Source: Solibacillus merdavium (GTDB lineage Bacteria; Bacillota; Bacilli; Bacillales_A; Planococcaceae). Taken from it: a stretch of DNA of 64,000 nt. The notes under the pieces were generated by a model, which was not told the DNA's origin, did not search any database, and worked only from the letters and a program-made list of their open reading frames with translations. Position numbers and translations under genes: made by a program. Shown one piece after another: positions 1 through 64,000 of the stretch (positions are counted from its first letter, which is position 1; each line of letters begins with the position of its first letter). Where the stretch lies: NCBI RefSeq assembly GCF_014836935.1, contig NZ_JACSPW010000003.1, forward strand, positions 124,001 through 188,000. Direction: 5' to 3'.

Positions 1-2
1 AT

Positions 3-374
3 TTACATCTTTGATATTCCATAGATAAAAATACAAAGTAATAAACTGATAATGGTTAAGCCAGCAACTGGAATAGCAAAAACTTTATTGTTTTTAAATT
101 CATAGATTGCTGTAATTGCACCTGCGACGCATAATACTAACCATACTGGTATAAACACAGCATCCGCAATATTTGTTGGTAAAAGAGCGTAACCACTAAC
201 TAAGTAAAATACCCAATGAAAAACCAACAGTCCTACTATTACATAAGAAAATTTTCGAGGTGGGTTTCCTTTTTGAACTTTTCTAACAGCTATAAATACA
301 GGAATGAAAAACGTTAAAAATGCAATAATGCCAACAACCATTAAAAATATTAATGAAATTCCAATGATGAACAC
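3..374 (-). CDS. Small integral membrane protein, unknown
   Basis: This encodes 123 residues dominated by hydrophobic stretches consistent with about four transmembrane helices, with a short basic loop (RKVQKGNPPRK) after the first. I do not recognise the family and no catalytic motif is visible. The reading frame is complete, with its TAA at the window edge. The start is uncertain: the frame opens at a GTG directly abutting GGGAG, which leaves almost no ribosome-site spacing, and the next Met is about residue 12. It is transcribed away from the TRAP operon and seems to stand alone. Function unknown. Confidence 0.6.
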   Translation of the reverse strand: MFIIGISLIFLMVVGIIAFLTFFIPVFIAVRKVQKGNPPRKFSYVIVGLLVFHWVFYLVSGYALLPTNIADAVFIPVWLVLCVAGAITAIYEFKNNKVFAIPVAGLTIISLLLCIFIYGISKM

Positions 375-699
375 TCCCTATCACAATACCTGATTGTGTA
401 ATCTGACTTATTTTACAATAAAAGGTTGCATCCCCCGATTATTGAATACAAGTAAAACAAGTACTAAACCGACGTTTGATAACATTTGTAGTGCTCGATT
501 TTTTAAATCCCATAATTACTGTTTTCTCCCCAATATCCAGATATCACGATGAAGAAGTTAGAATTTTTAATAAATAGGAGATATGCGCTGAATTTAGCAT
601 TTATTCGTAATTTTTAGAATAAATTGTAATATGAGGGTTTTCTTTTTTGTTCTGAATAGCTAAACTAGCAGTATAGTATAAAAAATAAGGAGGAATTTC
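375..699. other. Intergenic region, divergent promoters expected
   Basis: This AT-rich gap separates two divergently transcribed genes, so it must carry both promoters. A TATAGT -10-like hexamer lies at 672-677, shortly before the AAGGAGG ribosome site of the TRAP binding-protein gene, but I cannot assign a convincing -35. No small gene or repeat stands out. Confidence 0.4.
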
Positions 700-1680
700 A
701 TGAAGAAAAAATTAATTTTAGCTTCTGCTTTATCATTATCATTGGCACTTGCTGCTTGTAATGGGAATGATGACAAAGAAAATGGGGGAACTGACGCAAC
801 TGAAGGTTTGGAAACAAACATCGTAACAATTGCAACAGGTGGTGCGAGTGGTCCTTATAATATCATCGGTACAACGCTTGCTGATCAATACGTTAAAGAG
901 TTTGATGTAAACTCTCGTACGCAAACAACGGGCGCTTCTGTGGAAAACATTAATTTATTGGAACAAGGGAAAGCAGAAATGGCATTTGTCATGAGTGACG
1001 CTTTGTCGCAAGCAGTCAATGGAGAAGTAAGTTTTAAAGAACCTATTAAAAATGTATCTCAAATCGCAACATTGTATCCGAACGTCGTACAGATTATCAC
1101 GAAAGAAGGATCGGGAATTAAAACAATTGAAGATTTAAAAGGAAAACGCATAGCTGTTGGAGATCAAAACTCAGGTGTAGAAATTAATGCCCGCGTATTA
1201 CTGAATGGGCACGGGATTACATATGAGGATGTGAAAGTGGACTACTTAGGATATGCGGAAGCAGCGGATGGCTTAAAAGCTGGAACAATTGATGCAGCTT
1301 TTTTAACGAGTGGTTTACCAAATGCTTCTGTCATGGAGTTAGCTGAAACAACAGGTATCCAATTAGTATCAGTAAACGCTGATAAAGTAGCAGAAATTGC
1401 AAAAGAACATCCGTACTTTATTTCGTATGATATCGCAGTAGATACGTACAAAAATGAAGAAGCGATTACAACAGCGGCTGTGCCAAACGCTCTGGTTGTT
1501 CGTACGGATATGAGTGAAGATGATGTATATGATTTAACGAAGAAATTCTTTGAAAGTATACCTACTCTTCAAAATTCACATCAAGCTGCAAATGATATTA
1601 CATTAGATGCTGCACAAGAAAGCGTAGTGGCACCAATTCACCCAGGTGCACAACGTTATTATGATGAGCAAAAGAAGTAA
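700..1680 (+). CDS. TAXI-family TRAP transporter solute-binding lipoprotein
   Basis: This is the extracytoplasmic solute-binding subunit of a TRAP transporter of the TAXI class, presenting substrate to the fused permease two genes downstream. It is a lipoprotein: residues 1-20 form a signal peptide ending in the lipobox LAAC, with Cys20 as the lipid anchor. The mature domain opens with the TAXI hallmark of a glycine-rich loop (ATGGASGPYNIIGTTLA), followed by typical TAXI segments (EDLKGKRIAVGDQNSGVE). Its 326 residues are normal for the family. An AAGGAGG site sits 7 bases before the ATG. The substrate cannot be read from sequence; TAXI systems have been linked to small organic acids and glutamate-like solutes. 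Confidence 0.9.
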   Translation: MKKKLILASALSLSLALAACNGNDDKENGGTDATEGLETNIVTIATGGASGPYNIIGTTLADQYVKEFDVNSRTQTTGASVENINLLEQGKAEMAFVMSDALSQAVNGEVSFKEPIKNVSQIATLYPNVVQIITKEGSGIKTIEDLKGKRIAVGDQNSGVEINARVLLNGHGITYEDVKVDYLGYAEAADGLKAGTIDAAFLTSGLPNASVMELAETTGIQLVSVNADKVAEIAKEHPYFISYDIAVDTYKNEEAITTAAVPNALVVRTDMSEDDVYDLTKKFFESIPTLQNSHQAANDITLDAAQESVVAPIHPGAQRYYDEQKK

Positions 1681-2152
1681 GAGCTTTACAATCGGAGGAG
1701 CGGTAGTAATCGCCCTCCTTTTCGCTTCTTTTTTCTTGAATTTTTCAGTAGTAACTGTCGAGGCGGATGAGCAGATATATTGGTCTTGGCAGGACACATT
1801 TGGACTGGCATGGATTCATTCGGTGGAAAAAGAAGAATGGATAGAGTTTTATGAAATAAAAAATGATCAACTACTTTTAACACACACGTCATTTAAAACG
1901 TTCGGGGCGGGGGTCCCCAGCACACCTAATGACGGAAAAAATTCTGTGCTTGAAAACGGCTATGTGACGATGGACATCGACAGAATGTTCCAATCTCTGC
2001 AATTAGTTGTGTCTGAGAACGTACAAAGCACATTTGTGATAGAAGGAAAGGAAATTCCATTGTACAAGCTGACAAAAAATTATGAAGCGGTTACCATTTC
2101 CGTAACGAACCTCTCTTTATGGGATATGGTATTTAAGGGGGTAAAGTTATGA
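1661..2152 (+). CDS. DUF1850 protein of the TAXI TRAP operon
   Basis: This 163-residue protein is predicted to be membrane-anchored, with one N-terminal hydrophobic segment (about residues 8-28) and an extracellular domain containing the WSW..FGLAWIHSVEKEEW pattern typical of DUF1850. DUF1850 genes recur between TAXI binding proteins and fused TRAP permeases, as here, but their role is undefined. I chose the ATG at 1661, which overlaps the end of the binding-protein gene and has AGGTG about 12 bases upstream. A GTG at 1646 and an ATG at 1664 are alternatives. The stop overlaps the permease start (ATGA), implying translational coupling. Confidence 0.78.
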   Translation: MMSKRSKSFTIGGAVVIALLFASFFLNFSVVTVEADEQIYWSWQDTFGLAWIHSVEKEEWIEFYEIKNDQLLLTHTSFKTFGAGVPSTPNDGKNSVLENGYVTMDIDRMFQSLQLVVSENVQSTFVIEGKEIPLYKLTKNYEAVTISVTNLSLWDMVFKGVKL

Positions 2153-4170
2153 CAGAAGAAAAAAAAGAAAAGGTGTTAGCTGAAGAAATTTCGAGTGAGA
2201 AAGTACAGGAAGTGCTCGAAAAATACGATACTGATTCCAAAGTACGGAAATACAGTAACAAAAGTTTAGTCATCCTGCTGAGTATTTTAGGCATTCTGTA
2301 TTCAATATTCCATTTGTATATTACGTTTAATCCGATTCCGACCCTGTTATTGCGTTCAGTTCACTTACTGTTTGCCATGGGGCTTGTGTTTTTAATCTAT
2401 CCAACCTTCAACAAACAACGAAGAGACAAAATTCCTTTTTATGATTGGATTTTATTTGCTTTAAGTATTGGAGCTTGTGGCTACTTATTTGTAGAATATC
2501 AGGATATTGTTTCCACGCGGGGTGGTATTCCGAACACAATAGATATTATCGTTGCGATCATGACGGTTCTATTAGTACTAGAAACCGCAAGACGTGTAAC
2601 AGGGTGGGTTTTACCAGTTTTGGCATTGGTATTCCTAAGTTATCCGTTCTTCAGTCACCAAGGTTGGCTACCACGTATGATGATGACGCGAGAATTTGAC
2701 TTAGGTGATATTTTCGGTCAATTGTTCTTAAAAACAGAAGGATTATTTTCAACAGCCATCGGAGCTTCCGTGCAATTCATTTTCCTATTCATTTTGTTTG
2801 GTGCTTTTTTATCTAAATCTGGAATGGGTCAGTTCTTTAACGATTTAGCACTTGCTTTAGCAGGACATAAACAAGGGGGACCTGCCAAAGTGGCGGTTAT
2901 CTCTAGTGCATTTATGGGGAGTATTAATGGATCCGCCGTTGCGAATGTTGTCGGAACAGGAGCTTTTACTATTCCTTTAATGAAAAAAATCGGGTATAAA
3001 AAAGATTTCGCTGGAGCCGTAGAGGCAAGTGCCTCCATAGGTGGACAAATTCTGCCGCCTGTTATGGGAGCGAGTGCCTTCATTATGGCGGAAACAACAG
3101 GTATTAGTTACGGTACGATTGCACTTGCTGCTGTCATTCCCGCACTTTTATACTTTTTAGGGGTAATTATGCAAGTACATTTTAGGGCAGGGCGAGATGG
3201 ATTAAAAGGCATTCCAAAGCCAGACCTCCCACGTGTAAAGGAAGTATTATTAGACAAAGGTCATTTAATCATTCCGCTTGTGGCGCTGGTTGCACTACTC
3301 GGTTCAGGAATGCCTGTTGCACATGCTGCCTTTTGGACAATTGTTTTAACCGTTGTTGTGGCAGCTGTTCGAAAACATACACGCATGTCGTTTAAAGATA
3401 TTTTGTTCGCGTTAGAAGACGGAGCACGTCAATCTCTTTCAACTGTTATTGCCTGTGGTGTTGTTGGTATTATTATCGGTGTAGTGAATTTGACAAGCTT
3501 TGGTTCAACTTTAACGTCTGCCATTACTACACTTGGTTCAGGTAGCTTATTTTTGACATTATTCCTTACGATGATTGCTTCAATTATTCTCGGAATGGGG
3601 CTTCCAAGTATTCCAGCATATATTATTACAGCAACGATGGTCGCACCTGCACTTGCGGATTTTGGAGTTCCGCTTTTAGTGGCGCATATGTTTGTGTTCT
3701 ATTTCGGTATTTTTGCCAATATCACACCACCTGTCGCACTTGCTTCATTTGCTGCAGCAGGGCTTTCGGGAGGAAGTCCTATGAAAACTGGCGCCGTGTC
3801 CGTTCGCTTAGCACTCGCAGGATTTATTGTCCCGTATTTATTCGTATACGCTCCTGCGATGCTCTTAATTGATCCGACAGGACTACCAATGAACGCAACT
3901 GAATTTCCGTGGGCATCGATACCCGACATTTTATCAGTAACCGTTTCATCAATTTTGGGTGTAGTGGGGATTGGTGCGGCACTCGAGGGGTATTTCAAAA
4001 CCTATATGAACGTAATCACCCGTATCATTTTAGCAGCAGGTGCATTATTACTCATAGTCCCTGAGTTCTATACGGATGTAGTTGGTGGTTTAATTGTAGT
4101 GGGCATTTTTGTATTTAATACGTTACAAAACACTAGAGAAGAAAACCTAGCAAAAGAAGTCGTTGAATAA
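2149..4170 (+). CDS. TRAP transporter permease, fused small and large membrane subunits
   Basis: This 673-residue polytopic protein has the 4TM/12TM fusion arrangement in which the DctQ-like and DctM-like subunits are one chain. A charged N-terminal cytoplasmic stretch (residues 1-40) precedes four hydrophobic segments, then the large DctM domain with its conserved glycine-rich loops (GSINGSAVANVVGTGAFTIP and GGQILPPVMGASAFIMAE) and the second-half equivalents (GMGLPSIPAYI, NITPPVALASFAAAGL). These are the hallmarks of sodium-driven TRAP uptake. It completes the three-gene TAXI operon, overlaps the DUF1850 gene by 4 bases, and is followed by a terminator. Confidence 0.92.
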   Translation: MTEEKKEKVLAEEISSEKVQEVLEKYDTDSKVRKYSNKSLVILLSILGILYSIFHLYITFNPIPTLLLRSVHLLFAMGLVFLIYPTFNKQRRDKIPFYDWILFALSIGACGYLFVEYQDIVSTRGGIPNTIDIIVAIMTVLLVLETARRVTGWVLPVLALVFLSYPFFSHQGWLPRMMMTREFDLGDIFGQLFLKTEGLFSTAIGASVQFIFLFILFGAFLSKSGMGQFFNDLALALAGHKQGGPAKVAVISSAFMGSINGSAVANVVGTGAFTIPLMKKIGYKKDFAGAVEASASIGGQILPPVMGASAFIMAETTGISYGTIALAAVIPALLYFLGVIMQVHFRAGRDGLKGIPKPDLPRVKEVLLDKGHLIIPLVALVALLGSGMPVAHAAFWTIVLTVVVAAVRKHTRMSFKDILFALEDGARQSLSTVIACGVVGIIIGVVNLTSFGSTLTSAITTLGSGSLFLTLFLTMIASIILGMGLPSIPAYIITATMVAPALADFGVPLLVAHMFVFYFGIFANITPPVALASFAAAGLSGGSPMKTGAVSVRLALAGFIVPYLFVYAPAMLLIDPTGLPMNATEFPWASIPDILSVTVSSILGVVGIGAALEGYFKTYMNVITRIILAAGALLLIVPEFYTDVVGGLIVVGIFVFNTLQNTREENLAKEVVE

Positions 4171-4210
4171 TATAAAGAAAACGTAAGATTCTCCAATTTT
4201 CAAAATAATA

Positions 4211-4246
4211 AAAGGAAAATGCGAAACTCTAGCATTTTCCTTTTTT
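4211..4246. terminator. Bidirectional rho-independent terminator
   Basis: A perfect 11-bp stem (AAGGAAAATGC with GCATTTTCCTT) around a 9-base loop is followed by a T-run on the plus strand and preceded by an A-run. It can therefore serve both the TRAP operon and the convergent DUF2691 gene. Confidence 0.85.
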
Positions 4247-4255
4247 ATTTCAAAT

Positions 4256-4717
4256 TTAAAAGATTTCAAAAGTAGTTCGGCTGTCATTATCATCTGTAAT
4301 ATAGGCTACATTTTCATATTTCGAAGCTATCGCCTGTTCGTACAATAGTGTAAGGACTTGCGGATCTTTTGCATAAATGGTTACATAGGAACAATCGACA
4401 AGTAAAAGTACAAATTCACATTGGCTGTTCAAAAAATCTTCATAAGTAGTAAAATCTCTCACATGAAGAGGATCAGGAAAAGCTTTTAAGTCCGCAAATA
4501 GTACATAATAATCGCTTTCAGAAATTCTTTTATAAAAAGCGTCTCCTGTATATACATGTGGTTTCGGGAATAGGGGGCTACCTAATTGATCATTTTCAAT
4601 ATAATAAGCCTCCTCACCACCAGTCTTCCAAAAATAATTTTTGAAATCGAAAGCATTTAATATGTCTAGCAAGTATTGTCCGTATCTGTTTGGAATCTCA
4701 AAAGATAGTCCTCTCAT
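4256..4717 (-). CDS. DUF2691 family protein
   Basis: This encodes 153 residues without signal peptide or membrane segment, so probably cytosolic. The opening (MRGLSFEIPNRYGQYLLDIL) and internal YYVLFADLKAFP match my recollection of the DUF2691 family of Bacillus proteins, which has no established function. It precedes a terminator shared with the TRAP operon and lies just downstream of a DUF4275 gene on the same strand. Both are small orphan proteins of the kind often found in toxin-immunity neighbourhoods, but no toxin is visible here, so that reading is speculative. Confidence 0.65.
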   Translation of the reverse strand: MRGLSFEIPNRYGQYLLDILNAFDFKNYFWKTGGEEAYYIENDQLGSPLFPKPHVYTGDAFYKRISESDYYVLFADLKAFPDPLHVRDFTTYEDFLNSQCEFVLLLVDCSYVTIYAKDPQVLTLLYEQAIASKYENVAYITDDNDSRTTFEIF

Positions 4718-4784
4718 CTGAAATTCTTCCTCCTTCCCAATCTTCTAACATCACGGCAATGGTATGATGCATAATTTTATCTCC

Positions 4785-5225
4785 TCAGTTCAAGTAGTCT
4801 GCCTCACTATAGTAAGGGCCAAAGTCACTTTCATGTGTTACTACGTATGTCCAAGTAAAATGCTCGTCTACAATATAGACATCTTCTTCCTGTTCAAAAT
4901 AAGTCGCTTTTAGTGTGTTTGCTCGTTCAATTAACAAAACTTCTGGTAATCGTTGATGAAACACGTAGCACTTTGGTTTCGTTTTCATATCAAAGGCTTT
5001 GTTAGCGGCTGTTTTTACAAAATGGGATTTTCGTTCATTGCTAAAAACATGCCATAAATAGCCACAGTAATAACGATCTCCGTAAAGATATAATTTTTCT
5101 TTTTCACTTTCATTTAAATGGTGAACGAAAGCATCTTCCCAGCGTTTACGGAAATAGGGGGCAAAGTAGAGATATTCTTTAAATTTGATATTATTTTTTT
5201 CAAGCTGCTTGATTAATTGATCCAT
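4785..5225 (-). CDS. DUF4275 family protein
   Basis: The protein is 146 residues and soluble, starting at the ATG preceded by GGAGG with a 6-base gap. A longer frame adds 12 residues but lacks such a site. The W-x-x-x-F-x-x-H-L (WEDAFVHHLN), GYLWHVFS and FTWTYVVTHESDFGPYY segments fit DUF4275, a Bacillus family without known function that I recall mostly from accessory regions. It probably shares a transcript with the DUF2691 gene 67 bases downstream. Nothing in it suggests an enzyme active site. Confidence 0.6.
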   Translation of the reverse strand: MDQLIKQLEKNNIKFKEYLYFAPYFRKRWEDAFVHHLNESEKEKLYLYGDRYYCGYLWHVFSNERKSHFVKTAANKAFDMKTKPKCYVFHQRLPEVLLIERANTLKATYFEQEEDVYIVDEHFTWTYVVTHESDFGPYYSEADYLN

Positions 5226-5374
5226 ATATACCTCCAATGATTTGATATATGTTACTACCATTAAACCTGAAAATCAACTGGCTAGCCAGGGCGGAAATTT
5301 GGTTACTCCAGAATAGGATATGGAGAAAACCGTGATTTGAGTGAAGCACAGCATGATTACGGGCAATAAGTGCA

Positions 5375-5518
5375 ATGATAAACAAGGATTATGAATATTT
5401 AGAAGGAATTCTTGCCCCTACAGTAAAACTTAATAAAGAGCATAATACGATTTTACGAGTTTACATTTGTTTGGAAAGAGAAGAGTGGGAATTATCTACT
5501 GGAATCAATTTATACTAA
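5375..5518 (+). pseudogene. Short frame of 47 codons, possible gene remnant
   Basis: A complete frame of 47 residues (MINKDYEYLEGILAPTVKLN followed by a charged segment) has protein-like composition but no ribosome site and no recognised family. The DNA just upstream (5230-5370) also reads like decayed coding sequence, with short open stretches broken by stops in several frames. It may be the leftover of a gene lost between the DUF4275 and lipoprotein genes. It could equally be chance. Confidence 0.2.
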
Positions 5519-5562
5519 TTAGGGTAATTTCAAATAACAAGAAAATGGTAACAGGAGGAAAA

Positions 5563-6195
5563 ATGAAAAATATTAGAGGGCTTTTAATTTTAGTCATAAG
5601 TTTGCTTATGCTTTCTGGATGTAATGAGGATGAAAAGCAACCGGTTTCTACTACCAACACTGAAGAAATTAGTCTAGACAAAGAAACTGAAAAAGAATTA
5701 TTAGCATTGACTGAAGAGATATTTTCGCTGTTGAAGGAGTCTAACTACGAAAAAGTAGCTGAAAAGGTTGATTCAGAACATGGAGTTACTTTTGCATTCT
5801 ATGCGGATTTTGGGAATCCCGAAGGCTATGGAGGAGAATATGTAAACTTAACAAAGCAGGAGATAAGTAAAAGTAATGATACAAAGTATTTATGGGGAGC
5901 AGATGAATCAGATAAAGAATTTGAAATGTCCTTAGATGAATATGTTCAACAGTTCCTCTTACGAAGCTGGGGAAGAAGAGAAGTAGATTATAGTATTATT
6001 ACATTCAATGAACCAGCAGAGAATTTTGCAGGTGTTTTTAATACCATCCATGATTATTATCCGGATGCTAAATACGTAGAATACTATTCGCCTGGAGAAA
6101 CGGAGCATTTGTTCCAATCACTGCGGTTCATCTACCAAGAAAGAGATGGAGAATGGTATCTTATCGGAATAGCTCGTGATGTAGCTACTTTATGA
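5563..6195 (+). CDS. Predicted lipoprotein, unknown
   Basis: This encodes 210 residues starting at an ATG preceded by ACAGGAGG; the upstream extension of the frame lacks a signal peptide and is unlikely to be translated. Residues 1-20 form a lipoprotein signal ending LSGC (Cys20). The mature part is acidic and mixed alpha/beta, with a final strand pattern (FQSLRFIYQERDGEWYLIGIARD) resembling NTF2/DUF4878-like lipoprotein folds. That resemblance is from pattern only. The gene appears monocistronic and is followed by a strong 16-bp stem. Function unknown. Confidence 0.75.
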   Translation: MKNIRGLLILVISLLMLSGCNEDEKQPVSTTNTEEISLDKETEKELLALTEEIFSLLKESNYEKVAEKVDSEHGVTFAFYADFGNPEGYGGEYVNLTKQEISKSNDTKYLWGADESDKEFEMSLDEYVQQFLLRSWGRREVDYSIITFNEPAENFAGVFNTIHDYYPDAKYVEYYSPGETEHLFQSLRFIYQERDGEWYLIGIARDVATL

Positions 6196-6284
6196 CAAAT
6201 TGCATGTAATGTTTGTTTTAAGTAAATTCATTCCTAAGCATTTGGTGCTGGGCTCCATTTGATAGCAGGCGAGTTATTAATAAT

Positions 6285-6335
6285 AAACTAAATTCCAGAT
6301 CATAAGGAGTAGGCCTTTAATCTGGAATTTAGTTT
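6285..6335. terminator. Long perfect inverted repeat, probable terminator
   Basis: The 16-bp arms AAACTAAATTCCAGAT and ATCTGGAATTTAGTTT are exactly complementary around a 19-base loop. The structure lies between two convergent genes, so it likely ends both transcripts, although the trailing T-run is short. Confidence 0.6.
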
Positions 6336-6361
6336 CAAGCAATAATATTGAATTGGCTTAT

Positions 6362-7240
6362 TTAGAAATCATCAAATCCTAAATTTACCGGCTCTAACGG
6401 CAGGTCTCCATCAGAACCAATCATATTTGTAGTGGCTACGGATTTCTCCACTTCTTCAAATTTAATCCCATCAATCCATGCTTCTCCTGCTCCAGAGAGT
6501 AAAAGTCCAAAATGAATAGAAGCACTATCTTCGGGTACATCCAGTACAATCGAGTAGTAGTTCCAATCTGTCGTACCATGGATAGCACGATTGTCCATAT
6601 TATCAAATTGGAGTAAATCTCCGTTTTTAGAGTCAATACGGCACCACGCACCACATTTCATCGCTTCCTTTGTTTTGATAAAACAAGACATTTTGAAGCG
6701 TTTGCCGACCCAATTTTTTGCCGAAAAAGATTGCATCATTGTGCCAAATTGCACCTCATCCATAGCTCCCGTGCAACCTAGATAACCGGATTTTGTTCCG
6801 GTATGAAATACTTTAGTATCTGCTTTCATCGTGTACGCTGCTGGATTTGTCCCACTTAAAAACCAGCCCTTTACTTCGTTTGATGTCGTCATTTCCTGTT
6901 CCTCCGTTCGCATAATTGATTTCATTAGATTGCGGTATTTTCCAGGTGGCATATTGTATAGCTCTTTGAATGCTCTAGTAAACGCTTCTTGAGACTGGAA
7001 ATGGCATTCAAGTGAAATTTCCATAATGCTTAAATCGGAATGCAGCAGGAATAGAGAAGCCATTGCAAGACGCCTTTTTCGAATATACTCTCCGATCGTT
7101 AAACCCGTTTCCTTTTTAAAACTTCTTGTTAAATGAAACTTAGAATAGCCAATTTTCTTTGCATAATCTTCTAGTTGCCAATGTTCCAAAAGATGATCCT
7201 CTAGTGTAGTAATGATATCCTGCACGATTAAACTATACAT
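6362..7240 (-). CDS. AraC-family transcriptional regulator with C-terminal effector-like domain
   Basis: The 292 residues start with an AraC/XylS DNA-binding domain (about residues 5-105) containing both helix-turn-helix motifs: QLEDYAKKIGYSKFHLTRSFKKETG, and ISLECHFQSQEAFTRAFKELYNMPPGKYR. This N-terminal placement is the reverse of classical AraC. The remainder is a beta-rich domain (KSGYLGCTGAM; WIDGIKFEEVE) that looks like a carbohydrate-binding or jelly-roll fold and may sense a ligand. It points away from the acyl-CoA genes, sharing a 210-bp intergenic region with them, so it could regulate itself, those genes, or neither. Confidence 0.85.
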   Translation of the reverse strand: MYSLIVQDIITTLEDHLLEHWQLEDYAKKIGYSKFHLTRSFKKETGLTIGEYIRKRRLAMASLFLLHSDLSIMEISLECHFQSQEAFTRAFKELYNMPPGKYRNLMKSIMRTEEQEMTTSNEVKGWFLSGTNPAAYTMKADTKVFHTGTKSGYLGCTGAMDEVQFGTMMQSFSAKNWVGKRFKMSCFIKTKEAMKCGAWCRIDSKNGDLLQFDNMDNRAIHGTTDWNYYSIVLDVPEDSASIHFGLLLSGAGEAWIDGIKFEEVEKSVATTNMIGSDGDLPLEPVNLGFDDF

Positions 7241-7450
7241 TGCTATCCACCTCTAGAATTAGTATAACGGAGAAATGATTGATTTTTTTGATAATTATTG
7301 CGGTACGGGTTTTTTCGCTCAAAATGGATTCAGTATGTAACGTAGTGGTACATATAAAAAAATTATAAAATATTTAATTGTAATTAAAGTAAACGATGTT
7401 TACTTTTCGGTTTTTATCAGATAGAATTTTAGTTAAAAGGAGGATATTTA

Positions 7451-9016
7451 ATGATTGAAATAGATAATAACGTAAAATATTCATTTGAAGAGTTTTTGAG
7501 TCAGCGTACAGCATTGAATGATTTAGACAATCCATTTCTCCAAAAGGTGTTACAAAATTTCACTGGCTCTGAATTTGAAGATCTAATGAACACGATAACC
7601 CCTTTTAGTGAAAAAGTATCGAATGATTGGAGAAAAGCTATTTCTGAATATGCCCGACCTGAAAATCATCCGAAGATCCGCCATTTCGATGCTTTTAATA
7701 ATCGAATTGATAGAATCATTCGACCGCAAGAGGCCGTACAAATAACAAAGGAAATTTTTAGTGAGGCTATTTTTTCTGAACAAAACGTAGGATATGCAGG
7801 AATTGTTAAGCGCTATTTATTGCATAGCAATGGAGAAGCGGCGATTTCATGTCCTCTTGTTTGTACTGATGGACTGATTGCTTTAATAGAGGCTTTTTAT
7901 GATGAGGTGCCAGAAGAGGTGAAATACATTCATCAACATGTGAAAGAAGGTATTGATGGGGATTTTGGCATCGGTGCTCAATATATGACCGAAATGCAAG
8001 GGGGCTCTGACATACCGGCAAATGTTTTAAAAGCAGTCCCGGACGGAGATATGTACAGATTATACGGGCATAAATTCTTTTGTTCTGCTGTTCATTCGGA
8101 TTACGCGGTGGTCACAGCAAGAATTGAATCTACGAATCATGTTGCGACATTTATCGTTCCTTCATGGTTACCAGGTAACAAAGAAAAAGAAATTCGTAAT
8201 CATTATGAAATTAATCGCTTGAAATGGAAAATTGGTACAAGTGAATTGCCCTCAGGAGAAATTCAATACGACGGAGCACTTGCTTACAAAATAGGACCAG
8301 AAAATAAAGGTGTTGCTCTCGCAGTAAGTTTAGTATTAACGAGATCGCGATTAGATATCGGCTTTGGAAGCGGTGGATTCTTAATGCGTGCTGCACGGGA
8401 AGCGAAGTTATATGCATCGTTTAGAGATGTGTTTGGTAGAAAAATTGAACAGTTTCCAATGGCAGCTGCACAGTTAGCCGATTTAGAATATGCAGCAAAA
8501 AGGACCGTTGCAACAGCGTTCGATGTTTATAAGAGATTTGAGCAATTACAGAATGCTACAGAATTAGAAGCTTTCGCAATGCGCGAGCTTATTTTACTAC
8601 AAAAAATCTACACATCCAAAGAAACGGTTGATAAGTTACGATTGGCAATTTCTATATTTGGTGGTAATGGAGCTATTGAGGATTTCAATGATATTGCCAG
8701 ATTGTTTCGAGATAGCTTAGTAAATGAATTATGGGAAGGGCCTCGTAATGTATTATTAGCTCAAATGTACCGGGATTTACTAAAGTCGCAGTGGTCGATA
8801 GAAGATGTGTTAAAGCAGATGTTTCCGCAACTTTCAAAAGATGAAATAACTGAATATTCAAACGAAATAAAAGAGATAGCTTCGATTAATTTAGTTGATT
8901 TACCGAATGCAGAGAATATGAAGGCTGCTCGTAGATGGGAAGCATTGTGGGAAGAATTATTTGTTTCATACCAAGAAAATGTTACAAAGCCATTTGAGGA
9001 TTTACCAATCTTATAA
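7451..9016 (+). CDS. AidB-like acyl-CoA dehydrogenase family protein
   Basis: This is a flavin-dependent acyl-CoA dehydrogenase-fold protein of 521 residues, longer than the usual 380. At about residues 179-187 the motif MTEMQGGSD corresponds to the MTEKQGGSD signature of the AidB branch. The later segment SRLDIGFGSGGFLMRAAREA plus FRDVFGRKIEQFPMAAAQLADLE also follows AidB-type spacing. AidB relatives include the E. coli alkylation-response protein and uncharacterised lipid-metabolism enzymes. Here the gene is 17 bases before an acyl-CoA ligase, so fatty or aromatic acyl-CoA oxidation is more plausible than DNA protection. An AAGGAGG site precedes the ATG. Confidence 0.85.
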   Translation: MIEIDNNVKYSFEEFLSQRTALNDLDNPFLQKVLQNFTGSEFEDLMNTITPFSEKVSNDWRKAISEYARPENHPKIRHFDAFNNRIDRIIRPQEAVQITKEIFSEAIFSEQNVGYAGIVKRYLLHSNGEAAISCPLVCTDGLIALIEAFYDEVPEEVKYIHQHVKEGIDGDFGIGAQYMTEMQGGSDIPANVLKAVPDGDMYRLYGHKFFCSAVHSDYAVVTARIESTNHVATFIVPSWLPGNKEKEIRNHYEINRLKWKIGTSELPSGEIQYDGALAYKIGPENKGVALAVSLVLTRSRLDIGFGSGGFLMRAAREAKLYASFRDVFGRKIEQFPMAAAQLADLEYAAKRTVATAFDVYKRFEQLQNATELEAFAMRELILLQKIYTSKETVDKLRLAISIFGGNGAIEDFNDIARLFRDSLVNELWEGPRNVLLAQMYRDLLKSQWSIEDVLKQMFPQLSKDEITEYSNEIKEIASINLVDLPNAENMKAARRWEALWEELFVSYQENVTKPFEDLPIL

Positions 9017-9033
9017 TTTAAGGGGATGGGATT

Positions 9034-10503
9034 ATGAATATTGGACAAGTTTTAGCAAGTCGTGCAGCATTATTAGGAGAAAAAGTAGGATTTATTCATA
9101 ATGAGAAGCAGATTACTTTTGCAGAAATGAATATGCGAGCAAATAGTTTTTCACAATTTTTACAGCAAGAAGGTTTTAAAGCAGGGGATAAGATTGCGTT
9201 ACTTTGTAAAAATAATGAGCATGTTATTGCAGCATTTTTCGGAGCTGCAAAATTAGGCATTGTAACAGTAATGTTAAATTACCGATTACAAGCAGCAGAA
9301 CTTCAGTATATTGTAGAGCATAGCGATGCAAAATTACTCATTCATGATGAAGTGTTTAAAGAAGTTACTTCTCAATTAGGGGTGACGGCAATTGGTACAG
9401 ATGAGCTTCAGAAGCTTTATATGATAACAGCTCAAGAGCCTTTATATGTAACAGCAGATCATGAGCCGATTTTAATAATGTATACGTCAGGTACTACAGG
9501 AAAGCCAAAAGGCGCTTTACTTTCTCATATTAATTTACAGGCTGCTTCAATTGGTCTTAGCCATACAATTGATTGGTGGGAGCAAGACCGTTTCTTAATG
9601 GTAGCACCATTCTTCCATATAGGAGGCTTTGCGCCTTTAATAACTAATATTCATGTAGGGGCTACTATGATTTTAATGGAAGATTTCCACCCAGTTGACG
9701 CATGGAAAGCAATTCAAATACATCAAATTACAACAATGATGACTGTTCCCGCGATGTTATCATTCATGCTACAAACCTATCCGGTGGTAAAGTCGGATGT
9801 ATCTTCATTGCGTAATATTTCTTGTGGGGCATCAGTTGTTCCGGCATCACTTATTCTCGGTTTTAGGCAGCTAGGTGTACCGATTCAACAAGTGTACGGT
9901 GTAACAGAATTTACAGGTGGTGTATCGTTCTGGAAGGAGACACAGAATAAAGAGAAATTTACGTCAATGGGAAAACCAGTGATGCAATGTGGTATTCGCA
10001 TTGTTGATATTGAAACAAAGGAACCAGTGTCTACTGGAACAATCGGGGAAATTGTTCTTAGTGGTCCACAAGTGTTTGTTGGTTACTACAAAAACATTGA
10101 GGGTTACAATCAAACCGTTCGGAATGGTGAACTGTTTACAGGGGATGTTGGTTATTTTGATGAGGACGGTTTCTTATATGTAGTGGATCGCTTAAAAGAT
10201 ATGATTATCAGCGGTGGAGAAAACATTTATTCTGCAGAGCTCGAATTGACATTAGCACAGCATGAGGCAGTACTTGAAGTAGCTGTAGTAGGTGTACCTA
10301 ATGAGCGTTGGGGTGAAGTTCCTCGTGCATACGTTGTTGTAAAAGAAAATCATTCTGTAACAGAAGATGATATTATTGGATTCTGTAAAGAAAGGCTTGC
10401 CTCTTATAAATGTGTAAAAGAAGTAAGTTTTATAGAGCAATTACCTCGGAATGCAGTTGGAAAAATTCTTAAAAATCATTTAAAAGTAGCAAATCCAGTT
10501 TAA
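9034..10503 (+). CDS. Acyl-CoA synthetase (AMP-forming ligase)
   Basis: This member of the adenylate-forming superfamily activates a carboxylic acid to its CoA thioester via an acyl-adenylate. The P-loop-like motif YTSGTTGKPKGALL begins at about residue 150. The A5-type motif YGVTEFTGG, the adenylate-binding GELFTGDVGYFDEDGF, the hinge DRLKDMIISGGENIYS and the C-terminal catalytic lysine region (PRNAVGKILKNHL) are all present in 489 residues. It forms a two-gene unit with the AidB-like dehydrogenase and probably supplies its CoA substrate. Chain-length preference cannot be read. Confidence 0.9.
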   Translation: MNIGQVLASRAALLGEKVGFIHNEKQITFAEMNMRANSFSQFLQQEGFKAGDKIALLCKNNEHVIAAFFGAAKLGIVTVMLNYRLQAAELQYIVEHSDAKLLIHDEVFKEVTSQLGVTAIGTDELQKLYMITAQEPLYVTADHEPILIMYTSGTTGKPKGALLSHINLQAASIGLSHTIDWWEQDRFLMVAPFFHIGGFAPLITNIHVGATMILMEDFHPVDAWKAIQIHQITTMMTVPAMLSFMLQTYPVVKSDVSSLRNISCGASVVPASLILGFRQLGVPIQQVYGVTEFTGGVSFWKETQNKEKFTSMGKPVMQCGIRIVDIETKEPVSTGTIGEIVLSGPQVFVGYYKNIEGYNQTVRNGELFTGDVGYFDEDGFLYVVDRLKDMIISGGENIYSAELELTLAQHEAVLEVAVVGVPNERWGEVPRAYVVVKENHSVTEDDIIGFCKERLASYKCVKEVSFIEQLPRNAVGKILKNHLKVANPV

Positions 10504-10512
10504 TTTATTTAT

Positions 10513-10550
10513 AGGGTGATAGGGTATTAAGCCACTATCACCTTGTTTTA
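10513..10550. terminator. Bidirectional terminator between ligase and TetR genes
   Basis: GGTGATAG (10515-10522) pairs with CTATCACC (10535-10542). T-runs or A-runs flank both sides, so it can end the converging ligase and TetR transcripts. The TetR stop codon lies within its downstream flank. Confidence 0.7.
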
Positions 10551-11093
10551 TAATCTTTTTTTTAATTGCATAATATAATAATCAGCGAGCCTCTGAATAG
10601 CATCAAAATTAGTTTCATCATTTCGATCCGGTATTTTCTTATATGAAATAATTAAACCGTTTAAAGTAGAAAATAATAATTGTGCTTCGATTTTTGCGTT
10701 TTCCCCTGCTATCATATTTTCGAGTAAATCCAGGAAATAATTAATTTCATTTGAAATCGGCAATATATTTTTTTCGTTCTCTTTATCTAATGAAAAATAG
10801 GTCATAATTTCAAATAATACTTCAGAAATTAACATGTGATGTAAATATGTTTTGACCAATGCTTCCAATGTTTCGGCAGTTTGTAATACATTTATTAGCT
10901 CCTGACTTGCAGACTGCATTGCAGCATAATATAAATCTTCCTGGGTATCGTAATATTTATAAATAGATGCTGGTGAAATGCCGGCAGCTTTTGCAATTTG
11001 ACGGATTGTTACATTTTTGAAGGATTGCTTACTAAATAATTTTATGGACTCTTTTAATATATTTTGTTTTGTAAGTTCACCTTTTGTCTTCAT
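10548..11093 (-). CDS. TetR/AcrR-family transcriptional regulator
   Basis: This repressor-type protein has 181 residues, starting at the ATG with AAAGGAG 6 bases upstream; a frame 12 codons longer has no such site. The N-terminal HTH (about residues 5-50) reads ILKESIKLFSKQSFKNVTIRQIAKAAGISPASIYKYY, the classical TetR signature. The C-terminal helical domain is divergent and would bind the inducer. It converges on the dehydrogenase/ligase pair, and local control of those genes by an acyl-CoA ligand is a reasonable inference, although no operator was identified near 7400. Confidence 0.88.
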   Translation of the reverse strand: MKTKGELTKQNILKESIKLFSKQSFKNVTIRQIAKAAGISPASIYKYYDTQEDLYYAAMQSASQELINVLQTAETLEALVKTYLHHMLISEVLFEIMTYFSLDKENEKNILPISNEINYFLDLLENMIAGENAKIEAQLLFSTLNGLIISYKKIPDRNDETNFDAIQRLADYYIMQLKKRL

Positions 11094-11234
11094 ATTTTCT
11101 CCTTTAGGAATAATAGTTAATAAATTCATTATATCGATTAATATCGAATATCTAAAGGGGGTGAGAAGATCTTGGAGTCCTTTTCATTCGAAATAGCCAA
11201 AAGGGTCAATCGCATCAGTAATTAGAACGATTTT

Positions 11235-12248
11235 TTAATTCCAATAAAAATAAAGCCCATGCCCATCCGTATTTTTCAATACTTTTAAGTTAGTTGTCTC
11301 ATTCGAATTGATATAATCCACATGTAAATGTTGATCGTACATATTATTATAAACATGGTAAATCGGTGTTTTGCTGCTTAAATTATTGATCATTGATAAT
11401 AAGTCTTCCTTTAATTCTAAAGGGAACTGATTAGCAACATGCGTATGAAAAATGACAATTTGTGTTTCTTCATTTAGTTCGCCAATATACTGTGGAATCA
11501 ACTTTCTGAAATCACCTTCTAATAAAGTTTTCTCACAGTTTAAATGGATTTCGCGCGCCTTTTTTAAATTTTCTTTTCGTTGCTGTTGCTCTGGCCAAAT
11601 TAAGCATTGGAGCCAATAATAGTCGTCTTCCTCTTTTAAGTCGATAATGTTTAAGTCAATTCCTAAGCGGTTTTTAATTTCAAACGTATCTATCCCGATT
11701 AAAGTATCTCCTAAATTCTTCGCGTGTATCTGAAGGGAACTTCCTTTAGCTCCATAATGAATAGGATCAGATTGATGAATTTCATATTGATAATAATCAA
11801 GGTTTAATAATAATCCTGCACTTGTTCCAATCTCAATAAGTGTTAATGGTTTGTTACTTCGTTTAAAAATTTCATGGAAAATGGGGTACAGGTAGGCTGC
11901 TCGTTGAACCTCATTTGTTTGCACTTTTTTCGTTTGGAATAATTGAATTAACTCGTGTTTATTTTCCTTACAGAAATCCTTTAATAAATGAAAGTTCGTT
12001 TCGAATTCGGTTTCTTCCAGGTGAAGAAAACAGTGAGCTAATGGTCGTCTTGATCTTAATGCTAAATATTGCACCGAAGCAAAAAAGAGATTTGGTTTCG
12101 GTTGTGTCTTGGGAATATGCTCGATTAAATCCAGCAGAAAATCATCCTGAACGATGCGATGGCACCAAAATTCATATAGAGGGCTGTTATCTTTTGCTTC
12201 CATTTCTGCAAAGCGTTTAAAAGTTGAGATATTTTGATTTTTTCCCAT
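11235..12248 (-). CDS. DUF2332 domain-containing protein
   Basis: This is a soluble 337-residue protein matching DUF2332. It contains SPLYEFWCHRIVQDDFLLDLI and LFFASVQYLAL near the N-terminus, and an SAM-binding-like glycine motif, LIEIGTSAGLLLNLDYYQYE, at about residue 140. That motif suggests a Rossmann methyltransferase fold, but no activity is established for the family. I chose the second ATG, which has GAAGG 7 bases upstream; an ATG two codons earlier sits directly on that site. It is divergent from the lysR gene with about 110 bases between them, which suggests possible control by LysR. Confidence 0.75.
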   Translation of the reverse strand: MGKNQNISTFKRFAEMEAKDNSPLYEFWCHRIVQDDFLLDLIEHIPKTQPKPNLFFASVQYLALRSRRPLAHCFLHLEETEFETNFHLLKDFCKENKHELIQLFQTKKVQTNEVQRAAYLYPIFHEIFKRSNKPLTLIEIGTSAGLLLNLDYYQYEIHQSDPIHYGAKGSSLQIHAKNLGDTLIGIDTFEIKNRLGIDLNIIDLKEEDDYYWLQCLIWPEQQQRKENLKKAREIHLNCEKTLLEGDFRKLIPQYIGELNEETQIVIFHTHVANQFPLELKEDLLSMINNLSSKTPIYHVYNNMYDQHLHVDYINSNETTNLKVLKNTDGHGLYFYWN

Positions 12249-12360
12249 GTTCATACCTTCTTTCTTTTAAGTGACTTTATCGTATAATAAAAGTTAAATT
12301 AACTGAATTAATAAAAATTAATAAAATTGATTAATATTATTAATTAGAAGAAGGTGAATC

Positions 12361-13248
12361 ATGGAGTTAAAATGGTTGAAAACTTTCGTGACAGTTTATG
12401 AGTGCGGCAATTTTAGGGTAGCTGCTGAAAAGTTATTTATTTCGCAACCAAGCATTTCCGTACATATAAAATTATTGGAAGAAGATTTAAAGGTACCTCT
12501 CTTTGTGAGAAATCATACACAAATTCAACTTACAAGAGAAGGAGATTATTTTTATCCTTTAGCGAAAGAGATTTTAGAGAAGGTTAATGAAAATAAAAAG
12601 TTATTATTAACGTATTCAAATTCTGAAAAGATCCAATTATCCATTGCGCTGTCTCCAATATTGGTAACAACAAAACTACCAGAAATTTTGTATGAATTTA
12701 TGTCCCATTTTACAAACTACGAGCTTGATATCGTAATAGAAGAATCACATGATATAGATGTTTTAATTCGCTTACAAACGGTTCACCTTGCGATAGGTAC
12801 AAGCAACAGTAAGTTTAAAGATATTCATGCAGAAAAATTACAAACAAGTCCACTTGTTTTAGCTTACTCACCTTCATTCAAAGATGAAGATAAAAAAATA
12901 TCTATTATCTTGTCAGAACTATTAAAGGGTTATCCAATGTTTGTAGGCTATTTGGAGGGAATAGAGCCGCTATTAACACTAATTGAACAAGAGCACAAAA
13001 TTGCCCGGAAAAATACAATAAAAGAAAGCAATATCGTGAAACAACTAGTATTAGGCGGTTTAGGAATTGGGTTTTTACCTAAGTTTCTCATAGAAGAAGA
13101 ACTGGCAGAGGGGAGATTAAAAATTTTAGAATTAAAACCGCATATGCATTTGTTTCCTGTAGAAATTTATATGAAGCACGTTCGAGAGAGCGAGCAATTA
13201 TTGCCTTTATTAAACTTTATTAGAAAAAAATATAATTCGAATTTTTAA
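12361..13248 (+). CDS. LysR-family transcriptional regulator
   Basis: A 295-residue LysR-type regulator. The winged HTH occupies residues 1-60 (LKTFVTVYECGNFRVAAEKLFISQPSISVHIKLLEEDL), followed by a linker helix and a two-lobed periplasmic-binding-like effector domain (residues 90-290; LVLGGLGIGFLPKFLIEEEL). An AGAAGGTG site precedes the ATG. LysR genes usually regulate a divergent neighbour, which here is the DUF2332 gene. Its 3' end is part of a 61-bp sequence found again 2.3 kb downstream, indicating that DNA was inserted after it. Confidence 0.9.
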   Translation: MELKWLKTFVTVYECGNFRVAAEKLFISQPSISVHIKLLEEDLKVPLFVRNHTQIQLTREGDYFYPLAKEILEKVNENKKLLLTYSNSEKIQLSIALSPILVTTKLPEILYEFMSHFTNYELDIVIEESHDIDVLIRLQTVHLAIGTSNSKFKDIHAEKLQTSPLVLAYSPSFKDEDKKISIILSELLKGYPMFVGYLEGIEPLLTLIEQEHKIARKNTIKESNIVKQLVLGGLGIGFLPKFLIEEELAEGRLKILELKPHMHLFPVEIYMKHVRESEQLLPLLNFIRKKYNSNF

Positions 13249-13267
13249 CAGCACCAATTAAAAAGCC
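13207..13267 (+). repeat. 61-bp direct repeat, copy 1 (lysR 3' end)
   Basis: This covers the last codons of lysR and the bases after its stop. It matches 15546-15606 in the same orientation with about four mismatches and no gaps. Copy 1 ends in AAAAAGCC, which in copy 2 continues into the methyltransferase terminator. Confidence 0.85.
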
Positions 13268-13462
13268 TTTAAAGTTTGTTTTCAGTATTTAGTGGATAAA
13301 TGTTAGGTCACTGGACAGGCATGCGCCAATATCGGATTGAATACATTTATCTTGATTTGTTTAGTTTATTAAAGCATTTAAATTTTAGGGCAGCAGCGCT
13401 CGCTTAGATCATGTGCCCCCCTAATAATGCTATACTTATAAATAATTTTTATCTTTTGTAAA

Positions 13463-13673
13463 TTGAATTGCGTAAGGAGATAAATAGCGGAAGGAATTTC
13501 CGTTATTTCGAAAATGACATAAAAAATAGTCGAAATAAGGGAAGAAAATTCCGCTATTGACCTAAAAGACGTGAAATATCGGGATTTTATTTGAAATAAC
13601 GGAAAAACGTTCCCTTATTTATCCCGAAATGAGCTACATCCTTCGAATAACGGTAAAATCTTCCCTTATTTTA
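13463..13673 (+). repeat. Hairpin-array repeat, copy A (complete)
   Basis: Four imperfect inverted repeats of 26-27 bp lie at about 13482-13508, 13533-13558, 13594-13620 and 13646-13672. Each is of the form AAATAACGG...TTCCCTTATTT, separated by conserved spacers. The left edge is ATTGAATTGCGTA. The same order, spacing and spacer words recur in copies B to E. It occupies most of the gap between lysR and the small-protein island. No open frame is present. Confidence 0.85.
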
Positions 13674-13728
13674 GGCGGGCACTATACGTTATGGTGATGA
13701 ACGCATTTTGTTTTAAAGGAGACTGAAC

Positions 13729-14145
13729 ATGACGGAACATATACACATACAGCATTTAATGGAAAAATGCGTTCTACATGAAACAATCGATAGTCTTCAT
13801 TTTTGGGGACCTGCCATACAGCTTTCAACAAGCAATAGTCGCTATGATGAAGTGACACTTCGAATTGAGGGAACGTTTAAGTTGACGCAAAATGGTGAGA
13901 CAACCGTTGTGAAACGAGAGGCGAAAGATAAATTATTGTATTTGACTGCACTCGCTCGTCAGAAAATTTCGTTAGTTCAATTACTACTACCGAACAATCT
14001 TTGCCTTCAATTTGTATCAGGAATGCAGCTAGAAGTGATTGGAGATAATGATCAATTTGAGGGCTGGCAATTACAGGCGCAAGTGGACGATGATGTTGTA
14101 TTAATCGTTGCAGGACCTGGTGAGCAATTGTCGTTATTTGAATAA
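13729..14145 (+). CDS. DUF6188-like small protein
   Basis: This encodes 138 residues, soluble and beta-rich. The pattern of a middle strand LRIEGTFKLTQNG and a closing FEGWQLQAQVDDDVVLIVAGPGEQLSLFE resembles DUF6188 proteins, as I recall them; these are small and uncharacterised and often sit among polymorphic-toxin immunity genes. It has an AAAGGAG site 6 bases before the ATG. It is the first gene of a four-gene island bracketed by a direct repeat. Function unknown; an immunity role is a guess from context. Confidence 0.55.
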   Translation: MTEHIHIQHLMEKCVLHETIDSLHFWGPAIQLSTSNSRYDEVTLRIEGTFKLTQNGETTVVKREAKDKLLYLTALARQKISLVQLLLPNNLCLQFVSGMQLEVIGDNDQFEGWQLQAQVDDDVVLIVAGPGEQLSLFE

Positions 14146-14229
14146 AAAGCTGCCATCAAGTCGTAGCATAGAGCACGTCGGATGACCAAGTTTGCGATTG
14201 CATTCAAGTGAAAGGGAAGGGTTGCCAGT

Positions 14230-14727
14230 ATGAAGTTTGTTCCGTATAAAAATAACGTACGATCTTTGAAATTAGACGACAGCTTTTCCGCTTACGAAAT
14301 CGTGAGCGAACAGCAAACACCGATTGTTATGCAAACGTTCGCACAAAGTCGTTGGACGTTCCCGATGACGCTTTATTTTGGATCGTATTCGTTTGAAAAA
14401 GATGAGATTTTGAACGCGCCTTACCCAGTCAAAGAAATGGCAACGATTAAAAAAATTATTCGTTTCTCAACGAAAGGCTTTCACCGGGAGTACTTACCCG
14501 CATTTGTCCTGCAAATCGAAAATGAAGAAATGCTCGAGCATGCGTTGGAGGAGTTTTTCTATGTTGCCGAGCAAAATTTGTTTTTTGCGTTAACGAATGA
14601 GCCAAGTCTAACGTATAAAGGCTATCACGTCACGACGACGAGTGAAACGGTGGAAATTATATTCGCAGATTATGACGGACAGGCGGCGATTTTTTTGATT
14701 AACAGTAAGAAGGATCTTTATGAGTAA
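14230..14727 (+). CDS. Hypothetical protein of the bracketed island
   Basis: This encodes 165 residues without signal peptide or membrane helices. I do not recognise the family. It alternates short strands and helices (RSLKLDDSFSAYEIV; LEHALEEFFYVAEQNLFFAL) and has no cysteine pair or catalytic motif. GAAAGGGAAGGG lies just before the ATG. Several local codons (CGT, ACG, GCG) make it slightly more GC-rich than its neighbours, which would fit recent acquisition. It is followed within its own stop codon by the start of a disrupted small frame. Confidence 0.6.
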   Translation: MKFVPYKNNVRSLKLDDSFSAYEIVSEQQTPIVMQTFAQSRWTFPMTLYFGSYSFEKDEILNAPYPVKEMATIKKIIRFSTKGFHREYLPAFVLQIENEEMLEHALEEFFYVAEQNLFFALTNEPSLTYKGYHVTTTSETVEIIFADYDGQAAIFLINSKKDLYE

Positions 14728-14973
14728 AATTATTGAACCATTTATCATAGGTCAGTCAAAACAGAACGAGCAGAAGTAGAGATACGTTAATATTATGATG
14801 CACATGGATCATGATGAAGGAAAGTTGTGTTCGGGTACGTTTTATGGTGACGTAGTCGACACGAAGAAGCTTTCATTTTTATCCAACATTGATTATCCAA
14901 CCTTACCAACTGGGGCACATATTCAATTTGTCGATGCGTTTACAGGAGTGGTTTACTGGTTTGATAATCGGTA
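14720..14973 (+). pseudogene. Small gene apparently broken by a frameshift
   Basis: A frame starts at an ATG (14720) overlapping the previous stop and encodes MSKIIEPFIIGQS before diverging and ending near 14796. A second frame, 14794-14973, encodes 59 residues ending in LPTGAHIQFVDAFTGVVYWFDNR-like sequence up to its stop. The pair reads like one protein of about 80 residues with a single indel near 14760-14790. The second part could instead be a real 59-residue protein (ATG at 14794), but it lacks a good ribosome site. Family unknown. Confidence 0.4.
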
Positions 14974-14991
14974 AAGGGAGGTGAGGACAAG

Positions 14992-15426
14992 ATGGAACAA
15001 TTTATTCTAAATGGACAAATTGTGAATGTGGATGTTCAGAAGACAAAAGATTTATATAAGGAACTTCCTTTAGTTTCTGAAAAAGAACATTGTGGTTGTT
15101 CAGATTGTGCTTACTATGCAAAAGCAATTGTTCATACCACTCCAGCAATCCAACAGTTTTTTGAACAATTCGGCTTAGATCCTAGGAAAGAAGCTGAAGT
15201 ATGGAGAGCTTGCAAAAATGATGACGGTACCTATTATTATGTAGCAGATTATCATTTTATTGGCGAAATCCCTAATGTTAGAGAATTAGATTGGATTGAC
15301 ATAGATGATGCGTCATTCGGTTTAACAAATCATACTGGAAGTTTGACTTCTCCAATGATTCCCGAAACGTTTACTCCACCTATTATTGAGATGGCTGTAA
15401 AAATTAATTTGCGCTCTGATATTTAG
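14992..15426 (+). CDS. Cys-motif hypothetical protein, possible immunity-type family
   Basis: The 144-residue soluble protein has a CGCSDC cysteine cluster at about residues 34-39 followed by AYYAKAI, then FFEQFGLDPRKEAEVW. This combination of a cysteine cluster and an LGxDPxKxxEVW-like segment is one I associate with a widespread uncharacterised family found near polymorphic toxins, but I cannot name an accession. AGGGAGGTGAGG precedes the ATG. The cysteines may bind zinc. It is the last gene of the island; the second copy of the lysR-end repeat begins 120 bases later. Confidence 0.6.
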   Translation: MEQFILNGQIVNVDVQKTKDLYKELPLVSEKEHCGCSDCAYYAKAIVHTTPAIQQFFEQFGLDPRKEAEVWRACKNDDGTYYYVADYHFIGEIPNVRELDWIDIDDASFGLTNHTGSLTSPMIPETFTPPIIEMAVKINLRSDI

Positions 15427-15545
15427 AGAACAGCAGACGTATAGAGATTCCTAAACACGTAGAGGATGCTATTAATTGTAGAATCATCGCTTAAATAATT
15501 CCCGGGGAGATTAAAGTCAGATGCAATAGTCTTTGTGAGTCCTGC

Positions 15546-15606
15546 TTATTAAATTTTATTTGAGAAAAATATAATTCGAATTTTTAATAGCACCAATTAA
15601 AAAGCC
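15546..15606 (+). repeat. 61-bp direct repeat, copy 2 (lysR-end fragment)
   Basis: This is a near-identical copy of 13207-13267, including the bases that encode the LysR C-terminus (KYNSNF and stop) but with no lysR gene upstream. It runs directly into the methyltransferase terminator, so this copy marks the likely original lysR-methyltransferase junction. Confidence 0.85.
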
Positions 15607-15627
15607 CCTTCTAATATAGAAGGGGGG
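15597..15627 (-). terminator. Terminator of the methyltransferase gene
   Basis: CCCCTTCT (15605-15612) and AGAAGGGG (15618-15625) form an 8-bp GC-rich stem. Read on the minus strand it is followed by CTTTTTAA, as expected for the methyltransferase transcript. Confidence 0.8.
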
Positions 15628-15646
15628 AAATCTTAAGGCACCCGTA

Positions 15647-16402
15647 TTAAACTTCCTTTACCCTTGCATGAATCACCATCGAAATACTATTTGCATCAAA
15701 GACTGCTTTTGTCCAGGAACCATAAATATGAATTAGTTCAAATCCATGCTGTTCTAGAAGCCGTTTCATTTCTAATGGATATGTATATCTTAAATTAATA
15801 CTATCTATATATTCATTTTGTGTAGATATATAGGTGGAAGTACAATGCAATATTTGTGTTAAAGGATCATAATTTTCCTTGTTGACGACGTGGAATGTTT
15901 CACCATTTTTCTTTACAGTTTCCTCATAAATTTCTTCTTTCGCAAGTTCATGGAGAATCGGATTTCGCGTATCAAATAGAAATTCGCCACCTGGATTTAA
16001 ATGCTTTTTGACTGATTTAAAAAGAGCATTTTGGCTTTCGTTCGTTAAGAAATGTTGAAAGGAATTACCGGTCATATAAATAAAATTTGATTTAATTGGT
16101 AAGTTCAATTGTGTGCAGTCTTGTACACTTAATTGAATGTCAACATCTTCACTAAGGGCCTTTTTCTGTGCAAAATCCAGCATACCTTGATCAATATCAA
16201 CACCATAAACCGTATGACCTTTTTTGGCTAATGGGATGGCCAAGCGTCCTGTACCACAAGCAAGTTCAATAATGGCGCTCTTGTTTTCTCCTAAATAAGC
16301 CTCGATAAAATTTAAATCTGCTGTGTAATTTTTATAAGTCTCATCATATTCTTCCGGTAGTTTGTATTTAGAGAGATTATCACTGAATTCATTTATTAAC
16401 AT
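15647..16402 (-). CDS. Class I SAM-dependent methyltransferase
   Basis: This 251-residue Rossmann methyltransferase has motif I at about residues 42-57 (IIELACGTGRLAIPLAKKG), an acidic motif II (VYGVDIDQGMLDFA), and the post-motif strands LSVQDCTQLNLP and NPGGEFLFDTRNP typical of small-molecule or UbiE-like enzymes. The C-terminal part (LRYTYPLEMKRLLEQHGFELIHIYG) is the common closing element of this group. Substrate unknown. GAGG lies 11 bases before the ATG. It is transcribed with, or just after, the phosphodiesterase gene. Confidence 0.88.
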   Translation of the reverse strand: MLINEFSDNLSKYKLPEEYDETYKNYTADLNFIEAYLGENKSAIIELACGTGRLAIPLAKKGHTVYGVDIDQGMLDFAQKKALSEDVDIQLSVQDCTQLNLPIKSNFIYMTGNSFQHFLTNESQNALFKSVKKHLNPGGEFLFDTRNPILHELAKEEIYEETVKKNGETFHVVNKENYDPLTQILHCTSTYISTQNEYIDSINLRYTYPLEMKRLLEQHGFELIHIYGSWTKAVFDANSISMVIHARVKEV

Positions 16403-16437
16403 ATAGTTAGTTACCTCGCAATTTTGGTTAAGTTGAT

Positions 16438-16469
16438 AAGCCGCCTATCATTAAAATGACAAACGGCTT
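16438..16469. terminator. Weak hairpin between phosphodiesterase and methyltransferase genes
   Basis: AAGCCG and CGGCTT bracket an inner pairing of TATCATT with AATGACA-like bases. No strong T-run follows, so it may be an attenuating or mRNA-stabilising hairpin. Confidence 0.4.
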
Positions 16470-16482
16470 AAAGAAGTAGTCA

Positions 16483-17766
16483 TCACTTAAATATATCGGT
16501 TAACGCCCGGCCATCTGTATTAGGTAAATCAAGATTTAATATATGTGCAATTGTAGGGCCTATGTCGACAACACTTACTTCACCAATGTCAGTGCCGGCA
16601 ATGACCTGATTACCTGAAATAATTAAATTACTTGTATAATTCGCTTTAGATGGTAAATAACCATGTGTGGCGTATTTTTTACCTTGTGCATGTAAATCAA
16701 CGACCGCTTCCTGTAAATGGTCATCCTCAAAAGAGTAGCCTTCCTTTGCTTCAATCATATAACGGAATTGATTATTTACATGGAGTTCGTTCAGCTCTTG
16801 TGTACTTAAAATGGCTTCTATGCCATAGGATTCATTTTGCATTGCATCATGTAAAATGGAAAGAGCAATTCTTTCTGCCTCGGAATCTCCTGGTTGCACG
16901 TGCAAATATGCAGCCCCACCAGCACCTTGCACATAAGCTCGCCACTGCCATGCTCCATGCTGCTCATAAATGAGACCCTCTTCATAAAATAACCGATTTA
17001 AATACACTTTATAATGAACATCAAGCTGGCTATGATCCCCAACAATTATAAAAGTCGTTTCATCAAAAATGCCGGCATCTTTTGTCGCCTGAACTAAATC
17101 ACCAATACGCCGATCCATACGATCAATAACTTCTTCAATATGTGCTCCTTGTGTACCGTGCAAGTGCTTCGAATCATCCAAATCGATTAAATGCATAAGC
17201 AGTAAATTTGGCTTTTTCTTTTTAATCGTATCGACTGCACAAACTGTTGTGAAATCATCCAAATAAGGCTGGTTGATTCCTTGTCTGATTTTGCCGTATT
17301 TTAATTCCATCTGGAGCGTGAATAATTTACTTCCGCTTTTTAAAATTTTCAATGCCTGGTTTTCATTTTTGACTGCTTTAATTTCAGGAATATTGTAATC
17401 GATTTGAGCTTTTCCTGTTACTGGCCATAATAATCCTGCTGTTGTAAGACCCTTTTTATGAGCGGCCTCATACACAGTTGGTGCCTGAATATCCTTCCGG
17501 AACCAATGCCAGTTTTGATCACTTTCGGGAACGAAAGGCTGGAACGGATTATTATGAAATACACCGTGTTTATCTGGATACATACCTGTCACATACGAGC
17601 TGTGAATAACATAGGTGAGGGTTGGATACACACTTTTCACTAAATTTGTGGAAGCACCATTTTCAATTAACTTTGCCAAATTTGGTTTCGACTTTGCGCT
17701 TTCCCAGTTATCGATGGAAAAAGCGTCATACGAAACGACGATGACATATTTATTTTTTTGCGTCAT
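16483..17766 (-). CDS. Alkaline-phosphatase-superfamily phosphodiesterase (nucleotide pyrophosphatase-like)
   Basis: The 427 residues carry the type I phosphodiesterase/nucleotide pyrophosphatase pattern. There is a first metal Asp in VVSYDAF. The nucleophile region is VYPTLTYVIHSSYVTGMYPDKHGVFHNN, with the catalytic Thr. Later metal ligands are in LIDLDDSKHLHG, IIVGDHSQLDVH and YATHGYLPSK. No signal peptide is evident, so the enzyme is probably cytoplasmic. It would hydrolyse a phosphodiester or pyrophosphate bond in an unidentified substrate. It starts 4 bases after the MFS gene stop, so the two form an operon, perhaps coupling uptake and hydrolysis. Confidence 0.88.
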   Translation of the reverse strand: MTQKNKYVIVVSYDAFSIDNWESAKSKPNLAKLIENGASTNLVKSVYPTLTYVIHSSYVTGMYPDKHGVFHNNPFQPFVPESDQNWHWFRKDIQAPTVYEAAHKKGLTTAGLLWPVTGKAQIDYNIPEIKAVKNENQALKILKSGSKLFTLQMELKYGKIRQGINQPYLDDFTTVCAVDTIKKKKPNLLLMHLIDLDDSKHLHGTQGAHIEEVIDRMDRRIGDLVQATKDAGIFDETTFIIVGDHSQLDVHYKVYLNRLFYEEGLIYEQHGAWQWRAYVQGAGGAAYLHVQPGDSEAERIALSILHDAMQNESYGIEAILSTQELNELHVNNQFRYMIEAKEGYSFEDDHLQEAVVDLHAQGKKYATHGYLPSKANYTSNLIISGNQVIAGTDIGEVSVVDIGPTIAHILNLDLPNTDGRALTDIFK

Positions 17767-17770
17767 ATAA

Positions 17771-19018
17771 TCACCTTACTGTTCTTGTTTGTTGACCTAC
17801 ATCTTTTGGAAGCATGAGGAACACGATGAGACCGATAATGAATAATGGAATAATTGATAAAATACTATATCTTGCTTCACCTGTTAATGTAGTTGTCAAT
17901 GCCATTAAAAAGGGACCGATAATCGCTGCGAACTTTCCGAAAATATTATAAAAGCCGAAAAATTCGTTCGAGCGTTCCTTCGGTATAATTTTTCCATAGT
18001 ACGAACGGCTAAGGGCCTGAATTCCGCCTTGTGCAGAGCCAATCATAATCCCCAGTACAAAGATATGCCACATTTCAGATATAAAAAATGCTGCAATACA
18101 TACAACCATATATGTCGTAATACCAGCGATAATCATCGAGCGTGTCGAATATTTTTTAGCAAGGGAACCATAAAGCAGGGCAAACGGAAAAGCAACAATT
18201 TGAATAACGAGTAAAATGCCTAATAGCATAAATGTATTTAAACTATCTGGTCCTAAAACGCTCGTTGCATAAGGTACAACCATTTTAATAATTGTATCGA
18301 CACCATCGATATAGCAGAAATAGGCGATTAAAAATAAGAATACGATTTTATAATCTTTAATGTTTAAAAACGTCTGACCTAATCGTTTAAAGCTTTGGCC
18401 AACCGGATTTGGTTCTGGTTCGATATAATGACGCTGCCTTACATCACGAATCATCGGGATTGTCAGTAATCCCCACCATAATGCTGTAATACAAAAACCG
18501 ATTTGATAGCCAATCGCTTCATCCATTCCCATTACGAAAATAACGGCTAAACTAATTCCAAAAGGGATGACGCTGGAAATGTAGCCGAATGCAAAACCGG
18601 ATGAGGATACTTTATCCATCTTTTCATCCGTCGTAACATCAACTAAGAAAGAATCATAGAAAATATTTGCTCCGGCAAAACCAATGCAGGATAAAATGTA
18701 CATGACGATTAATAGCTGCCATTGTCCACTTTCAGGTGAAATAAATGTAAAGGAAAGAGTAGAAATAATACCGACTAATGCAAAAAATGTGAAGAAACGT
18801 TTTTTCTTATCTTTATAATCTGCAAATGCTCCTAAAATGGGGCTAAGTACAGCAACAAATATACTGGCAAGTGAATTAAAGTACCCCAAGTCCATATTAT
18901 TGACCCCATTAAACATACCAAAGACAATTGGAAACAGGGCAGTAGTAATAGCTATTGAATAAGCTGAATTCCCACAATCGTACAATATCCACGATTTCTC
19001 TTCTTTCGTAAGCTTCAC
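17771..19018 (-). CDS. UMF1-type MFS transporter
   Basis: The 415-residue membrane protein has about 12 helices. The N-terminal WILYDCGNSAYSIAITTALFP is the hallmark of the UMF1/Atg22-like MFS branch, and FGFYNIFGKFAAIIGPFLMAL is its conserved second-half segment. A loop with DYKDKKKRFF corresponds to the MFS motif A region. Translation starts at GTG with AGGAGGG 9 bases upstream. The gene is the promoter-proximal member of an operon with the phosphodiesterase. The transported compound is unknown; nucleotide-like or phosphorylated metabolites would fit the partner enzyme. Confidence 0.88.
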   Translation of the reverse strand: MKLTKEEKSWILYDCGNSAYSIAITTALFPIVFGMFNGVNNMDLGYFNSLASIFVAVLSPILGAFADYKDKKKRFFTFFALVGIISTLSFTFISPESGQWQLLIVMYILSCIGFAGANIFYDSFLVDVTTDEKMDKVSSSGFAFGYISSVIPFGISLAVIFVMGMDEAIGYQIGFCITALWWGLLTIPMIRDVRQRHYIEPEPNPVGQSFKRLGQTFLNIKDYKIVFLFLIAYFCYIDGVDTIIKMVVPYATSVLGPDSLNTFMLLGILLVIQIVAFPFALLYGSLAKKYSTRSMIIAGITTYMVVCIAAFFISEMWHIFVLGIMIGSAQGGIQALSRSYYGKIIPKERSNEFFGFYNIFGKFAAIIGPFLMALTTTLTGEARYSILSIIPLFIIGLIVFLMLPKDVGQQTRTVR

Positions 19019-19168
19019 TTGAATTTCCCTCCTAACCTATTATTTTCTGCAATTATACCATTTTACTGGAAATATGAAGTAAAAATAACAGAAAATTCAC
19101 ATTACTAAAATATAATTTACATAAGGATGTATAATAGGAAACACATTGAAAACTAGAGGAGACATTTT

Positions 19169-20341
19169 ATGCAAAGAATTTTTCAATATTTCCATCCACT
19201 CGTATGGATCATACTAAGTGGAACAATTTTTGTTCGAACAGCCAGTTTTATGGCTATCCCGTTTTTGGCTTTATACTTACATAATGAACTTCAGGCCTCT
19301 CCTTTGTTAATCGGTGTGACAATTGGAATTGCCCCATTATTTTCAACGTTTGGTGGCTTAATCGGCGGGTATTTAACCGATCGTTTTGGACGAAAAGCGG
19401 TCATTATTATTACTGTCTTTATATGGAGCCTCACATTCGTTGGTTTTGCTTGGGCTCCTTCTGCTGTTTATTTCGTTTTGTTGAATGCAGTAAATGGATT
19501 ATGCCGCTCATTTTTTGAACCAGGTACACAAGCATTAATGATTGATTTTACGGAGGATGCTAAAAAAAGGCGCCTTTTTTCCGTCCGCTATACGGCAATT
19601 AATATTGCGGCTGTTATGGGTCCATTACTTGGGGTATGGGTCGCAAGCTTATCAAGTCCGGCGACACCGTTTATGATTACAGGATTTATGTATGCGCTGT
19701 ATGGCGTCTTTTTACTTGTCGTATTAAACCGCTATGAAATGAAGCAAAAAAGACTTAGTTCGAAGCATCAAATACGAACGATTTTGAGCGCGGTTTTCCA
19801 TGATCAAAAGCTATTGCTGTTTATCGCGGGAGGCATTTTAATTACAATTGGTTATTCCCAGTTTAACTCGACATTGCCACAATTTATTAACATGACTGTG
19901 GAAGATGGAGTGAAGCTCTTTTCTTATGTGATCGTTGCAAACTCCATAACGGTATTAGCATTTCAACTCCCTTTAACCGTAGTAAGTGAGAAAATCTCGA
20001 TCTATTCTTCGCTAAAAATAGGCGTAGTCATCTTTGCAATTGGGTTATTTCTGTTTGGTGTTTCCGATAGTGCGTGGATGTTTATCGTGAGTATGATTGT
20101 GTTTTCGGTCGGTGAAATTTTCTGTTTTCCGATGATGAATGCAGTGATAGAGGAAATTGCACCGGAAGATCAAAAGGGAACATATCTTGGGGCTTCCCAG
20201 TTTAAAAATATTGGCGGCTTTATCGGACCGATACTAGGGGGCTGGTTATTAACGGCTTCTATTAATTATATGTTTGCAATTATTTCCTTAATCATGTTAT
20301 GTAGTATTTTTATATACAACCGTGCGCAGAGGCTGACTTGA
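19169..20341 (+). CDS. MFS transporter (drug-efflux-like)
   Basis: The 390-residue, 12-helix major facilitator protein has the motif A loop GGYLTDRFGRKAVI between helices 2 and 3 and the antiporter-like motif C region (AVMGPLLGVWVASLSS) in helix 5. The final helices (GGFIGPILGGWLL) are typical of the DHA1 group of 12-TM exporters. GAGGAG precedes the ATG. It diverges from the UMF1/phosphodiesterase operon over a 150-bp promoter region. Substrate cannot be predicted. Confidence 0.88.
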   Translation: MQRIFQYFHPLVWIILSGTIFVRTASFMAIPFLALYLHNELQASPLLIGVTIGIAPLFSTFGGLIGGYLTDRFGRKAVIIITVFIWSLTFVGFAWAPSAVYFVLLNAVNGLCRSFFEPGTQALMIDFTEDAKKRRLFSVRYTAINIAAVMGPLLGVWVASLSSPATPFMITGFMYALYGVFLLVVLNRYEMKQKRLSSKHQIRTILSAVFHDQKLLLFIAGGILITIGYSQFNSTLPQFINMTVEDGVKLFSYVIVANSITVLAFQLPLTVVSEKISIYSSLKIGVVIFAIGLFLFGVSDSAWMFIVSMIVFSVGEIFCFPMMNAVIEEIAPEDQKGTYLGASQFKNIGGFIGPILGGWLLTASINYMFAIISLIMLCSIFIYNRAQRLT

Positions 20342-20343
20342 AT

Positions 20344-20376
20344 TTAACATCTTTAAGTTAAGCTTTAAGATGTTAA
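20344..20376. terminator. Hairpin after MFS gene
   Basis: TTAACATCTTTAAG and CTTTAAGATGTTAA form a near-perfect 14-bp inverted repeat immediately after the MFS stop. There is no clean T-run, so termination is likely but not certain. Confidence 0.5.
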
Positions 20377-20452
20377 TTTAACATGCTGCGTAATTAATAG
20401 TATCCAACCTCGTTAAAAAATGATTGTTTAAGAAATACATTAACATTGAACC

Positions 20453-20594
20453 GTTGATTTCCATTCCGGGACCGACGCTTTCCCCGGGCACGGCTCCAGC
20501 TAACTAAATTGTGCCTACAACGGCAGGCACAATTTAGTGGATCTTCCGCGCGCGCTAATCCCGGTGGAGTCACGGTCCCTCCACTCCAATCAAC
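20453..20594 (+). repeat. 142-bp element with terminal inverted repeats (family 2, complete)
   Basis: It begins GTTGATTTCCATTCCGGGAC and ends so that its reverse complement reads GTTGATTGGAGTGGAGGGAC, an imperfect 20-bp terminal inverted repeat. Its centre holds a perfect 13-bp hairpin (20504-20537, arms CTAAATTGTGCCT and AGGCACAATTTAG). The outer sequence is far more GC-rich than its surroundings. A diverged fragment of the left end lies at 39379-39423. Similar sequences are, to my recollection, common between genes in Bacillaceae. It has no coding capacity. Confidence 0.7.
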
Positions 20595-20707
20595 TTATTC
20601 ATCGCTTTAAATAAAGTGAGATACGATTTCTCTAATGACTAGTAATCAAACAATGAACGTGAACAAATTGTTCCGGATAACCATCTAGTTGAAATTTATA
20701 ATAAAAA

Positions 20708-20748
20708 GACAAAAGGTCTCGAGAGTTCATCTCTCGAGATCTTTTGTC
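20708..20748. terminator. Long hairpin, probable transcription barrier
   Basis: Arms of 18 bp (GACAAAAGGTCTCGAGAG and CTCTCGAGATCTTTTGTC) pair with one G-T wobble around a 5-base loop. It lacks a T-run and is followed at once by a second hairpin. Confidence 0.5.
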
Positions 20749-20758
20749 GACAATCTCC

Positions 20759-20796
20759 AACCTCGTTAATCAATGTTGATTGACGAGGTTTTTTAG
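20759..20796 (+). terminator. Rho-independent terminator
   Basis: AACCTCGTTAATCAA and TTGATTGACGAGGTT form a 15-bp stem with one wobble, a 2-base loop and a trailing TTTTTT. The words CCAACCTCGTTA at 20404 duplicate its left flank, suggesting local sequence duplication. No gene ends close by, so the transcript it ends may be the MFS message or a lost gene. Confidence 0.7.
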
Positions 20797-20956
20797 TGAC
20801 TTAGGAGAAAAGAGTGAAATGTTAGAAGCTTGCTGTCAATAAACATGGCTAGCCTTTAAACTAGTATTCTGTATATTAGAAAATTCAGAATTTAAATTTG
20901 CTATTCTAAAATAACCTGTTTATAATGATGTTAATTTTACTTAAAGGAGGAATATT

Positions 20957-21664
20957 GTGCATAAAGTAGAGAAAAATATACATGAAATTGTTGGAGAAGT
21001 ACAAGATGGTGCAACCATATTAGTCGGTGGATTCGGACTTTGTGGTATTCCTGAACTAGCAATCGAGGCTATTCGTCAAAAAGGCATTAAAGATTTGACG
21101 GTTGTCAGCAATAATTGCGGTGTTGACGATTGGGGGCTAGGATTATTACTGGCGAACAAGCAAATCAAAAAAATGATTGCATCTTATGTAGGGGAAAATA
21201 AGACTTTTGAGCAACAATTTTTAAGCGGAGAGCTAGAAGTCGAACTGACCCCTCAAGGGACATTGGCAGAGCGTATCCGGGCAGGTGGTGCTGGAATTCC
21301 GGCGTTTTACACGGCTACTGGCGTGGGGACACTCATTGCAGAGGGAAAGCCGGTGAAGGAATTTGACGGCAAAGAGTATATTGAGGAACGTGCAATAGTA
21401 GGGGATTATGCCTTTGTAAAAGCATGGAAGGCTGATAAACTAGGGAATCTTGTCTATCGTAAAACGGCCCGAAATTTTAATCCAATTATTGCTACTGCAG
21501 GGAAAATTACAATTGCAGAAGTTGAGGAAATCGTCGAAGTTGGGGAACTGAACCCTGATGAAATCCATACACCAGCAGTGTTCGTTCAACATGTAATTCT
21601 AGGTGAAGGCTACGAAAAGAAAATTGAAAAACGCACATTAAAAGTGGAGGAGGCTATTGGATGA
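20957..21664 (+). CDS. scoA: 3-oxoacid CoA-transferase subunit A
   Basis: Subunit A (235 residues) of a family I CoA-transferase of the succinyl-CoA:3-oxoacid type, which moves CoA from succinyl-CoA to acetoacetate. The family signature [16 protein letters not shown] is at about residues 22-37, followed by [13 protein letters not shown] and [20 protein letters not shown], both typical. Translation starts at GTG with AAAGGAGG 7 bases upstream. It is coupled to subunit B by a 4-base overlap. Being next to the HMG-CoA lyase operon, it would consume the acetoacetate released by leucine breakdown. Confidence 0.92.
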
Positions 21665-22311
21665 GTGTAAAAGAGCGAATTGTTAAACGAGCGGTAAAGG
21701 AAATCGGAAACGGCATGAACGTCAACCTCGGTATTGGTATGCCAACTTTAGTTGCAAATGAAATTCCGAGTGATTATCAGGTGCTATTGCAATCAGAAAA
21801 CGGACTGTTAGGTATTGGGCCATATCCTGATGAAAGCGAAGTAGATCCTGATTTAATCAATGCAGGAAAAGAGACTGTAACAGCGGTACCAGGCGCATCC
21901 TTCTTCGATAGCGCTGAAAGTTTCGCCATGATTCGCGGTGGACATATCGACGTCGCTATCCTTGGAGGCATGGAAGTGTCTGAGAAAGGTGATTTGGCGA
22001 ACTGGATGATTCCAGGGAAAATGGTCAAGGGTATGGGTGGCGCTATGGATCTTGTGCAAGGAGCGAAGCGAGTTATCGTTATCATGGAGCATGTATCGAA
22101 ATACGGAGAATCAAAGATTAAGAAGGAATGTACGTTGCCACTGACTGGGAAAAAAGTTGTTCATCGTCTCATTACGGAATTGGCTGTATTCGATTTTACC
22201 GAAAAAGGAATGGTTCTAATAGAATTAGCATCCGGCGTTTCTATAGAGGACATTAGAGAGAAAACGGAAGCTGACTTCTTAGTTTCTGAAAATCTAATAA
22301 AATACGCTTGA
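21661..22311 (+). CDS. scoB: 3-oxoacid CoA-transferase subunit B
   Basis: Subunit B (216 residues) carries the catalytic glutamate in [15 protein letters not shown] at about residues 40-54, the SENG motif that forms the glutamyl-CoA intermediate. [17 protein letters not shown] and [30 protein letters not shown] are also diagnostic. The ATG overlaps the subunit A stop (ATGA), which fits a stoichiometric heteromer. The next gene is the TetR regulator on the same strand. Confidence 0.92.
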
Positions 22312-22475
22312 AGTAGATAAAAAAAGCATTTTCGATAATTTTTACGAATAAATAATAGACGATAAAATGGAAGAGTGCTATAATCATACAAAAATAAGAC
22401 AATTAACAGAAAATATGAGTATTTTCGCAGAAAATTCATCTTAATTTTAATGGATGATTGACGGGAGGCGAGAAG

Positions 22476-23093
22476 TTGGTTGAGAAATCGCTGAAGGAAC
22501 GAATTATTGAAACAGCACTTGACCTTTTTAGGCACAAGGGCTACCACGGTGTGTCAGTGGATGAAATTGTGGAAACTGCTGGAACATCCAAGGGCGGGTT
22601 TTATCATAAATTTAAATCGAAGGATGCCCTGTTATATGAGATACACGATTTGTTCATCTCCCACGTATTAAAAGAAACAAAAAAAGCCTATGAAGAAAAT
22701 GATACGCCAATCGATAAAGTGAGTGCTCTGTTGTTTGCATTTACAAATGTATTTGATGTATATCAGCGGCATATTACGGTGTTCTATAATGAAAGCGCTT
22801 ATTTACCACTAGAATATAAAAATATCATCAAAGAAAAGAGGACGGAATACCAAAAGTTGATTGAGCAGGTAATAGAGGAGGGGAAAGAAGGGGGGCATTT
22901 TCGACCCGAGATTTCTACTACAATTACGACAATGGCAATCATAGGATTGGTGAACTGGACATATAAATGGTACCGGCAGAACGGTAGCTTAACGATGGAG
23001 CAGATTACACATCATTTCAATGATTTAATTCTCCGAGGTGTTCTGACAGAGCAAGGTCTTGAGGAAGCGAAAGCGAAAAAGTACATTATGTAA
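22476..23093 (+). CDS. TetR/AcrR-family regulator of the acyl-CoA catabolic cluster
   Basis: This 205-residue regulator starts at a TTG preceded by GGGAGG 8 bases upstream; a slightly longer frame starts before that site. The N-terminal HTH reads IIETALDLFRHKGYHGVSVDEIVETAGTSKGGFYHKFKSK, a canonical TetR domain, followed by a helical ligand domain that could bind acyl-CoA. A 14-bp perfect palindrome lies 52 bases after its stop, in front of the dehydrogenase gene. The natural inference is repression of the downstream operon with release by an acyl-CoA intermediate. Functionally comparable regulators are known for fatty-acid and branched-chain acyl-CoA pathways. Confidence 0.88.
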   Translation: MVEKSLKERIIETALDLFRHKGYHGVSVDEIVETAGTSKGGFYHKFKSKDALLYEIHDLFISHVLKETKKAYEENDTPIDKVSALLFAFTNVFDVYQRHITVFYNESAYLPLEYKNIIKEKRTEYQKLIEQVIEEGKEGGHFRPEISTTITTMAIIGLVNWTYKWYRQNGSLTMEQITHHFNDLILRGVLTEQGLEEAKAKKYIM

Positions 23094-23144
23094 ATCTGTT
23101 ACAGTCAGGCAATCAAAAGTCTGGTTTTTTTAAAAATAATACAA

Positions 23145-23158
23145 ACCGACTAGTCGGT
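23145..23158. promoter_or_regulatory. Palindromic operator ACCGACTAGTCGGT
   Basis: This perfect 14-bp palindrome lies between the TetR gene and the acyl-CoA dehydrogenase start (23190). ACCGAC...GTCGGT half-sites are typical of TetR-family operators, so the adjacent regulator is the likely binder. Confidence 0.7.
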
Positions 23159-23189
23159 CTTTAATCTAAAAACTAAGGGGGCTTTAAAA

Positions 23190-24332
23190 ATGAATTTTGA
23201 ATTATCTAAAGAACAAGAAATGATTCGTGATATGGTACGTGAGTTTGCGCAAGCTGAAATTGCTCCACATGCACGTGAGCTGGATGAGAAGCATCAGTTT
23301 AGAAAAGAAAGCTTTGATAAAATGGCGGATCTTGGCTTATTCGGGATTCCATTTCCTGAAGAATATGGCGGTTCAGGTGGAGACACTATTTCCTTTGCAT
23401 TAGCCGTGGAAGAAATCGGTCGTGCATGTGGAGGAACAGGCTTAAGCTATGCAGCCGCTGTCAGCTTAGGCGCAACCCCTTTTTATAACTTTGGTACAGA
23501 GGAGCAGAAGCTAGAATACCTTGTTCCAATGGCGCAAGGAAAAACGTTCGGTTCGTTTGGACTGACGGAGCCAAATGCAGGATCTGATGCAGGGGGTACT
23601 CGGACAAATGCTTATCTCGAAGGAAATGAGTGGGTCATTAACGGCGAAAAATGTTGGATTACAAATGCCAGTTATGCCCGTCAAATTGTAGTGACGGCTG
23701 TTACGGGAAAAGATGAGCGAGGAAAGAATATTATAACGGCAATCATTGTTCCAACTGACACACCAGGTGTAACTATCCGTTCTGAATATCAAAAAATGGG
23801 TGTACGTGCATCGAATACATGTGAAATTGTTTTGGAAAACGTTCGAGTACCAAAAGAAAACGTGTTGGGGGATGAAAAAAAGGGATTTGGTCAATTTTTA
23901 AATACACTGGATGGTGGTCGTATTTCCATCGCTGCACTATCGGTCGGTATTGCGCAGTCCGCATTTGAGAAAGCGCTTCAATATTCGAAGGAACGTGTAC
24001 AGTTTGGAAAATCCATTTCTAAATTACAGGCAATTCAGTTTAAATTAGCGGATATGGCGATGGAAATTGAATTGGCACGCAATATGGTAATGAAGGCAGC
24101 ATGGCTGAAAGATCAAGGGAAGTCCTTTAAAAAAGAAGCCGCATTCGCAAAACTATATGCGTCGGAAATGGGCTTCCGTACATGTAATCAGGCGATTCAA
24201 ATCCATGGTGGTTACGGTTATATGGCTGAGTATGATGTAGAACGTCATTTGCGTGATATTAAATTAATGGAAATAGGAGAAGGTACATCTGAAATCCAGC
24301 GTGTGGTCATTTCACGAGTGTTAGGTTGTTAG
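23190..24332 (+). CDS. yngJ: Acyl-CoA dehydrogenase (isovaleryl-CoA/short branched-chain, YngJ-like)
   Basis: This 380-residue flavoprotein catalyses the first oxidation in the acyl-CoA pathway, probably on isovaleryl-CoA given the operon. The two acyl-CoA dehydrogenase signatures are present: GSFGLTEPNAGSDAGGTRTNA (about residues 118-138) and QAIQIHGGYGYMAEYDVERHLRD near the C-terminus. The tail reads KLMEIGEGTSEIQR. Glu364 occupies the catalytic-base position of short- and medium-chain enzymes, whereas canonical isovaleryl-CoA dehydrogenases have GAGTSE there and a base elsewhere. So butyryl-like specificity is possible. It is first in the operon and has GGGGG before its ATG. Confidence 0.88.
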   Translation: MNFELSKEQEMIRDMVREFAQAEIAPHARELDEKHQFRKESFDKMADLGLFGIPFPEEYGGSGGDTISFALAVEEIGRACGGTGLSYAAAVSLGATPFYNFGTEEQKLEYLVPMAQGKTFGSFGLTEPNAGSDAGGTRTNAYLEGNEWVINGEKCWITNASYARQIVVTAVTGKDERGKNIITAIIVPTDTPGVTIRSEYQKMGVRASNTCEIVLENVRVPKENVLGDEKKGFGQFLNTLDGGRISIAALSVGIAQSAFEKALQYSKERVQFGKSISKLQAIQFKLADMAMEIELARNMVMKAAWLKDQGKSFKKEAAFAKLYASEMGFRTCNQAIQIHGGYGYMAEYDVERHLRDIKLMEIGEGTSEIQRVVISRVLGC

Positions 24333-24367
24333 GTTGTTAGATTTATTGACAAAAGGGAGGAATGCGT

Positions 24368-26011
24368 ATGGCAGAACTTGTTTATCAAACGATTGGCGAG
24401 CTATTAGAAGAAAAGGCTGCACAATACCCTCATCGGGAGGCATTAGTCTATTCAGACCGAGATTACCGCATGACATATGAACAGTTTAACAAGCACAGTG
24501 ATTTAGTCGCAAAAGCGTTAATGGCAATTGAACTTGAAAAAGGCCATCATTTCTCGGTTTGGACAACAAATGTTCCGCAGTGGCCGGGTCTTCAGTTTGG
24601 ATCAGGGAAGATGGGCGCACCGCTAGTCACTGTGAATACGAGTTACCGGGCAAGCGAGTTGGAATATTTACTTAAGCAATCTGATTCAAGGGCGATTATT
24701 TTAATCGACAACTACCGAGATCATGCATTCATTGATACTTTATATGACTTATGTCCAGAGTTGAAAGAATGTGAACCAGGTAAATTACAAAGTACCCGAC
24801 TACCACTTTTAAAAAGCGTTGTTGTAATCAGTGATAAAAAATATCCTGGGACGTTCACCTACGAGGAATTTTTGGCGAATGGTAGCCGAATATCAGATGA
24901 ACAACTAGAGCAACGTAAACAATCCTTAAGTTATGATGATGTCATCAATATTCAATATACATCGGGAACGACGGGCTTTCCAAAAGGTGTGATGCTACGG
25001 CATTCCAATCTAATTAACAACGCGATCAATATTGCAGAATGTATGAAGCTGACACATGAAGATCGACTCTGTATCCCCGTCCCATTTTTCCATTGCTTCG
25101 GCTGTGTAATAGGTACATTGGCAATTGTTTCAGTTGGAGGAACGATGGTACCGGTGCAGGAGTTCCATCCTGAGGAAGTACTTCGTACAGTTGAAAAGGA
25201 GCAATGCACGGCGCTCCATGGCGTACCAACGATGTTTATCAGTGAGTTAAATTTACCGAATATTTCGAGTTTTAATGTCTCGTCATTGCGAACGGGCGTG
25301 ATGGCAGGCTCCAATTGTCCTATCGAAGTAATGAGGGACGTCATCAATACACTTGGTATGGAAGATGTGACGATTTGCTACGGTCAGACCGAGTCTTCAC
25401 CAGTGTTAACACAAACACGGGTAGATGATCCATTGAATCTAAAAGTAGAGACAGTTGGCCGTGCTTTACCGAATGTGGAAGTGAAAATTATGAGGCCTGG
25501 TACAAATGAAGAGGTTCCTCGAGGGGAGCAAGGAGAAATTTGTGCTCGGGGCTATGTCGTCATGAAAGGTTATTACAATAATCCTGATGCGACAAAAGAA
25601 GCCATCGACAACGATAACTGGCTGCACACGGGTGACCTGGGGACGATGGATGAAAATGGCTATGTCCGGGTAACAGGACGACTGAAGGATATGATAATTC
25701 GCGGTGGAGAGAATGTATATCCCCGGGAAATAGAAGAATTCCTTTATCAACACCCAAAAGTGCTCGATGTACAGGTGACAGGCGTGCCGGATGAGAAGTA
25801 CGGTGAGGAAGTAGCAGCATGGATTATCCTGAAAGAAGGACAGACAGCGGTAGAAGAGGAAATAAGGGATTTCTGCAAAGGGAAAATATCGAGGCATAAA
25901 ATACCACGCTATATCTTTTTTGTCGACAGTTACCCAATGACCGCGTCAGGGAAAATACAGAAGTTCAAAATTCGTGAACAGTTTGCAAATTTGGTGAAAA
26001 CAGTTCAATAG
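24368..26011 (+). CDS. yngI: Acyl-CoA synthetase (AMP-forming, YngI-like)
   Basis: The 547-residue adenylate-forming ligase activates a short or branched acid to its CoA ester for the pathway. It shows YTSGTTGFPKGVMLRHSN, CYGQTESSPVLTQTR, NWLHTGDLGTMDENGYVRVTGRLKDMIIRGGENVYP and the C-terminal lysine segment MTASGKIQKFKIRE. I chose the ATG at 24368, with GGGAGG 7 bases upstream; an ATG two codons earlier sits too close to that site. Its position between the dehydrogenase and the biotin carboxylase is the same as in the B. subtilis yng cluster. Confidence 0.9.
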   Translation: MAELVYQTIGELLEEKAAQYPHREALVYSDRDYRMTYEQFNKHSDLVAKALMAIELEKGHHFSVWTTNVPQWPGLQFGSGKMGAPLVTVNTSYRASELEYLLKQSDSRAIILIDNYRDHAFIDTLYDLCPELKECEPGKLQSTRLPLLKSVVVISDKKYPGTFTYEEFLANGSRISDEQLEQRKQSLSYDDVINIQYTSGTTGFPKGVMLRHSNLINNAINIAECMKLTHEDRLCIPVPFFHCFGCVIGTLAIVSVGGTMVPVQEFHPEEVLRTVEKEQCTALHGVPTMFISELNLPNISSFNVSSLRTGVMAGSNCPIEVMRDVINTLGMEDVTICYGQTESSPVLTQTRVDDPLNLKVETVGRALPNVEVKIMRPGTNEEVPRGEQGEICARGYVVMKGYYNNPDATKEAIDNDNWLHTGDLGTMDENGYVRVTGRLKDMIIRGGENVYPREIEEFLYQHPKVLDVQVTGVPDEKYGEEVAAWIILKEGQTAVEEEIRDFCKGKISRHKIPRYIFFVDSYPMTASGKIQKFKIREQFANLVKTVQ

Positions 26012-26024
26012 GGAGGTTCAAAAT

Positions 26025-27386
26025 ATGTTCAAAAAGGTACTCATTGCCAATCGAGGCGAAATCGCGCGCCGTATTATCAGAACGTGTAAACGATTAGGCA
26101 TCGAAACGGTGGCAATCTATTCGGATGCTGATGCGAACAGTCTGCATGTAAAAGAGGCAACAGAAAGCTTCTGCATTGGTAAACCACCAGTAACACAAAG
26201 CTATTTAAATATAGACTCCATTTTAGATGTGGCAAAGCAAACAGGTGCTGATGCCATTCATCCAGGCTATGGCTTATTATCTGAAAATGCAACATTTGCC
26301 AAACGTGTAAAGGATGCAGGGTTAACGTTTATCGGGCCAAAGTTTGAGGTCATTCAGGCAATGGGCAGCAAAATAGAGGCACGAAAAACAATGCAGCAAG
26401 CTGGAGTGCCAATTGTGCAGGGGGTGAATGAACCAATCGCTGATACAGAGGCAGCTGCAAAAATTGCAGAGGACATTGGGTATCCGGTCATGTTAAAAGC
26501 ATCTGCAGGTGGCGGTGGAATCGGTATGCAGCTGGTCAACAATGAACAGGAGCTGCGTAAAGCGTTCGAAGGAAATCAAAAACGTGCGCAAAGCTTCTTT
26601 GGTGACGGGACTATGTTCATCGAAAAATTCATTGCAGAACCCCATCATATTGAAGTGCAGGTGCTCGCTGATGCATTTGGCAACGTTATTCCCGTCTATG
26701 AGCGTGAATGTTCTATACAGCGTCGAAATCAGAAAGTGGTAGAGGAAGCTCCTTCTCCGTTCATATCAGAAGAAACACGTAAGAAAATGCTCGATGCCGC
26801 AGTGGATGCAGCCAAACATATCGGCTATACAAATGCGGGCACGATTGAGTTTTTAGTGGACAGTGACCAAAACTTCTACTTCCTTGAGATGAATACCCGC
26901 TTACAGGTGGAACACCCGGTAACGGAAGAGATAACAGGACTGGATCTTGTTGAGCAACAGTTAAAGATGGCAAATGGTGAAAAGCTTGCCTTTACAAGAG
27001 AGGATATTCAGCAAAAAGGGCACGCGATTGAGGTGCGTATTTATGCGGAGCATCCCGTGACATTCTTCCCATCACCAGGAAAAATTACGAAACTAGTATT
27101 ACCAGAAGGAGAAGGAATTCGACATGAGGTAGCTGTTGAAACAGGAAATGATGTAACTCCTTTTTATGATCCGATGATTGGAAAGCTCATTGTGTTTGGG
27201 ACAACACGTGAGGAAGCGTGTGCAAAGTTAGCCGATGCATTGCGCAGTTATGTAGTGGAAGGTATTCAAACGAATATACCGATGTTGCTTGAAACCGTCA
27301 CACATGAGCAATTCTTAGCAGGTAGCACCACAACTAAGTTTGTAGAGGAATACTATTTACCAAAAACAACAGCAGTCGGTAAATAA
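26025..27386 (+). CDS. yngHA: Biotin carboxylase subunit of acyl-CoA carboxylase
   Basis: This 453-residue subunit carboxylates biotin using ATP and bicarbonate. The N-terminal FKKVLIANRGEIARRIIRTCKRLGI, the ATP-grasp glycine loop LKASAGGGGIGM, the active-site RECSIQRRNQKVVEEAPSP and the FLEMNTRLQVEHPVTEEITGLDLV segment are all intact. With the adjacent biotin carrier and carboxyltransferase, it forms what is most likely methylcrotonyl-CoA carboxylase, the third step of leucine breakdown. It is not the housekeeping accC context because its neighbours are catabolic. Confidence 0.9.
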   Translation: MFKKVLIANRGEIARRIIRTCKRLGIETVAIYSDADANSLHVKEATESFCIGKPPVTQSYLNIDSILDVAKQTGADAIHPGYGLLSENATFAKRVKDAGLTFIGPKFEVIQAMGSKIEARKTMQQAGVPIVQGVNEPIADTEAAAKIAEDIGYPVMLKASAGGGGIGMQLVNNEQELRKAFEGNQKRAQSFFGDGTMFIEKFIAEPHHIEVQVLADAFGNVIPVYERECSIQRRNQKVVEEAPSPFISEETRKKMLDAAVDAAKHIGYTNAGTIEFLVDSDQNFYFLEMNTRLQVEHPVTEEITGLDLVEQQLKMANGEKLAFTREDIQQKGHAIEVRIYAEHPVTFFPSPGKITKLVLPEGEGIRHEVAVETGNDVTPFYDPMIGKLIVFGTTREEACAKLADALRSYVVEGIQTNIPMLLETVTHEQFLAGSTTTKFVEEYYLPKTTAVGK

Positions 27387-27478
27387 GAAGAGAAGAGGCG
27401 CAAAAGATTGAACTTTGGCGAGATTTTATCTGCTGCGTGCCACTTCTCTACAATCTATCTTAAATGGAGGAATAATAT

Positions 27479-27691
27479 ATGACAATAGTAAAAGCGAGTA
27501 TGGCAGGAACAGTGTGGAAGATTTTGGTGAAAGAAGGCGAACAAGTAACAGCTGGTCAAGATGTTGTTATTTTGGAATCTATGAAAATGGAGATTCCCAT
27601 TGTAGCAGAAGAAGCAGGGACAGTGAAACGAATTATGGCTGCTGAAGGCGATTTTATCGATGAAGCAAACGATTTAGTTGAAATCGGATAA
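27479..27691 (+). CDS. yngHB: Biotin carboxyl carrier protein
   Basis: The 70-residue biotinyl domain protein has the attachment motif ESMKME with Lys36 as the biotinylated residue. The domain is essentially the whole protein, unlike the longer AccB. AATGGAGG lies 8 bases before the ATG. It shuttles carboxybiotin between the carboxylase and the carboxyltransferase encoded in this operon. The 92 bases before it hold no other convincing frame. Confidence 0.9.
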   Translation: MTIVKASMAGTVWKILVKEGEQVTAGQDVVILESMKMEIPIVAEEAGTVKRIMAAEGDFIDEANDLVEIG

Positions 27692-27704
27692 GGGAGTGTA
27701 TTCT

Positions 27705-28625
27705 ATGCAACTGCCGAAACAAGTGCAAATAAAAGAAGTAGGACCACGCGATGGGTTACAAAATGAAGCGACATTTATACCAACGGAAGATAAAATTCAA
27801 CTCGTTAACCGTTTAAGCGAGTCCGGGCTCAATTATATCGAAGTCACGAGTTTCGTACATCCAAAATGGATTCCACAGTTGGCAGACGCTGTAGAGGTTC
27901 TAAAAGAAATTAAGCGAAATAACGCTATTACGTATGCTGCACTTGTGCCAAACAGTAAAGGGCTAGTACGAGCACTCGATGTTGATGTCGATGAAGTGAG
28001 TATTTTCATGTCAGCAAGTGAGGGCCATAACAAATCGAATATAAACAAATCCATTGATGACACATTTCCTATATTAAAGGAAGTTGTGGATGGTGCACTA
28101 GCAGCAGGCAAGACCTTACGAGGGTATATCTCTACGGTCATTGCATGCCCCTATGACGGCGTTACAAAACCGGAACAGGTCGTATATGTGGCAGAAAAAT
28201 TGTTTGATATGGGCATATCGGAACTTTCGCTTGGAGATACGACAGGTGTGGGTGTACCGACACAGGTAGATGCGCTACTTCATGAAATGCTGCGTCACTT
28301 CAAAGCTGAAAATCTGGCGATGCATTTTCATGACACGCGTGGCACAGCTATCGCGAATGTCATGACAAGTCTGGCACATGGGATTACGAAATTTGATAGT
28401 GCAATTGGTGGGCTTGGTGGTTGTCCGTATGCTAAAGGTGCATCGGGCAATGTAGCAACCGAGGATTTATTGTATTTCTTGCATGAGATGGGCATCAAAA
28501 CAGGTGTCAGCTTGGAAAAAATCCAGCAAACAGCCCTTTATGTCGAAGGATTAATCGGCAAAAAACTATCTTCAAAGCTAGTTGCTATTGCACGAGAGGA
28601 GGGAAAATCATGCCAAATTTCGTAA
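27705..28625 (+). CDS. yngG: Hydroxymethylglutaryl-CoA lyase
   Basis: This TIM-barrel lyase of 306 residues splits HMG-CoA into acetoacetate and acetyl-CoA. VGPRDGLQNE at about residue 13 carries the metal ligand and catalytic arginine. AMHFHDTRGTAIAN provides the metal-binding histidines, and GLGGCPYAKGASGNVATEDLLY holds the signature cysteine. The start is the ATG with AGGGAG 8 bases upstream; an earlier TTG in frame is unlikely. It overlaps the next gene by 16 bases. Its acetoacetate product matches the CoA-transferase encoded upstream. Confidence 0.92.
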   Translation: MQLPKQVQIKEVGPRDGLQNEATFIPTEDKIQLVNRLSESGLNYIEVTSFVHPKWIPQLADAVEVLKEIKRNNAITYAALVPNSKGLVRALDVDVDEVSIFMSASEGHNKSNINKSIDDTFPILKEVVDGALAAGKTLRGYISTVIACPYDGVTKPEQVVYVAEKLFDMGISELSLGDTTGVGVPTQVDALLHEMLRHFKAENLAMHFHDTRGTAIANVMTSLAHGITKFDSAIGGLGGCPYAKGASGNVATEDLLYFLHEMGIKTGVSLEKIQQTALYVEGLIGKKLSSKLVAIAREEGKSCQIS

Positions 28626-29389
28626 AAGTAGAGGTGCAGGACGGGGTAGCAGTTCTCATATTTATGAGAGCAGAGGCTGCTAATGCGTTATCTGTTCAAA
28701 TGTTACATGAAATCAACGAGGCATTAGAAGCAATTCATGATGATCGTTCTATCCGTGTCGTTATTGTTACTGGAGACGGAGAAAAAGCCTTCTGTGCTGG
28801 AGCTGACCTAAAGGAACGTAAAGGGATGAATGAGGGAGAAACTCGAAAAACCATTGCACTCATTGGAAAAACGATGAATCATTTTGAAGCGCTTGCCCAA
28901 CCAGTTATCGCGGCTATTAATGGTGTTGCGTTTGGAGGAGGTCTAGAGCTCGCACTTGCCTGTGATATTCGTATAGCTAGTAATACAGCAAAAATGGGCT
29001 TGACTGAAACAGCACTTGGCATCATTCCAGGAGCAGGCGGGACACAGCGTCTTCCTCGACTAATTGGTATAGGAAAGGCAAAAGAGCTAATTTACAGTGC
29101 CCGCCGTCTATCAGCGGAGGAAGCGTATCAGTACGGGATGATCGAGCATATTGTACAGCCAGAAAAATTGCTTGAACAGGCAAAAGAGCTTGCGTACGAA
29201 ATCGCCAAAAATGCACCACTTTCACTCATACAGGCAAAAACGGCGATTAATCAAGGAATGCAGACAGATATTTCTACCGGACTCCAAATCGAATCATTGG
29301 CATATAGCCGATTACTGCAAACGGAAGACCGGCTAGAAGGATTGAAGGCTTTCCAAGAAAAACGGCCACCAGCTTACAGTGGCAAATAA
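28610..29389 (+). CDS. yngF: Enoyl-CoA hydratase (probable methylglutaconyl-CoA hydratase)
   Basis: This 259-residue crotonase-fold enzyme is in the operon slot expected for hydration of methylglutaconyl-CoA to HMG-CoA. The oxyanion-hole segments KAFCAGADLKERKGM and INGVAFGGGLELALACDIRIAS are present. The catalytic glutamates fall in the region ALGIIPGAGGTQRLPRLIG and the TEtALG segment before it. GAGGAGGG precedes the ATG, which lies inside the HMG-CoA lyase gene, indicating coupling. Specificity is inferred from context. Confidence 0.9.
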   Translation: MPNFVKVEVQDGVAVLIFMRAEAANALSVQMLHEINEALEAIHDDRSIRVVIVTGDGEKAFCAGADLKERKGMNEGETRKTIALIGKTMNHFEALAQPVIAAINGVAFGGGLELALACDIRIASNTAKMGLTETALGIIPGAGGTQRLPRLIGIGKAKELIYSARRLSAEEAYQYGMIEHIVQPEKLLEQAKELAYEIAKNAPLSLIQAKTAINQGMQTDISTGLQIESLAYSRLLQTEDRLEGLKAFQEKRPPAYSGK

Positions 29390-29405
29390 AAGGAGGATGG
29401 AAGAA

Positions 29406-30944
29406 ATGACAAAATTGACAGTTGAAAACAAACACCAAGAAATGAAGAATACTGTATTAAAGGGCGGTCATGAAAAGTATCACGAAAAAAATAAGGAACA
29501 GGGGAAATTATTTGTTCGCGAGCGTTTGGAGCTCCTCTTTGATGAAGGGCTACAAGCAGAGGATGGAACGTTTTCCAATGTGCTTGCAGGTGACCTCCCT
29601 GCAGACGGCGTCGTCACGGGAATCGGCAAAATTCATGGACGTACTGTATGTGTAATGGCAAATGACTCAACTGTAAAAGCGGGCTCTTGGGGGAAGCTAA
29701 CAGTTGAGAAAATTATTCGTATCCAGGAGACGGCTGAAAAGCTTAACGTTCCACTACTTTATTTAGTGGACTCATCAGGTGCCCGTATTACAGATCAACT
29801 GGAGATGTTTCCCGGTCGCCGAGGAGCAGGCCGCATCTTTTATAATCAGGTAAAATTATCTGGTCGTATCCCGCAAATTTGTCTATTATTCGGTCCTTCA
29901 GCAGCAGGTGGTGCGTATATTCCCGCTTTCTGTGATGTTGTAGTCATGGTGGAAGGGAATGCTTCCATGTACTTAGGCTCACCGCGTATGGCGGAGATGG
30001 TAATCGGGGAAAAGGTCGACCTTGAAACGATGGGTGGGGCAAAAATGCACTGTTCAGTTTCAGGATGTGGTGACGTACTGGCAAAAACAGAGGAAGAGGC
30101 AATTGCCTACGCAAGACAATACATCAGCTACTTCCCAGATAACTTTAAAAACAAGCCGAATTTGGAAGAGCCAAAACTGCCGAAAACTTTTGAAAAGTCG
30201 ATTGCGGAAATTATCCCAGCTAACCAAAATGCACCGTTCAATATGTATGATTTAATTGATCGTATTATTGACGAAGGCTCATTCTGTGAGGTGAAAAAGT
30301 TATTTGCTGCTGAAATCATTACAGGTTTTGCACGTATTAATGGCCAATCTGTCGGCATTATCGCCAATCAACCGCGTGTTAAAGGTGGCGTGTTATTTCA
30401 TGATTCAGCAGATAAAGCTGCAAAATTCATCAGCCTATGTGATGCATTCCACATTCCGTTAATTTTCCTAGCAGACGTGCCTGGATTTATGATAGGAACA
30501 AATGTAGAGAAGCTGGGGATTATACGCCATGGCGCGAAAATGATTTATGCGATGAGTGAGGCGTCAGTACCGAAAATTACGGTTATTGTCCGCAAGGCAT
30601 ATGGTGCTGGACTTTATGCAATGGCAGGCCCAGCATTTGAACCAGATGTTTGCATTGCATTAACAGGTGCACAAATTGCTGTAATGGGGCCGGAAGCAGC
30701 TATTAATGCGGTATATGCAAATAAAATCGCAGCCTTGCCAAAAGAAGAGCAGGCCGCATTTATCGATCAGAAGCGGGAAGAGTATCAGGAGGAAATCGAT
30801 GTGTATCGTCTGGCATCGGAGCTAATCATTGATGATGTGATTGAACCGAACGAACTGCGCAAGACACTGGAGATTCGTCTCGATGCATACAAATCAAAAG
30901 AACTGACATTCACAGAACGCAAGCATGGTGTCAGTCCGGTATAA
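29406..30944 (+). CDS. yngE: Acyl-CoA carboxylase carboxyltransferase subunit (methylcrotonyl-CoA type)
   Basis: The 512-residue carboxyltransferase has two crotonase-like halves. The N-terminal half includes VDSSGARITDQLEMFPGRRGAGRIFYNQ and FGPSAAGGAYIPAFCDVVVMV. The C-terminal half includes FLADVPGFMIGTNVEKLGIIRHGAKMIYA and KAYGAGLYAMAG. GARITDQ and the IGTNVEKLGIIRHGAKM pattern fit methylcrotonyl-CoA rather than propionyl-CoA carboxylases. I chose the ATG at 29406, 9 bases after AGGAGG. It is the last gene of the seven-gene unit and is followed by a terminator. Confidence 0.9.
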   Translation: MTKLTVENKHQEMKNTVLKGGHEKYHEKNKEQGKLFVRERLELLFDEGLQAEDGTFSNVLAGDLPADGVVTGIGKIHGRTVCVMANDSTVKAGSWGKLTVEKIIRIQETAEKLNVPLLYLVDSSGARITDQLEMFPGRRGAGRIFYNQVKLSGRIPQICLLFGPSAAGGAYIPAFCDVVVMVEGNASMYLGSPRMAEMVIGEKVDLETMGGAKMHCSVSGCGDVLAKTEEEAIAYARQYISYFPDNFKNKPNLEEPKLPKTFEKSIAEIIPANQNAPFNMYDLIDRIIDEGSFCEVKKLFAAEIITGFARINGQSVGIIANQPRVKGGVLFHDSADKAAKFISLCDAFHIPLIFLADVPGFMIGTNVEKLGIIRHGAKMIYAMSEASVPKITVIVRKAYGAGLYAMAGPAFEPDVCIALTGAQIAVMGPEAAINAVYANKIAALPKEEQAAFIDQKREEYQEEIDVYRLASELIIDDVIEPNELRKTLEIRLDAYKSKELTFTERKHGVSPV

Positions 30945-31020
30945 TCCCTATAACGGAACTAAAAAGGGCTAGTCCTTTAATCGTAAGGATTCTTAGCAGA
31001 ACAAGGTTTTCAACATTCAG

Positions 31021-31055
31021 ACGCGATTCTTCAATAAGAAGATCGCGTTTTTCCA
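31021..31055 (+). terminator. Terminator after the leucine-catabolism operon
   Basis: ACGCGAT and ATCGCGT bracket an inner TCTT/AAGA pairing and are followed by TTTTT. It lies 77 bases after the carboxyltransferase stop. Confidence 0.75.
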
Positions 31056-31241
31056 TTATAGGCCATTATTTTAGTATATAGCACGATAGTATTGAATAAC
31101 ATCCCTTTAGAAAATTACCAAAGCGTCATTCGTCTAAGAATAGCTCTTTAATTTTGCCACGAATTATAACATCCATGTCATGTAATGTAGGTAGATTATT
31201 GATAAAATGTGCCTATAATAATACATAGAGGTGTAGTTAAT

Positions 31242-31670
31242 ATGATTAATATGAATTTGAAAATGTTGCGTTTACAACATAAATTGACGCAGGAACAGGT
31301 AGCTCTTGAATTAAATGTTTCTCGCCAAGTCATTGCTAAATGGGAAAAAGGAGACTCTGTACCTGATTTAAATTTCAGTATGGCCCTCGCTAAATTTTAC
31401 AATGTCACATTAGATAATTTAGTCAATTATAAAGATGACACAACGTCAATAGCGCTTCCTCCAAAGGGAAAGCATTTTTTCGGTATAACAAAAGTAAACG
31501 AACGTGGACAAATCGTCATCCCTAAAAAGGCCCGTGAAATATTTCAGATTCAATCTGGTGATTCCCTCGTCCTTTTAGGTGATGAAGAACGAGGGCTAGC
31601 TATTGTCCCTAAGCAGATGCTCCAACAGTTTATGAATATGGTAAATGATCCATTTGATCAGGAGGAATGA
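31242..31670 (+). CDS. XRE-type HTH regulator fused to an AbrB/SpoVT domain
   Basis: The 142-residue protein has an N-terminal Cro/CI HTH (about residues 5-60: LKMLRLQHKLTQEQVALELNVSRQVIAKWEKGDSVPDL). It also has a C-terminal swapped-hairpin AbrB-like DNA-binding domain (FFGITKVNERGQIVIPKKAREIFQIQSGDSLVLLGDEERGLAIV). Two DNA-binding domains in one chain suggest binding to a composite operator. AGAGGTG lies 8 bases before the ATG; an 11-codon longer frame has no such site. Its stop overlaps the ABC ATPase start, so it is the local regulator of that exporter. Confidence 0.85.
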   Translation: MINMNLKMLRLQHKLTQEQVALELNVSRQVIAKWEKGDSVPDLNFSMALAKFYNVTLDNLVNYKDDTTSIALPPKGKHFFGITKVNERGQIVIPKKAREIFQIQSGDSLVLLGDEERGLAIVPKQMLQQFMNMVNDPFDQEE

Positions 31671-32404
31671 AATTGACTAATGCAATTGAGATTCAGCAAT
31701 TATCCAAACAATATAAAACGAAAGTAGCATTACATCCGTTGACACTCTCCATACCAGAAGGACAGTTATTTGGTTTACTCGGTGTCAATGGTGCAGGTAA
31801 AACAACTTTAATCAAAATTCTTACAGGTCTTCTAAAACCCTCTTCTGGAACCGCGCATATACTTGGCCATTCTCTTTCTAAAGAAGATTCAGCTATCCAT
31901 TCAATAATCGCTGTCTCACCTCAAGAAACTGCAATTGCTCCAAACTTAACGGTACGTGAAAATTTGCTCTTAATGGCGCGTATACACGGTTTTTCTAAAT
32001 TACAAGCTACAGCTAAAGTAGATGAGATGATTGCACAATTTTCTCTCGAACCGTTTGAAAAGGAACGAGGGAAGACCTTATCTGGTGGATGGCAACGTAA
32101 ACTGAGTATCTCAATGGCATTAATTTTAGAACCACGGATATTATTTCTAGACGAACCCACACTTGGACTTGATATTATTAGTAGACAAGAGCTCTGGACG
32201 ATGATACAGAAACTAAAAGGCTCTACAACGATAGTACTAACAACACACTATTTAGAAGAAGCCGTAGAACTTTGTGATCGCATATGCATCTTGAAAGACG
32301 GTTATATGAAGGCGGTTGGTACAGTAGATGAACTCATAGATCAATCAAAGCAATCCACCTTTAAAGATGCGTTTGTCCATTTTGTCACTGGAGGTGAATC
32401 ATAA
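31667..32404 (+). CDS. ABC transporter ATP-binding protein
   Basis: This is a 245-residue ATPase of the ABC-2 export type. Walker A is GVNGAGKTTLIKILTGLL, the signature motif is LSGGWQRKLSI, Walker B is RILFLDEPTLGLDI, and the switch histidine is in TTHYLEEA. It follows the HTH-AbrB regulator with a 4-base overlap, and the permease follows with an overlapping TAATG. The trio is a common self-regulated efflux unit in Bacilli; the substrate is unknown. Confidence 0.92.
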   Translation: MKLTNAIEIQQLSKQYKTKVALHPLTLSIPEGQLFGLLGVNGAGKTTLIKILTGLLKPSSGTAHILGHSLSKEDSAIHSIIAVSPQETAIAPNLTVRENLLLMARIHGFSKLQATAKVDEMIAQFSLEPFEKERGKTLSGGWQRKLSISMALILEPRILFLDEPTLGLDIISRQELWTMIQKLKGSTTIVLTTHYLEEAVELCDRICILKDGYMKAVGTVDELIDQSKQSTFKDAFVHFVTGGES

Positions 32405-33135
32405 TGCGGTCCTATATATTTGCTGGTCGTGTTACAAAAGAAGTTTTACGTGACCCGATTTCTCTCTTTTTCGGTATTGTGTTTCCCATTATTTTATTAC
32501 TACTTCTAAATACAATTAACCGAAATGTACCAAAAAATTTATTTAGCATTGATGTACTCACACCAGGTATAGCCGTATTTAGTTTATCCTTTATTGCATT
32601 ATTTGCAGCACAAACGTTATCAAAAGATCGCACCAGTGCCTATTTAGCACGGTTGCTTACAACACCAATGACTGCAACCGATTTTATTCTCGGATATTCC
32701 ATTCCGCTTGCAGCAATCGCTTTTATACAAAGTATTATTTGTTTCATTACAGCCTATTTTATGGGCTTTACCATTACACTACACATCTTGCTCGCATTAA
32801 TCTGCCTTCTATTCGCATCTTTTATCTTCATAGGAATTGGTTTAATATGCGGGATCTTACTAAGTGAAAAGGCAGCAGTCGGGTTATGTGGAGCACTATT
32901 AACAAACTTAACAGCATTGTTATCTGGCGCCTGGTTTGATTTAAGTCTAATTGGTGGTACATTTGAAAAAATTGCCTACATACTTCCATTTGTCCATATC
33001 GTTGACTTAGTAAGGGCGCTTTTGGCAAACGATTATAGTGCCACATTACCTCATCTTTACATTGTCATTGTCTATACGGTTATTATTTACGGATTAGCCA
33101 TTTTCTTTTTCCGTCGTCAAACAATTGAAGATTAA
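32404..33135 (+). CDS. ABC-2 type transporter permease
   Basis: The 243-residue membrane protein has about six helices and the ABC-2 pattern: an N-terminal segment (RVTKEVLRDPISLFFGIVFPIILLLLL), a large loop, then five clustered helices ending in a basic C-terminus (FFFRRQTIED). It pairs with the preceding ATPase. The substrate is unknown; drugs, peptides or lipids are typical for this class. Confidence 0.88.
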   Translation: MRSYIFAGRVTKEVLRDPISLFFGIVFPIILLLLLNTINRNVPKNLFSIDVLTPGIAVFSLSFIALFAAQTLSKDRTSAYLARLLTTPMTATDFILGYSIPLAAIAFIQSIICFITAYFMGFTITLHILLALICLLFASFIFIGIGLICGILLSEKAAVGLCGALLTNLTALLSGAWFDLSLIGGTFEKIAYILPFVHIVDLVRALLANDYSATLPHLYIVIVYTVIIYGLAIFFFRRQTIED

Positions 33136-33253
33136 TCTATCTCTTCTATCATTAAATTCTATTTACAGAAAAGTTAGATTTTAATGTACTCTTGTAAAAT
33201 TAATGGTAAAATAAAAAGTGTTAATTAATTGGGATTGGAGGTAACAATTCACA

Positions 33254-33544
33254 ATGTCAGCTAAAAAACACTCTTGGAAAAGTTATTTATTTTTAATATC
33301 AAGTGTATTAGTAACAGCAGCTATGTTTCTATTTGATCCAATAGCTAGAGCAAGTTCTGAAACACTTACGCCAGTGATTCTAGCATTTATTGGTCTTGGC
33401 ACAATTTGTTCTATTGTGTTGGCTATTTTCTGTTTCTCTACTTCAAATGAAAAAAAAACTTTACCAATATTGGGTTTGCTTTTTACTAGTTTAAATGTTA
33501 GTATAATCGTTTTCTTCTTATGGTTTGGTGCAAATATAGCATAG
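33254..33544 (+). CDS. Small three-helix membrane protein, unknown
   Basis: This encodes 96 residues with three hydrophobic segments (about 12-30, 37-59 and 68-93) and short basic ends. It has GGAGG 9 bases before the ATG, so it is likely translated. I do not recognise the family. The gene stands between the ABC exporter and a broken thioredoxin gene and appears monocistronic. Confidence 0.6.
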   Translation: MSAKKHSWKSYLFLISSVLVTAAMFLFDPIARASSETLTPVILAFIGLGTICSIVLAIFCFSTSNEKKTLPILGLLFTSLNVSIIVFFLWFGANIA

Positions 33545-33599
33545 AAAGGAAAGCTAGGGAGTTACCCTTATTTTAATTGAACGAATAAAAAGTCAGCAT

Positions 33600-34200
33600 G
33601 TGTTGCTCGTTCAATTTTTCCTGCTCATGTGGTTAGACGGCTTTATTTCAAGCTTTACGCTTTTTCATGGTGCCGTATTACTAACTGTTTATTTTAGAAC
33701 GAAGCATGCTCAGTATTTAGCAGGTGCTGAACTTTTAAGCTTAGTTGCAATCATGCTGATGGATGTTGAAGAAAACATAAACACAACGACCCGTGCAGTG
33801 ATTGATTTGCCGACTACAACGGGTGAGCAATATCGCCTGTCTGACCAGGAAAAATCTTTAACTGTTGTTAATTTTTTTGCAACGTGGTGCCCGCCATGTA
33901 AAGCAGAGATGCCGCAAGTTTTGCTGAAAACTTGCCTAAGGGGTTGCTTTACTTGGTATCAATTTAACGGCACGTGACAACGGTGAAAAAGCACTCGCAG
34001 ACTTTATGGGAACCTACAGCGTGACATATCCAATCTTAAGGGACGAGGATGATGCAGTAGGAACAGCTTTCCAAGTAAAATCTATTCCTGCGACGGTAGT
34101 GCTTAATGCACAGGGGGAAGAGCTTGAACGGATTGTGGGACCGGTAAGTGAAGAAGGATTACGCCAATTATTGAGAAAATATCATCCATTATTGAAATGA
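33600..34200 (+). pseudogene. Frameshifted TlpA/ResA-like thioredoxin with membrane N-terminus
   Basis: The first part (33600-33977) encodes a membrane segment and then a thioredoxin domain start with the active site ATWCPPCKAEMPQV. It runs out of frame at about 33920. The continuing thioredoxin sequence is in a third frame: AENLPKG is readable at about 33926-33946 and ALLGINLTARDNG from about 33946. It then continues as 34006-34200 (SIPATVVLNAQGEELERIVGPV). At least two indels are needed to restore one chain, one of them the loss of a G in a run near 33940. The gene is therefore almost certainly inactive. The start is uncertain. Confidence 0.8.
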
Positions 34201-34324
34201 TGTCACTTGTATAAGCTCACACCAATCTATCATTCGAAAAAGAAATTACAAATGGGTATCATGAAAGACCACGAGAATTAAAGGTAGATAAATATATTGA
34301 TATAACAAACAAAAAATAGTCATG

Positions 34325-34356
34325 AAAAAGCCGCGGAACTTAGCGGCTTTTATTTA
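34325..34356 (+). terminator. Terminator after the thioredoxin-like pseudogene
   Basis: AAAAGCCGC (34325-34333) and GCGGCTTTT (34343-34351) form a perfect 9-bp stem followed by TATTTAT. The surrounding 290 bases hold no other feature apart from an AT-rich stretch upstream of the nosL-like gene. Confidence 0.8.
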
Positions 34357-34491
34357 TGGGATATTTTATACCTGCATGGGTATTATAAAAACTTCACAAT
34401 TAGCACAAAATATTGTGATTACTTTGTCAAAAATAATATTAAAATCAGGTGTTATTATAATAATCGTACTATAAGAAACGGAGTGACGAAT

Positions 34492-35130
34492 GTGTTTAAA
34501 AAGATACTTTTAGCAGGAACTATCACAATGTTATTAACAGCTTGCAATCAAACTGAAGAGAAGAATGAGTCAACAGTTTCCAATCAGGAATCTGCACAGC
34601 AGCAGGAAGTTGAACAAATTGCCGAGAAGGATTGGACGCAGGATGCACGTTTGCAAGAGCCTACAGAAGATACGGTATGTGCGATGTGTAATATGAAAGT
34701 TTATACAAAAGATCAAGAGATGGGCGTCTTTTCAGCTCAGGCAATTAAAGAGGACGGTTCCATTGCATTTTATGATGATATCGGTTGTTTACTGAACGCA
34801 GAATTTGCCAACGTAGAAGTAAATGAAAAATTTGTACGTGATTACAATACATTGAATTGGTTTAATGTAGAGCAAGCGTATATTGTCAAAACAAAGTTAA
34901 AATCACCGATGAACTGGGGATATATTTTCTTTAAATATGAAGATGATGCAAAAACGTATATCGATGAAAATGAAGGCTCGGAATTGACTTCCTATACAAA
35001 AGTACGTCAACAAGCTTTAGAACGCCGTAAAGCAAAAATGAAAGCGGGAGAGAATGTGGATAAACATGATCCTGAAGACGGTCATGTGCATCATGAAGGA
35101 GAAAAACAACAGCACAATGATGGTGATTAA
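34492..35130 (+). CDS. NosL-like copper-binding lipoprotein with His-rich tail
   Basis: The 212-residue lipoprotein starts at GTG with GGAGTGA 5 bases upstream; the signal peptide ends LTAC (Cys18). The NosL-type motif CAMCNM has Cys63 and Cys66, and later FYDDIGCLLNAEF and MNWGYIFFKYEDDAKTYI match NosL. NosL delivers Cu(I) to nitrous oxide reductase. The C-terminus is unusual: an acidic, histidine-rich tail (HDPEDGHVHHEGEKQQHNDG) that could bind extra metal. It is one of two NosL homologues in this cluster, and about 50 residues longer than the other. Confidence 0.85.
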   Translation: MFKKILLAGTITMLLTACNQTEEKNESTVSNQESAQQQEVEQIAEKDWTQDARLQEPTEDTVCAMCNMKVYTKDQEMGVFSAQAIKEDGSIAFYDDIGCLLNAEFANVEVNEKFVRDYNTLNWFNVEQAYIVKTKLKSPMNWGYIFFKYEDDAKTYIDENEGSELTSYTKVRQQALERRKAKMKAGENVDKHDPEDGHVHHEGEKQQHNDGD

Positions 35131-35190
35131 TGAGCAGGTGATATGTCTGAAAGCGACTAATCTCTGTAAATACACCATAAATAGAGGTGC

Positions 35191-36474
35191 ATGGGGCTTA
35201 TGAATAAATTGATGAAATGGGCTGTTCTTTCGCTGCTATTAACCTTCTTTCCCCTCGTTTCACATAGCGTAGCAGCAGAAAGTTTACAGCAGTTAATAGA
35301 CGAAACAAGTCCAAATAGTACGCTTTATTTAAAAAACCAAACGTACGAAGGACCAGTTACCATTACAAAACCTATTACAATCATTGGCGATAAAAAAACA
35401 AAAATTACATCATTAACTACAGGAATTACAATTAAGGAAACAAATAATATTACGCTTCAAGCACTCCAATTTGAAACGAAACTAACGCCTATTCTTGTTG
35501 AAGACAGTAAAGATCTTGTCTTGAAAAATTTGAACCTAGATATTGATGAAAAAGGTGTGGAGTTTAACCGTGTTCAAAATGTCACTCTTTCCTCTTTGAA
35601 AATAGAGGGAAAAAAAGAAGGCCATTTTTCCAAAAAGCCAAACGCGGTGAGTCTATTTGAAGGGGAACAAATTATTGTCAAAAATCTGTTTGCTAAAAAC
35701 ATTCAGGATGGTATGTATTTTGAGAAAACAAAAAATGTAGATGTCCAGCAAACGGTAGTTGAAGATGGGCGGTATGGATTGCATTTCATGTACGGTACCA
35801 ATATACAGCTGCAACACAATACGGTTAAGAATAATGTATCGGGCATGACGATTATGGTCGTTGAAAATGCTTATATTGCCCATAACCAAATCGAAAGACA
35901 GCTTCAATTAAACAGTAACGGCATGTATTTATATGATATTGAAGAAGCGCAAATCACGAATAATATATTTAAGGAAAATACGACTGCGACGATTTGGAAT
36001 CAAGTAAAGAACAGCACGTTTACCAAGAATATGTTTCAGTCAAATGGAACGGTCATTCACAGTAGAAGTTCACCAAACGTAACAGTTACTGAAAATGAGT
36101 TTCAAGGTAATATATTAACGGCTCGGTCTGACGAAATTGGCTTTGTGTTAAATCGAAACCATTATGACGATTATAATGGCTATGATTTCAATGCTGATGG
36201 AATAGGCGATACAGACTATCATTCATTCACAAGTTTTGGGCAATGGATGGTACGTAAGCCCGTGTATCAGTATTACGTAGAATCTCCGAGTGTCACATTA
36301 CTTAATAAATTGGATCAGCAATTCTCCGATACAAAAAAGATGGTCTTAGTTGATAAAAATCCACTTATGATGACGGAGAAAAAAGAACAAAGCATTCAAC
36401 TGAATTGGAAACATATTTTGGGAAGTATGGCAAGTTTATTCATATTATTTAGTATTTGGAGGAAATTAAGATGA
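35191..36474 (+). CDS. nosD: NosD-like beta-helix protein
   Basis: This 427-residue exported protein has an N-terminal signal peptide (about residues 1-29, ending near VAAES). A long right-handed parallel beta-helix follows (repeated N-x-I/L-x-x-N-x-F patterns such as NNITLQALQFET, HNTVKNNVSGMTIMVVENAYIAHN), and a C-terminal hydrophobic anchor (residues 404-422). NosD works with NosFY in maturing the copper-sulfur centre of nitrous oxide reductase. The start is either of two ATGs 9 bases apart. The stop overlaps the next nosL start. Confidence 0.85.
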   Translation: MGLMNKLMKWAVLSLLLTFFPLVSHSVAAESLQQLIDETSPNSTLYLKNQTYEGPVTITKPITIIGDKKTKITSLTTGITIKETNNITLQALQFETKLTPILVEDSKDLVLKNLNLDIDEKGVEFNRVQNVTLSSLKIEGKKEGHFSKKPNAVSLFEGEQIIVKNLFAKNIQDGMYFEKTKNVDVQQTVVEDGRYGLHFMYGTNIQLQHNTVKNNVSGMTIMVVENAYIAHNQIERQLQLNSNGMYLYDIEEAQITNNIFKENTTATIWNQVKNSTFTKNMFQSNGTVIHSRSSPNVTVTENEFQGNILTARSDEIGFVLNRNHYDDYNGYDFNADGIGDTDYHSFTSFGQWMVRKPVYQYYVESPSVTLLNKLDQQFSDTKKMVLVDKNPLMMTEKKEQSIQLNWKHILGSMASLFILFSIWRKLR

Positions 36475-36932
36475 AACGGCTATTAGTTATATTTACTATT
36501 ATTGCAATGATGTTATTAGCAGGCTGTGGCAATAAAGAATACAAGCCGAAAGAGATTTCTGCAGAAACCGATGTATGTGAAATTTGTAATATGACAATTT
36601 CACATATGGATTACGCAGGTCAAATTGTGTTTAAAAATAATGATCATCTCGTTTTTGACGATTTAGGCTGTTTGATGGAATACATTATTACGAATGGCGA
36701 GAGCGATATTGGCGCGGCATACATTAAAGATGAATCAACAAATAAATGGATAAATGTAAAAGATGCCGTATATATCTACGAAGCGAACTACTGGACACCT
36801 ATGAACTACGGCGTGCTTGCATTTGCATCGAAGGAAAGTGTGGATGCTTATATGAATGAAAATGGACAAGGTAAACAGCTTAAATATGATGATTTGTTAA
36901 CATTTGAATGGGGAATCCATACGCACGAATGA
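36471..36932 (+). CDS. nosL: NosL copper chaperone lipoprotein
   Basis: The 153-residue lipoprotein starts at the ATG with GGAGG 8 bases upstream, within the nosD stop. The signal peptide ends LAGC (Cys19), and CEICNM supplies Cys36 and Cys39 with Met41, the Cu(I)-binding set of NosL. FDDLGCLMEYI and YWTPMNYGVLAFASKESVDAYM are family-typical. It sits between nosD and the permease gene in a tightly overlapping operon. Confidence 0.88.
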   Translation: MKRLLVIFTIIAMMLLAGCGNKEYKPKEISAETDVCEICNMTISHMDYAGQIVFKNNDHLVFDDLGCLMEYIITNGESDIGAAYIKDESTNKWINVKDAVYIYEANYWTPMNYGVLAFASKESVDAYMNENGQGKQLKYDDLLTFEWGIHTHE

Positions 36933-37726
36933 TAAAGTTTATTCAACTTGAGATGAAGCAATTAATCCGTAGTAAATGGCTTCAAATCGTTACCGTATTA
37001 TTTGTCGTTACCTTTACATCCGTGTTAATGATTCAACAAATTGCAATGCCTGATGCACAAGGATTTACGCGTCAGTCAGCCGCAATGTTAAACGTGTTAT
37101 TATTTTTATTGCCGTTATTTATACTGACAATTGGTTCAATGAGTCTAGCGGCGGACCGTGAATCAGGATGGTTAAATTTACTGAAAACATATCCGATGTC
37201 CAATGGTAAGTATATTTTTACGAAGTGGATCGGCTTATTTAATGTATTCTTATTCATTACACTATTAGCCATTACACTTTCCTATATGATGGGGAGCTTT
37301 TTTGGCGGCATTTCACTAAATGGTCCGTTCATCGTATTTATTCTTATTTTGCTGTTACTTTTCACATCACTTAGTATTTTCGTAGGTGTGATAGCGAAAA
37401 ACAGGCTACATGCACTGGCACTTGCTTTAGGTGTATGGTCGATGATTACACTGATTTTATCGTATGTATTAATGGCGGTAGGGACCATTATTTCGGAAAA
37501 TTTATTGAAAACCTTCATTTCGTTATCCATTCATATTAATCCGCTTGAATGGTTGCGCTTTAGTTATTTTGTATTTACGGATCAGTCAGCTGTTTTAGGA
37601 CCAGCCTTCTATGAGCTGGTGAAATTTTATGATTCAACAGTCGGACTATTTTATTACAGCTTATTTACTGCACTATGGGGAGTAAGTCCACTATTATTAG
37701 CTACATATTTGTTGAAAAGAAGGTGA
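36929..37726 (+). CDS. nosY: NosY-like ABC-2 permease
   Basis: This 265-residue membrane protein has about six helices. Its first helix is followed by the ABC-2 pattern LFLLPLFILTIGSMSLAADRESGWLNLLKTYPMSNGKYIFTKWIG. That DRESG..L..TYP..R motif is characteristic of NosY-type permeases. The ATG overlaps the nosL stop (ATGA). It forms a complex with the ATPase encoded next and with NosD for cluster assembly or export of a sulfur-containing component. Confidence 0.88.
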   Translation: MIKFIQLEMKQLIRSKWLQIVTVLFVVTFTSVLMIQQIAMPDAQGFTRQSAAMLNVLLFLLPLFILTIGSMSLAADRESGWLNLLKTYPMSNGKYIFTKWIGLFNVFLFITLLAITLSYMMGSFFGGISLNGPFIVFILILLLLFTSLSIFVGVIAKNRLHALALALGVWSMITLILSYVLMAVGTIISENLLKTFISLSIHINPLEWLRFSYFVFTDQSAVLGPAFYELVKFYDSTVGLFYYSLFTALWGVSPLLLATYLLKRR

Positions 37727-37733
37727 TAAATAT

Positions 37734-38423
37734 ATGACCGTTGAATTGTTGAATATTACGAAAACGTACAAGAAAAACCGAGGTGTGCACAATATTGATG
37801 TAAAAATTGATGCTGGTGAAATTACGGCACTTGTCGGAGCAAATGGCGCAGGAAAAAGTACCATTATAAAACTATTAACTGGGCAGCTCGTGCAAAATGA
37901 AGGAGAAATAAATGGTTTTTCAAAAGAGGCACTCCGTTATATGCCGGATGATTTAAATTTCCCGGATACTTTAACAGCTGCTGAAATATTAGCACTATTA
38001 GCCAATCTAAAAAAAGTGTCCTCCAATACAATCCCAAAACTTCTTGAACAAGTAGGACTAGCTGATAAAGGTCATTTACGGGTTTCGGAGTATTCAAAAG
38101 GGATGCGCCAACGTTTAAATTTAGCCCAAAGTTTAATTGGCGATGGCGATTTATATATATTGGACGAACCGACGAATGGCTTAGACCCATTTTGGATTGC
38201 AACAATGAAAAAAATGCTTGTGGAAGAAAAAGAAAAAGGGACTCACATCTTGTTTTCTACCCATCTACTTTCATTTGCCGAAGAAATTGCAGACCAAGTG
38301 ATTATGCTTCATGAAGGTGAAGTAATTGCGAAAGGAAATATTCAAACGCTTCTAACTACTTACCATTGTCAAACGTTAGAACAACTGTGGCTAACTTTAA
38401 CAACGATGGAGAACATCCAATGA
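37734..38423 (+). CDS. nosF: NosF-like ABC ATPase
   Basis: The 229-residue ATPase has Walker A GANGAGKSTIIKLLTGQL, the signature YSKGMRQRLNLAQSL, Walker B LYILDEPTNGLDP and the switch histidine in FSTHLLSFAEEI. The SKGMRQR form of the signature is usual in NosF. It is 7 bases from the permease gene and overlaps the thioredoxin gene by 4 bases. It energises NosFYD during maturation of the copper enzyme. Confidence 0.9.
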   Translation: MTVELLNITKTYKKNRGVHNIDVKIDAGEITALVGANGAGKSTIIKLLTGQLVQNEGEINGFSKEALRYMPDDLNFPDTLTAAEILALLANLKKVSSNTIPKLLEQVGLADKGHLRVSEYSKGMRQRLNLAQSLIGDGDLYILDEPTNGLDPFWIATMKKMLVEEKEKGTHILFSTHLLSFAEEIADQVIMLHEGEVIAKGNIQTLLTTYHCQTLEQLWLTLTTMENIQ

Positions 38424-38941
38424 AGAAATATATTGGACTTGCTATTATCACATTATTAATCGGAATCCTTATATGGGAAAATAGCATGTCCACGAATGAA
38501 AACTTAAGTAAAGCTACGAATGAGGATGGCTCTCGTGTAGTTAAAGCAACTGATTTCACATTGCAGGCACTAGATCATCAACAGCATTCACTGTCGAATT
38601 CTCAAGGGAAATGGACGATTGTGAACTTTTGGGCTTCCTGGTGTGAACCTTGTAAAATGGAGGCTCCGCATTTACAACGAATATATGAAGAATATAATGA
38701 CCAGCTTGAAATATTGGCAGTGAACATGACGAAGAAGGATACTCCTAAAGATGTTCAGGAGTTTGTTAATAGATATGGGCTGACATTTCCGGTTTTGTTG
38801 GATGAGCAAGGAGACGTTAGTATGACCTATGGTGCCTTTACTATTCCAACTACAATATTTATCGACGAGAAAGGGAATATTAAGCATGAATTTGTTGGTC
38901 CGATGGAAGAATCATTTATAATCGATCTTTTATCTTTGTGA
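38420..38941 (+). CDS. TlpA/ResA-type membrane-anchored thioredoxin
   Basis: This 173-residue thiol-disulfide oxidoreductase has an N-terminal membrane anchor (about residues 4-20) and the thioredoxin active site WASWCEPC with Cys75 and Cys78. The cis-proline region is AFTIPTTIFIDEKG. The ATG overlaps the nosF stop. In copper-enzyme clusters such proteins keep the cysteines of NosL- or Sco-type carriers, or of the target enzyme, reduced. It is intact, unlike the related broken gene at 33.6 kb. Confidence 0.9.
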   Translation: MKKYIGLAIITLLIGILIWENSMSTNENLSKATNEDGSRVVKATDFTLQALDHQQHSLSNSQGKWTIVNFWASWCEPCKMEAPHLQRIYEEYNDQLEILAVNMTKKDTPKDVQEFVNRYGLTFPVLLDEQGDVSMTYGAFTIPTTIFIDEKGNIKHEFVGPMEESFIIDLLSL

Positions 38942-39024
38942 ATTTCATTTTATACTAATAAAAAAAGTCGCGGTGCCTTAAAGGTAGGGCACTGAAATGA
39001 CGGTTTAGTTTTTCAAACAAAAAT

Positions 39025-39066
39025 AAGGCACTTCCTATTCGGAATTGAATGGGAAGTGCCTTCTCT
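39025..39066. terminator. Terminator downstream of the nos cluster
   Basis: AAGGCACTTCC and GGAAGTGCCTT form an 11-bp perfect stem with a 16-base loop. A partial copy of the same word (GCGGTGCCTTAAAGGTAGGGCACT) lies just upstream, hinting at a duplicated terminator. Confidence 0.65.
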
Positions 39067-39123
39067 GCGAATATGGTGTGGCACCTTTTATTTCCATGCC
39101 AAATAACCCCGATGGTGATGGGG

Positions 39124-39333
39124 GATTGAATTGCGTAATGAGTAAATAGAGGAATGAATTTCCCTTATTTCGAAAATAAAATAAAAAATAGTAAAAATAA
39201 GGGGAGAAATTTCCGTTATTGACCTGAAAAACATGAAATTTCGGGAATTTATTTAAAATAACGGTAAAACTTCCCCTTATTTATCCAAAAATGAGCAACA
39301 TCATTTAAATAACGGTAAAATCTCCTCTTATTT
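39124..39333 (+). repeat. Hairpin-array repeat, copy B (complete)
   Basis: This has four hairpins (about 39144-39170, 39195-39220, 39256-39282, 39307-39333), with the same order and spacers as copy A. The left edge is GATTGAATTGCGTA. It lies in the 890-bp gene-free gap after the nos cluster, and identity with copy A extends through the spacers. No coding potential. Confidence 0.85.
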
Positions 39334-39378
39334 CTTTACATAATACCTCCCTTTGCTTCAGATTCACTGCGAATATCG

Positions 39379-39423
39379 TAGCCGTACCCGCGAAAAGCGT
39401 CCGCCGTAATGGAAATCAACGGC
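39379..39423 (-). repeat. Fragment of the 142-bp terminal-inverted-repeat element (family 2)
   Basis: On the minus strand this reads GCCGTTGATTTCCATTACGG and then CGGACGCTTTTCGCGGGTACGG, matching the left end of 20453-20594 with a few changes. The right half of the element is missing here. Confidence 0.55.
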
Positions 39424-39831
39424 ATCGAAGAAAAAGAGGTCTTGGAACGAATTTTCGTTCCTGTACTCTCTCAATTACTAAGGAATTTTTCATTGCCTCA
39501 CCTTAAAGGTTCTGCGACTTTTCCATGTTTATAGGATAAGCTAAATATCTGATAAAAACTCCTGAGTGAGGAGTTGAGACCAATTCTAATCAGAGTTTAC
39601 TGTGTGCTAGTTCTTTTTACAATTAGTAAAACTTGATTAATCAAATTAGTTTAAGTACAATGGAATCTTTGAATACATAAGAAGTGATAGGGGAACCAGT
39701 AAAACCATATTATAATAGAAGGTACCCCATTTTTTGCTTTTACAGTCAACCAGGAAAGAAGGGTACTAAGCTGTAATTAACGGTTCAACGGTAACTCTTA
39801 TATAAAGAGATCACAACAAAGAGGTGGCAAC
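39424..39831. other. Gene-free gap before the DUF457-type gene
   Basis: I see no convincing frame in this 400-bp stretch. It contains AT-rich DNA that should hold the promoter of the following gene, with an AAAGAGGTGG ribosome site at its end. Words such as TCTCAATTACTAAGGAATTTTT suggest degraded repeat or coding sequence. Confidence 0.4.
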
Positions 39832-40506
39832 ATGAAAGGTCGAACACATTTAACAATTGGGTTGGGAATTGGGGCAGTGGCATCTGTCAGCCAAACACCC
39901 GAGATGATCCCTGTTGTTTTAGGTGCATCCGCTGTGGCTTCGCTTGCTCCTGATTTAGACGGAAATAATCTGTTAAACAAGCATGTGACGAAGACGGCGA
40001 AACAAATAAAAAAGGGCGGACAATTTGTCGGTGGGGCATTGATTGTTCTGTCATTGGTCTCCTACATATTCCAATTCAATTTCCTGCCTTTCCTAGAGGA
40101 AGAATGGATCACTCAACAAAATAAACTACTGTTTTTAGGTTTGGGAGCAATCATTATTGCATTATCCATGAAAAGCCAGGAAACATTGAAAAATATTCTT
40201 ATGAGCATTTTAAGTTTATTCCTACTATACTATGCCATGACGGATGAACTATGGTGGCTCGTTATGTTTGCTATCTACATTGGGGCAGCGGGATGGTTTC
40301 CGCACAGAGGGCTGACCCATACAATTTGGGCATTAATTTATTGGGGGTATATGTCTCATCTGTTGGAAGTGAGCACAGGGGCTGAACATTTAGCGATAAT
40401 CTCAACTATGGCCTATCTTTCTCATATTCTAGGCGATATGATGACGAAAAAAGGAGTTAAATTTCTTTCTCCCATTACAAACAAAGTGTTTAAAATACGA
40501 ATATAA
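39832..40506 (+). CDS. YdjM/DUF457-type metal-dependent membrane hydrolase
   Basis: The 224-residue membrane protein has an N-terminal MKGRTHLTIGLGIGAVAS and LAPDLDGNNLLNKH, the histidine and aspartate motifs of the LexA-binding inner-membrane (YdjM/YfhO-neighbour, DUF457) family. It also has PHRGLTHTIWALIYWGYMS with the second His pair, and SHILGDMMTKKGVKFLSPI. Those His/Asp residues are thought to bind a metal, but no substrate is established. GAGGTGG lies 6 bases before the ATG, and a strong terminator follows. Confidence 0.85.
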   Translation: MKGRTHLTIGLGIGAVASVSQTPEMIPVVLGASAVASLAPDLDGNNLLNKHVTKTAKQIKKGGQFVGGALIVLSLVSYIFQFNFLPFLEEEWITQQNKLLFLGLGAIIIALSMKSQETLKNILMSILSLFLLYYAMTDELWWLVMFAIYIGAAGWFPHRGLTHTIWALIYWGYMSHLLEVSTGAEHLAIISTMAYLSHILGDMMTKKGVKFLSPITNKVFKIRI

Positions 40507-40515
40507 ATTTGAAGT

Positions 40516-40558
40516 AGGACTTACAACAGTTTATTTAAGCTGTTGTAAGTCCTTTTTT
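40516..40558. terminator. Strong bidirectional terminator
   Basis: The 14-bp perfect arms AGGACTTACAACAG and CTGTTGTAAGTCCT are followed by TTTTTT on the plus strand. The rgg gene converges on it from the other side. Confidence 0.88.
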
Positions 40559-40567
40559 AAAGGTGCC

Positions 40568-41425
40568 TTAAGTCGAGTATTGTTTTATTTCTGCTTTTAA
40601 TATTGATAACAAGTCGAACTGATCTAAAACTTCCAACATACTCATTCCTTTATTAATCCAATATAATCCGCGAGTGCCCATATTATTTAAACAAACACCC
40701 TTACGTATATAACATATTGATAGATTAATAAACTGTTTTTCTATTTTGCAGAGTTCGATAGAGTTTTCTAATTGTTCTAGAGCCATATTATAATCGTTAT
40801 TTTTTAAATATAACAAGGATAAATTAACTAAAAAGTTTATTTTTATACGATTTATATTTTGGAAATTTTTATACTTTTCAATATGCCGAAAAGCAAAATT
40901 TTTCATTTCTACAGCGGTATCAACTGGAAAAATATAAAGTATAGCATTTAGTAAAAAGATATCGGATAAGTATAAATTGTCCCTACGAGATAATTCTGTC
41001 CAGATGGGTTCAGCAAGTAATTTTGCATTATGAATATCGTTAGTATTTGCTAGTATTCTTAGACTTTTTATAATTATATTTATTTTACTAATAAGTTTAT
41101 CCTCAGGACATTCATTTAAGTATGAAATACAACTTTGCTGTAATTGCAGTAAATTATCCGAATTATTATAGGTTTGATTATAAAAATTATTAATAATTTC
41201 ATCTCTTAAAGACATGTTATAGCCATTATTAATATATTTAAATTCCTCGTAAGAAGTTTCTATACGGACTAGAAATTCAGATAAGGTGGAATGTTTAATA
41301 TCTTTATTTTCTCCTAGTTCAAATTTTGAAAAATTACCTTGTGTACAAATATTGTTTGATACATATCTTTGAGATAAACCTTTGCCAACTCGTATTTTTT
41401 TTATTGTCTGTCCGTAATTATTCAT
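40568..41425 (-). CDS. Rgg-family (RRNPP) peptide-responsive regulator
   Basis: This 285-residue protein has the length and layout of Rgg regulators: an XRE HTH at residues 5-61 (IKKIRVGKGLSQRYVSNNICTQGNFSKFELGENKDI, then HSTLSEFLVRIETSYEEF), followed by an all-helical TPR-like domain. The phrase FLxRIETSYEEF is strongly Rgg-like. Rgg proteins bind short imported peptides and control adjacent promoters. The start is the ATG with GGGAGG 5 bases upstream; a 14-codon longer frame lacks that. A divergent 19-residue hydrophobic peptide gene begins 87 bases away, the arrangement of Rgg/SHP quorum-sensing pairs. Confidence 0.85.
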   Translation of the reverse strand: MNNYGQTIKKIRVGKGLSQRYVSNNICTQGNFSKFELGENKDIKHSTLSEFLVRIETSYEEFKYINNGYNMSLRDEIINNFYNQTYNNSDNLLQLQQSCISYLNECPEDKLISKINIIIKSLRILANTNDIHNAKLLAEPIWTELSRRDNLYLSDIFLLNAILYIFPVDTAVEMKNFAFRHIEKYKNFQNINRIKINFLVNLSLLYLKNNDYNMALEQLENSIELCKIEKQFINLSICYIRKGVCLNNMGTRGLYWINKGMSMLEVLDQFDLLSILKAEIKQYST

Positions 41426-41512
41426 AACATCCTCCCTAAATATTCTTTTACTAATATTATAAGACAAAAAAGTATAAATTATGTAAAATAAGTAAAAAGG
41501 GGGGGTGAGAAG

Positions 41513-41572
41513 ATGATTGATATGATTATTATCGCTCTAGATTTATGGCTAATAGGAATTGGGGGAGGTTAA
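41513..41572 (+). CDS. Candidate short hydrophobic pheromone peptide (SHP-like)
   Basis: The frame encodes 19 residues, MIDMIIIALDLWLIGIGGG, and is preceded by a strong GGGGGGTGAG site 3-5 bases before the ATG. The peptide is very hydrophobic, and its C-terminal part, starting at Asp10, ends in glycines. Mature SHP pheromones of streptococcal Rgg systems are likewise Asp- or Glu-led hydrophobic octamers ending in GG, made from about 22-residue precursors divergent from rgg. It differs in lacking the usual N-terminal lysines. The gene is too short to prove from sequence alone, but the ribosome site, position and ending make it a strong candidate. Confidence 0.6.
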   Translation: MIDMIIIALDLWLIGIGGG

Positions 41573-41611
41573 TAGGTTTTTCTGAAAAGCAACATTAGAT
41601 GCAGTAATAGG

Positions 41612-41683
41612 ATGGCACCAGTAGTAGTAAAGTCCTGAAATACTATGACTGGTGCTTTTCTTGTATATTCTGGTGCCATTTTA
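41612..41683 (+). promoter_or_regulatory. Two mutually exclusive hairpins (attenuator-like)
   Basis: GCACCAGT (41615-41622) can pair with ACTGGTGC (41648-41655), followed by TTTTCTT, a terminator form. ATGGCACCA (41612-41620) can instead pair with TGGTGCCAT (41671-41679), followed by TTTTAA. Both use the same left arm, so only one can form. It lies after the peptide gene and before the sigma-like gene. Confidence 0.5.
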
Positions 41684-41936
41684 ATGTGTAAAAACCATTA
41701 ATATGAACATCCCTTTACATAGCCTAAGGTAAAAATAGTAATTATATCCTAATATTCGTATAAAATGAATATAAAACATTTAAAAATTATTATAATTTCA
41801 TTTTTTTGGTTGTATTTTTCTTTAGAAATCCCCCTATATATAGTAAGAAGGTAAGCAAAAGTTCTATTCGGTCTTTTTTAATTAAAAACGAACGAAAGTT
41901 CATGTTTTATGACTAAAAAGATAAGGGGTATGACGA
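41684..41936. other. Leader region of the sigma-like operon
   Basis: This 250-bp AT-rich leader holds no frame I would defend. It must contain the promoter of the sigma-like operon unless that is read from the peptide promoter through the hairpins. AAGGGG lies just before the ATG at 41937. An imperfect inverted pair GAACGAAAGTTC is visible at about 41890-41901. Confidence 0.4.
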
Positions 41937-42488
41937 ATGAAGATTTTAAATCCTGATGTTGTGAATAGTAATGTATTCAAGAGATTTATAGAGATTGAAG
42001 AACATAACAAACTGTATACTGCATATTTAGAGGATCCGACAAGTACTAATGCTGACATCTTAAATGAACAATTTAAATATTTTGAAAAACAGATAGTTCG
42101 TATCGCCTATATAAAAAAAGCAATTATATATGAATCCAGAAAATTTGATTCAAAGTTAAGAGAGCACAATAGAAAGTACGAATTGAATTTGGATTCCCCA
42201 ATCAATGAAAGCCTAGCAATGGTAGACACAGTCCAAGATGAAAATTCTTTTCTCCAATTCGAAAACATTTTTGAGAATGACTTAGAGAGCTTGTTGAGTG
42301 ATGAATTGTTAATCACCTTATTAAAGCGTTTAAATACTAAACAAAAACAAGTGTTGTATTATCGGTATGTAAACGAGTTAACTGAGAAGGAAATTGCGAC
42401 GATTTACAATGTATCACAACAAGCTATTTCTAAGATGATTCATAGATCAATAAATATATTAAGAGAAGGGAGGGAGAGGAATGATTGA
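41937..42488 (+). CDS. SigO-like sigma factor lacking a recognisable region 2
   Basis: The 183-residue protein ends in a clear sigma-70 region 4: LLKRLNTKQKQVLYYRYVNELTEKEIATIYNVSQQAISKMIHRSINILREG from residue 128, with the HTH at about 146-172. The N-terminal 120 residues are helical and acidic but show no DLxQ-type region 2 core. B. subtilis SigO (YvrI) is similar in size, has region 4, and needs the separate region-2-like protein RsoA. A small region-2-like gene lies two genes downstream here, matching that two-part design. AAGGGG precedes the ATG. Its stop overlaps the YvrJ start. Confidence 0.8.
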   Translation: MKILNPDVVNSNVFKRFIEIEEHNKLYTAYLEDPTSTNADILNEQFKYFEKQIVRIAYIKKAIIYESRKFDSKLREHNRKYELNLDSPINESLAMVDTVQDENSFLQFENIFENDLESLLSDELLITLLKRLNTKQKQVLYYRYVNELTEKEIATIYNVSQQAISKMIHRSINILREGRERND

Positions 42489-42648
42489 GGGACAGCTGTT
42501 TCAAATATTGGGGAATTTCGGATTTCCTATTACCATTGCGATTTATTTACTAATGAGATTCGAAGGCAAAATTGATTCATTACGAAATTCGATTGACGTA
42601 TTATCGAACGACCTCACTAAGGTAAACCATGAAAGGAGTAAAAAATAG
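42481..42648 (+). CDS. yvrJ: YvrJ-family small membrane protein
   Basis: This encodes 55 residues with one hydrophobic helix (GNFGFPITIAIYLLMRFE, about residues 11-28) and a charged coiled tail (KIDSLRNSIDVLSNDLTKV), the pattern of the YvrJ family. The ATG follows GGGAGGGAGAGGA and overlaps the end of the sigma-like gene by 8 bases, so it is probably co-translated. In B. subtilis yvrJ is a neighbour of the sigO/rsoA genes. Its function is unknown; a membrane partner or anchor for the sigma pair is a guess. Confidence 0.75.
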   Translation: MIEGQLFQILGNFGFPITIAIYLLMRFEGKIDSLRNSIDVLSNDLTKVNHERSKK

Positions 42649-42662
42649 GGGGGAGGTTAACT

Positions 42663-42848
42663 ATGGTCGAGCATTTTGATTCAAATGAAATTGTTCAAGT
42701 ATTAAAGAGAATTGAACCAGTCATTTCTTATTCATCACTGCAAACTAGAAGAGAAAATCGAGATGACCTTAAGCAGCACCTTTATGAAGTTACCATTAAA
42801 ACTTTAAAAAATACGGTTTTTGTACAACCAAAAGGATTGTTTAAATGA
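42663..42848 (+). CDS. RsoA-like co-sigma (region 2-like) protein
   Basis: The 61-residue protein has a helical core SYSSLQTRRENRDDLKQHLYEVTIKTLK containing a DLKQ element. This resembles the DLxQE core of sigma region 2.2, which binds RNA polymerase. Full-length RsoA in B. subtilis is a little longer (about 79 residues, from memory). GGGGGGAGG lies 7 bases before the ATG. It is 14 bases after the YvrJ gene, and a terminator follows at 42864. The natural reading is that it supplies region 2 to the sigma-like protein upstream, but the resemblance is short. Confidence 0.65.
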   Translation: MVEHFDSNEIVQVLKRIEPVISYSSLQTRRENRDDLKQHLYEVTIKTLKNTVFVQPKGLFK

Positions 42849-42863
42849 ATAGAATAGTTGGTG

Positions 42864-42921
42864 AGGCATTTTGATATCTAAGGAGTTCGTTGCATCTTTG
42901 GATTATTAAAATGCCTTTTTA
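42864..42921 (+). terminator. Terminator of the sigma-like operon
   Basis: AGGCATTTT (42864-42872) and AAAATGCCT (42908-42916) form a 9-bp stem with a 35-base loop and a trailing TTTTT. The long loop is unusual, but the T-run and position fit. Confidence 0.7.
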
Positions 42922-43005
42922 ATATGTTTACGTATTCAAAAAAACCTTATATTTCAAGGAAGTTAAAATGAATGTTACATAATAAATAAAGTGTTTCACC
43001 AGATA

Positions 43006-43031
43006 AACTCAACTATTTGAGGGCTTTTTTA
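43006..43031 (+). terminator. Short hairpin with T-run
   Basis: CTCAA and TTGAG form a 5-bp stem followed by GGCTTTTTT. It may back up the upstream terminator or be a chance motif in a 615-bp gene-free region. Confidence 0.4.
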
Positions 43032-43327
43032 ATTTTTATATTTTTGAATCGGTAATAATAAGCTGAAAAATGTCATTTTTGTTAAGGCAATTTTTACTGT
43101 AACGTTATATCTGTAAAATAATTTTCCTATTTAATACTATAGAGGAAATCGCATTAAATATCATAGAGAGCAAATATGAAAGCGTAATCATTTTATTAGA
43201 TATAGAATGATTTAATCTGTATTTATTATTTCGTATATTGCAAAATTCGAAAAATTCGTAATGAAGGCCTCAACTCTTTTAATCAGAGTAAAACAATATT
43301 GTAATATAATTTTGGTATATTCTAAAC

Positions 43328-43348
43328 AGGCAGTAGATGGTGCTGCCT
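43328..43348 (+). promoter_or_regulatory. Leader hairpin upstream of the acidic secreted protein gene
   Basis: AGGCAG and CTGCCT form a 6-bp stem with a 9-base loop, followed by AAAAATTTGAG. It lies about 115 bases before the gene, within the probable untranslated leader. A second weak pair, GAGTAGTTATTTTACTC, follows. Confidence 0.35.
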
Positions 43349-43463
43349 AAAAATTTGAGTAGTTATTTTACTCAATTTGAATCAGAGGTGAAACGATAAA
43401 TACCGGAAAAATGAAAAATCCATCCTATCAGTAGAAAAAATACGAATTAGGAGCGATCAAGTA

Positions 43464-45146
43464 ATGAATAAAAAACAAATGGACTCTAAAACAGCAAATA
43501 AAAATTTTTCTAAGAAAGTAGCGCCACTAGTGATGTCAACATCATTTATAGCTGCATCATTTTTAGCGGCTGGAGCACCTATTTCTGCATCTGAGCTTGA
43601 TACAAAAGATGTAAATCCGGAAATTATTGAACACGCGAAAAATCATGGACAGAAAGTATCGGCATTCGCAAAGAGCCTGCCAGGATCTCCTGAAAAAGGG
43701 AAGCTTGTTAGCCAGGTAGCCCAGCAGAACTCTGTCACAGCTAATGATGAACTAGAAGAAAGCGATAATATAGATGAAACAGATAATGATAGTGTAGATG
43801 AAGGTGCAACTGAAGTGCCGGAATCACCGGTGACTGAAGATAATCCAATTGAAGAAGAGGTAGTAGAAGAACCGGAAGCACCAGAATCAGAAGAAGATTC
43901 AACTGAAGAAGAGATAGTAGAAGAACCGGAAACACCAGTATCGGAAGAACAACCAACTGAAGAAGATGAAGTTGAAGAACCGGAAGCACCTGTATCGGAA
44001 GAAGAACCAATTGAAGAAGAGGTAGTTGAAGAGCCGGAAGCACCAGAATCAGAAGAAGATTCAATTGAAGAAGAGGTAGTTGAAGAGCCAGAAGCACCAG
44101 TATCAGAAGAAGAACCAACTGAAGAAGGTGTAGTTGAAGAGCCTGAAACACCAGTATCGGAAGAAGAACCAACTGAAGAAGGGGTAGTTGAAGAGCCTGA
44201 AATACCAGTATCGGAAGAAGATTCAACTGAAGAAGGTGTAGTTGAAGAGCCGGAAACACCGGTAACTGAAGACGACCAAACAGAAGATGGAGCTGAAGAA
44301 CCGGAAACACCAGTTTCTGAAGATGATCAAACAGAAGAAGAGATAGTGGAAGAGCCGGAAACACCGGTAACTGAAGAAGAACCAATTGAAGAAGAGGTAG
44401 CTGAAGAGCCAGAAACACCGGTATCGGAAGAAGAACCAACTGAAGAAGTAGTTGAAGAGCCGGAAACACCAGTATCGGAAGAAGAACCGACTGAAGAAGA
44501 GGTAGTGGTAGAGCCGGAAACACCAGTATCGGAAGAAGAACCAACTGAAGAAGAGGTAGTTGAAGAACCGGAAACACCGGTAACTGAAGATGGTACAGCA
44601 GACGATGACTTTATTAATTGGTTAGATGAATCGTATCAATTTATCGACAATAGTTATCAAAGTTTAATTAACTACTATCAAATTCATATTGAACAATATT
44701 TAAGTGACTTAGAATCGGATCAAACAAACGAAGAATCTGAAAATGTGCCAGTAATTGATGATGCAACTGATGATTCTGCAGATGCTGATGAAGCAGATAC
44801 AACAGATACAACATTAGAAGAAGATGAATCTCAAGATAATGCTGTTGATAATGCAGAATTACCAACTGAGACTGATGAAAACCTGGAAAGTCCAGCTGTT
44901 GTAGAAGATGAAGAACAACCTGAACAACCTTCAACTGTAGTAACTCCTGAGCAAGAAGTTGAAGAGGTGGAGAATATCGTATCAGAACCAGTAGAAGAAA
45001 CGGTACCAACTGAAACGGAAGAAATTAGTGTTGATACGGAAACAGACCAAAAGCAAGCTGAGAAAATCGCATTAAAAGATAAAGTGATTGGCTACTATCA
45101 AAACTTAGTAACATCATTCTCTAATTTTTTAAATTTCCTAAAATAA
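43464..45146 (+). CDS. Secreted acidic repetitive surface protein
   Basis: The 560-residue protein has a signal peptide (residues 1-42, cleavage near SAS). A short conserved-looking segment (EIIEHAKNHGQKVSAFAKSL, then PGSPEKGKLVSQVAQQN) follows. Residues 117-379 hold about fourteen tandem units of 17-18 residues of the form EEPETPVSEEEPTEEEVV. The C-terminal 180 residues include SYQFIDNSYQSLINYYQIHI and end with amphipathic KVIGYYQNLVTSFSNFLNFL. No LPxTG motif or membrane anchor is visible, so attachment is unclear. The Glu/Pro/Thr content suggests an extended, highly negative stalk that could bind calcium or repel neighbours. It lies downstream of the sigma-like operon. Confidence 0.85.
   Translation: MNKKQMDSKTANKNFSKKVAPLVMSTSFIAASFLAAGAPISASELDTKDVNPEIIEHAKNHGQKVSAFAKSLPGSPEKGKLVSQVAQQNSVTANDELEESDNIDETDNDSVDEGATEVPESPVTEDNPIEEEVVEEPEAPESEEDSTEEEIVEEPETPVSEEQPTEEDEVEEPEAPVSEEEPIEEEVVEEPEAPESEEDSIEEEVVEEPEAPVSEEEPTEEGVVEEPETPVSEEEPTEEGVVEEPEIPVSEEDSTEEGVVEEPETPVTEDDQTEDGAEEPETPVSEDDQTEEEIVEEPETPVTEEEPIEEEVAEEPETPVSEEEPTEEVVEEPETPVSEEEPTEEEVVVEPETPVSEEEPTEEEVVEEPETPVTEDGTADDDFINWLDESYQFIDNSYQSLINYYQIHIEQYLSDLESDQTNEESENVPVIDDATDDSADADEADTTDTTLEEDESQDNAVDNAELPTETDENLESPAVVEDEEQPEQPSTVVTPEQEVEEVENIVSEPVEETVPTETEEISVDTETDQKQAEKIALKDKVIGYYQNLVTSFSNFLNFLK
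43812..44594 (+). repeat. Tandem 54-bp coding repeats
   Basis: About fourteen units of 51-54 bp encode EEPE(T/A)PVSEEEPTEEE-like peptides. Units vary at a few codons and two have lost one codon. This array can expand or contract by recombination. Confidence 0.88.
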
Positions 45147-45181
45147 GAGGAACCTTTAATTTAACTGAATAAAAAACGCTA

Positions 45182-45227
45182 AAAAGTAGCACAGACCTTC
45201 TAAATGGTTTGTGCTACTTTTATTTTT
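45182..45227 (+). terminator. Terminator of the acidic protein gene
   Basis: AAAAGTAGCACAGACC and GGTTTGTGCTACTTTT form a 16-bp stem with one wobble and an 8-base loop, followed by TATTTTTT. Confidence 0.88.
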
Positions 45228-45301
45228 TAAAGTGGCAATCGCTATACAAAAATTAAAATTTCTAATATTCTTAAAATACTATATATTTTGAGGTGAGGTC
45301 A

Positions 45302-46279
45302 TTGAAAGCGATACGAATCAATCAATTTGGTACAACGGAAAATTTAGTTGTCGAGCAAACCGAAATACAAGCACCATCTAAAAATGAAGTGCGAATAAAC
45401 CTGTATGCAGCGGGAGTGAATCCGAGCGATGTTTATACTTCGACAGGTACATATGCCATAAAACCAGAACTACCATACACGCCAGGGCTAGATGGTGCAG
45501 GTATTGTAGAAGAGGTTGGGGATCTCGTAACAAATGTGAAAGTTGGGGACCGAGTATTTATTGCGAGTTTACCAAATGGTGATACAACTGGAACGATTGC
45601 AGAAAAAATTGTTTGTGAAAGCCGCTTTGTTCATTCAATTCCGGAACATATTTCGTTTGAGGAAGGGGCCGCGTTAGGTATTCCGGCTTTAACAGCATAT
45701 CGAGCTATAGTGGGAAGAGCGAATGTAAAAGCTGGGCAAACCGTATTTATTCACGGGGCAAGTGGAGCGGTTGGTTTACAGGCTGTTCAAATTGCAAAAG
45801 CATTAGGCGCAAAAGTAATTGGAACAGCAAGTCGGGAATCCGGCAAACAGCTTGTAAAAGAGGCAGGAGCAGATATTGTTCTTGATCATATTACGGAACA
45901 AACAATTCATACCGTTTTAGAACAAACGGATGGAAAAGGACCAAATGTTATTATTGAATTTTTGGCAAACGAGAATTTACAAACAGATTTGCAAATGATA
46001 GCAAAGCAAGGTGTTATTGTTGTTGTAGGAAACCGTGGGGAAATTAATATAAATCCACGTCTAATTATGCAAAAAGAGTGTGACGTTCGTGGCATGGTAT
46101 TATTTAATATAACAGCAGGAGAACATCAGCAACTTATTCAGAATGTGGCAAAACTTCTTGATAATCAGCAACTTAAACCGGTAATCGGCTATAGCTATCC
46201 TTTAGAAGAGGCTAGCATTGCATTTAATGCAGTTATAAATGGTGAGCATAACGGAAAAGTCGTTGTGCGTACACAATAG
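45302..46279 (+). CDS. Quinone oxidoreductase (zinc-free MDR family)
   Basis: This 325-residue NADPH-dependent quinone reductase of the medium-chain dehydrogenase family carries GVNPSDVYTSTG and LPYTPGLDGAGIVEEVGDLV in the N-terminal catalytic domain, and the Rossmann motif VFIHGASGAVGLQAVQIAKALGAKVIGTA (about residues 145-175). It lacks the cysteine-rich zinc ligand loop of alcohol dehydrogenases. The start is a TTG overlapping a GAGGTGAGG region; a GTG three codons earlier is possible. It appears monocistronic, with its own terminator. Confidence 0.88.
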   Translation: MKAIRINQFGTTENLVVEQTEIQAPSKNEVRINLYAAGVNPSDVYTSTGTYAIKPELPYTPGLDGAGIVEEVGDLVTNVKVGDRVFIASLPNGDTTGTIAEKIVCESRFVHSIPEHISFEEGAALGIPALTAYRAIVGRANVKAGQTVFIHGASGAVGLQAVQIAKALGAKVIGTASRESGKQLVKEAGADIVLDHITEQTIHTVLEQTDGKGPNVIIEFLANENLQTDLQMIAKQGVIVVVGNRGEININPRLIMQKECDVRGMVLFNITAGEHQQLIQNVAKLLDNQQLKPVIGYSYPLEEASIAFNAVINGEHNGKVVVRTQ

Positions 46280-46288
46280 TAAATTTTT

Positions 46289-46318
46289 GGACTAGTAAAT
46301 GCGCTAGTCCTTTTTTTT
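46289..46318 (+). terminator. Terminator of the quinone reductase gene
   Basis: GGACTAG (46289-46295) and CTAGTCC (46304-46310) form a perfect 7-bp stem followed by a run of T. Confidence 0.85.
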
Positions 46319-46466
46319 TATATTAAATTTTGGAAATATTGACATTTAAGTAAGGAATTTTGAATACTTTTGCTATTATTTTGTCTGTTTAGTGCTATTT
46401 GCTAAAAAAAATAGAAAAAATTGTTATGATATACGAGTAATATATGAGAAATTAGGGAGCGTAACA

Positions 46467-48296
46467 ATGGGATTTAAAGAAGAATTTAAGCGAGAAATGC
46501 GCAATATACAAAATGATGTAGCAAAAGAGGTTGAAAAATATTGGGTCCTCGATTTTGAAGGACATAAAATAGAGATTATTAATGAGATGATGGAGGAAGT
46601 ATTGAAGGTTGATGGTGAAATTATAGCCCAAAACGTTCGGAAATCCATCTGGACACATATCTTGCCATTTTCAACATTGAAAGGGAAGTTTCAATCTAGC
46701 AGCGGGAAGACACATAAAGTATTTGTTAAAATAGGCGGATTTGTAAAACTGAATGTAACGGTTAAAGTAGACGGAAAAGAGCTTTTACATGACGCGATGA
46801 AACTACAATTTTTACCCTGGTCAAATAAGGAATTTATCGTGCCATTTATTGAACAGCAATTTCTTGCAAATCAAAAGTTAATAACAAAAGATTTACCGGA
46901 TGATGCTTTTTTATATGATGAATTTTATCCAAAACATGCACCTGGATTTGCAGATCAGCTTCATACGGAAGAAGTAACGCCTTTTTATACAAAAAAGCTG
47001 ATCAAACTGTTTTTAGAACAGATGAACAATCCAACTGATCAAACTAGGAAAGCTACTTACGAAAAAATAAAAGATGAAAAAGTAATTAGTTATTATTATG
47101 AGTTTTTAGAACAGTTTTCTGAAATCGAAAAAGTGGAAAGTCGGGTAAAGGAAGAAGCACTTTGGTTACTTGAGCATAGTGCACATCGAGAAGTTGTGAA
47201 ATTTGCGCTTATTGTTCTAGGGACAGGAAATTGCGAAGAAGTAAAGGAGCGCCTTAAAATTATCGCTCTACATGAAGAATTTACTGGGGTAGCCCTTTTT
47301 GCATTAACGAATGGGACTACTAACAGCAATGAAACGGTTTGGCATGTCGCAAAAAATGTAACGGGATGGGGTAAGTTAGAGGCGTTGAACTTTTTGGATG
47401 CATCTAATGAGGACATCCGTCAGTGGATATTACTTGAAGGATTAAAGGATACAGTTCCAGGCAATGCATCTGCTTTAATGTGTGCAAACAAAGGAAAGCT
47501 TGATATAGAGCTACATGAATCCGCCATTTCTGAAAAGATATATGAAGGTGCCGGTACAATTATTTTAGGATTATTATATGAAGGTTCTTATCAAATGATG
47601 GATGATTATGAATATGCTGGCCAAGTGATGATGCGCTACACATATCATGCAAAGACACATTGCCGCACACTTCAGCAGTTTTATATACTAACGCAAATTC
47701 ATGATTATTTACAATATGATGAAGAAACTTGGGAAGACCGATTCTCGACAAACTGGAAGCCACATGAAAAACGCGCGGTAGAAGAAAATATAGAGGGGAT
47801 TGCGAAAAATCCAGAGTACCTGAAACAGGCATTCGAAATATTGGGAAATGGAGAAGGGGATGAGGATTACGCATTGGCAGTAGCACAATACTATAATGCC
47901 GATATTACGGATATAGTGCTTCTGAAATTAAAAAGTAATCCAGAAAACTATAAGTATTATATGGCATTATTTTCTGCTGAAAATGTACAAATTATCGAAC
48001 AGCTCCTCGAAATTACAAATTCACTCTGGGATTTCAATGATCTGAATGAGGATCAAAAAATGGTTGTGTTAGTGCTTTTGGAGGAATTGGAACAGTATGA
48101 CGGAGTAGGCTTACAATTTTTATTGAAAACTTTAAAAACAACAGATTACCATCTGCAATACATTACGATCCAAACACTCCAAAACTATAATAAATCTTAT
48201 TGGCAAGGTACGGAGATTGAACAGCTTGTGCAACGCTATTCAAAAGAATCCAAAGATAAGGACGTCAAAGAAATTGCGAAGCAGCTGATGGAATAA
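46467..48296 (+). CDS. Large soluble protein, unknown, helical-repeat-like
   Basis: The 609-residue protein starts at the ATG with GGGAG 8 bases upstream; a 25-codon longer frame looks like leader sequence. The N-terminal 130 residues look like a small beta domain (GHKIEIINEMMEEVLKVDGEII; FVKIGGFVKLNVTVKVDGKELLHD). The rest is a series of paired helices (EALWLLEHSAHREVVKFALIVLG; VVLVLLEELEQYDGVGLQFLLKTL) that read like HEAT-type repeats. I know no family for it. It has no membrane segment or signal peptide. Monocistronic, with its own terminator. Confidence 0.7.
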   Translation: MGFKEEFKREMRNIQNDVAKEVEKYWVLDFEGHKIEIINEMMEEVLKVDGEIIAQNVRKSIWTHILPFSTLKGKFQSSSGKTHKVFVKIGGFVKLNVTVKVDGKELLHDAMKLQFLPWSNKEFIVPFIEQQFLANQKLITKDLPDDAFLYDEFYPKHAPGFADQLHTEEVTPFYTKKLIKLFLEQMNNPTDQTRKATYEKIKDEKVISYYYEFLEQFSEIEKVESRVKEEALWLLEHSAHREVVKFALIVLGTGNCEEVKERLKIIALHEEFTGVALFALTNGTTNSNETVWHVAKNVTGWGKLEALNFLDASNEDIRQWILLEGLKDTVPGNASALMCANKGKLDIELHESAISEKIYEGAGTIILGLLYEGSYQMMDDYEYAGQVMMRYTYHAKTHCRTLQQFYILTQIHDYLQYDEETWEDRFSTNWKPHEKRAVEENIEGIAKNPEYLKQAFEILGNGEGDEDYALAVAQYYNADITDIVLLKLKSNPENYKYYMALFSAENVQIIEQLLEITNSLWDFNDLNEDQKMVVLVLLEELEQYDGVGLQFLLKTLKTTDYHLQYITIQTLQNYNKSYWQGTEIEQLVQRYSKESKDKDVKEIAKQLME

Positions 48297-48310
48297 GATT
48301 GGCAAAAAAT

Positions 48311-48344
48311 TTCGAAGCCTAACTACTGGGCTTCGAATTTTTTA
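48311..48344 (+). terminator. Terminator after the 609-residue protein gene
   Basis: TTCGAAGCC and GGCTTCGAA form a perfect 9-bp stem with a 9-base loop, followed by TTTTTTATT. Confidence 0.85.
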
Positions 48345-48377
48345 TTATGTTCCTTGAGGTAAGAGAGGGTGAGTGAC

Positions 48378-48519
48378 AAAATAAGGGAAGAAATTCCCCT
48401 TATTGCCCCCAAAAAACACGATATCGGGTGTATTTCCATGGAATAAGGGGAAAATTTCCCTTTATTTTCACCCTAAACTAGTTCTCTACTGCAAATAGCG
48501 GTAAAAACTCCGCTTATTT
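48378..48519 (+). repeat. Hairpin-array repeat, copy E (diverged, three hairpins)
   Basis: Hairpins at about 48378-48404, 48442-48467 and 48493-48519 correspond to the second to fourth hairpins of copies A and B. The spacer after the first, with CGATATCGGG, resembles the copy A spacer with ATATCGGG. It is the most diverged full-orientation copy. Confidence 0.7.
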
Positions 48520-48558
48520 CAACATACCCAGAATAATCCGGAACTAATTGGATTTAAT

Positions 48559-48708
48559 GTGCTAAAATATTTATTTACTTTGATAAATAAAGAGGGCAAG
48601 GTTAAAAATAAATTAGCAATTCTTAGTTCCTTCATTTTTTTAGCTATTTGTATGTATATTTATTCTCCTTACCCTGAAGAAGTCTACAAAGGATGGTGCT
48701 ACATATGA
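48559..48708 (+). CDS. Possible small membrane protein coupled to the lipoprotein gene
   Basis: A 49-codon frame from GTG encodes one hydrophobic helix (KLAILSSFIFLAICMYIYS) and a short polar tail ending GWCYI. Its TGA overlaps the ATG of the following lipoprotein (ATGA), which suggests translational coupling. No clear ribosome site precedes the GTG, so it may be the remnant of a larger gene. Confidence 0.35.
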   Translation: MLKYLFTLINKEGKVKNKLAILSSFIFLAICMYIYSPYPEEVYKGWCYI

Positions 48709-49250
48709 AAAGAATTTTATTGTTGTTTTTATTATGTCTCTCTCTATTAGGATGTTCAAATGAAGCTGAAACAAGTGAAGACATCCTATCGAGTGCAGCT
48801 GAGTTTAATCTCCAACAAGCATTTAATCTGAAAGAAGAACAAAGTGTCACGATGTTTGTTGAAGTTTATGAAAATGGTCAATTTATTGATGATAGGGAAT
48901 TTTATTTTGGCAACAATTTCAAAGGAAATGGCAGCGTACAATTTTCTATGTTTAGACCGGATAATGCGGCAGAGGTGTTTTTGATTGGAGCTATTCAAGA
49001 TAAGAATCACGCAGTATCAAAGAAAATGTTGATTGATTTGACGGAATGGGGCGTAATTTTCAAAGAGGCAGAAAATAAAGTAGTTACTAAACAGGGACAA
49101 TACCGTTTGGGAATGTTTGGATCCTTGTCAGAAGAAGATTCAACAACCTATACAGAACCATTAAAACTAACTGTTGAAGAGAAAAAAGATTTTGTTGAAG
49201 CATACGAACGCTTTCCAATTGTTTATGTAGTAGTAGTCGAAGTAAATTAA
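48705..49250 (+). CDS. Predicted lipoprotein, unknown
   Basis: The 181-residue lipoprotein starts at the ATG at 48705; its signal peptide ends LLGC (Cys17). A frame 4 codons longer would place extra residues before the signal. The mature part is beta-rich (SVTMFVEVYENGQFIDDREFYFG; VVTKQGQYRLGMFG) with a final YVVVVEVN strand. I do not recognise the family. AAAGG is about 12 bases upstream, a little far, which fits coupling to the small frame before it. A terminator follows. Confidence 0.7.
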   Translation: MKRILLLFLLCLSLLGCSNEAETSEDILSSAAEFNLQQAFNLKEEQSVTMFVEVYENGQFIDDREFYFGNNFKGNGSVQFSMFRPDNAAEVFLIGAIQDKNHAVSKKMLIDLTEWGVIFKEAENKVVTKQGQYRLGMFGSLSEEDSTTYTEPLKLTVEEKKDFVEAYERFPIVYVVVVEVN

Positions 49251-49262
49251 AAAGTATATTCA

Positions 49263-49300
49263 AAAGAGTATTGCCGGGATAGGTGCAATACTCTTTTTCG
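49263..49300. terminator. Bidirectional terminator between lipoprotein and ABC permease genes
   Basis: AAAGAGTATTGC (49263-49274) and GCAATACTCTTT (49285-49296) form a perfect 12-bp stem with T-runs on both strands. Confidence 0.88.
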
Positions 49301-50167
49301 CTATTTATACTTCCTTCTAAACACTAAAGCAGACAATGTACCAAGAACAATAATCGTACTAAGTACAAATAGTAAACTCATCAAACTCGAAAGGATGGAA
49401 CCATCAATTTCATAAATAACCCCGTAATCGACTTTGTACGTTTTAGCGTAAAGTTCATAACCGGCAAATACTTTTTCAACGGATTGTGCCGTAAATACAT
49501 CGCGCAGTAATACAGTTATATGGCTTACTGGGAAGAAGTGAATGGCAGATTGGATCGCAGTTGGCAATACCGCCATTGGCACGTATATGCCGCATAAAAA
49601 ACCTAATAATGTTCCACTAATGGTGCTCACTGTAGAAAATGCCGTTTCCGTATTAATGAATAACACGATAAATAAATTGATCATACTGCTCATGACCACC
49701 GCTAAAATTAAAATACCGACCGCTTTTAACATTGCGATGGGAGAAAGCAATTCACCGCCGATTGAAACGATGAAAATTTCACAGCAAATAAAGCCGACAA
49801 AAGTCATGGAAAACCCAATAATACAAGAACTGATTACATAGCTTAACTGAATTTTATAACGCGACGCAGCAGTTACTAAAAAATCTGCTGTCGTTTTTGC
49901 CTCTAAATCTTTAATATAAATCCCAAATACCCCGAGAGTTGCCGACATGGCGATTATTGATAAAAGTCCAGCGACCATCCATTCACTGACTAATACTTCA
50001 ATTTCAGGTGTAACAGGAACATATTCAGCAATGGAGTTTAATTGAAGGTTCTGCAAAAAAATGGCGTAAAGCCCAATTAAAATAAGTACCGAAAGCAAAG
50101 AGAAGAAAACGAGCAATTTATTGCGAAAGAATACCTTGTTATTTCGGCTGACTAAACTAAGTAGCAT
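49301..50167 (-). CDS. ABC-2 type permease of the LytTR-controlled exporter
   Basis: The 288-residue membrane protein has about six helices, with an N-terminal helix, a large extracellular loop and the ABC-2 core (ISCIIGFSMTFVGFICCEIFI; LLGFLCGIYVPMAVLPTAIQSAIHFFPVSHITVLLRDVF). That core pattern is typical of drug- or lantibiotic-type exporters. Its start overlaps the end of the ATPase gene by 11 bases. It is the last of four genes in the LytTR operon. Confidence 0.88.
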   Translation of the reverse strand: MLLSLVSRNNKVFFRNKLLVFFSLLSVLILIGLYAIFLQNLQLNSIAEYVPVTPEIEVLVSEWMVAGLLSIIAMSATLGVFGIYIKDLEAKTTADFLVTAASRYKIQLSYVISSCIIGFSMTFVGFICCEIFIVSIGGELLSPIAMLKAVGILILAVVMSSMINLFIVLFINTETAFSTVSTISGTLLGFLCGIYVPMAVLPTAIQSAIHFFPVSHITVLLRDVFTAQSVEKVFAGYELYAKTYKVDYGVIYEIDGSILSSLMSLLFVLSTIIVLGTLSALVFRRKYK

Positions 50168-51086
50168 TCATGTCACCTGCTTCCTCATTGATATGAATAA
50201 ATACTTGATCAATCGAGCCTTTAATCACCTCAAATGATGTAAGGAATGGTTGAATCCGTTCGATAATCGGAATCGCATGTAAAGTAGAGGGGATATTCAC
50301 TTTATAAACATCACCGAATTGCACCATTACATAGCCGAGTTGTTCGGCTATTTGTTGAATATCAGCTTCCTTTTTAAAGGAAAGTACCATCTGGTCAGAT
50401 GCAAACCGTTCTTTCAATTCATTTGGTGTGCCTTGAGCAATAATTTCTCCTTTTTTAATAATGACTATTTGATCCGCATTTGCTGCTTCCTCCATGTAAT
50501 GGGTAGTTAAAAATATTGTCATACCAATCTCTTTCCGTAGTCGTTCAATCGTTTCCCATACGAACTTTCGGGTGTGAGGATCGAGCCCAGTAGTCGGTTC
50601 GTCTAGAAATAAGATCGATGGCTTATGGATTATTGCACGGGCAATATCGGCTCGTCTACGTTGACCACCAGACAATTGACCATATTTTTTAAGCTCTATT
50701 TCTCCAAGCTTTAAATATTGCCAAACGAATTGATAATTTTCAATTAACTGTGCCTTCGTTAAATGATAAAAGCGTCCACGGTGGATGATATTTTCCTTTA
50801 CAGTCAGCTCTTTATCAAGCAAACTTTGCTGAAAAACAATCCCAATTGATTTCCTAATCCGTTCATTATCCTTCATCGTTCCGAGTCGGTGCCCATTAAT
50901 CGTTACTTCACCGCTTGTTTTCTCAAGTAATGTACATAAAATTTCAATTGTCGTTGACTTACCGGCACCGTTACTGCCTAAAAAGGCGAATAAAGAACCT
51001 TTTTTCACTTGGAAATGAATCCCTTTAACTGCTTCAATCGTACCAAAATGCTTTTTTAAGTTCGAGACTTCAATGGCGTAAGTCAA
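50157..51086 (-). CDS. ABC transporter ATPase (LytTR operon)
   Basis: This is a 309-residue ATPase: Walker A GSNGAGKSTTIEILCTLL, signature LSGGQRRRADIARAI, Walker B SILFLDEPTTGLDP, and the switch histidine in LTTHYMEEA. The extra C-terminal 90 residues (FEVIKGSIDQVFIHINEE) are the DUF4162-like extension seen in DrrA-type drug exporters. It pairs with the following permease. It begins two bases after the DUF3021 gene stop. Confidence 0.9.
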   Translation of the reverse strand: MTYAIEVSNLKKHFGTIEAVKGIHFQVKKGSLFAFLGSNGAGKSTTIEILCTLLEKTSGEVTINGHRLGTMKDNERIRKSIGIVFQQSLLDKELTVKENIIHRGRFYHLTKAQLIENYQFVWQYLKLGEIELKKYGQLSGGQRRRADIARAIIHKPSILFLDEPTTGLDPHTRKFVWETIERLRKEIGMTIFLTTHYMEEAANADQIVIIKKGEIIAQGTPNELKERFASDQMVLSFKKEADIQQIAEQLGYVMVQFGDVYKVNIPSTLHAIPIIERIQPFLTSFEVIKGSIDQVFIHINEEAGDMNAT

Positions 51087-51088
51087 TG

Positions 51089-51499
51089 TTATTCACCTCG
51101 GTTTTGTTTTAAAACATCGTTCATTCGTTTAATATCACGCTTAAGCGAAAAGAAAATAAAGCACCAAACGATAATATAGATGGCTGTAGATTGTATAAAC
51201 AGAAGGATTAATGTTGATGGTTCATTAAATGAAAACCAATTCCCAAAAAGCCCGATAGTATATACGGAACATAAGACAACTCCATAATGAAGTGTTAAAA
51301 CCGCTATATAAGGCCAATGTTTAATTAAAAATAAACTGTTTGCACAACCAATGATAACGCCTAATGAAAGGGCTAATAAAAATTGGTGTAGCAAATCTGC
51401 ACCGGACCAGGTAATTGTCGCATCATTGTAAGTAATAAGTGCAATGATGAAATAAGACATAAAGACACTGACAAAGCAGCTTATTAAAAAGTTCCTCAT
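51089..51499 (-). CDS. DUF3021 membrane protein
   Basis: The 136-residue protein has four predicted membrane helices and the DUF3021 pattern (LLHQFLLALSLGVIIGCANSLFLI; LHYGVVLCSVYTIGLFGNWF; WCFIFFSLKRDIKRMNDVLK). DUF3021 proteins regularly accompany LytTR regulators and are thought to modulate them from the membrane. The ATG overlaps the LytTR stop (ATGA), supporting a joint function. Confidence 0.85.
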   Translation of the reverse strand: MRNFLISCFVSVFMSYFIIALITYNDATITWSGADLLHQFLLALSLGVIIGCANSLFLIKHWPYIAVLTLHYGVVLCSVYTIGLFGNWFSFNEPSTLILLFIQSTAIYIIVWCFIFFSLKRDIKRMNDVLKQNRGE

Positions 51500-51948
51500 T
51501 TGCCAACACCTCCTAAACCGAGTGCTTCTTTTAGTAGTTTGAAATAATTACGACTGACAGGGAAGACTGTTTCATTTGCTAAAACGACTTGAGGGTTGCC
51601 GAGTACTTTTGCTTGGATGGAGACAATTTTATCGATATTTACGAGCATCGATTTATTGACTCGTATAAAGCTTGATTGAAAGCGATCCTCTAATTCGTAC
51701 AACTTACTTTTCGCTTCAAATTCCTCTTCTTCTGTCTGTAATAATACTTTTCCATTCTCGGTGAAAATTGAATAAATTTCCGATAGTTTAAGTAGGTGAA
51801 TGTCTCCGTCTGAGTAACCTGCAATACTTTCGGGTGATGAACTATTAATTTTTCTCATCAATTGTTCGATTGTTTCATCAAATTTTGGGGCGTGGATATG
51901 AACTTCGATTTCTTTACAGTCATTTTCAATATGTAGATGAACTTTCAT
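51496..51948 (-). CDS. LytTR-family DNA-binding regulator
   Basis: The 150-residue protein has a short N-terminal domain and a C-terminal LytTR domain (about residues 50-145: LLKLSEIYSIFTENGKVLLQTEEEEFEAKSKLYELEDRFQSSFIRVNKSMLVNIDKI). It lacks a receiver domain, like regulators paired with DUF3021. AAAGGAG lies 7 bases before the ATG. Two 9-bp direct repeats spaced one period of 21 bp apart lie upstream and are candidate binding sites. It likely controls the ABC exporter encoded behind it. Confidence 0.88.
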   Translation of the reverse strand: MKVHLHIENDCKEIEVHIHAPKFDETIEQLMRKINSSSPESIAGYSDGDIHLLKLSEIYSIFTENGKVLLQTEEEEFEAKSKLYELEDRFQSSFIRVNKSMLVNIDKIVSIQAKVLGNPQVVLANETVFPVSRNYFKLLKEALGLGGVGK

Positions 51949-52005
51949 CAGTAACTCCTTTCATGAACAAAAGTGTAGCACTATTTTTTTCATGCTTTCT
52001 AAAAT

Positions 52006-52045
52006 CGTTAGTAACAGGTTAAAAATAGTTAATAACAGGTTTAAA
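52006..52045 (-). promoter_or_regulatory. Phased direct repeats, candidate LytTR sites
   Basis: On the minus strand AACCTGTTA occurs twice, at 52033-52041 and 52012-52020, a 21-bp period (two helical turns). The copies are embedded in the longer similar words AACCTGTTATTAACTA and AACCTGTTACTAACGA. LytTR proteins bind paired direct repeats with this spacing. The sites lie 64-93 bases upstream of the lytTR gene. Confidence 0.6.
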
Positions 52046-52113
52046 TATTCGAGTGAAATGTGCCAAGTATTTCTCTGCTGTTCTTATTGTACTAAATTAT
52101 GGTAAACTAATTA

Positions 52114-52134
52114 TATATCGTAATTAACGATATA
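52114..52134. promoter_or_regulatory. MarR operator palindrome over a promoter
   Basis: TATATCGT (52114-52121) and ACGATATA (52127-52134) are perfect 8-bp inverted arms with a 5-base centre. A TTGTAC hexamer at 52087-52092 with TTATAT at 52111-52116 gives a plausible promoter overlapping it. It lies 33 bases before the MarR gene, so autorepression is likely. Confidence 0.65.
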
Positions 52135-52166
52135 ATCATTTCGAGCGATATAAAGGGGGTTATCAA

Positions 52167-52574
52167 TTGGATAAAGAAATAAAGTTATTGAACCAGTACT
52201 GGACGGATATATATTTTTCCCTTCACTATGCACATGAAGAGCAGATTTCGCATCAAGCTGTACGTATTTTGCAAATGATAGAGAAAACAGATTTAAATAG
52301 TGTGGGAAATATCGCAGAGTATTTAAAGGTTTCGCATAATACTGCATCTGAACATGTGAAAAAATTAGTTGGCAAGGGATTTCTTTTTAAGTCAAGAAGT
52401 GATGTGGATGAACGAAAGGTAATTCTGCATTTAACGAAATTAGGTAAAGAGGTTCTCAAAAAAAACACCAGCTTAGATGAGTCGAAGCTTGAAAATATTA
52501 TGCATTCTTTAAGTGATAAAGAAAGATTTGATTTGATGAATAGCCTAAAAATATTAAGTGAGCGTGCAAAATGA
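52167..52574 (+). CDS. MarR-family transcriptional regulator
   Basis: The 135-residue winged-helix regulator starts at TTG with AAGGGGG 8 bases upstream. The HTH and wing read LNSVGNIAEYLKVSHNTASEHVKKLVGKGFLFKSRSDVDERKVILHLTKLGKEVL, a clear MarR core with the DERxx wing. Its stop overlaps the DUF3147 gene (ATGATG), so it regulates or at least shares a transcript with that membrane protein. A 21-bp palindrome covers its promoter. Confidence 0.88.
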   Translation: MDKEIKLLNQYWTDIYFSLHYAHEEQISHQAVRILQMIEKTDLNSVGNIAEYLKVSHNTASEHVKKLVGKGFLFKSRSDVDERKVILHLTKLGKEVLKKNTSLDESKLENIMHSLSDKERFDLMNSLKILSERAK

Positions 52575-52918
52575 TGTATACGATATTCAAAATAGCAGTT
52601 TCGGCTATCCTTATCGGTTTAGTGACAGAAATTGCGAGAAGATTTCCTACTTACGGAGGAATAATAGCGGCTTTACCTTTAGTTAGCTTATTAAGTATTT
52701 TATGGCTATCGATTCAGGGCGAACAAGCTGAGACATTAAATAAATTTATAGTAGGTGTTTTAATGGGGTTACCAGCAACGATGGTTTTATTGGTGATTGT
52801 ATACATAGGAATGAAAAATTCAATGCATTTAATATGGTCAATCTCATTAGGTATAGCAGGGTGGATGATATTTTTAGCTATTCAAGAAATCTTTGTTAAA
52901 GTTTTTAAGAATATTTAA
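52571..52918 (+). CDS. DUF3147 family membrane protein
   Basis: The 115-residue protein has four hydrophobic helices, with the conserved TEIARRFPTYGGIIAALPLVSLLSILWL segment of DUF3147. Its function is unknown; small four-helix proteins under MarR control are often efflux- or stress-related, which is only a hint. The start overlaps the MarR stop, and a second ATG one codon on is equally possible. Confidence 0.8.
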   Translation: MMYTIFKIAVSAILIGLVTEIARRFPTYGGIIAALPLVSLLSILWLSIQGEQAETLNKFIVGVLMGLPATMVLLVIVYIGMKNSMHLIWSISLGIAGWMIFLAIQEIFVKVFKNI

Positions 52919-52947
52919 AAAATGATATAACGCTAAAATTATAAAAG

Positions 52948-52992
52948 AAAAGCCGAGAAACGTTAATTTAATTACGTTTTTTGGCTTTTTAC
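52948..52992 (+). terminator. Terminator of the MarR/DUF3147 operon
   Basis: AAAAGCC (52948-52954) and GGCTTTT (52983-52989) bracket inner pairing of AAACGTTAATT with AATTACGTTT, ending in TTTTT. Confidence 0.75.
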
Positions 52993-53308
52993 GTTTTTAT
53001 AGAAACTCCGGTTTGCTTAGCATTTGCTAAAAAGTCAAAAGTTTATGCAACGCGTCATCCAAAAATCACCAATAAAAAATCATTAGTTATTTATTCGAAA
53101 CGAGTTCGTTCGTTTATAATGTACTGCTTCAATAATGAATTGCTCAGATTTCACATTCGAAATTCTTTAACTCATTTGGGGGAAAAGCTCTATCCAACGA
53201 TTAATAAACCAGAATGGGGAAGCAAGTATATTGATAACTGCACAACAGTAGGAAAATAACTGAATCCACCGGCTCCCATTTAACAAATAAAAAAAGGTGA
53301 AATTTTCT
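52993..53308. other. Gene-free gap
   Basis: I see no supportable gene. A 92-codon plus-strand frame begins inside the preceding terminator and has no ribosome site or family resemblance. The minus strand offers only short hydrophobic frames. The region may be decayed sequence. Confidence 0.4.
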
Positions 53309-54091
53309 TTATCGCTCCGCCAGCCAATTGTAAAATGGAACCGGTCTTGTACTTTGCTTCGGCTGTTGCTCTTTTGCTTCTGGTAAAACTGGACGTGCCA
53401 ATGCCTTGTCATACGCCCCTTTATAAATTGCACGTAAAGTCGTCCGAACCGTTAATTTTCCGTCATAAATGTCTTGAATAATTCGCCACATGGCATCTTT
53501 AGCAACCGTAAATTCACGCATATTTTGAATCGGTGTTGCTAAAATAGCTGACCGTAACCCATCTTTTAGTTCATCATTTAACGGCAAGCTTATTAAAAAC
53601 TCATACAATGTTTTTTGCCACTCATTCATCTGTGTGAGCGTATTATTATATATTTCTTTTAAAGAGCTTGTTTTAAAAAGATTAAAAGAGATAGTTTCGT
53701 TAGTTGAAAAACCTCCACAGTCCTCGATTTCATGCACTTCTTCAGCTAGGACCCGCTCGGACATTTCCGATGGGACATGTAAAATCTGATAAATGTTAGC
53801 CCCTTTAATCCCATTTAGTTTCGTGCTTGCAACAACACATAAAATCCCAAGTTCCGATGCTTTTTTTACAGTGCGATACACTGTTTTCGTGCTAATCCCG
53901 ACACTATCGGCAATTGTTTTAGCCTTTAAATGCGCGGCCCCAGGATAAGCAAGTGCAGACTGAGCGATACGTAAAATTACATTACGCTCACTACCTGTTA
54001 ATTCATGATCGGAAAGGTGAGTGGCTACTGCCTCGTCCATTTCTTTTACTGTTTTAAAAGTTTGATATGTTTTTAAATAATCGAATACCAT
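53309..54091 (-). CDS. HTH-domain protein, unknown
   Basis: The 260-residue protein has a winged-HTH region at about residues 32-85 (GSERNVILRIAQSALAYPGAAHLKAKTIADSVGISTKTVYRTVKKASELGIL) of the HTH_36 type common in replication-related and regulatory proteins. A middle low-similarity region and a C-terminal helical part (DAMWRIIQDIYDGKLTVRTTLRAIYKG) follow. I chose the ATG nine bases after GGGAG; an ATG three codons earlier abuts that site. It is isolated between gene-free regions. Whether it controls transcription or something else cannot be said. Confidence 0.7.
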   Translation of the reverse strand: MVFDYLKTYQTFKTVKEMDEAVATHLSDHELTGSERNVILRIAQSALAYPGAAHLKAKTIADSVGISTKTVYRTVKKASELGILCVVASTKLNGIKGANIYQILHVPSEMSERVLAEEVHEIEDCGGFSTNETISFNLFKTSSLKEIYNNTLTQMNEWQKTLYEFLISLPLNDELKDGLRSAILATPIQNMREFTVAKDAMWRIIQDIYDGKLTVRTTLRAIYKGAYDKALARPVLPEAKEQQPKQSTRPVPFYNWLAER

Positions 54092-54174
54092 AATGTGCAT
54101 CTCCCTTCACCATACATATGTCAGTATTGAAGGTAAAAGGGGACATTTTTTTTTGGGGAATTTCTAACGATAAA

Positions 54175-54250
54175 GAAATAAGGGGAGATTTTACCGTTAT
54201 TTGAATAATGTTGCTCATTTTTAGATAAATAAGGGGAAGTTTTACCATTT
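54175..54250 (-). repeat. Hairpin-array repeat, copy D (truncated)
   Basis: Two hairpins (about 54175-54202 and 54227-54250) match the fourth and third hairpins of copy A in reverse orientation, including the spacer word TTGCTCATTTTTAGATAAATAAGGG. The rest of the element is missing. Confidence 0.75.
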
Positions 54251-54562
54251 ATGCACGTAGGGACCAAAGATTTTTTGTGGGAGTTTTATTTTTATCAGAA
54301 AATTGGGTAAAGAGAGGAGAAAGTTGAGTTCGGCTGACTAAATACGAGTTAAGAGATGTTTACTAAATCATTGGCTTTCTGTTACTCAAATGGAAGAATG
54401 TTTTTGATGAAAATTGTAGGTCATGCTTAATTTTTTTTAGAATAATGTCAAAAATCAAACAGAAAAAGCTTGTATTATGGTGTGGTGTCTGAATATGTTC
54501 TACAATAAGTATCTATTATTCTATAATACGTAAAAATTATCTAAGTAAAAGGAAGTGAGTTT
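54251..54562. other. Gene-free gap and promoter of the symporter gene
   Basis: This AT-rich stretch has no supportable frame. It should contain the promoter of the following gene, whose AAAAGGAAGTGAG ribosome site is clear. No repeat or operator stands out. Confidence 0.4.
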
Positions 54563-55792
54563 ATGAAACTAGCAACAAAAATTTTATGGGCGTTAGGGTT
54601 AGGGGCAATTGTCGGTATAGGATTAAACCTTGCTGCGCCTTCATTCTTTACTGAAGCAGACCGATTTTTCTTCACACCATTAGGGACGATCTTTTTAAAC
54701 TTAATTAAAATGCTTATCGTACCACTAGTGTTTTTCTCAATTGTAGTAGGGGTAGCAAATATTGGTGACCCGAAAGCATTAGGTCGGATGGGAAGTAAAG
54801 CGATGCTGTTTTTCTTAACAACGACAGCTATTGCTATTACAATTGGTATTGCTTTAGCAGTGATTTTCCAACCAGGTAATAAAGGTCAATTCGATGTACA
54901 GGAAGCAAGCTATGAGGCTACTGAAGCACCACCTGTATCCGAAACACTGCTTGGTATTATCCCGGCGAACCCGATTGATGCAATGGCAAGTGGCGATATG
55001 CTGCAAATTATATTCTTTGCAATCTTTATTGGACTAGGAATAAGTTATTTAGCTTCAAAAGTAGATTTAGTAAAACGCTTTATGGAACAGGGAAATGAAC
55101 TAATGATGTTCCTTGTAACCTTAGTTATGAAATTTGCACCGTACGGAACATTTGGATTAATTGCATCAGCGGTAGGTAAGCAAGGCTTTGATGCATTACA
55201 GGCGATGTTCTGGTATATGATGGTTGTATTATTGGCTTTATTTATACACTTCATACTGATTTATGGAAGTGCGTTAAAAGTATTAGCAAAACGTAATCCG
55301 ATTGAAGTTGTTAAAGCTTATCTTCCTGCAATGACCGTTGCATTTAGTACATCAAGCAGTAGTGCTACACTACCAATTTCGATGGAAGTTGCACAAAATA
55401 AATTAAATGTACCAAAAGGAATTAGTAGTTTCGTTCAACCGCTTGGTGCCACTATCAACATGGACGGTACAGCAATCATGCAAGGTGTTGCAACAATTTT
55501 CATTGCACAAGTATACGGCGTGGACTTATCATTTTCTCAAATGTTAATTGTTGTTATGACGGCGGTATTGGCATCAATTGGAACAGCTGCAGTTCCGGGT
55601 GCAGGTATGATTATGCTTGCCATGGTATTGGAATCAGTAGGCTTACCTGTAGAAGGTATTGCATTAATTATTGGTATTGACCGTCTACTGGACATGACAC
55701 GTACAATGGTCAACTGTTTTGGCGATTTAACATGTGCGCTTTATATAACGGAAAGTGAAAAAGACAAAGAAAAGTCAGCATTGGCTGAATAA
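54563..55792 (+). CDS. Sodium/proton:dicarboxylate or glutamate symporter (DAACS family)
   Basis: This 409-residue transporter has eight helices and the two re-entrant loops of the DAACS family. The signatures are FSTSSSSATLPISMEVA (HP1), INMDGTAIMQGVATIFIAQ (the NMDGT motif, about residues 297-301) and DRLLDMTRTMVNCFGDLTCALY. It imports glutamate, aspartate or C4-dicarboxylates with sodium or protons. GltT, GltP and DctP-type members cannot be separated from sequence alone. The gene is monocistronic, with a clear terminator. Confidence 0.92.
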   Translation: MKLATKILWALGLGAIVGIGLNLAAPSFFTEADRFFFTPLGTIFLNLIKMLIVPLVFFSIVVGVANIGDPKALGRMGSKAMLFFLTTTAIAITIGIALAVIFQPGNKGQFDVQEASYEATEAPPVSETLLGIIPANPIDAMASGDMLQIIFFAIFIGLGISYLASKVDLVKRFMEQGNELMMFLVTLVMKFAPYGTFGLIASAVGKQGFDALQAMFWYMMVVLLALFIHFILIYGSALKVLAKRNPIEVVKAYLPAMTVAFSTSSSSATLPISMEVAQNKLNVPKGISSFVQPLGATINMDGTAIMQGVATIFIAQVYGVDLSFSQMLIVVMTAVLASIGTAAVPGAGMIMLAMVLESVGLPVEGIALIIGIDRLLDMTRTMVNCFGDLTCALYITESEKDKEKSALAE

Positions 55793-55807
55793 TAGTCTAA
55801 ATAATAG

Positions 55808-55845
55808 AAGGGCAACGAGTTTATATTATCTCGTTGCCCTTTTTA
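55808..55845 (+). terminator. Terminator of the symporter gene
   Basis: AAGGGCAACGAG (55808-55819) and CTCGTTGCCCTT (55830-55841) form a perfect 12-bp stem followed by T. Confidence 0.9.
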
Positions 55846-56003
55846 CTAGTTACCCAAGCCATTTCTAAACCCATTATATATTCCGTTACGTGACTAAAAT
55901 TTTTATGGTAATATTTTGAATAATTTAAAATTATTGTTTGGAGGTTAGGTATAATGAAAGTGTAACATGTGTGTTTTATAAAAAAGAGATTGGGGGATGA
56001 AGA

Positions 56004-58232
56004 GTGGTAACTTTTAAAAAAGCAGGTGCAATGTTATCTGCAACAGCGTTATCTGTAGGTTTATTAGCACCAATGGCAAGCGCTTCAACGTTAGGAAATG
56101 AGCGTATGGAGACATTGCCAATTCAAGTAGCGCAAACGAATTCAACGGTAACAAAAGAGGATTTAATGAAGCGGTTTAGAGAGTTATTTCCGAATGAATT
56201 CTCAAATGTGAGTGAAAAAGATTTTCGTACAGGTGCAGGTTTCTCACGTACTACAGATTCTACGGTTAGTTATGAACTGAGTTTTACGAAGCATATTGAT
56301 AATCAATATGTACATGGAAGTTTTAGATTTGTTGGAGAAACGTTAGAGTTAGAGAGTTTTTATTATCAACCAGTAAACACTAAGGATGTATTGTTCCCGG
56401 CAAAATATTCAAAAGAAGAAGCGCAAAAGGTAGCAGATAAATTTTTAGAAAAGTTCAATAAAGGCGAGGGGTATGAGCTTGTGCCAAACGCACATGATTT
56501 TTACTCATCTTCAATTTTAACGCAGCCTGTTGAATACTCGTTTATGTATGAAAAGAAAAACTCCGGTATACCAATTTCGGATCAAACTATTAATATACGA
56601 GTGTTAGGGGATGGCACAGTGTCATCATTTTACAGAACAACACCTCCAAAAAATAATTTTACGTATGATGATCCAGCCAAAAAACAAAATGAATCTTCCA
56701 TTGCTAACCGCTTGCAAGATGCTTTAAAAGCACAGTTGTCATATACAATTGTACCTGATTATTCAACAGGGGATCACAAAGTAAAGCTTGTTTATGAACC
56801 AAATAGCCAAGTTATTTCAGGTATCCATGCGCAAACAGGGGAATGGTTAACTTTGGACGGGCTGTCATCAACATTATCTGCTAAACCAATTACATCAATT
56901 GTTTCTGCGCCCTTAGCGGCAAAACAGCCGAACATGACAGCAGAGCAGGCGCGAGCATTGGCTGAGAAATTACTTGCCACAGATATAAAAGGTGTTCAAC
57001 TAGAAATTGGAGCAGTTGATGAAACAACATCGGAGACTGGTAAAGAAGTCTTCAACATTCAATATATGTATAACTATCGGAATGGTGGAACAGGAACTGT
57101 ACTAACAATTGATAAAGCAACAGGAGAATTCATTCAGTATAGTGATATTAAAAGTCATCTCGAAGTAGAAAGTGATGACAGCGAGGCAGATGTAAAATTA
57201 ACACAAAAACAGGCATTGGATAAAGCGATCGCCCTTGTGAAAGAATGGATACCTTCATCTGCTCACAAGTTTGCATTGCCTGTAAATGATGGCTACCACG
57301 AGAGTTACAATAACAGTTATAACTTTACGTTCCCACGCATCGTGAATGGCTTAACAGTAGTAGGAGACAATATCTCAGTAGGTGTCGATGCCAATACAGG
57401 TGCTTTAGTAAACTTGTATATAAGCGATTATGGTGATTTGGAGTGGCCAGCAGCAACTGATATTTTATCAGAACAGGAAGCAACAAAAATGTTGAAAGAT
57501 GAGTTGAAACTAAAGCTGCAATATGTGAATCATCCAAAAGTGGGTAATGAACAGCATTATAGCTTAGTCTATCAATCGGTATTCAAAGAAGGGTCCTCTG
57601 CTGGGATTGATGCCAAAACAGGAGAATGGTTAGATGCTTATGGAATGAGCAGTTCAGACAAGCCTAAAATCACGCATCCAACAGCTGCAGAGGAATTAAA
57701 TTATTTAATTCATGCAGGGATTTTAGAGGTAGATGAATCATTTAATCCAGATGCATCCGTTACAAAAGAGGAAGCGCTAAAAATATTATTGAAATCAGTA
57801 ACCTATATGTATTATAGCTCGAGATATAACGAGTATGAAACGACGGATCAAACGTTTACAGATATAACGTCTGAACATCCTTTGTATTCATTTGTAACAC
57901 GCGCCTTAAGTATGGGGATGCTTGATACCTCTACTAAAACATTTAACGCAACTTCCCCTCTTTCAAATCAAGAACTGGCAAAATGGGTAATCGGTACGCT
58001 GAAGCTTGATAAGCCAGCGCAACTTAGTGATATATATGATTTAAAATACAGTGATGCAGCACAAGTAAATCAGGAGCTACGCGGTTATGTTGCATTAGCG
58101 TATGGATTGGGATTACTTGAGGCAGAAAATAATCTGCTGAAGCCAAATAGTGAAGTAACGTATGCTCAATTAGCACAAGCAACAATTCGTTTAGCCCATA
58201 AAATGAACGAATATCAGATTAACAACTATTAA
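56004..58232 (+). CDS. Secreted YcdB/YcdC-domain protein with SLH-like C-terminus
   Basis: The 742-residue exported protein starts at GTG after GGGGGATGA. Its signal peptide (residues 1-28) ends ASA-S. Repeated propeptide-like domains follow, with the YcdB/YcdC pattern: IHAQTGEWLTLDGLSS, VDANTGALVNLYISDYGD and IDAKTGEWLDAYGMSS. From about residue 560 three S-layer-homology-like modules follow (TAAEELNYLIHAGILEVDESFNPDASVTKEEALKILLK; TSPLSNQELAKWVIGTLKL; YVALAYGLGLLEAENNLLKPNSEVTYAQLAQATIRLAHKM). These may anchor it to the cell wall. Function unknown; the peptidase-propeptide-like repeats suggest an inhibitor or protease-related role. Confidence 0.82.
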   Translation: MVTFKKAGAMLSATALSVGLLAPMASASTLGNERMETLPIQVAQTNSTVTKEDLMKRFRELFPNEFSNVSEKDFRTGAGFSRTTDSTVSYELSFTKHIDNQYVHGSFRFVGETLELESFYYQPVNTKDVLFPAKYSKEEAQKVADKFLEKFNKGEGYELVPNAHDFYSSSILTQPVEYSFMYEKKNSGIPISDQTINIRVLGDGTVSSFYRTTPPKNNFTYDDPAKKQNESSIANRLQDALKAQLSYTIVPDYSTGDHKVKLVYEPNSQVISGIHAQTGEWLTLDGLSSTLSAKPITSIVSAPLAAKQPNMTAEQARALAEKLLATDIKGVQLEIGAVDETTSETGKEVFNIQYMYNYRNGGTGTVLTIDKATGEFIQYSDIKSHLEVESDDSEADVKLTQKQALDKAIALVKEWIPSSAHKFALPVNDGYHESYNNSYNFTFPRIVNGLTVVGDNISVGVDANTGALVNLYISDYGDLEWPAATDILSEQEATKMLKDELKLKLQYVNHPKVGNEQHYSLVYQSVFKEGSSAGIDAKTGEWLDAYGMSSSDKPKITHPTAAEELNYLIHAGILEVDESFNPDASVTKEEALKILLKSVTYMYYSSRYNEYETTDQTFTDITSEHPLYSFVTRALSMGMLDTSTKTFNATSPLSNQELAKWVIGTLKLDKPAQLSDIYDLKYSDAAQVNQELRGYVALAYGLGLLEAENNLLKPNSEVTYAQLAQATIRLAHKMNEYQINNY

Positions 58233-58264
58233 TGAGTGAATGTTCAAAGCGAAAATAATTTTAA

Positions 58265-58306
58265 AAAAAGACAAGTGCTATATATAACAGCATTTGTCTT
58301 TTTTTA
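58265..58306 (+). terminator. Terminator of the YcdB-domain gene
   Basis: AAAGACAAGTGCT and AGCATTTGTCTTT pair with one wobble around a 9-base loop, followed by TTTTTTT. Confidence 0.85.
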
Positions 58307-58540
58307 GATACAGTTGGTCGCTATAACGTGGGGAAGATTTTCTAATAAAATTTCACTTTATAAATGGGCTACAGCAAGACAGCGCTAAAACCACGTCTGC
58401 ATGTCTTTATCACTGCACTTATTGCCGTTTGCGAGGCCCGCCAATCCGAAAAATTCCCCTGGTAATAAAGTGATGGAATAGAAGCGCTGAAGCTTCCGAT
58501 AGATAGAAAGCGACATATCAAGTTTTTCGGTGCCCCCCTA

Positions 58541-58752
58541 AAATAAGGGAATATTTTACCGTTATTTGTATGATGTAGCTCATTTTTAGGATAAATAAGG
58601 GAACGTTTTACCGTTATTTCAAATAAAATCGTGAAATTTCATCTTTTTTAGGTCAATAACGGAAATTCTTCCCCTTATTTTTACTGTTTTTTAAGTTTTT
58701 TTAAAATAACGGAAATTAGTTCCTCTATTTTTCTGACTACGCAATTCAATCC
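58541..58752 (-). repeat. Hairpin-array repeat, copy C (complete, reverse orientation)
   Basis: This has four hairpins (about 58541-58567, 58593-58619, 58655-58680 and 58704-58730), in reverse order relative to copies A and B with the same spacers. Its left edge on the minus strand, GGATTGAATTGCGTA, lies at 58738-58752 and supplies the TGA of the next gene. Confidence 0.85.
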
Positions 58753-59291
58753 AAAGAAACTTTGGAACCACGCCGCCGGGAAAGTCTGTTTTCCTTATTT
58801 TTACGCTTCCATAGAAACACGATGAAATAAATATAAAAGCAAAACAACAATACATTAGTTGCAAGAAGAATGATCTCGTAAAGGTCAACTGCAAAGTGTA
58901 TGCCAATGTAAGTAAACAACTGAAATAACAATAGTAAGCTAATATAGAGCCTAGGAAACATACTCTCTTCACCACGTAAAATTTCTTTTGAAACAGAAAA
59001 AATACAGGAAAGATAGAGAATTGAAAGAAGCCCATTTAATATAGCAACGATTTGGAACGTTAAATTTGTAGATGGAACGAACATTTCAGGCTGTACTATT
59101 CCAATTATTGACGTTATGGCAAGTACCGTAGCACAGATCGCACCTAGTTTGGCATATTGGGCCTCCACTTTTGAAAACGCATAAACAATAATAATGAAGC
59201 CGATAAAATCCGGAAAAATATCAAAGGTGCCAAAATTGATGTCAAAAAACTGAAACAAAATCCCGATTATAATAAGTTTGTGAAAGTTCAT
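58746..59291 (-). CDS. Integral membrane protein, unknown
   Basis: The 181-residue protein has about five helices (FPDFIGFIIIVYAFSKVEAQ; LTFQIVAILNGLLSILYLSCIF; IGIHFAVDLYEIILLATNVLLFCFYIYFIVFLW). The start, MNFHKLIIIGILFQFFDINFG with FDIFPDFIGF, is a pattern I have seen in many Bacillus proteins, but its role is unknown to me. It shares a 4-base ATGA overlap with the gene before it. Its last codons and stop lie within the edge of the repeat copy C, so the repeat has probably replaced the original C-terminus. Confidence 0.7.
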   Translation of the reverse strand: MNFHKLIIIGILFQFFDINFGTFDIFPDFIGFIIIVYAFSKVEAQYAKLGAICATVLAITSIIGIVQPEMFVPSTNLTFQIVAILNGLLSILYLSCIFSVSKEILRGEESMFPRLYISLLLLFQLFTYIGIHFAVDLYEIILLATNVLLFCFYIYFIVFLWKRKNKENRLSRRRGSKVSLD

Positions 59292-60076
59292 AGCTCGCCA
59301 CGCTCCTTCACTAAATTGTTTACCCAGTCCTCACTTGGTTTCGTATTTAAAAATTGGGTCAAGGTCAAAATTTTATCTTTTTGCTCGGCATCCATAATAT
59401 GCAGTTCCAGTTTAAATAGCTCCATTTCATATTGAGCCTCGCCGTCTGTTGTCTCAATATATAGTTTATCTTCGGTGTTAAATTGAAGTGGTGCAGTTAG
59501 GGGAAGCTGTACATCCTTACCATTTATTTTGAAATTCAGCAGGTCAACCCGATTATCCACGACCGTTACTTGTTTTAAAGTAAAGGGTTCTAATACTTTA
59601 TAAAAACCGGACGTGCCATCTGTCCCGACAGAACTAGATAATGACTGAAGCTGCGGGATCTCCTCATACTCATAAGTTGTAAGTGGGATCGTTGTTGTAA
59701 TTCCATTCTTAAAATGAATTGTCCCTTTTGTAACGCCCTCTAAAGGAGTTAAATCTTCATTGTCATAAAGCCATATAACCGGTGAAATCATACTGTAATA
59801 CGTATATTTAACATATGTTTCAAGCGTAGTCTGTGGCTGCGCATTAAACATCGAAAATGGCTGTTCCGGGTAATAATGGTGCCCGTTAAACTCTATCGAT
59901 TGGAATTCATGCGGATCTAATGAATTTGTTACATATGAAAATTTAATCGTTTTGTTTGCAAAGTCAATCATACCAGCCACAGGAATCGGTTCATCCAGCA
60001 TCTTTGTGTCATAGTATAGCGTACTCGCTATTTGTATAATACCAACTACAGCAAGTATCAGTAATAATCTTTTCAT
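59288..60076 (-). CDS. Membrane-anchored extracellular protein, unknown
   Basis: The 262-residue protein has one N-terminal hydrophobic helix (about residues 3-18), which may be an uncleaved signal. A beta-rich extracellular domain (FANKTIKFSYVTNSLDPHEFQSIEFNGHHYYP; GTIHFKNGITTTIPLTTYEYEEIP; LLNFKINGKDVQLPLTAPLQF) follows. I do not recognise the family. AGGAG lies 6 bases before the ATG. It is coupled by overlap to the membrane protein gene that follows, so the two probably act together. Confidence 0.72.
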   Translation of the reverse strand: MKRLLLILAVVGIIQIASTLYYDTKMLDEPIPVAGMIDFANKTIKFSYVTNSLDPHEFQSIEFNGHHYYPEQPFSMFNAQPQTTLETYVKYTYYSMISPVIWLYDNEDLTPLEGVTKGTIHFKNGITTTIPLTTYEYEEIPQLQSLSSSVGTDGTSGFYKVLEPFTLKQVTVVDNRVDLLNFKINGKDVQLPLTAPLQFNTEDKLYIETTDGEAQYEMELFKLELHIMDAEQKDKILTLTQFLNTKPSEDWVNNLVKERGEL

Positions 60077-60319
60077 AAAATTCTCCTAACTTTACTCTTT
60101 GTTATAGTAAATAACCCGCTAAATTAGGGAATTATTACATAAATAGTATACGCTATGTTATTTTAAAAAGAATGAGCTATTGTAAGTGTTTATAACCGAA
60201 GAAGTTGCAAAGGGGAAAGATAACTTTCACAAATTTAAACATTTATTTAATTTAGGAATGTATTAAAACTTTCGTACTCGATGTTAAACAATAAAAGGCA
60301 CTGTCTAAATTATTCAAAT
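60077..60319. other. Gene-free gap
   Basis: AT-rich sequence upstream of the previous gene and downstream of the bile-acid-type symporter. No frame, operator or repeat is evident. The promoter of the leftward pair should be here; a TATAGTAAATAACC stretch near 60104 is one candidate area. Confidence 0.35.
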
Positions 60320-60358
60320 GAAAAAGTGGTATGAATTTTTAAATTCGTACCACTTTTC
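60320..60358 (-). terminator. Terminator of the bile-acid-type symporter gene
   Basis: AAAAGTGGTATGAATTT and AAATTCGTACCACTTTT pair with one wobble around a 2-base loop. Read on the minus strand, it ends in TTTTTCATTT. Confidence 0.8.
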
Positions 60359-60380
60359 AAATTGATTAGCTAATATTTAG

Positions 60381-61322
60381 TTACTGTTTTTCCTTCTTAT
60401 CCGCTTTAGAACCCCAATACGTAGCAAGAACTGGTCCGGAAATATTGTGCCAGAAACTGAAAATGGCACTTGGAACCGCTGCTACTGGATCGAAGTGGGC
60501 CATTGCTAATTGTGCGCCTAAGCCAGAATTTTGCATACCCACTTCAATTGAGACAGCTTTTTGATCATCGTACTGTAGTTTAAATAGTTTCGCTACTAAG
60601 AACCCGAGTAAGTATCCTAAACCGTTATGTAAAATGACAATTGCAAAGATAATTAATCCTGTTTCTAAAATTTTGTCGCGGCTTCCGCTTACTACAGCTG
60701 CAACAATCATGACGATGGCAACAACTGATACTGTTGGAAGAATATCAACACTTTTTTCAACAAGTGGTTTAAATAAGAACTGCGCAATGATACCTAAAAT
60801 AATTGGAATTAATACCACTTTTATTACCGACATAAACATGGCCATAAATGAAACCGGTAACCATTCGCTTGCTAATAAGTAAATAAGAGCCGGTGTTACA
60901 AAAGGGGCTAGTAATGTCGTACATGATGTAATTGTAACGGATAATGCTGTATTTCCTTTTGCGAGGAATGTCATAACGTTAGATGAAGTTCCTCCCGGGC
61001 AGCAACCTACTAATATAACCCCAACCGCAATTTCCGGTGGCAGGTTGAAAATCTTGGCTAATGCAAACGCTAGTAATGGCATAATAACAAATTGTGAAAC
61101 AATCCCAATGATGACGCCTTTAGGGTGCTGAAGAATTAACTTGAAATCATCTACTTTCAACGTCATCCCCATACCAAACATAACAATTCCGAGTAACAAG
61201 GTGATGTAACTGCCAATCCAAGTGAAATATTCTGGTAACCAGATGGCTAAACCAGCTGCGACGAGTACCCAAATCGCAAATGTATTCCCCGCAAACTTAC
61301 CTATTTTCTGTAAAACTCCCAT
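60381..61322 (-). CDS. Bile acid:sodium symporter family protein
   Basis: The 313-residue protein has nine or ten helices. FGMGMTLKVDDFKLILQHPKGVIIGIVSQFVIMPLLAFALAKIF and VGCCPGGTSSNVMTFLAKGNTALSVTITSCTTLLAPFVTP are strongly typical of the BASS family. The later VEVGMQNSGLGAQLA carries the second sodium-binding signature EXGMQNS. In bacteria these carry organic anions, sometimes pantoate or pyruvate-like substrates. The function is therefore sodium-coupled anion uptake, substrate unknown. Monocistronic. Confidence 0.9.
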   Translation of the reverse strand: MGVLQKIGKFAGNTFAIWVLVAAGLAIWLPEYFTWIGSYITLLLGIVMFGMGMTLKVDDFKLILQHPKGVIIGIVSQFVIMPLLAFALAKIFNLPPEIAVGVILVGCCPGGTSSNVMTFLAKGNTALSVTITSCTTLLAPFVTPALIYLLASEWLPVSFMAMFMSVIKVVLIPIILGIIAQFLFKPLVEKSVDILPTVSVVAIVMIVAAVVSGSRDKILETGLIIFAIVILHNGLGYLLGFLVAKLFKLQYDDQKAVSIEVGMQNSGLGAQLAMAHFDPVAAVPSAIFSFWHNISGPVLATYWGSKADKKEKQ

Positions 61323-61813
61323 AATGATGTGACCTCAGCTTTCTATTGAATTCTAGTTATTGTAATATATTAAATTTTTAATTGCAATAAAATTCAGAAA
61401 ATTTTGTTTATCAATATTGGTAATAATGATATTAATAATTAGTACATGCTCCAAAACATATAAATATCGTAATTTTTAATTAATCAAACATATTTCAAAA
61501 AATAGGTTTACTTAACTTTTAATAGGGGTATATGAAATTATTGGTTTTGTCTCAGCCAGTAAATTTCCCCAAGTGTAACATCTCCAATTTTAAGTGCAAT
61601 CCTATTACAACCACCATTAGTAAACTAAAAAATAATAAATAAAGAGTAGGAGTGAGAATTGAATAAATAAAATTCTTTTTATTATGCAGTCATTTAATAA
61701 GTTCTTGAATAGACCTTAAAAAGATAACTATAACTGCGTGTTACATAGTGAACCGATTTTGTTGTCATGTAAATATTAATCGAATAATGGAAGAAAAAAG
61801 GGGGACTCCAAGT
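61323..61813. other. Intergenic region, divergent promoters
   Basis: This 490-bp AT-rich gap separates the divergent symporter and sugar ABC genes. A 22-codon stretch just before the binding-protein ATG is open but lacks a ribosome site. I looked for a catabolite-response element expected ahead of sugar importers; TGAACCGATTTTG at about 61749 is only a poor match. No repeats. Confidence 0.4.
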
Positions 61814-63064
61814 ATGAAAAGGATGTTTTTAGTTAGTATTTTAATATTGTCAGTTGTTTTATCTGGTTGTGTAGGGAGTACAAGTAGTAATTCTGATAGT
61901 GGGGCCGGCGATGGTAAAACGAAAATTAGCTTCATTCATTGGCGAGGCGAAGATAAAGAGGCTTTCGATAGCCTAATAGCTGAATTCGAAGAACAAAATA
62001 AAGACATTGAAGTAGACATGACAATTTATCCATCAGAACAATATCAATCTACAGCGCAAACGTTATTACGTGACGGCTCAACAGGAGATGTTTTTACAAG
62101 CTATCCGGGTTCTCATTTTGAAATAATTAAACAGGCAGGTTTATTTGAGGATTTATCCAATGAAGATTTTCTTGAAAACTATAATGAGCGATTAATTTTA
62201 GCTGGTCAGGCAGATGACAAGCAATATGCAGTACCGTTACAGCTTGTATTTAATCAGCCTATATACAACGCTACATTATTTGAGGAATTAGGATTAGATC
62301 CAAACCCTAAAAGCTGGGAAGAATTTTTAGCCCTTTGCCAAGCAATAGCCGATGCAGGACATACTCCGATTGCCTTCCCAGGTGCAGATATTGGCCCGGG
62401 ACAGTTCATGAACTCTATGATGATGAACAATGCTCCTGAAGAAGATGTTTTTGACAAGCTAATAGCCGGGGAAGCTAGGCTTACAGATGAGTGGTGGGTA
62501 AAAACACTTACACAATTTAAAGAGTTAAACGACAAAGGCTATTTAGGAAATGGTGCTCTAGGAACAAATCATCCAGGTGCTATTGCCATGATTGCAAACG
62601 GTGAAGCAGCTATGCTTGCAACTGGTTCATTTGCAGTAGCGGGCATTAAAGAGATCAATCCAGATATTGAATTAGGTTTACTTGCGCCAATTACAGTTTC
62701 AGAAAGTGAAGCTGTGTGGGAAGGGATTCATACAACTACATTCATGCTTGCAGTAAATTCGAAATCAAGTAAAAAAGAAGCGGCCAAAAAGTTTGTATCT
62801 TTCTTATCTGAAAAAGAAAACGCTGAGGAATACGCAAATAAAACAAGTCAACACGTAACAGTTAATGACGTAGAGTATACATCTGAAGAATTAAAATCAG
62901 CAGAAGAATGGTTTGAGAAAAACACCCGCTTCCAACCACGTTATTTAATCCCGAATGCTAATGTAGAAAAAGCTGTTATTGCTTCAATACAAGCTGTATT
63001 AAATGGAACGGATCCGGTAAAAGCAGCTGAAGATTCTCAAAAGATTGTAGATCAAAATATTTGA
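61814..63064 (+). CDS. Sugar ABC transporter substrate-binding lipoprotein
   Basis: The 416-residue family 1 extracellular binding protein has a lipoprotein signal ending LSGC (Cys19). Typical sugar-binding segments follow: ISFIHWRGEDKEAFDSLIAEFEEQNKDIEVDM, SYPGSHFEIIKQAGLFEDLS, YNATLFEELGLDPNPKSWEEFLALCQAIADAGHTPIAF, and MIANGEAAMLATGSFAVAGI. The start is the ATG after AAGGGGGA. It is first in an importer operon with the permease that follows and, presumably, a second permease past the window edge. The sugar cannot be named. Confidence 0.9.
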   Translation: MKRMFLVSILILSVVLSGCVGSTSSNSDSGAGDGKTKISFIHWRGEDKEAFDSLIAEFEEQNKDIEVDMTIYPSEQYQSTAQTLLRDGSTGDVFTSYPGSHFEIIKQAGLFEDLSNEDFLENYNERLILAGQADDKQYAVPLQLVFNQPIYNATLFEELGLDPNPKSWEEFLALCQAIADAGHTPIAFPGADIGPGQFMNSMMMNNAPEEDVFDKLIAGEARLTDEWWVKTLTQFKELNDKGYLGNGALGTNHPGAIAMIANGEAAMLATGSFAVAGIKEINPDIELGLLAPITVSESEAVWEGIHTTTFMLAVNSKSSKKEAAKKFVSFLSEKENAEEYANKTSQHVTVNDVEYTSEELKSAEEWFEKNTRFQPRYLIPNANVEKAVIASIQAVLNGTDPVKAAEDSQKIVDQNI

Positions 63065-63115
63065 TAAAAGGGGGATTTTTTTCCCCTACTCTATTTAATG
63101 TAAAGGGATGATTGG

Positions 63116-63997
63116 ATGAACTTAAAAAGGAATAAGGTCTTACTACTATTTTTAATTCCAGGTTTAATTTTATATTCTATTTTCTTTATCATTCCTACTA
63201 TTAATGCTGTAATATACTCTTTTACAGATTGGGACGGACTTTCGCCAGACTATAACATAGTTGGGTTTGATAACTACATAAATATACTTACAAATGATTC
63301 AATATTCTTAAAGGCAATGGGCAATAACTTGAAATTTATGCTCTTTGTATTAATTTTCCAAACAGGCTTTTCGTTACTGTTTGCACTGTTTTTAATTAAA
63401 AACACAAAGACGAATGTATTTTTACGTGCATTATATTTTTTCCCGACAATTTTAAGTTCAGTTTCTGTAGCGTTTATTTGGTCATTTGTTTATGACCCAA
63501 ATATCGGCATATTAAACACGATTCTTGGTTATTTAAACCTTGAGTTTTTACAGCAAAGTTGGTTAGGTAATCAAAATATAGCTATTTATTCAGTAGCTGT
63601 AACACAAGTTTGGTTCCATACAGGTCAAATGTTAGTCATTTTCGTAGCAGGACTACAAGCAATTCCTAAAGATTTATACGAAGTGGCTAATATAGAAGGC
63701 GCAAGTCGTTGGCAGCGTTTTAGGTATGTTACTTGGCCGATGATTGCCCCATCAGCGACTATTGTTATGGCATATACGACCATTCAGTCCTTTAAAGCGT
63801 TCGACTTGATTTTCGCAATGACTCGTGGTGGCCCTAATTATTCAACGGAAATTTTGGCAACTCTCATTTATACGACTGCATTTAGAAGCTTTGAGTTCGG
63901 TTATGCTTCAGCTGAATCGGTATTATTTATGATTATTATTGCTATTATCACAGTACTGCAATTTAGAATTTTGAGAGCTAGCAAGGTCCAGGAATAG
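63116..63997 (+). CDS. Sugar ABC transporter permease (MalF type)
   Basis: The 293-residue permease has six helices. The first reads LLLFLIPGLILYSIFFIIPTINAVIYSFTDWDG, a typical MalF-like start. The cytoplasmic EAA loop is EVANIEGASRWQRFRYVTWPMIAPSATIV (E..xxxGAxxxxxFxxxxxP). AAAGGGATGATTGG precedes the ATG. It ends three bases before the window edge, so the second permease (MalG type) and any enzyme are out of view. The ATPase is not encoded here, as is usual for sugar importers sharing MsmX. Confidence 0.92.
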   Translation: MNLKRNKVLLLFLIPGLILYSIFFIIPTINAVIYSFTDWDGLSPDYNIVGFDNYINILTNDSIFLKAMGNNLKFMLFVLIFQTGFSLLFALFLIKNTKTNVFLRALYFFPTILSSVSVAFIWSFVYDPNIGILNTILGYLNLEFLQQSWLGNQNIAIYSVAVTQVWFHTGQMLVIFVAGLQAIPKDLYEVANIEGASRWQRFRYVTWPMIAPSATIVMAYTTIQSFKAFDLIFAMTRGGPNYSTEILATLIYTTAFRSFEFGYASAESVLFMIIIAIITVLQFRILRASKVQE

Positions 63998-64000
63998 GGG

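Follow-up and report, generated by a model that had tools for sequence, protein, structure and literature searches.

A probable Rgg-type quorum-sensing pair with a tryptophan-core peptide in Solibacillus and related genera

In ComR/ComS systems, the peptide is encoded by comS, downstream of comR, and carries a double-Trp C-terminal motif. ComR activates the sigma-factor gene sigX, according to the accessible text of two reports (PMC5167397, PMC13361665). In the available portion of a 2022 survey, the receptors of Lactobacillales are Rgg, ComR and PrgX, and those of Bacillales are AimR, NprR, PlcR and Rap; in the latter order, the pheromone gene immediately follows the receptor gene and export is by Sec (PMC9765709). 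The family of Solibacillus belongs to Bacillales in that survey, and to Caryophanales in the current NCBI taxonomy. Leaderless peptides associated with the RopB clan have been extended to Bacillaceae, and a candidate is named for Lysinibacillus sphaericus, in the accessible part of a further study (PMC10518010), and many RRNPP pairs have been predicted in another, the available main text of which does not mention Lysinibacillus, Solibacillus, Planococcaceae or Kurthia (PMC10075063). The open-licence literature on Rgg in Solibacillus, Lysinibacillus, Sporosarcina and Planococcaceae contained no description of the peptides reported below, and our results suggest that these peptides, with their acidic-x-Trp core, form a class that is new in the searched literature and a variant of the Rgg-type receptor/peptide pairing known from streptococci. 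Some of the loci, and thus part of the class, may already be tabulated in the supplements of PMC10518010 and PMC10075063.

We analyzed a 64,000-nucleotide stretch of the Solibacillus merdavium genome (contig NZ_JACSPW010000003.1, hereafter the window), in which a sequence-only reading had pointed out a 285-residue Rgg-like regulator, with an HTH domain and helical repeats, beside a divergent peptide gene. The open reading frame of this regulator, which we call rgg, was confirmed at 40568 to 41425 on the minus strand (ATG 41425, stop 40568), and the predicted fold, with its TPR-like repeats, agrees with that description. The Pfam Rgg_C score of the 285-residue protein was 21.7 bits, under the gathering score of 27. 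An AlphaFold2 model, made from an alignment of 35 rows (the window's protein plus 34 rows from 33 of 35 loci, with L132 present twice and L115 and L116 left out), reached a pLDDT of 92.8, and its top Foldseek matches were Listeria Lmo0325 (4ryk), NrpR (9lth), Rgg2, Rgg3, PlcR (3u3w) and ComR, with Rgg144 and PrgX also found. When a profile of 24 relatives was searched against the PDB, 4ryk scored 81 bits, 9lth 62, Rgg2 and Rgg3 53, Rgg144 44, PlcR (2qfc) 36.7 and RopB 27.9, although the scores of RopB and Rgg2/Rgg3 are not like for like because the RopB chains hold the C-terminal domain only. By profile, AlphaFold2 model and Foldseek alike, the receptor is predicted to have the RRNPPA fold, comprising an HTH domain and helical repeats of the peptide-binding type. 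Close rgg orthologues (84-100% identity, the window included) are present in six genomes, and those of Solibacillus faecavium A46 and a same-genus relative (G005) are 90% identical to the window's gene.

Divergently oriented and 87 bases from the rgg start, a 19-codon frame on the plus strand (41513 to 41572; ATG 41513, TAA 41572) encodes MIDMIIIALDLWLIGIGGG, whose mature part putatively starts at or near Asp10. A ribosome-binding site, gggggggtgag (41499 to 41509, plus strand), is located directly upstream of the ATG, and its G-rich run is kept in the alignment of six orthologues. The frame, its ribosome site and its distance from rgg were found where the sequence-only reading had placed them, and the same small frame adjoins rgg in 5/5 close orthologues (Rgg identity 84-90%). 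That reading had also proposed that the frame should recur beside rgg orthologues with a constrained C-terminus, and the comparison bore this out. Among the six genomes, codons 2-19 have 4 variable columns at first, 0 at second and 11 at third codon positions, and at six loci of a group with 55% identity the corresponding numbers were 1, 0 and 6. Substitutions in the small frame therefore follow codon structure, indicating a translated gene under constraint. The window's peptide contains a single Trp and no double-Trp motif, and a basic leader of the MKK type is absent, with no Lys or Arg at residues 2-7. At one locus with 52% Rgg identity (L009), the peptide is without the Gly tail and extends to 32 residues. 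On the 3' side of the peptide gene, a hairpin that may serve as terminator or attenuator (41614 to 41656, plus strand) was located by alignment and by a fold z-score of -3.06 for the region that holds it (41575-41670), and one orthologue (L090) carries a paired change from A-T to G-C in this hairpin. The terminator scan made no call for it, and an Rfam scan of 39500-43600 returned no match at gathering scores.

To place this pair among its relatives, we gathered Rgg homologues from the window's family, a class sample and named genomes, 106 in all and each with a different protein core, leaving out partial, broken and some weak homologue places. Rgg relatives were present in 62 of 261 genomes of the family (E 1e-10). 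At 52 of the 106 loci, all of them in the Solibacillus family, a divergent short frame with a ribosome site encodes a peptide with a Trp core (W-peptide), and the other 54 homologues have no W-peptide after correction of the script count by eye. The script had called 53 loci, from which two (L013 and L165) were rejected and to which one (L086, given an ATA start by hand) was added by eye; L006 was given a GTG start by hand. The call at L165, which lies outside the family, was rejected as a poor fit. L013 and L165 were kept in the 106-region count and excluded from the palindrome, secreted-protein and peptide-composition counts. Carriers belong to Solibacillus, Lysinibacillus, Sporosarcina, Planococcus, Planomicrobium, Psychrobacillus and Viridibacillus, with Kurthia as a candidate. 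Of the 398 genomes in the class sample, a match at E 1e-25 was present in 20; 8 of these belong to the window's family, and the 12 outside it had no accepted W-peptide. Rgg relatives were also found on 27 plasmid records (24 of Listeria) and 2 phage records, and the two plasmid loci that were inspected have peptides of another kind.

The 52 loci contain 44 different W-peptide sequences, 14-23 residues in length except for one of 32, with the consensus L-[DE]-[ILV]-W-[LIF]-I-G-x-G; MVDLLITTLELWIIGTGGG, MLDLIISMLDIWFIGGG, MYEVMSVLLDIWLIGVGQ and MELIQILVDIWIIGG are examples. Relative to the Trp, position -2 is Asp or Glu in 36 of the 44, -1 is Ile, Leu or Val in 39, +1 is Leu, Ile or Phe in 42, +2 is Ile in 35 and +3 is Gly in 32, and Gly stands at +5 in 32 of the 39 that reach that position. 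Because the first peptide rule required W, then [LIFMVT], then [IVTSLAMK], the Trp and in part positions +1 and +2 were selection criteria, and only the other consensus positions are independent evidence. A hydrophobic C-terminal stretch that starts with Asp or Glu and ends with Gly is thus present as a pattern, and its mature form is putative. A stricter motif, [DE]-x-W-[LIFMV], combined with the ribosome-site rule, was found in 40 of the 106 divergent regions, and under the same rule the opposite strand had none, 30 first-order resamplings averaged 0.13, and 3 of 1578 random windows scored; the motif was chosen post hoc, after the data were seen. As a positive control, a similar script was run on 31 loci, 30 of them from a genus taken to be Streptococcus by its SHPs, and it detected SHP-type peptides at 8. 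Where one genome has several pairs, their peptides are distinct and each resembles that of the orthologous pair elsewhere, and the second pair in the window's own genome has the peptide MEILMSLVEALDVWLIGIDVF.

Several further loci were observed in the course of this survey. Two Listeria plasmids (L239, NZ_CP103398; L240, CP089091) carry Rgg-family genes at 2986 and 2998 with divergent peptides, MFSIFAAPIALLCGHWWV and MFSLFTTPLALLCGHWWV respectively, that are similar to each other, have a double-Trp end as in ComS-type signals and are absent from the listed annotation. At L161 (class sample, genus g45), MKKITIYLFFVASLPLFNLLDIWRWWGFH is encoded divergently near an Rgg relative and has a basic leader together with LLDIW and a double Trp. 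Three successive Rgg-type genes are found at L028 (G032:C1:976600-983430), one with a W-peptide and two without, and the window's own genome encodes a further Rgg_C protein (L145, G000:C26:8253-8762) that scores 79.1 bits, over the Pfam cut-off. The second pair in this genome (L108/L030, G000:C43:190598-202598) adjoins a convergent gene for a secreted S8 subtilase (177.5 bits).

The locus combines a conserved frame and divergent geometry with a predicted receptor fold, a pairing seen throughout the family, and transporter, protease and permease families in the same genome, and judged from sequence it is probably an autoinducing peptide-pheromone/Rgg quorum-sensing pair. The earlier proposal of an Rgg/SHP-like quorum pair outside streptococci is well supported by comparison as regards the pair, and not as regards membership among the SHPs. 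We infer export, maturation, import, binding, autoinduction and output of the following kind. The 19-residue peptide would be made and exported, perhaps through a transporter of the EcsAB/PptAB type, and a membrane protease may trim it near Asp10 to DLWLIGIGGG or a shorter form. An oligopeptide permease would take the trimmed peptide back into the cell, where it would bind in the pocket formed by the helical repeats of the Rgg-type regulator, a cytosolic protein that would occupy the shared intergenic region and, when peptide-bound, would switch both a local output gene and the promoter of the peptide gene. The genome contains an EcsB match (374.6 bits), 10 OppA-type matches over the cut-off and an M50 protease (best 236.1 bits), a member of the family that includes Eep and RasP, so that export, trimming and re-import would be possible by known routes. 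EcsAB is presumably the Bacillus counterpart of PptAB. Conservation of pptAB in Bacillales and Lactobacillales is stated in the accessible text of PMC5167397.

Lys or Arg occurs at residues 2-7 in 4 of the 44 W-peptides, and the other 40 have no basic leader, which makes export by the SHP route uncertain. This composition would also suit a peptide that works only inside the producer cell, binding cytosolic Rgg without export as a local feedback or timing element, since besides the 40 peptides without a basic residue in this region, 40 of the 44 have a negative net charge, and the peptides are so short that there is little precursor to remove. However, leaderless peptides of streptococci and other bacteria are reported as intercellular in the available text of PMC10518010, and the genome encodes members of the transporter, protease and permease families. 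We consider a purely intracellular role unlikely.

The small gene might instead encode an effector, either a hydrophobic membrane-active toxin or a leaderless bacteriocin-like peptide, that is repressed by the Rgg-type regulator. The peptide is indeed very hydrophobic, and a few related loci adjoin bacteriocin-type genes. Against this, the acidic residue before the Trp and the Gly tail are conserved, and peptide distance tracks the receptor's C-terminal domain more than its HTH domain. Peptide distance correlated with C-terminal-domain distance with r 0.63 (49 pairs), and the partial correlations were 0.28 for the C-terminal domain given the HTH and 0.09 for the HTH given the C-terminal domain, all of these being confounded by shared descent; L013, L165, L061 and L009 were dropped from this comparison, and L086 is also absent. 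Moreover, the next same-strand gene at some related loci encodes a secreted-looking protein, which is a likelier effector than the peptide. By a crude signal-peptide rule, such proteins were found at 17 of 37 W-peptide loci with a downstream ORF (51 examined) versus 5 of 25 others (42 examined), and because the rule misses some obvious signal peptides and one of the five others is a W-peptide locus (L086), these counts are used as a trend only. Among 14 downstream proteins picked by eye for their secreted look, 5 reach a curated cut-off. Two of these belong to the geobacillin-26 family (163 and 101 bits against a cut-off of 40), and the others are an Ntox44 protein, a C39-like peptidase and a C92 peptidase that is just at the cut-off. 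One more resembles the EntV bacteriocin and is under the cut-off (59 of 130 bits), and eight of the 14 gave no convincing family. On this evidence, it is quite improbable that the peptide is itself the effector.

The pheromone reading has a sub-case, not exclusive of it, in which a true streptococcal-type Rgg/SHP system was acquired by recent horizontal transfer. The divergent geometry, the acidic residue after Leu and the Gly-rich end are as in SHP1509 in the accessible text of PMC3679016. To compare the receptors, we built a tree of 110 rows by a quick method with a midpoint root, taking in 13 loci from the positive-control (Streptococcus-type) set and leaving out rows L004_, L021, L022, L024, L035, L061, L115, L116 and L165. 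The W-peptide receptors were placed apart from the SHP-Rggs (SH-aLRT 92-97), the latter being rows from a genus taken to be Streptococcus on the basis of SHPs such as MKKISKLIPILVLIMDIIIIVGG. This separation, the spread of relatives through 62 of 261 genomes of the window's family at E 1e-10, the lack of a basic leader in 40 of 44 peptides and the Trp core all count against recent transfer, which we regard as highly improbable. W-peptide receptors are intermixed with receptors without a W-peptide, one supported clade of 14 has none, and the W-peptide label changes 11 times on the tree versus a shuffled mean of 34.8; losses or missed peptides must therefore be common. The absence of a W-peptide beside about half of the homologues in the collection would fit a chance open frame beside a MutR/GadR-like regulator without a peptide, an idea contradicted by the codon-structured substitutions and the motif controls and hardly credible.

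In the favored pheromone reading, the regulator would act on the region between the two genes. The promoter-like hexamers of the peptide gene, AAGACA and TAAAAT with 17 nt between them (41461 to 41489, plus strand), match the consensus at 9/12 positions, and because the scan gave 12 sites versus 14.1 expected in shuffles, they are weak alone; TATGTAAAAT of this candidate is identical across six orthologues. TATAAT at 41456 to 41461 on the minus strand, a candidate -10 element of rgg, is likewise identical in the six. A conserved block, TATTCTTTTACTAATATTATAAG, with one variable base among the six orthologues (41441 to 41463), occupies about the position at which palindromes such as TATTC-N6-GAATA are found in several paralogous loci, TATTCCATATGGAATA and TATTCGTATACGAATA among them. 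Read as a palindrome, this block has just 5/8 pairs, no better than chance. The sequence-only reading had suggested as operator the arms TTTTACT (41446-41452) and AGTAAAA (41491-41497), whose positions are correct. In the six close genomes the right arm does not vary and three have a single changed base in the left arm; in the 55%-identity group both arms are changed. The left arm falls within the conserved block, and we prefer the block, from its sequence a candidate Rgg site, as operator over these arms. Near the rgg start, perfect 16-bp palindromes occur at 5 of 51 loci versus 0.2 expected (two of the five are orthologues), and palindromes with 7 or 8 pairs at 15 of the 51 versus 4.2 expected; those with 5 or 6 pairs, the window's included, are no commoner than expected. 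These expectations come from single-letter shuffles, and L006 was entered with a wrong start. When up to 3 mismatches were allowed, the block was unique in the genome, with no copy at the sigma-factor gene described below. An attempt to define a regulon by copies of the second pair's palindrome, TATTCGTATACGAATA, was abandoned, since it matched one site perfectly and a second with 2 mismatches, and the reversed control gave 6 sites per strand, more than the real palindrome. Neither operator-copy search pointed to a distant target.

A possible output lies closer at hand. Downstream of the peptide gene, all on the plus strand, are genes for a sigma-70 region-4 protein (41937 to 42488; Pfam Sigma70_r4, 43.1 bits), a small YvrJ-family protein (42481 to 42648; Pfam YvrJ, 60.5 bits), a 61-residue protein (42663 to 42848) and a 560-residue Glu/Pro-rich tandem-repeat protein with an N-terminal hydrophobic stretch (43464 to 45146). 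The YvrJ and 61-residue genes are present in 5/5 orthologous loci, where the first 109 residues of the repeat protein are also matched and the order of the four genes is the same; the repeat protein had no Pfam match at E 0.01. Upstream of the sigma/YvrJ operon, a block at 41805-41860, TGGTTGTATTnTTC...CCCCTnTATATA, is conserved in six genomes and is likely a promoter. A close homologue of the sigma gene (86-93%) was found in exactly 6 of 16 Solibacillus genomes, those with the close rgg, and at E 1e-20 one other Solibacillus genome has a 38% relative and nothing closer. The six carriers may be one lineage, so the association of rgg with the sigma gene is linkage, not proof of control. We tentatively propose, as a possibility short of an even chance, that the pair is the switch of an alternative sigma cassette, resembling ComRS-SigX and arisen in Solibacillus with a peptide family of its own, within a family-wide class of acidic-x-Trp pheromones that elsewhere gate secreted proteins of bacteriocin or toxin type. 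A quorum-controlled sigma factor in the window is a simply testable idea, and secreted antibacterial-type proteins of the Solibacillus family may be under density control. More generally, Rgg-type receptors with divergent peptides at dozens of loci in this family appear to have a peptide code of their own, and so many natural receptor-peptide pairs are material for work on specificity.

Among the described systems, PlcR/PapR of the Bacillus cereus group resembles the window's pair in its Bacillales host and in the fold of its receptor (2qfc, 36.7 bits in the profile search; 3u3w in Foldseek), and differs in that the window's peptide gene is divergent and its product has no Sec leader evident in the sequence. 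ComR/ComS (XIP) likewise has a receptor of Rgg fold and a short peptide containing Trp, and the window's pair is linked to a sigma-factor gene, control there being putative; in contrast, the window's peptide is without the double-Trp motif and its gene is divergent. RopB and its leaderless peptides (LCPs) are similar in that a short peptide without a basic leader is encoded mostly divergently from an Rgg-family receptor, as described in the available text of PMC10518010. In that text, LCPs are mostly of 8-10 residues, aliphatic and aromatic, whereas the W-peptides, though leaderless, have 14-23 residues, an acidic-x-Trp core and a Gly tail. The likeness to streptococcal Rgg/SHP pairs (Rgg2/Rgg3-SHP, Rgg1358-SHP1358, Rgg1509-SHP1509) includes a receptor with HTH and helical repeats, a divergent small gene with a ribosome site (at 69-91 bases in SHP loci and 79-143 in W-peptide loci) and a hydrophobic peptide that ends in Gly and in which Asp or Glu follows a hydrophobic residue, as seen in MRNKIFMTLIVVLETIIIIGGG beside MIDMIIIALDLWLIGIGGG. 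However, the W-peptide receptors fall outside the streptococcal SHP-Rgg clans, on the opposite side of the tree, and the W-peptides, of 14-23 residues (one of 32), lack the MKK/MRN leader in 40 of 44 cases and are usually acidic near the N-terminus. They also contain Trp, here a selection criterion, which is missing from the four SHPs given in the accessible text of PMC3679016, and their pairs are linked at some loci to secreted proteins and in the window to a sigma factor. With the receptor apart, the leader missing and a Trp core in the peptide, SHP is thus an analogy for these pairs rather than a class to which they belong.
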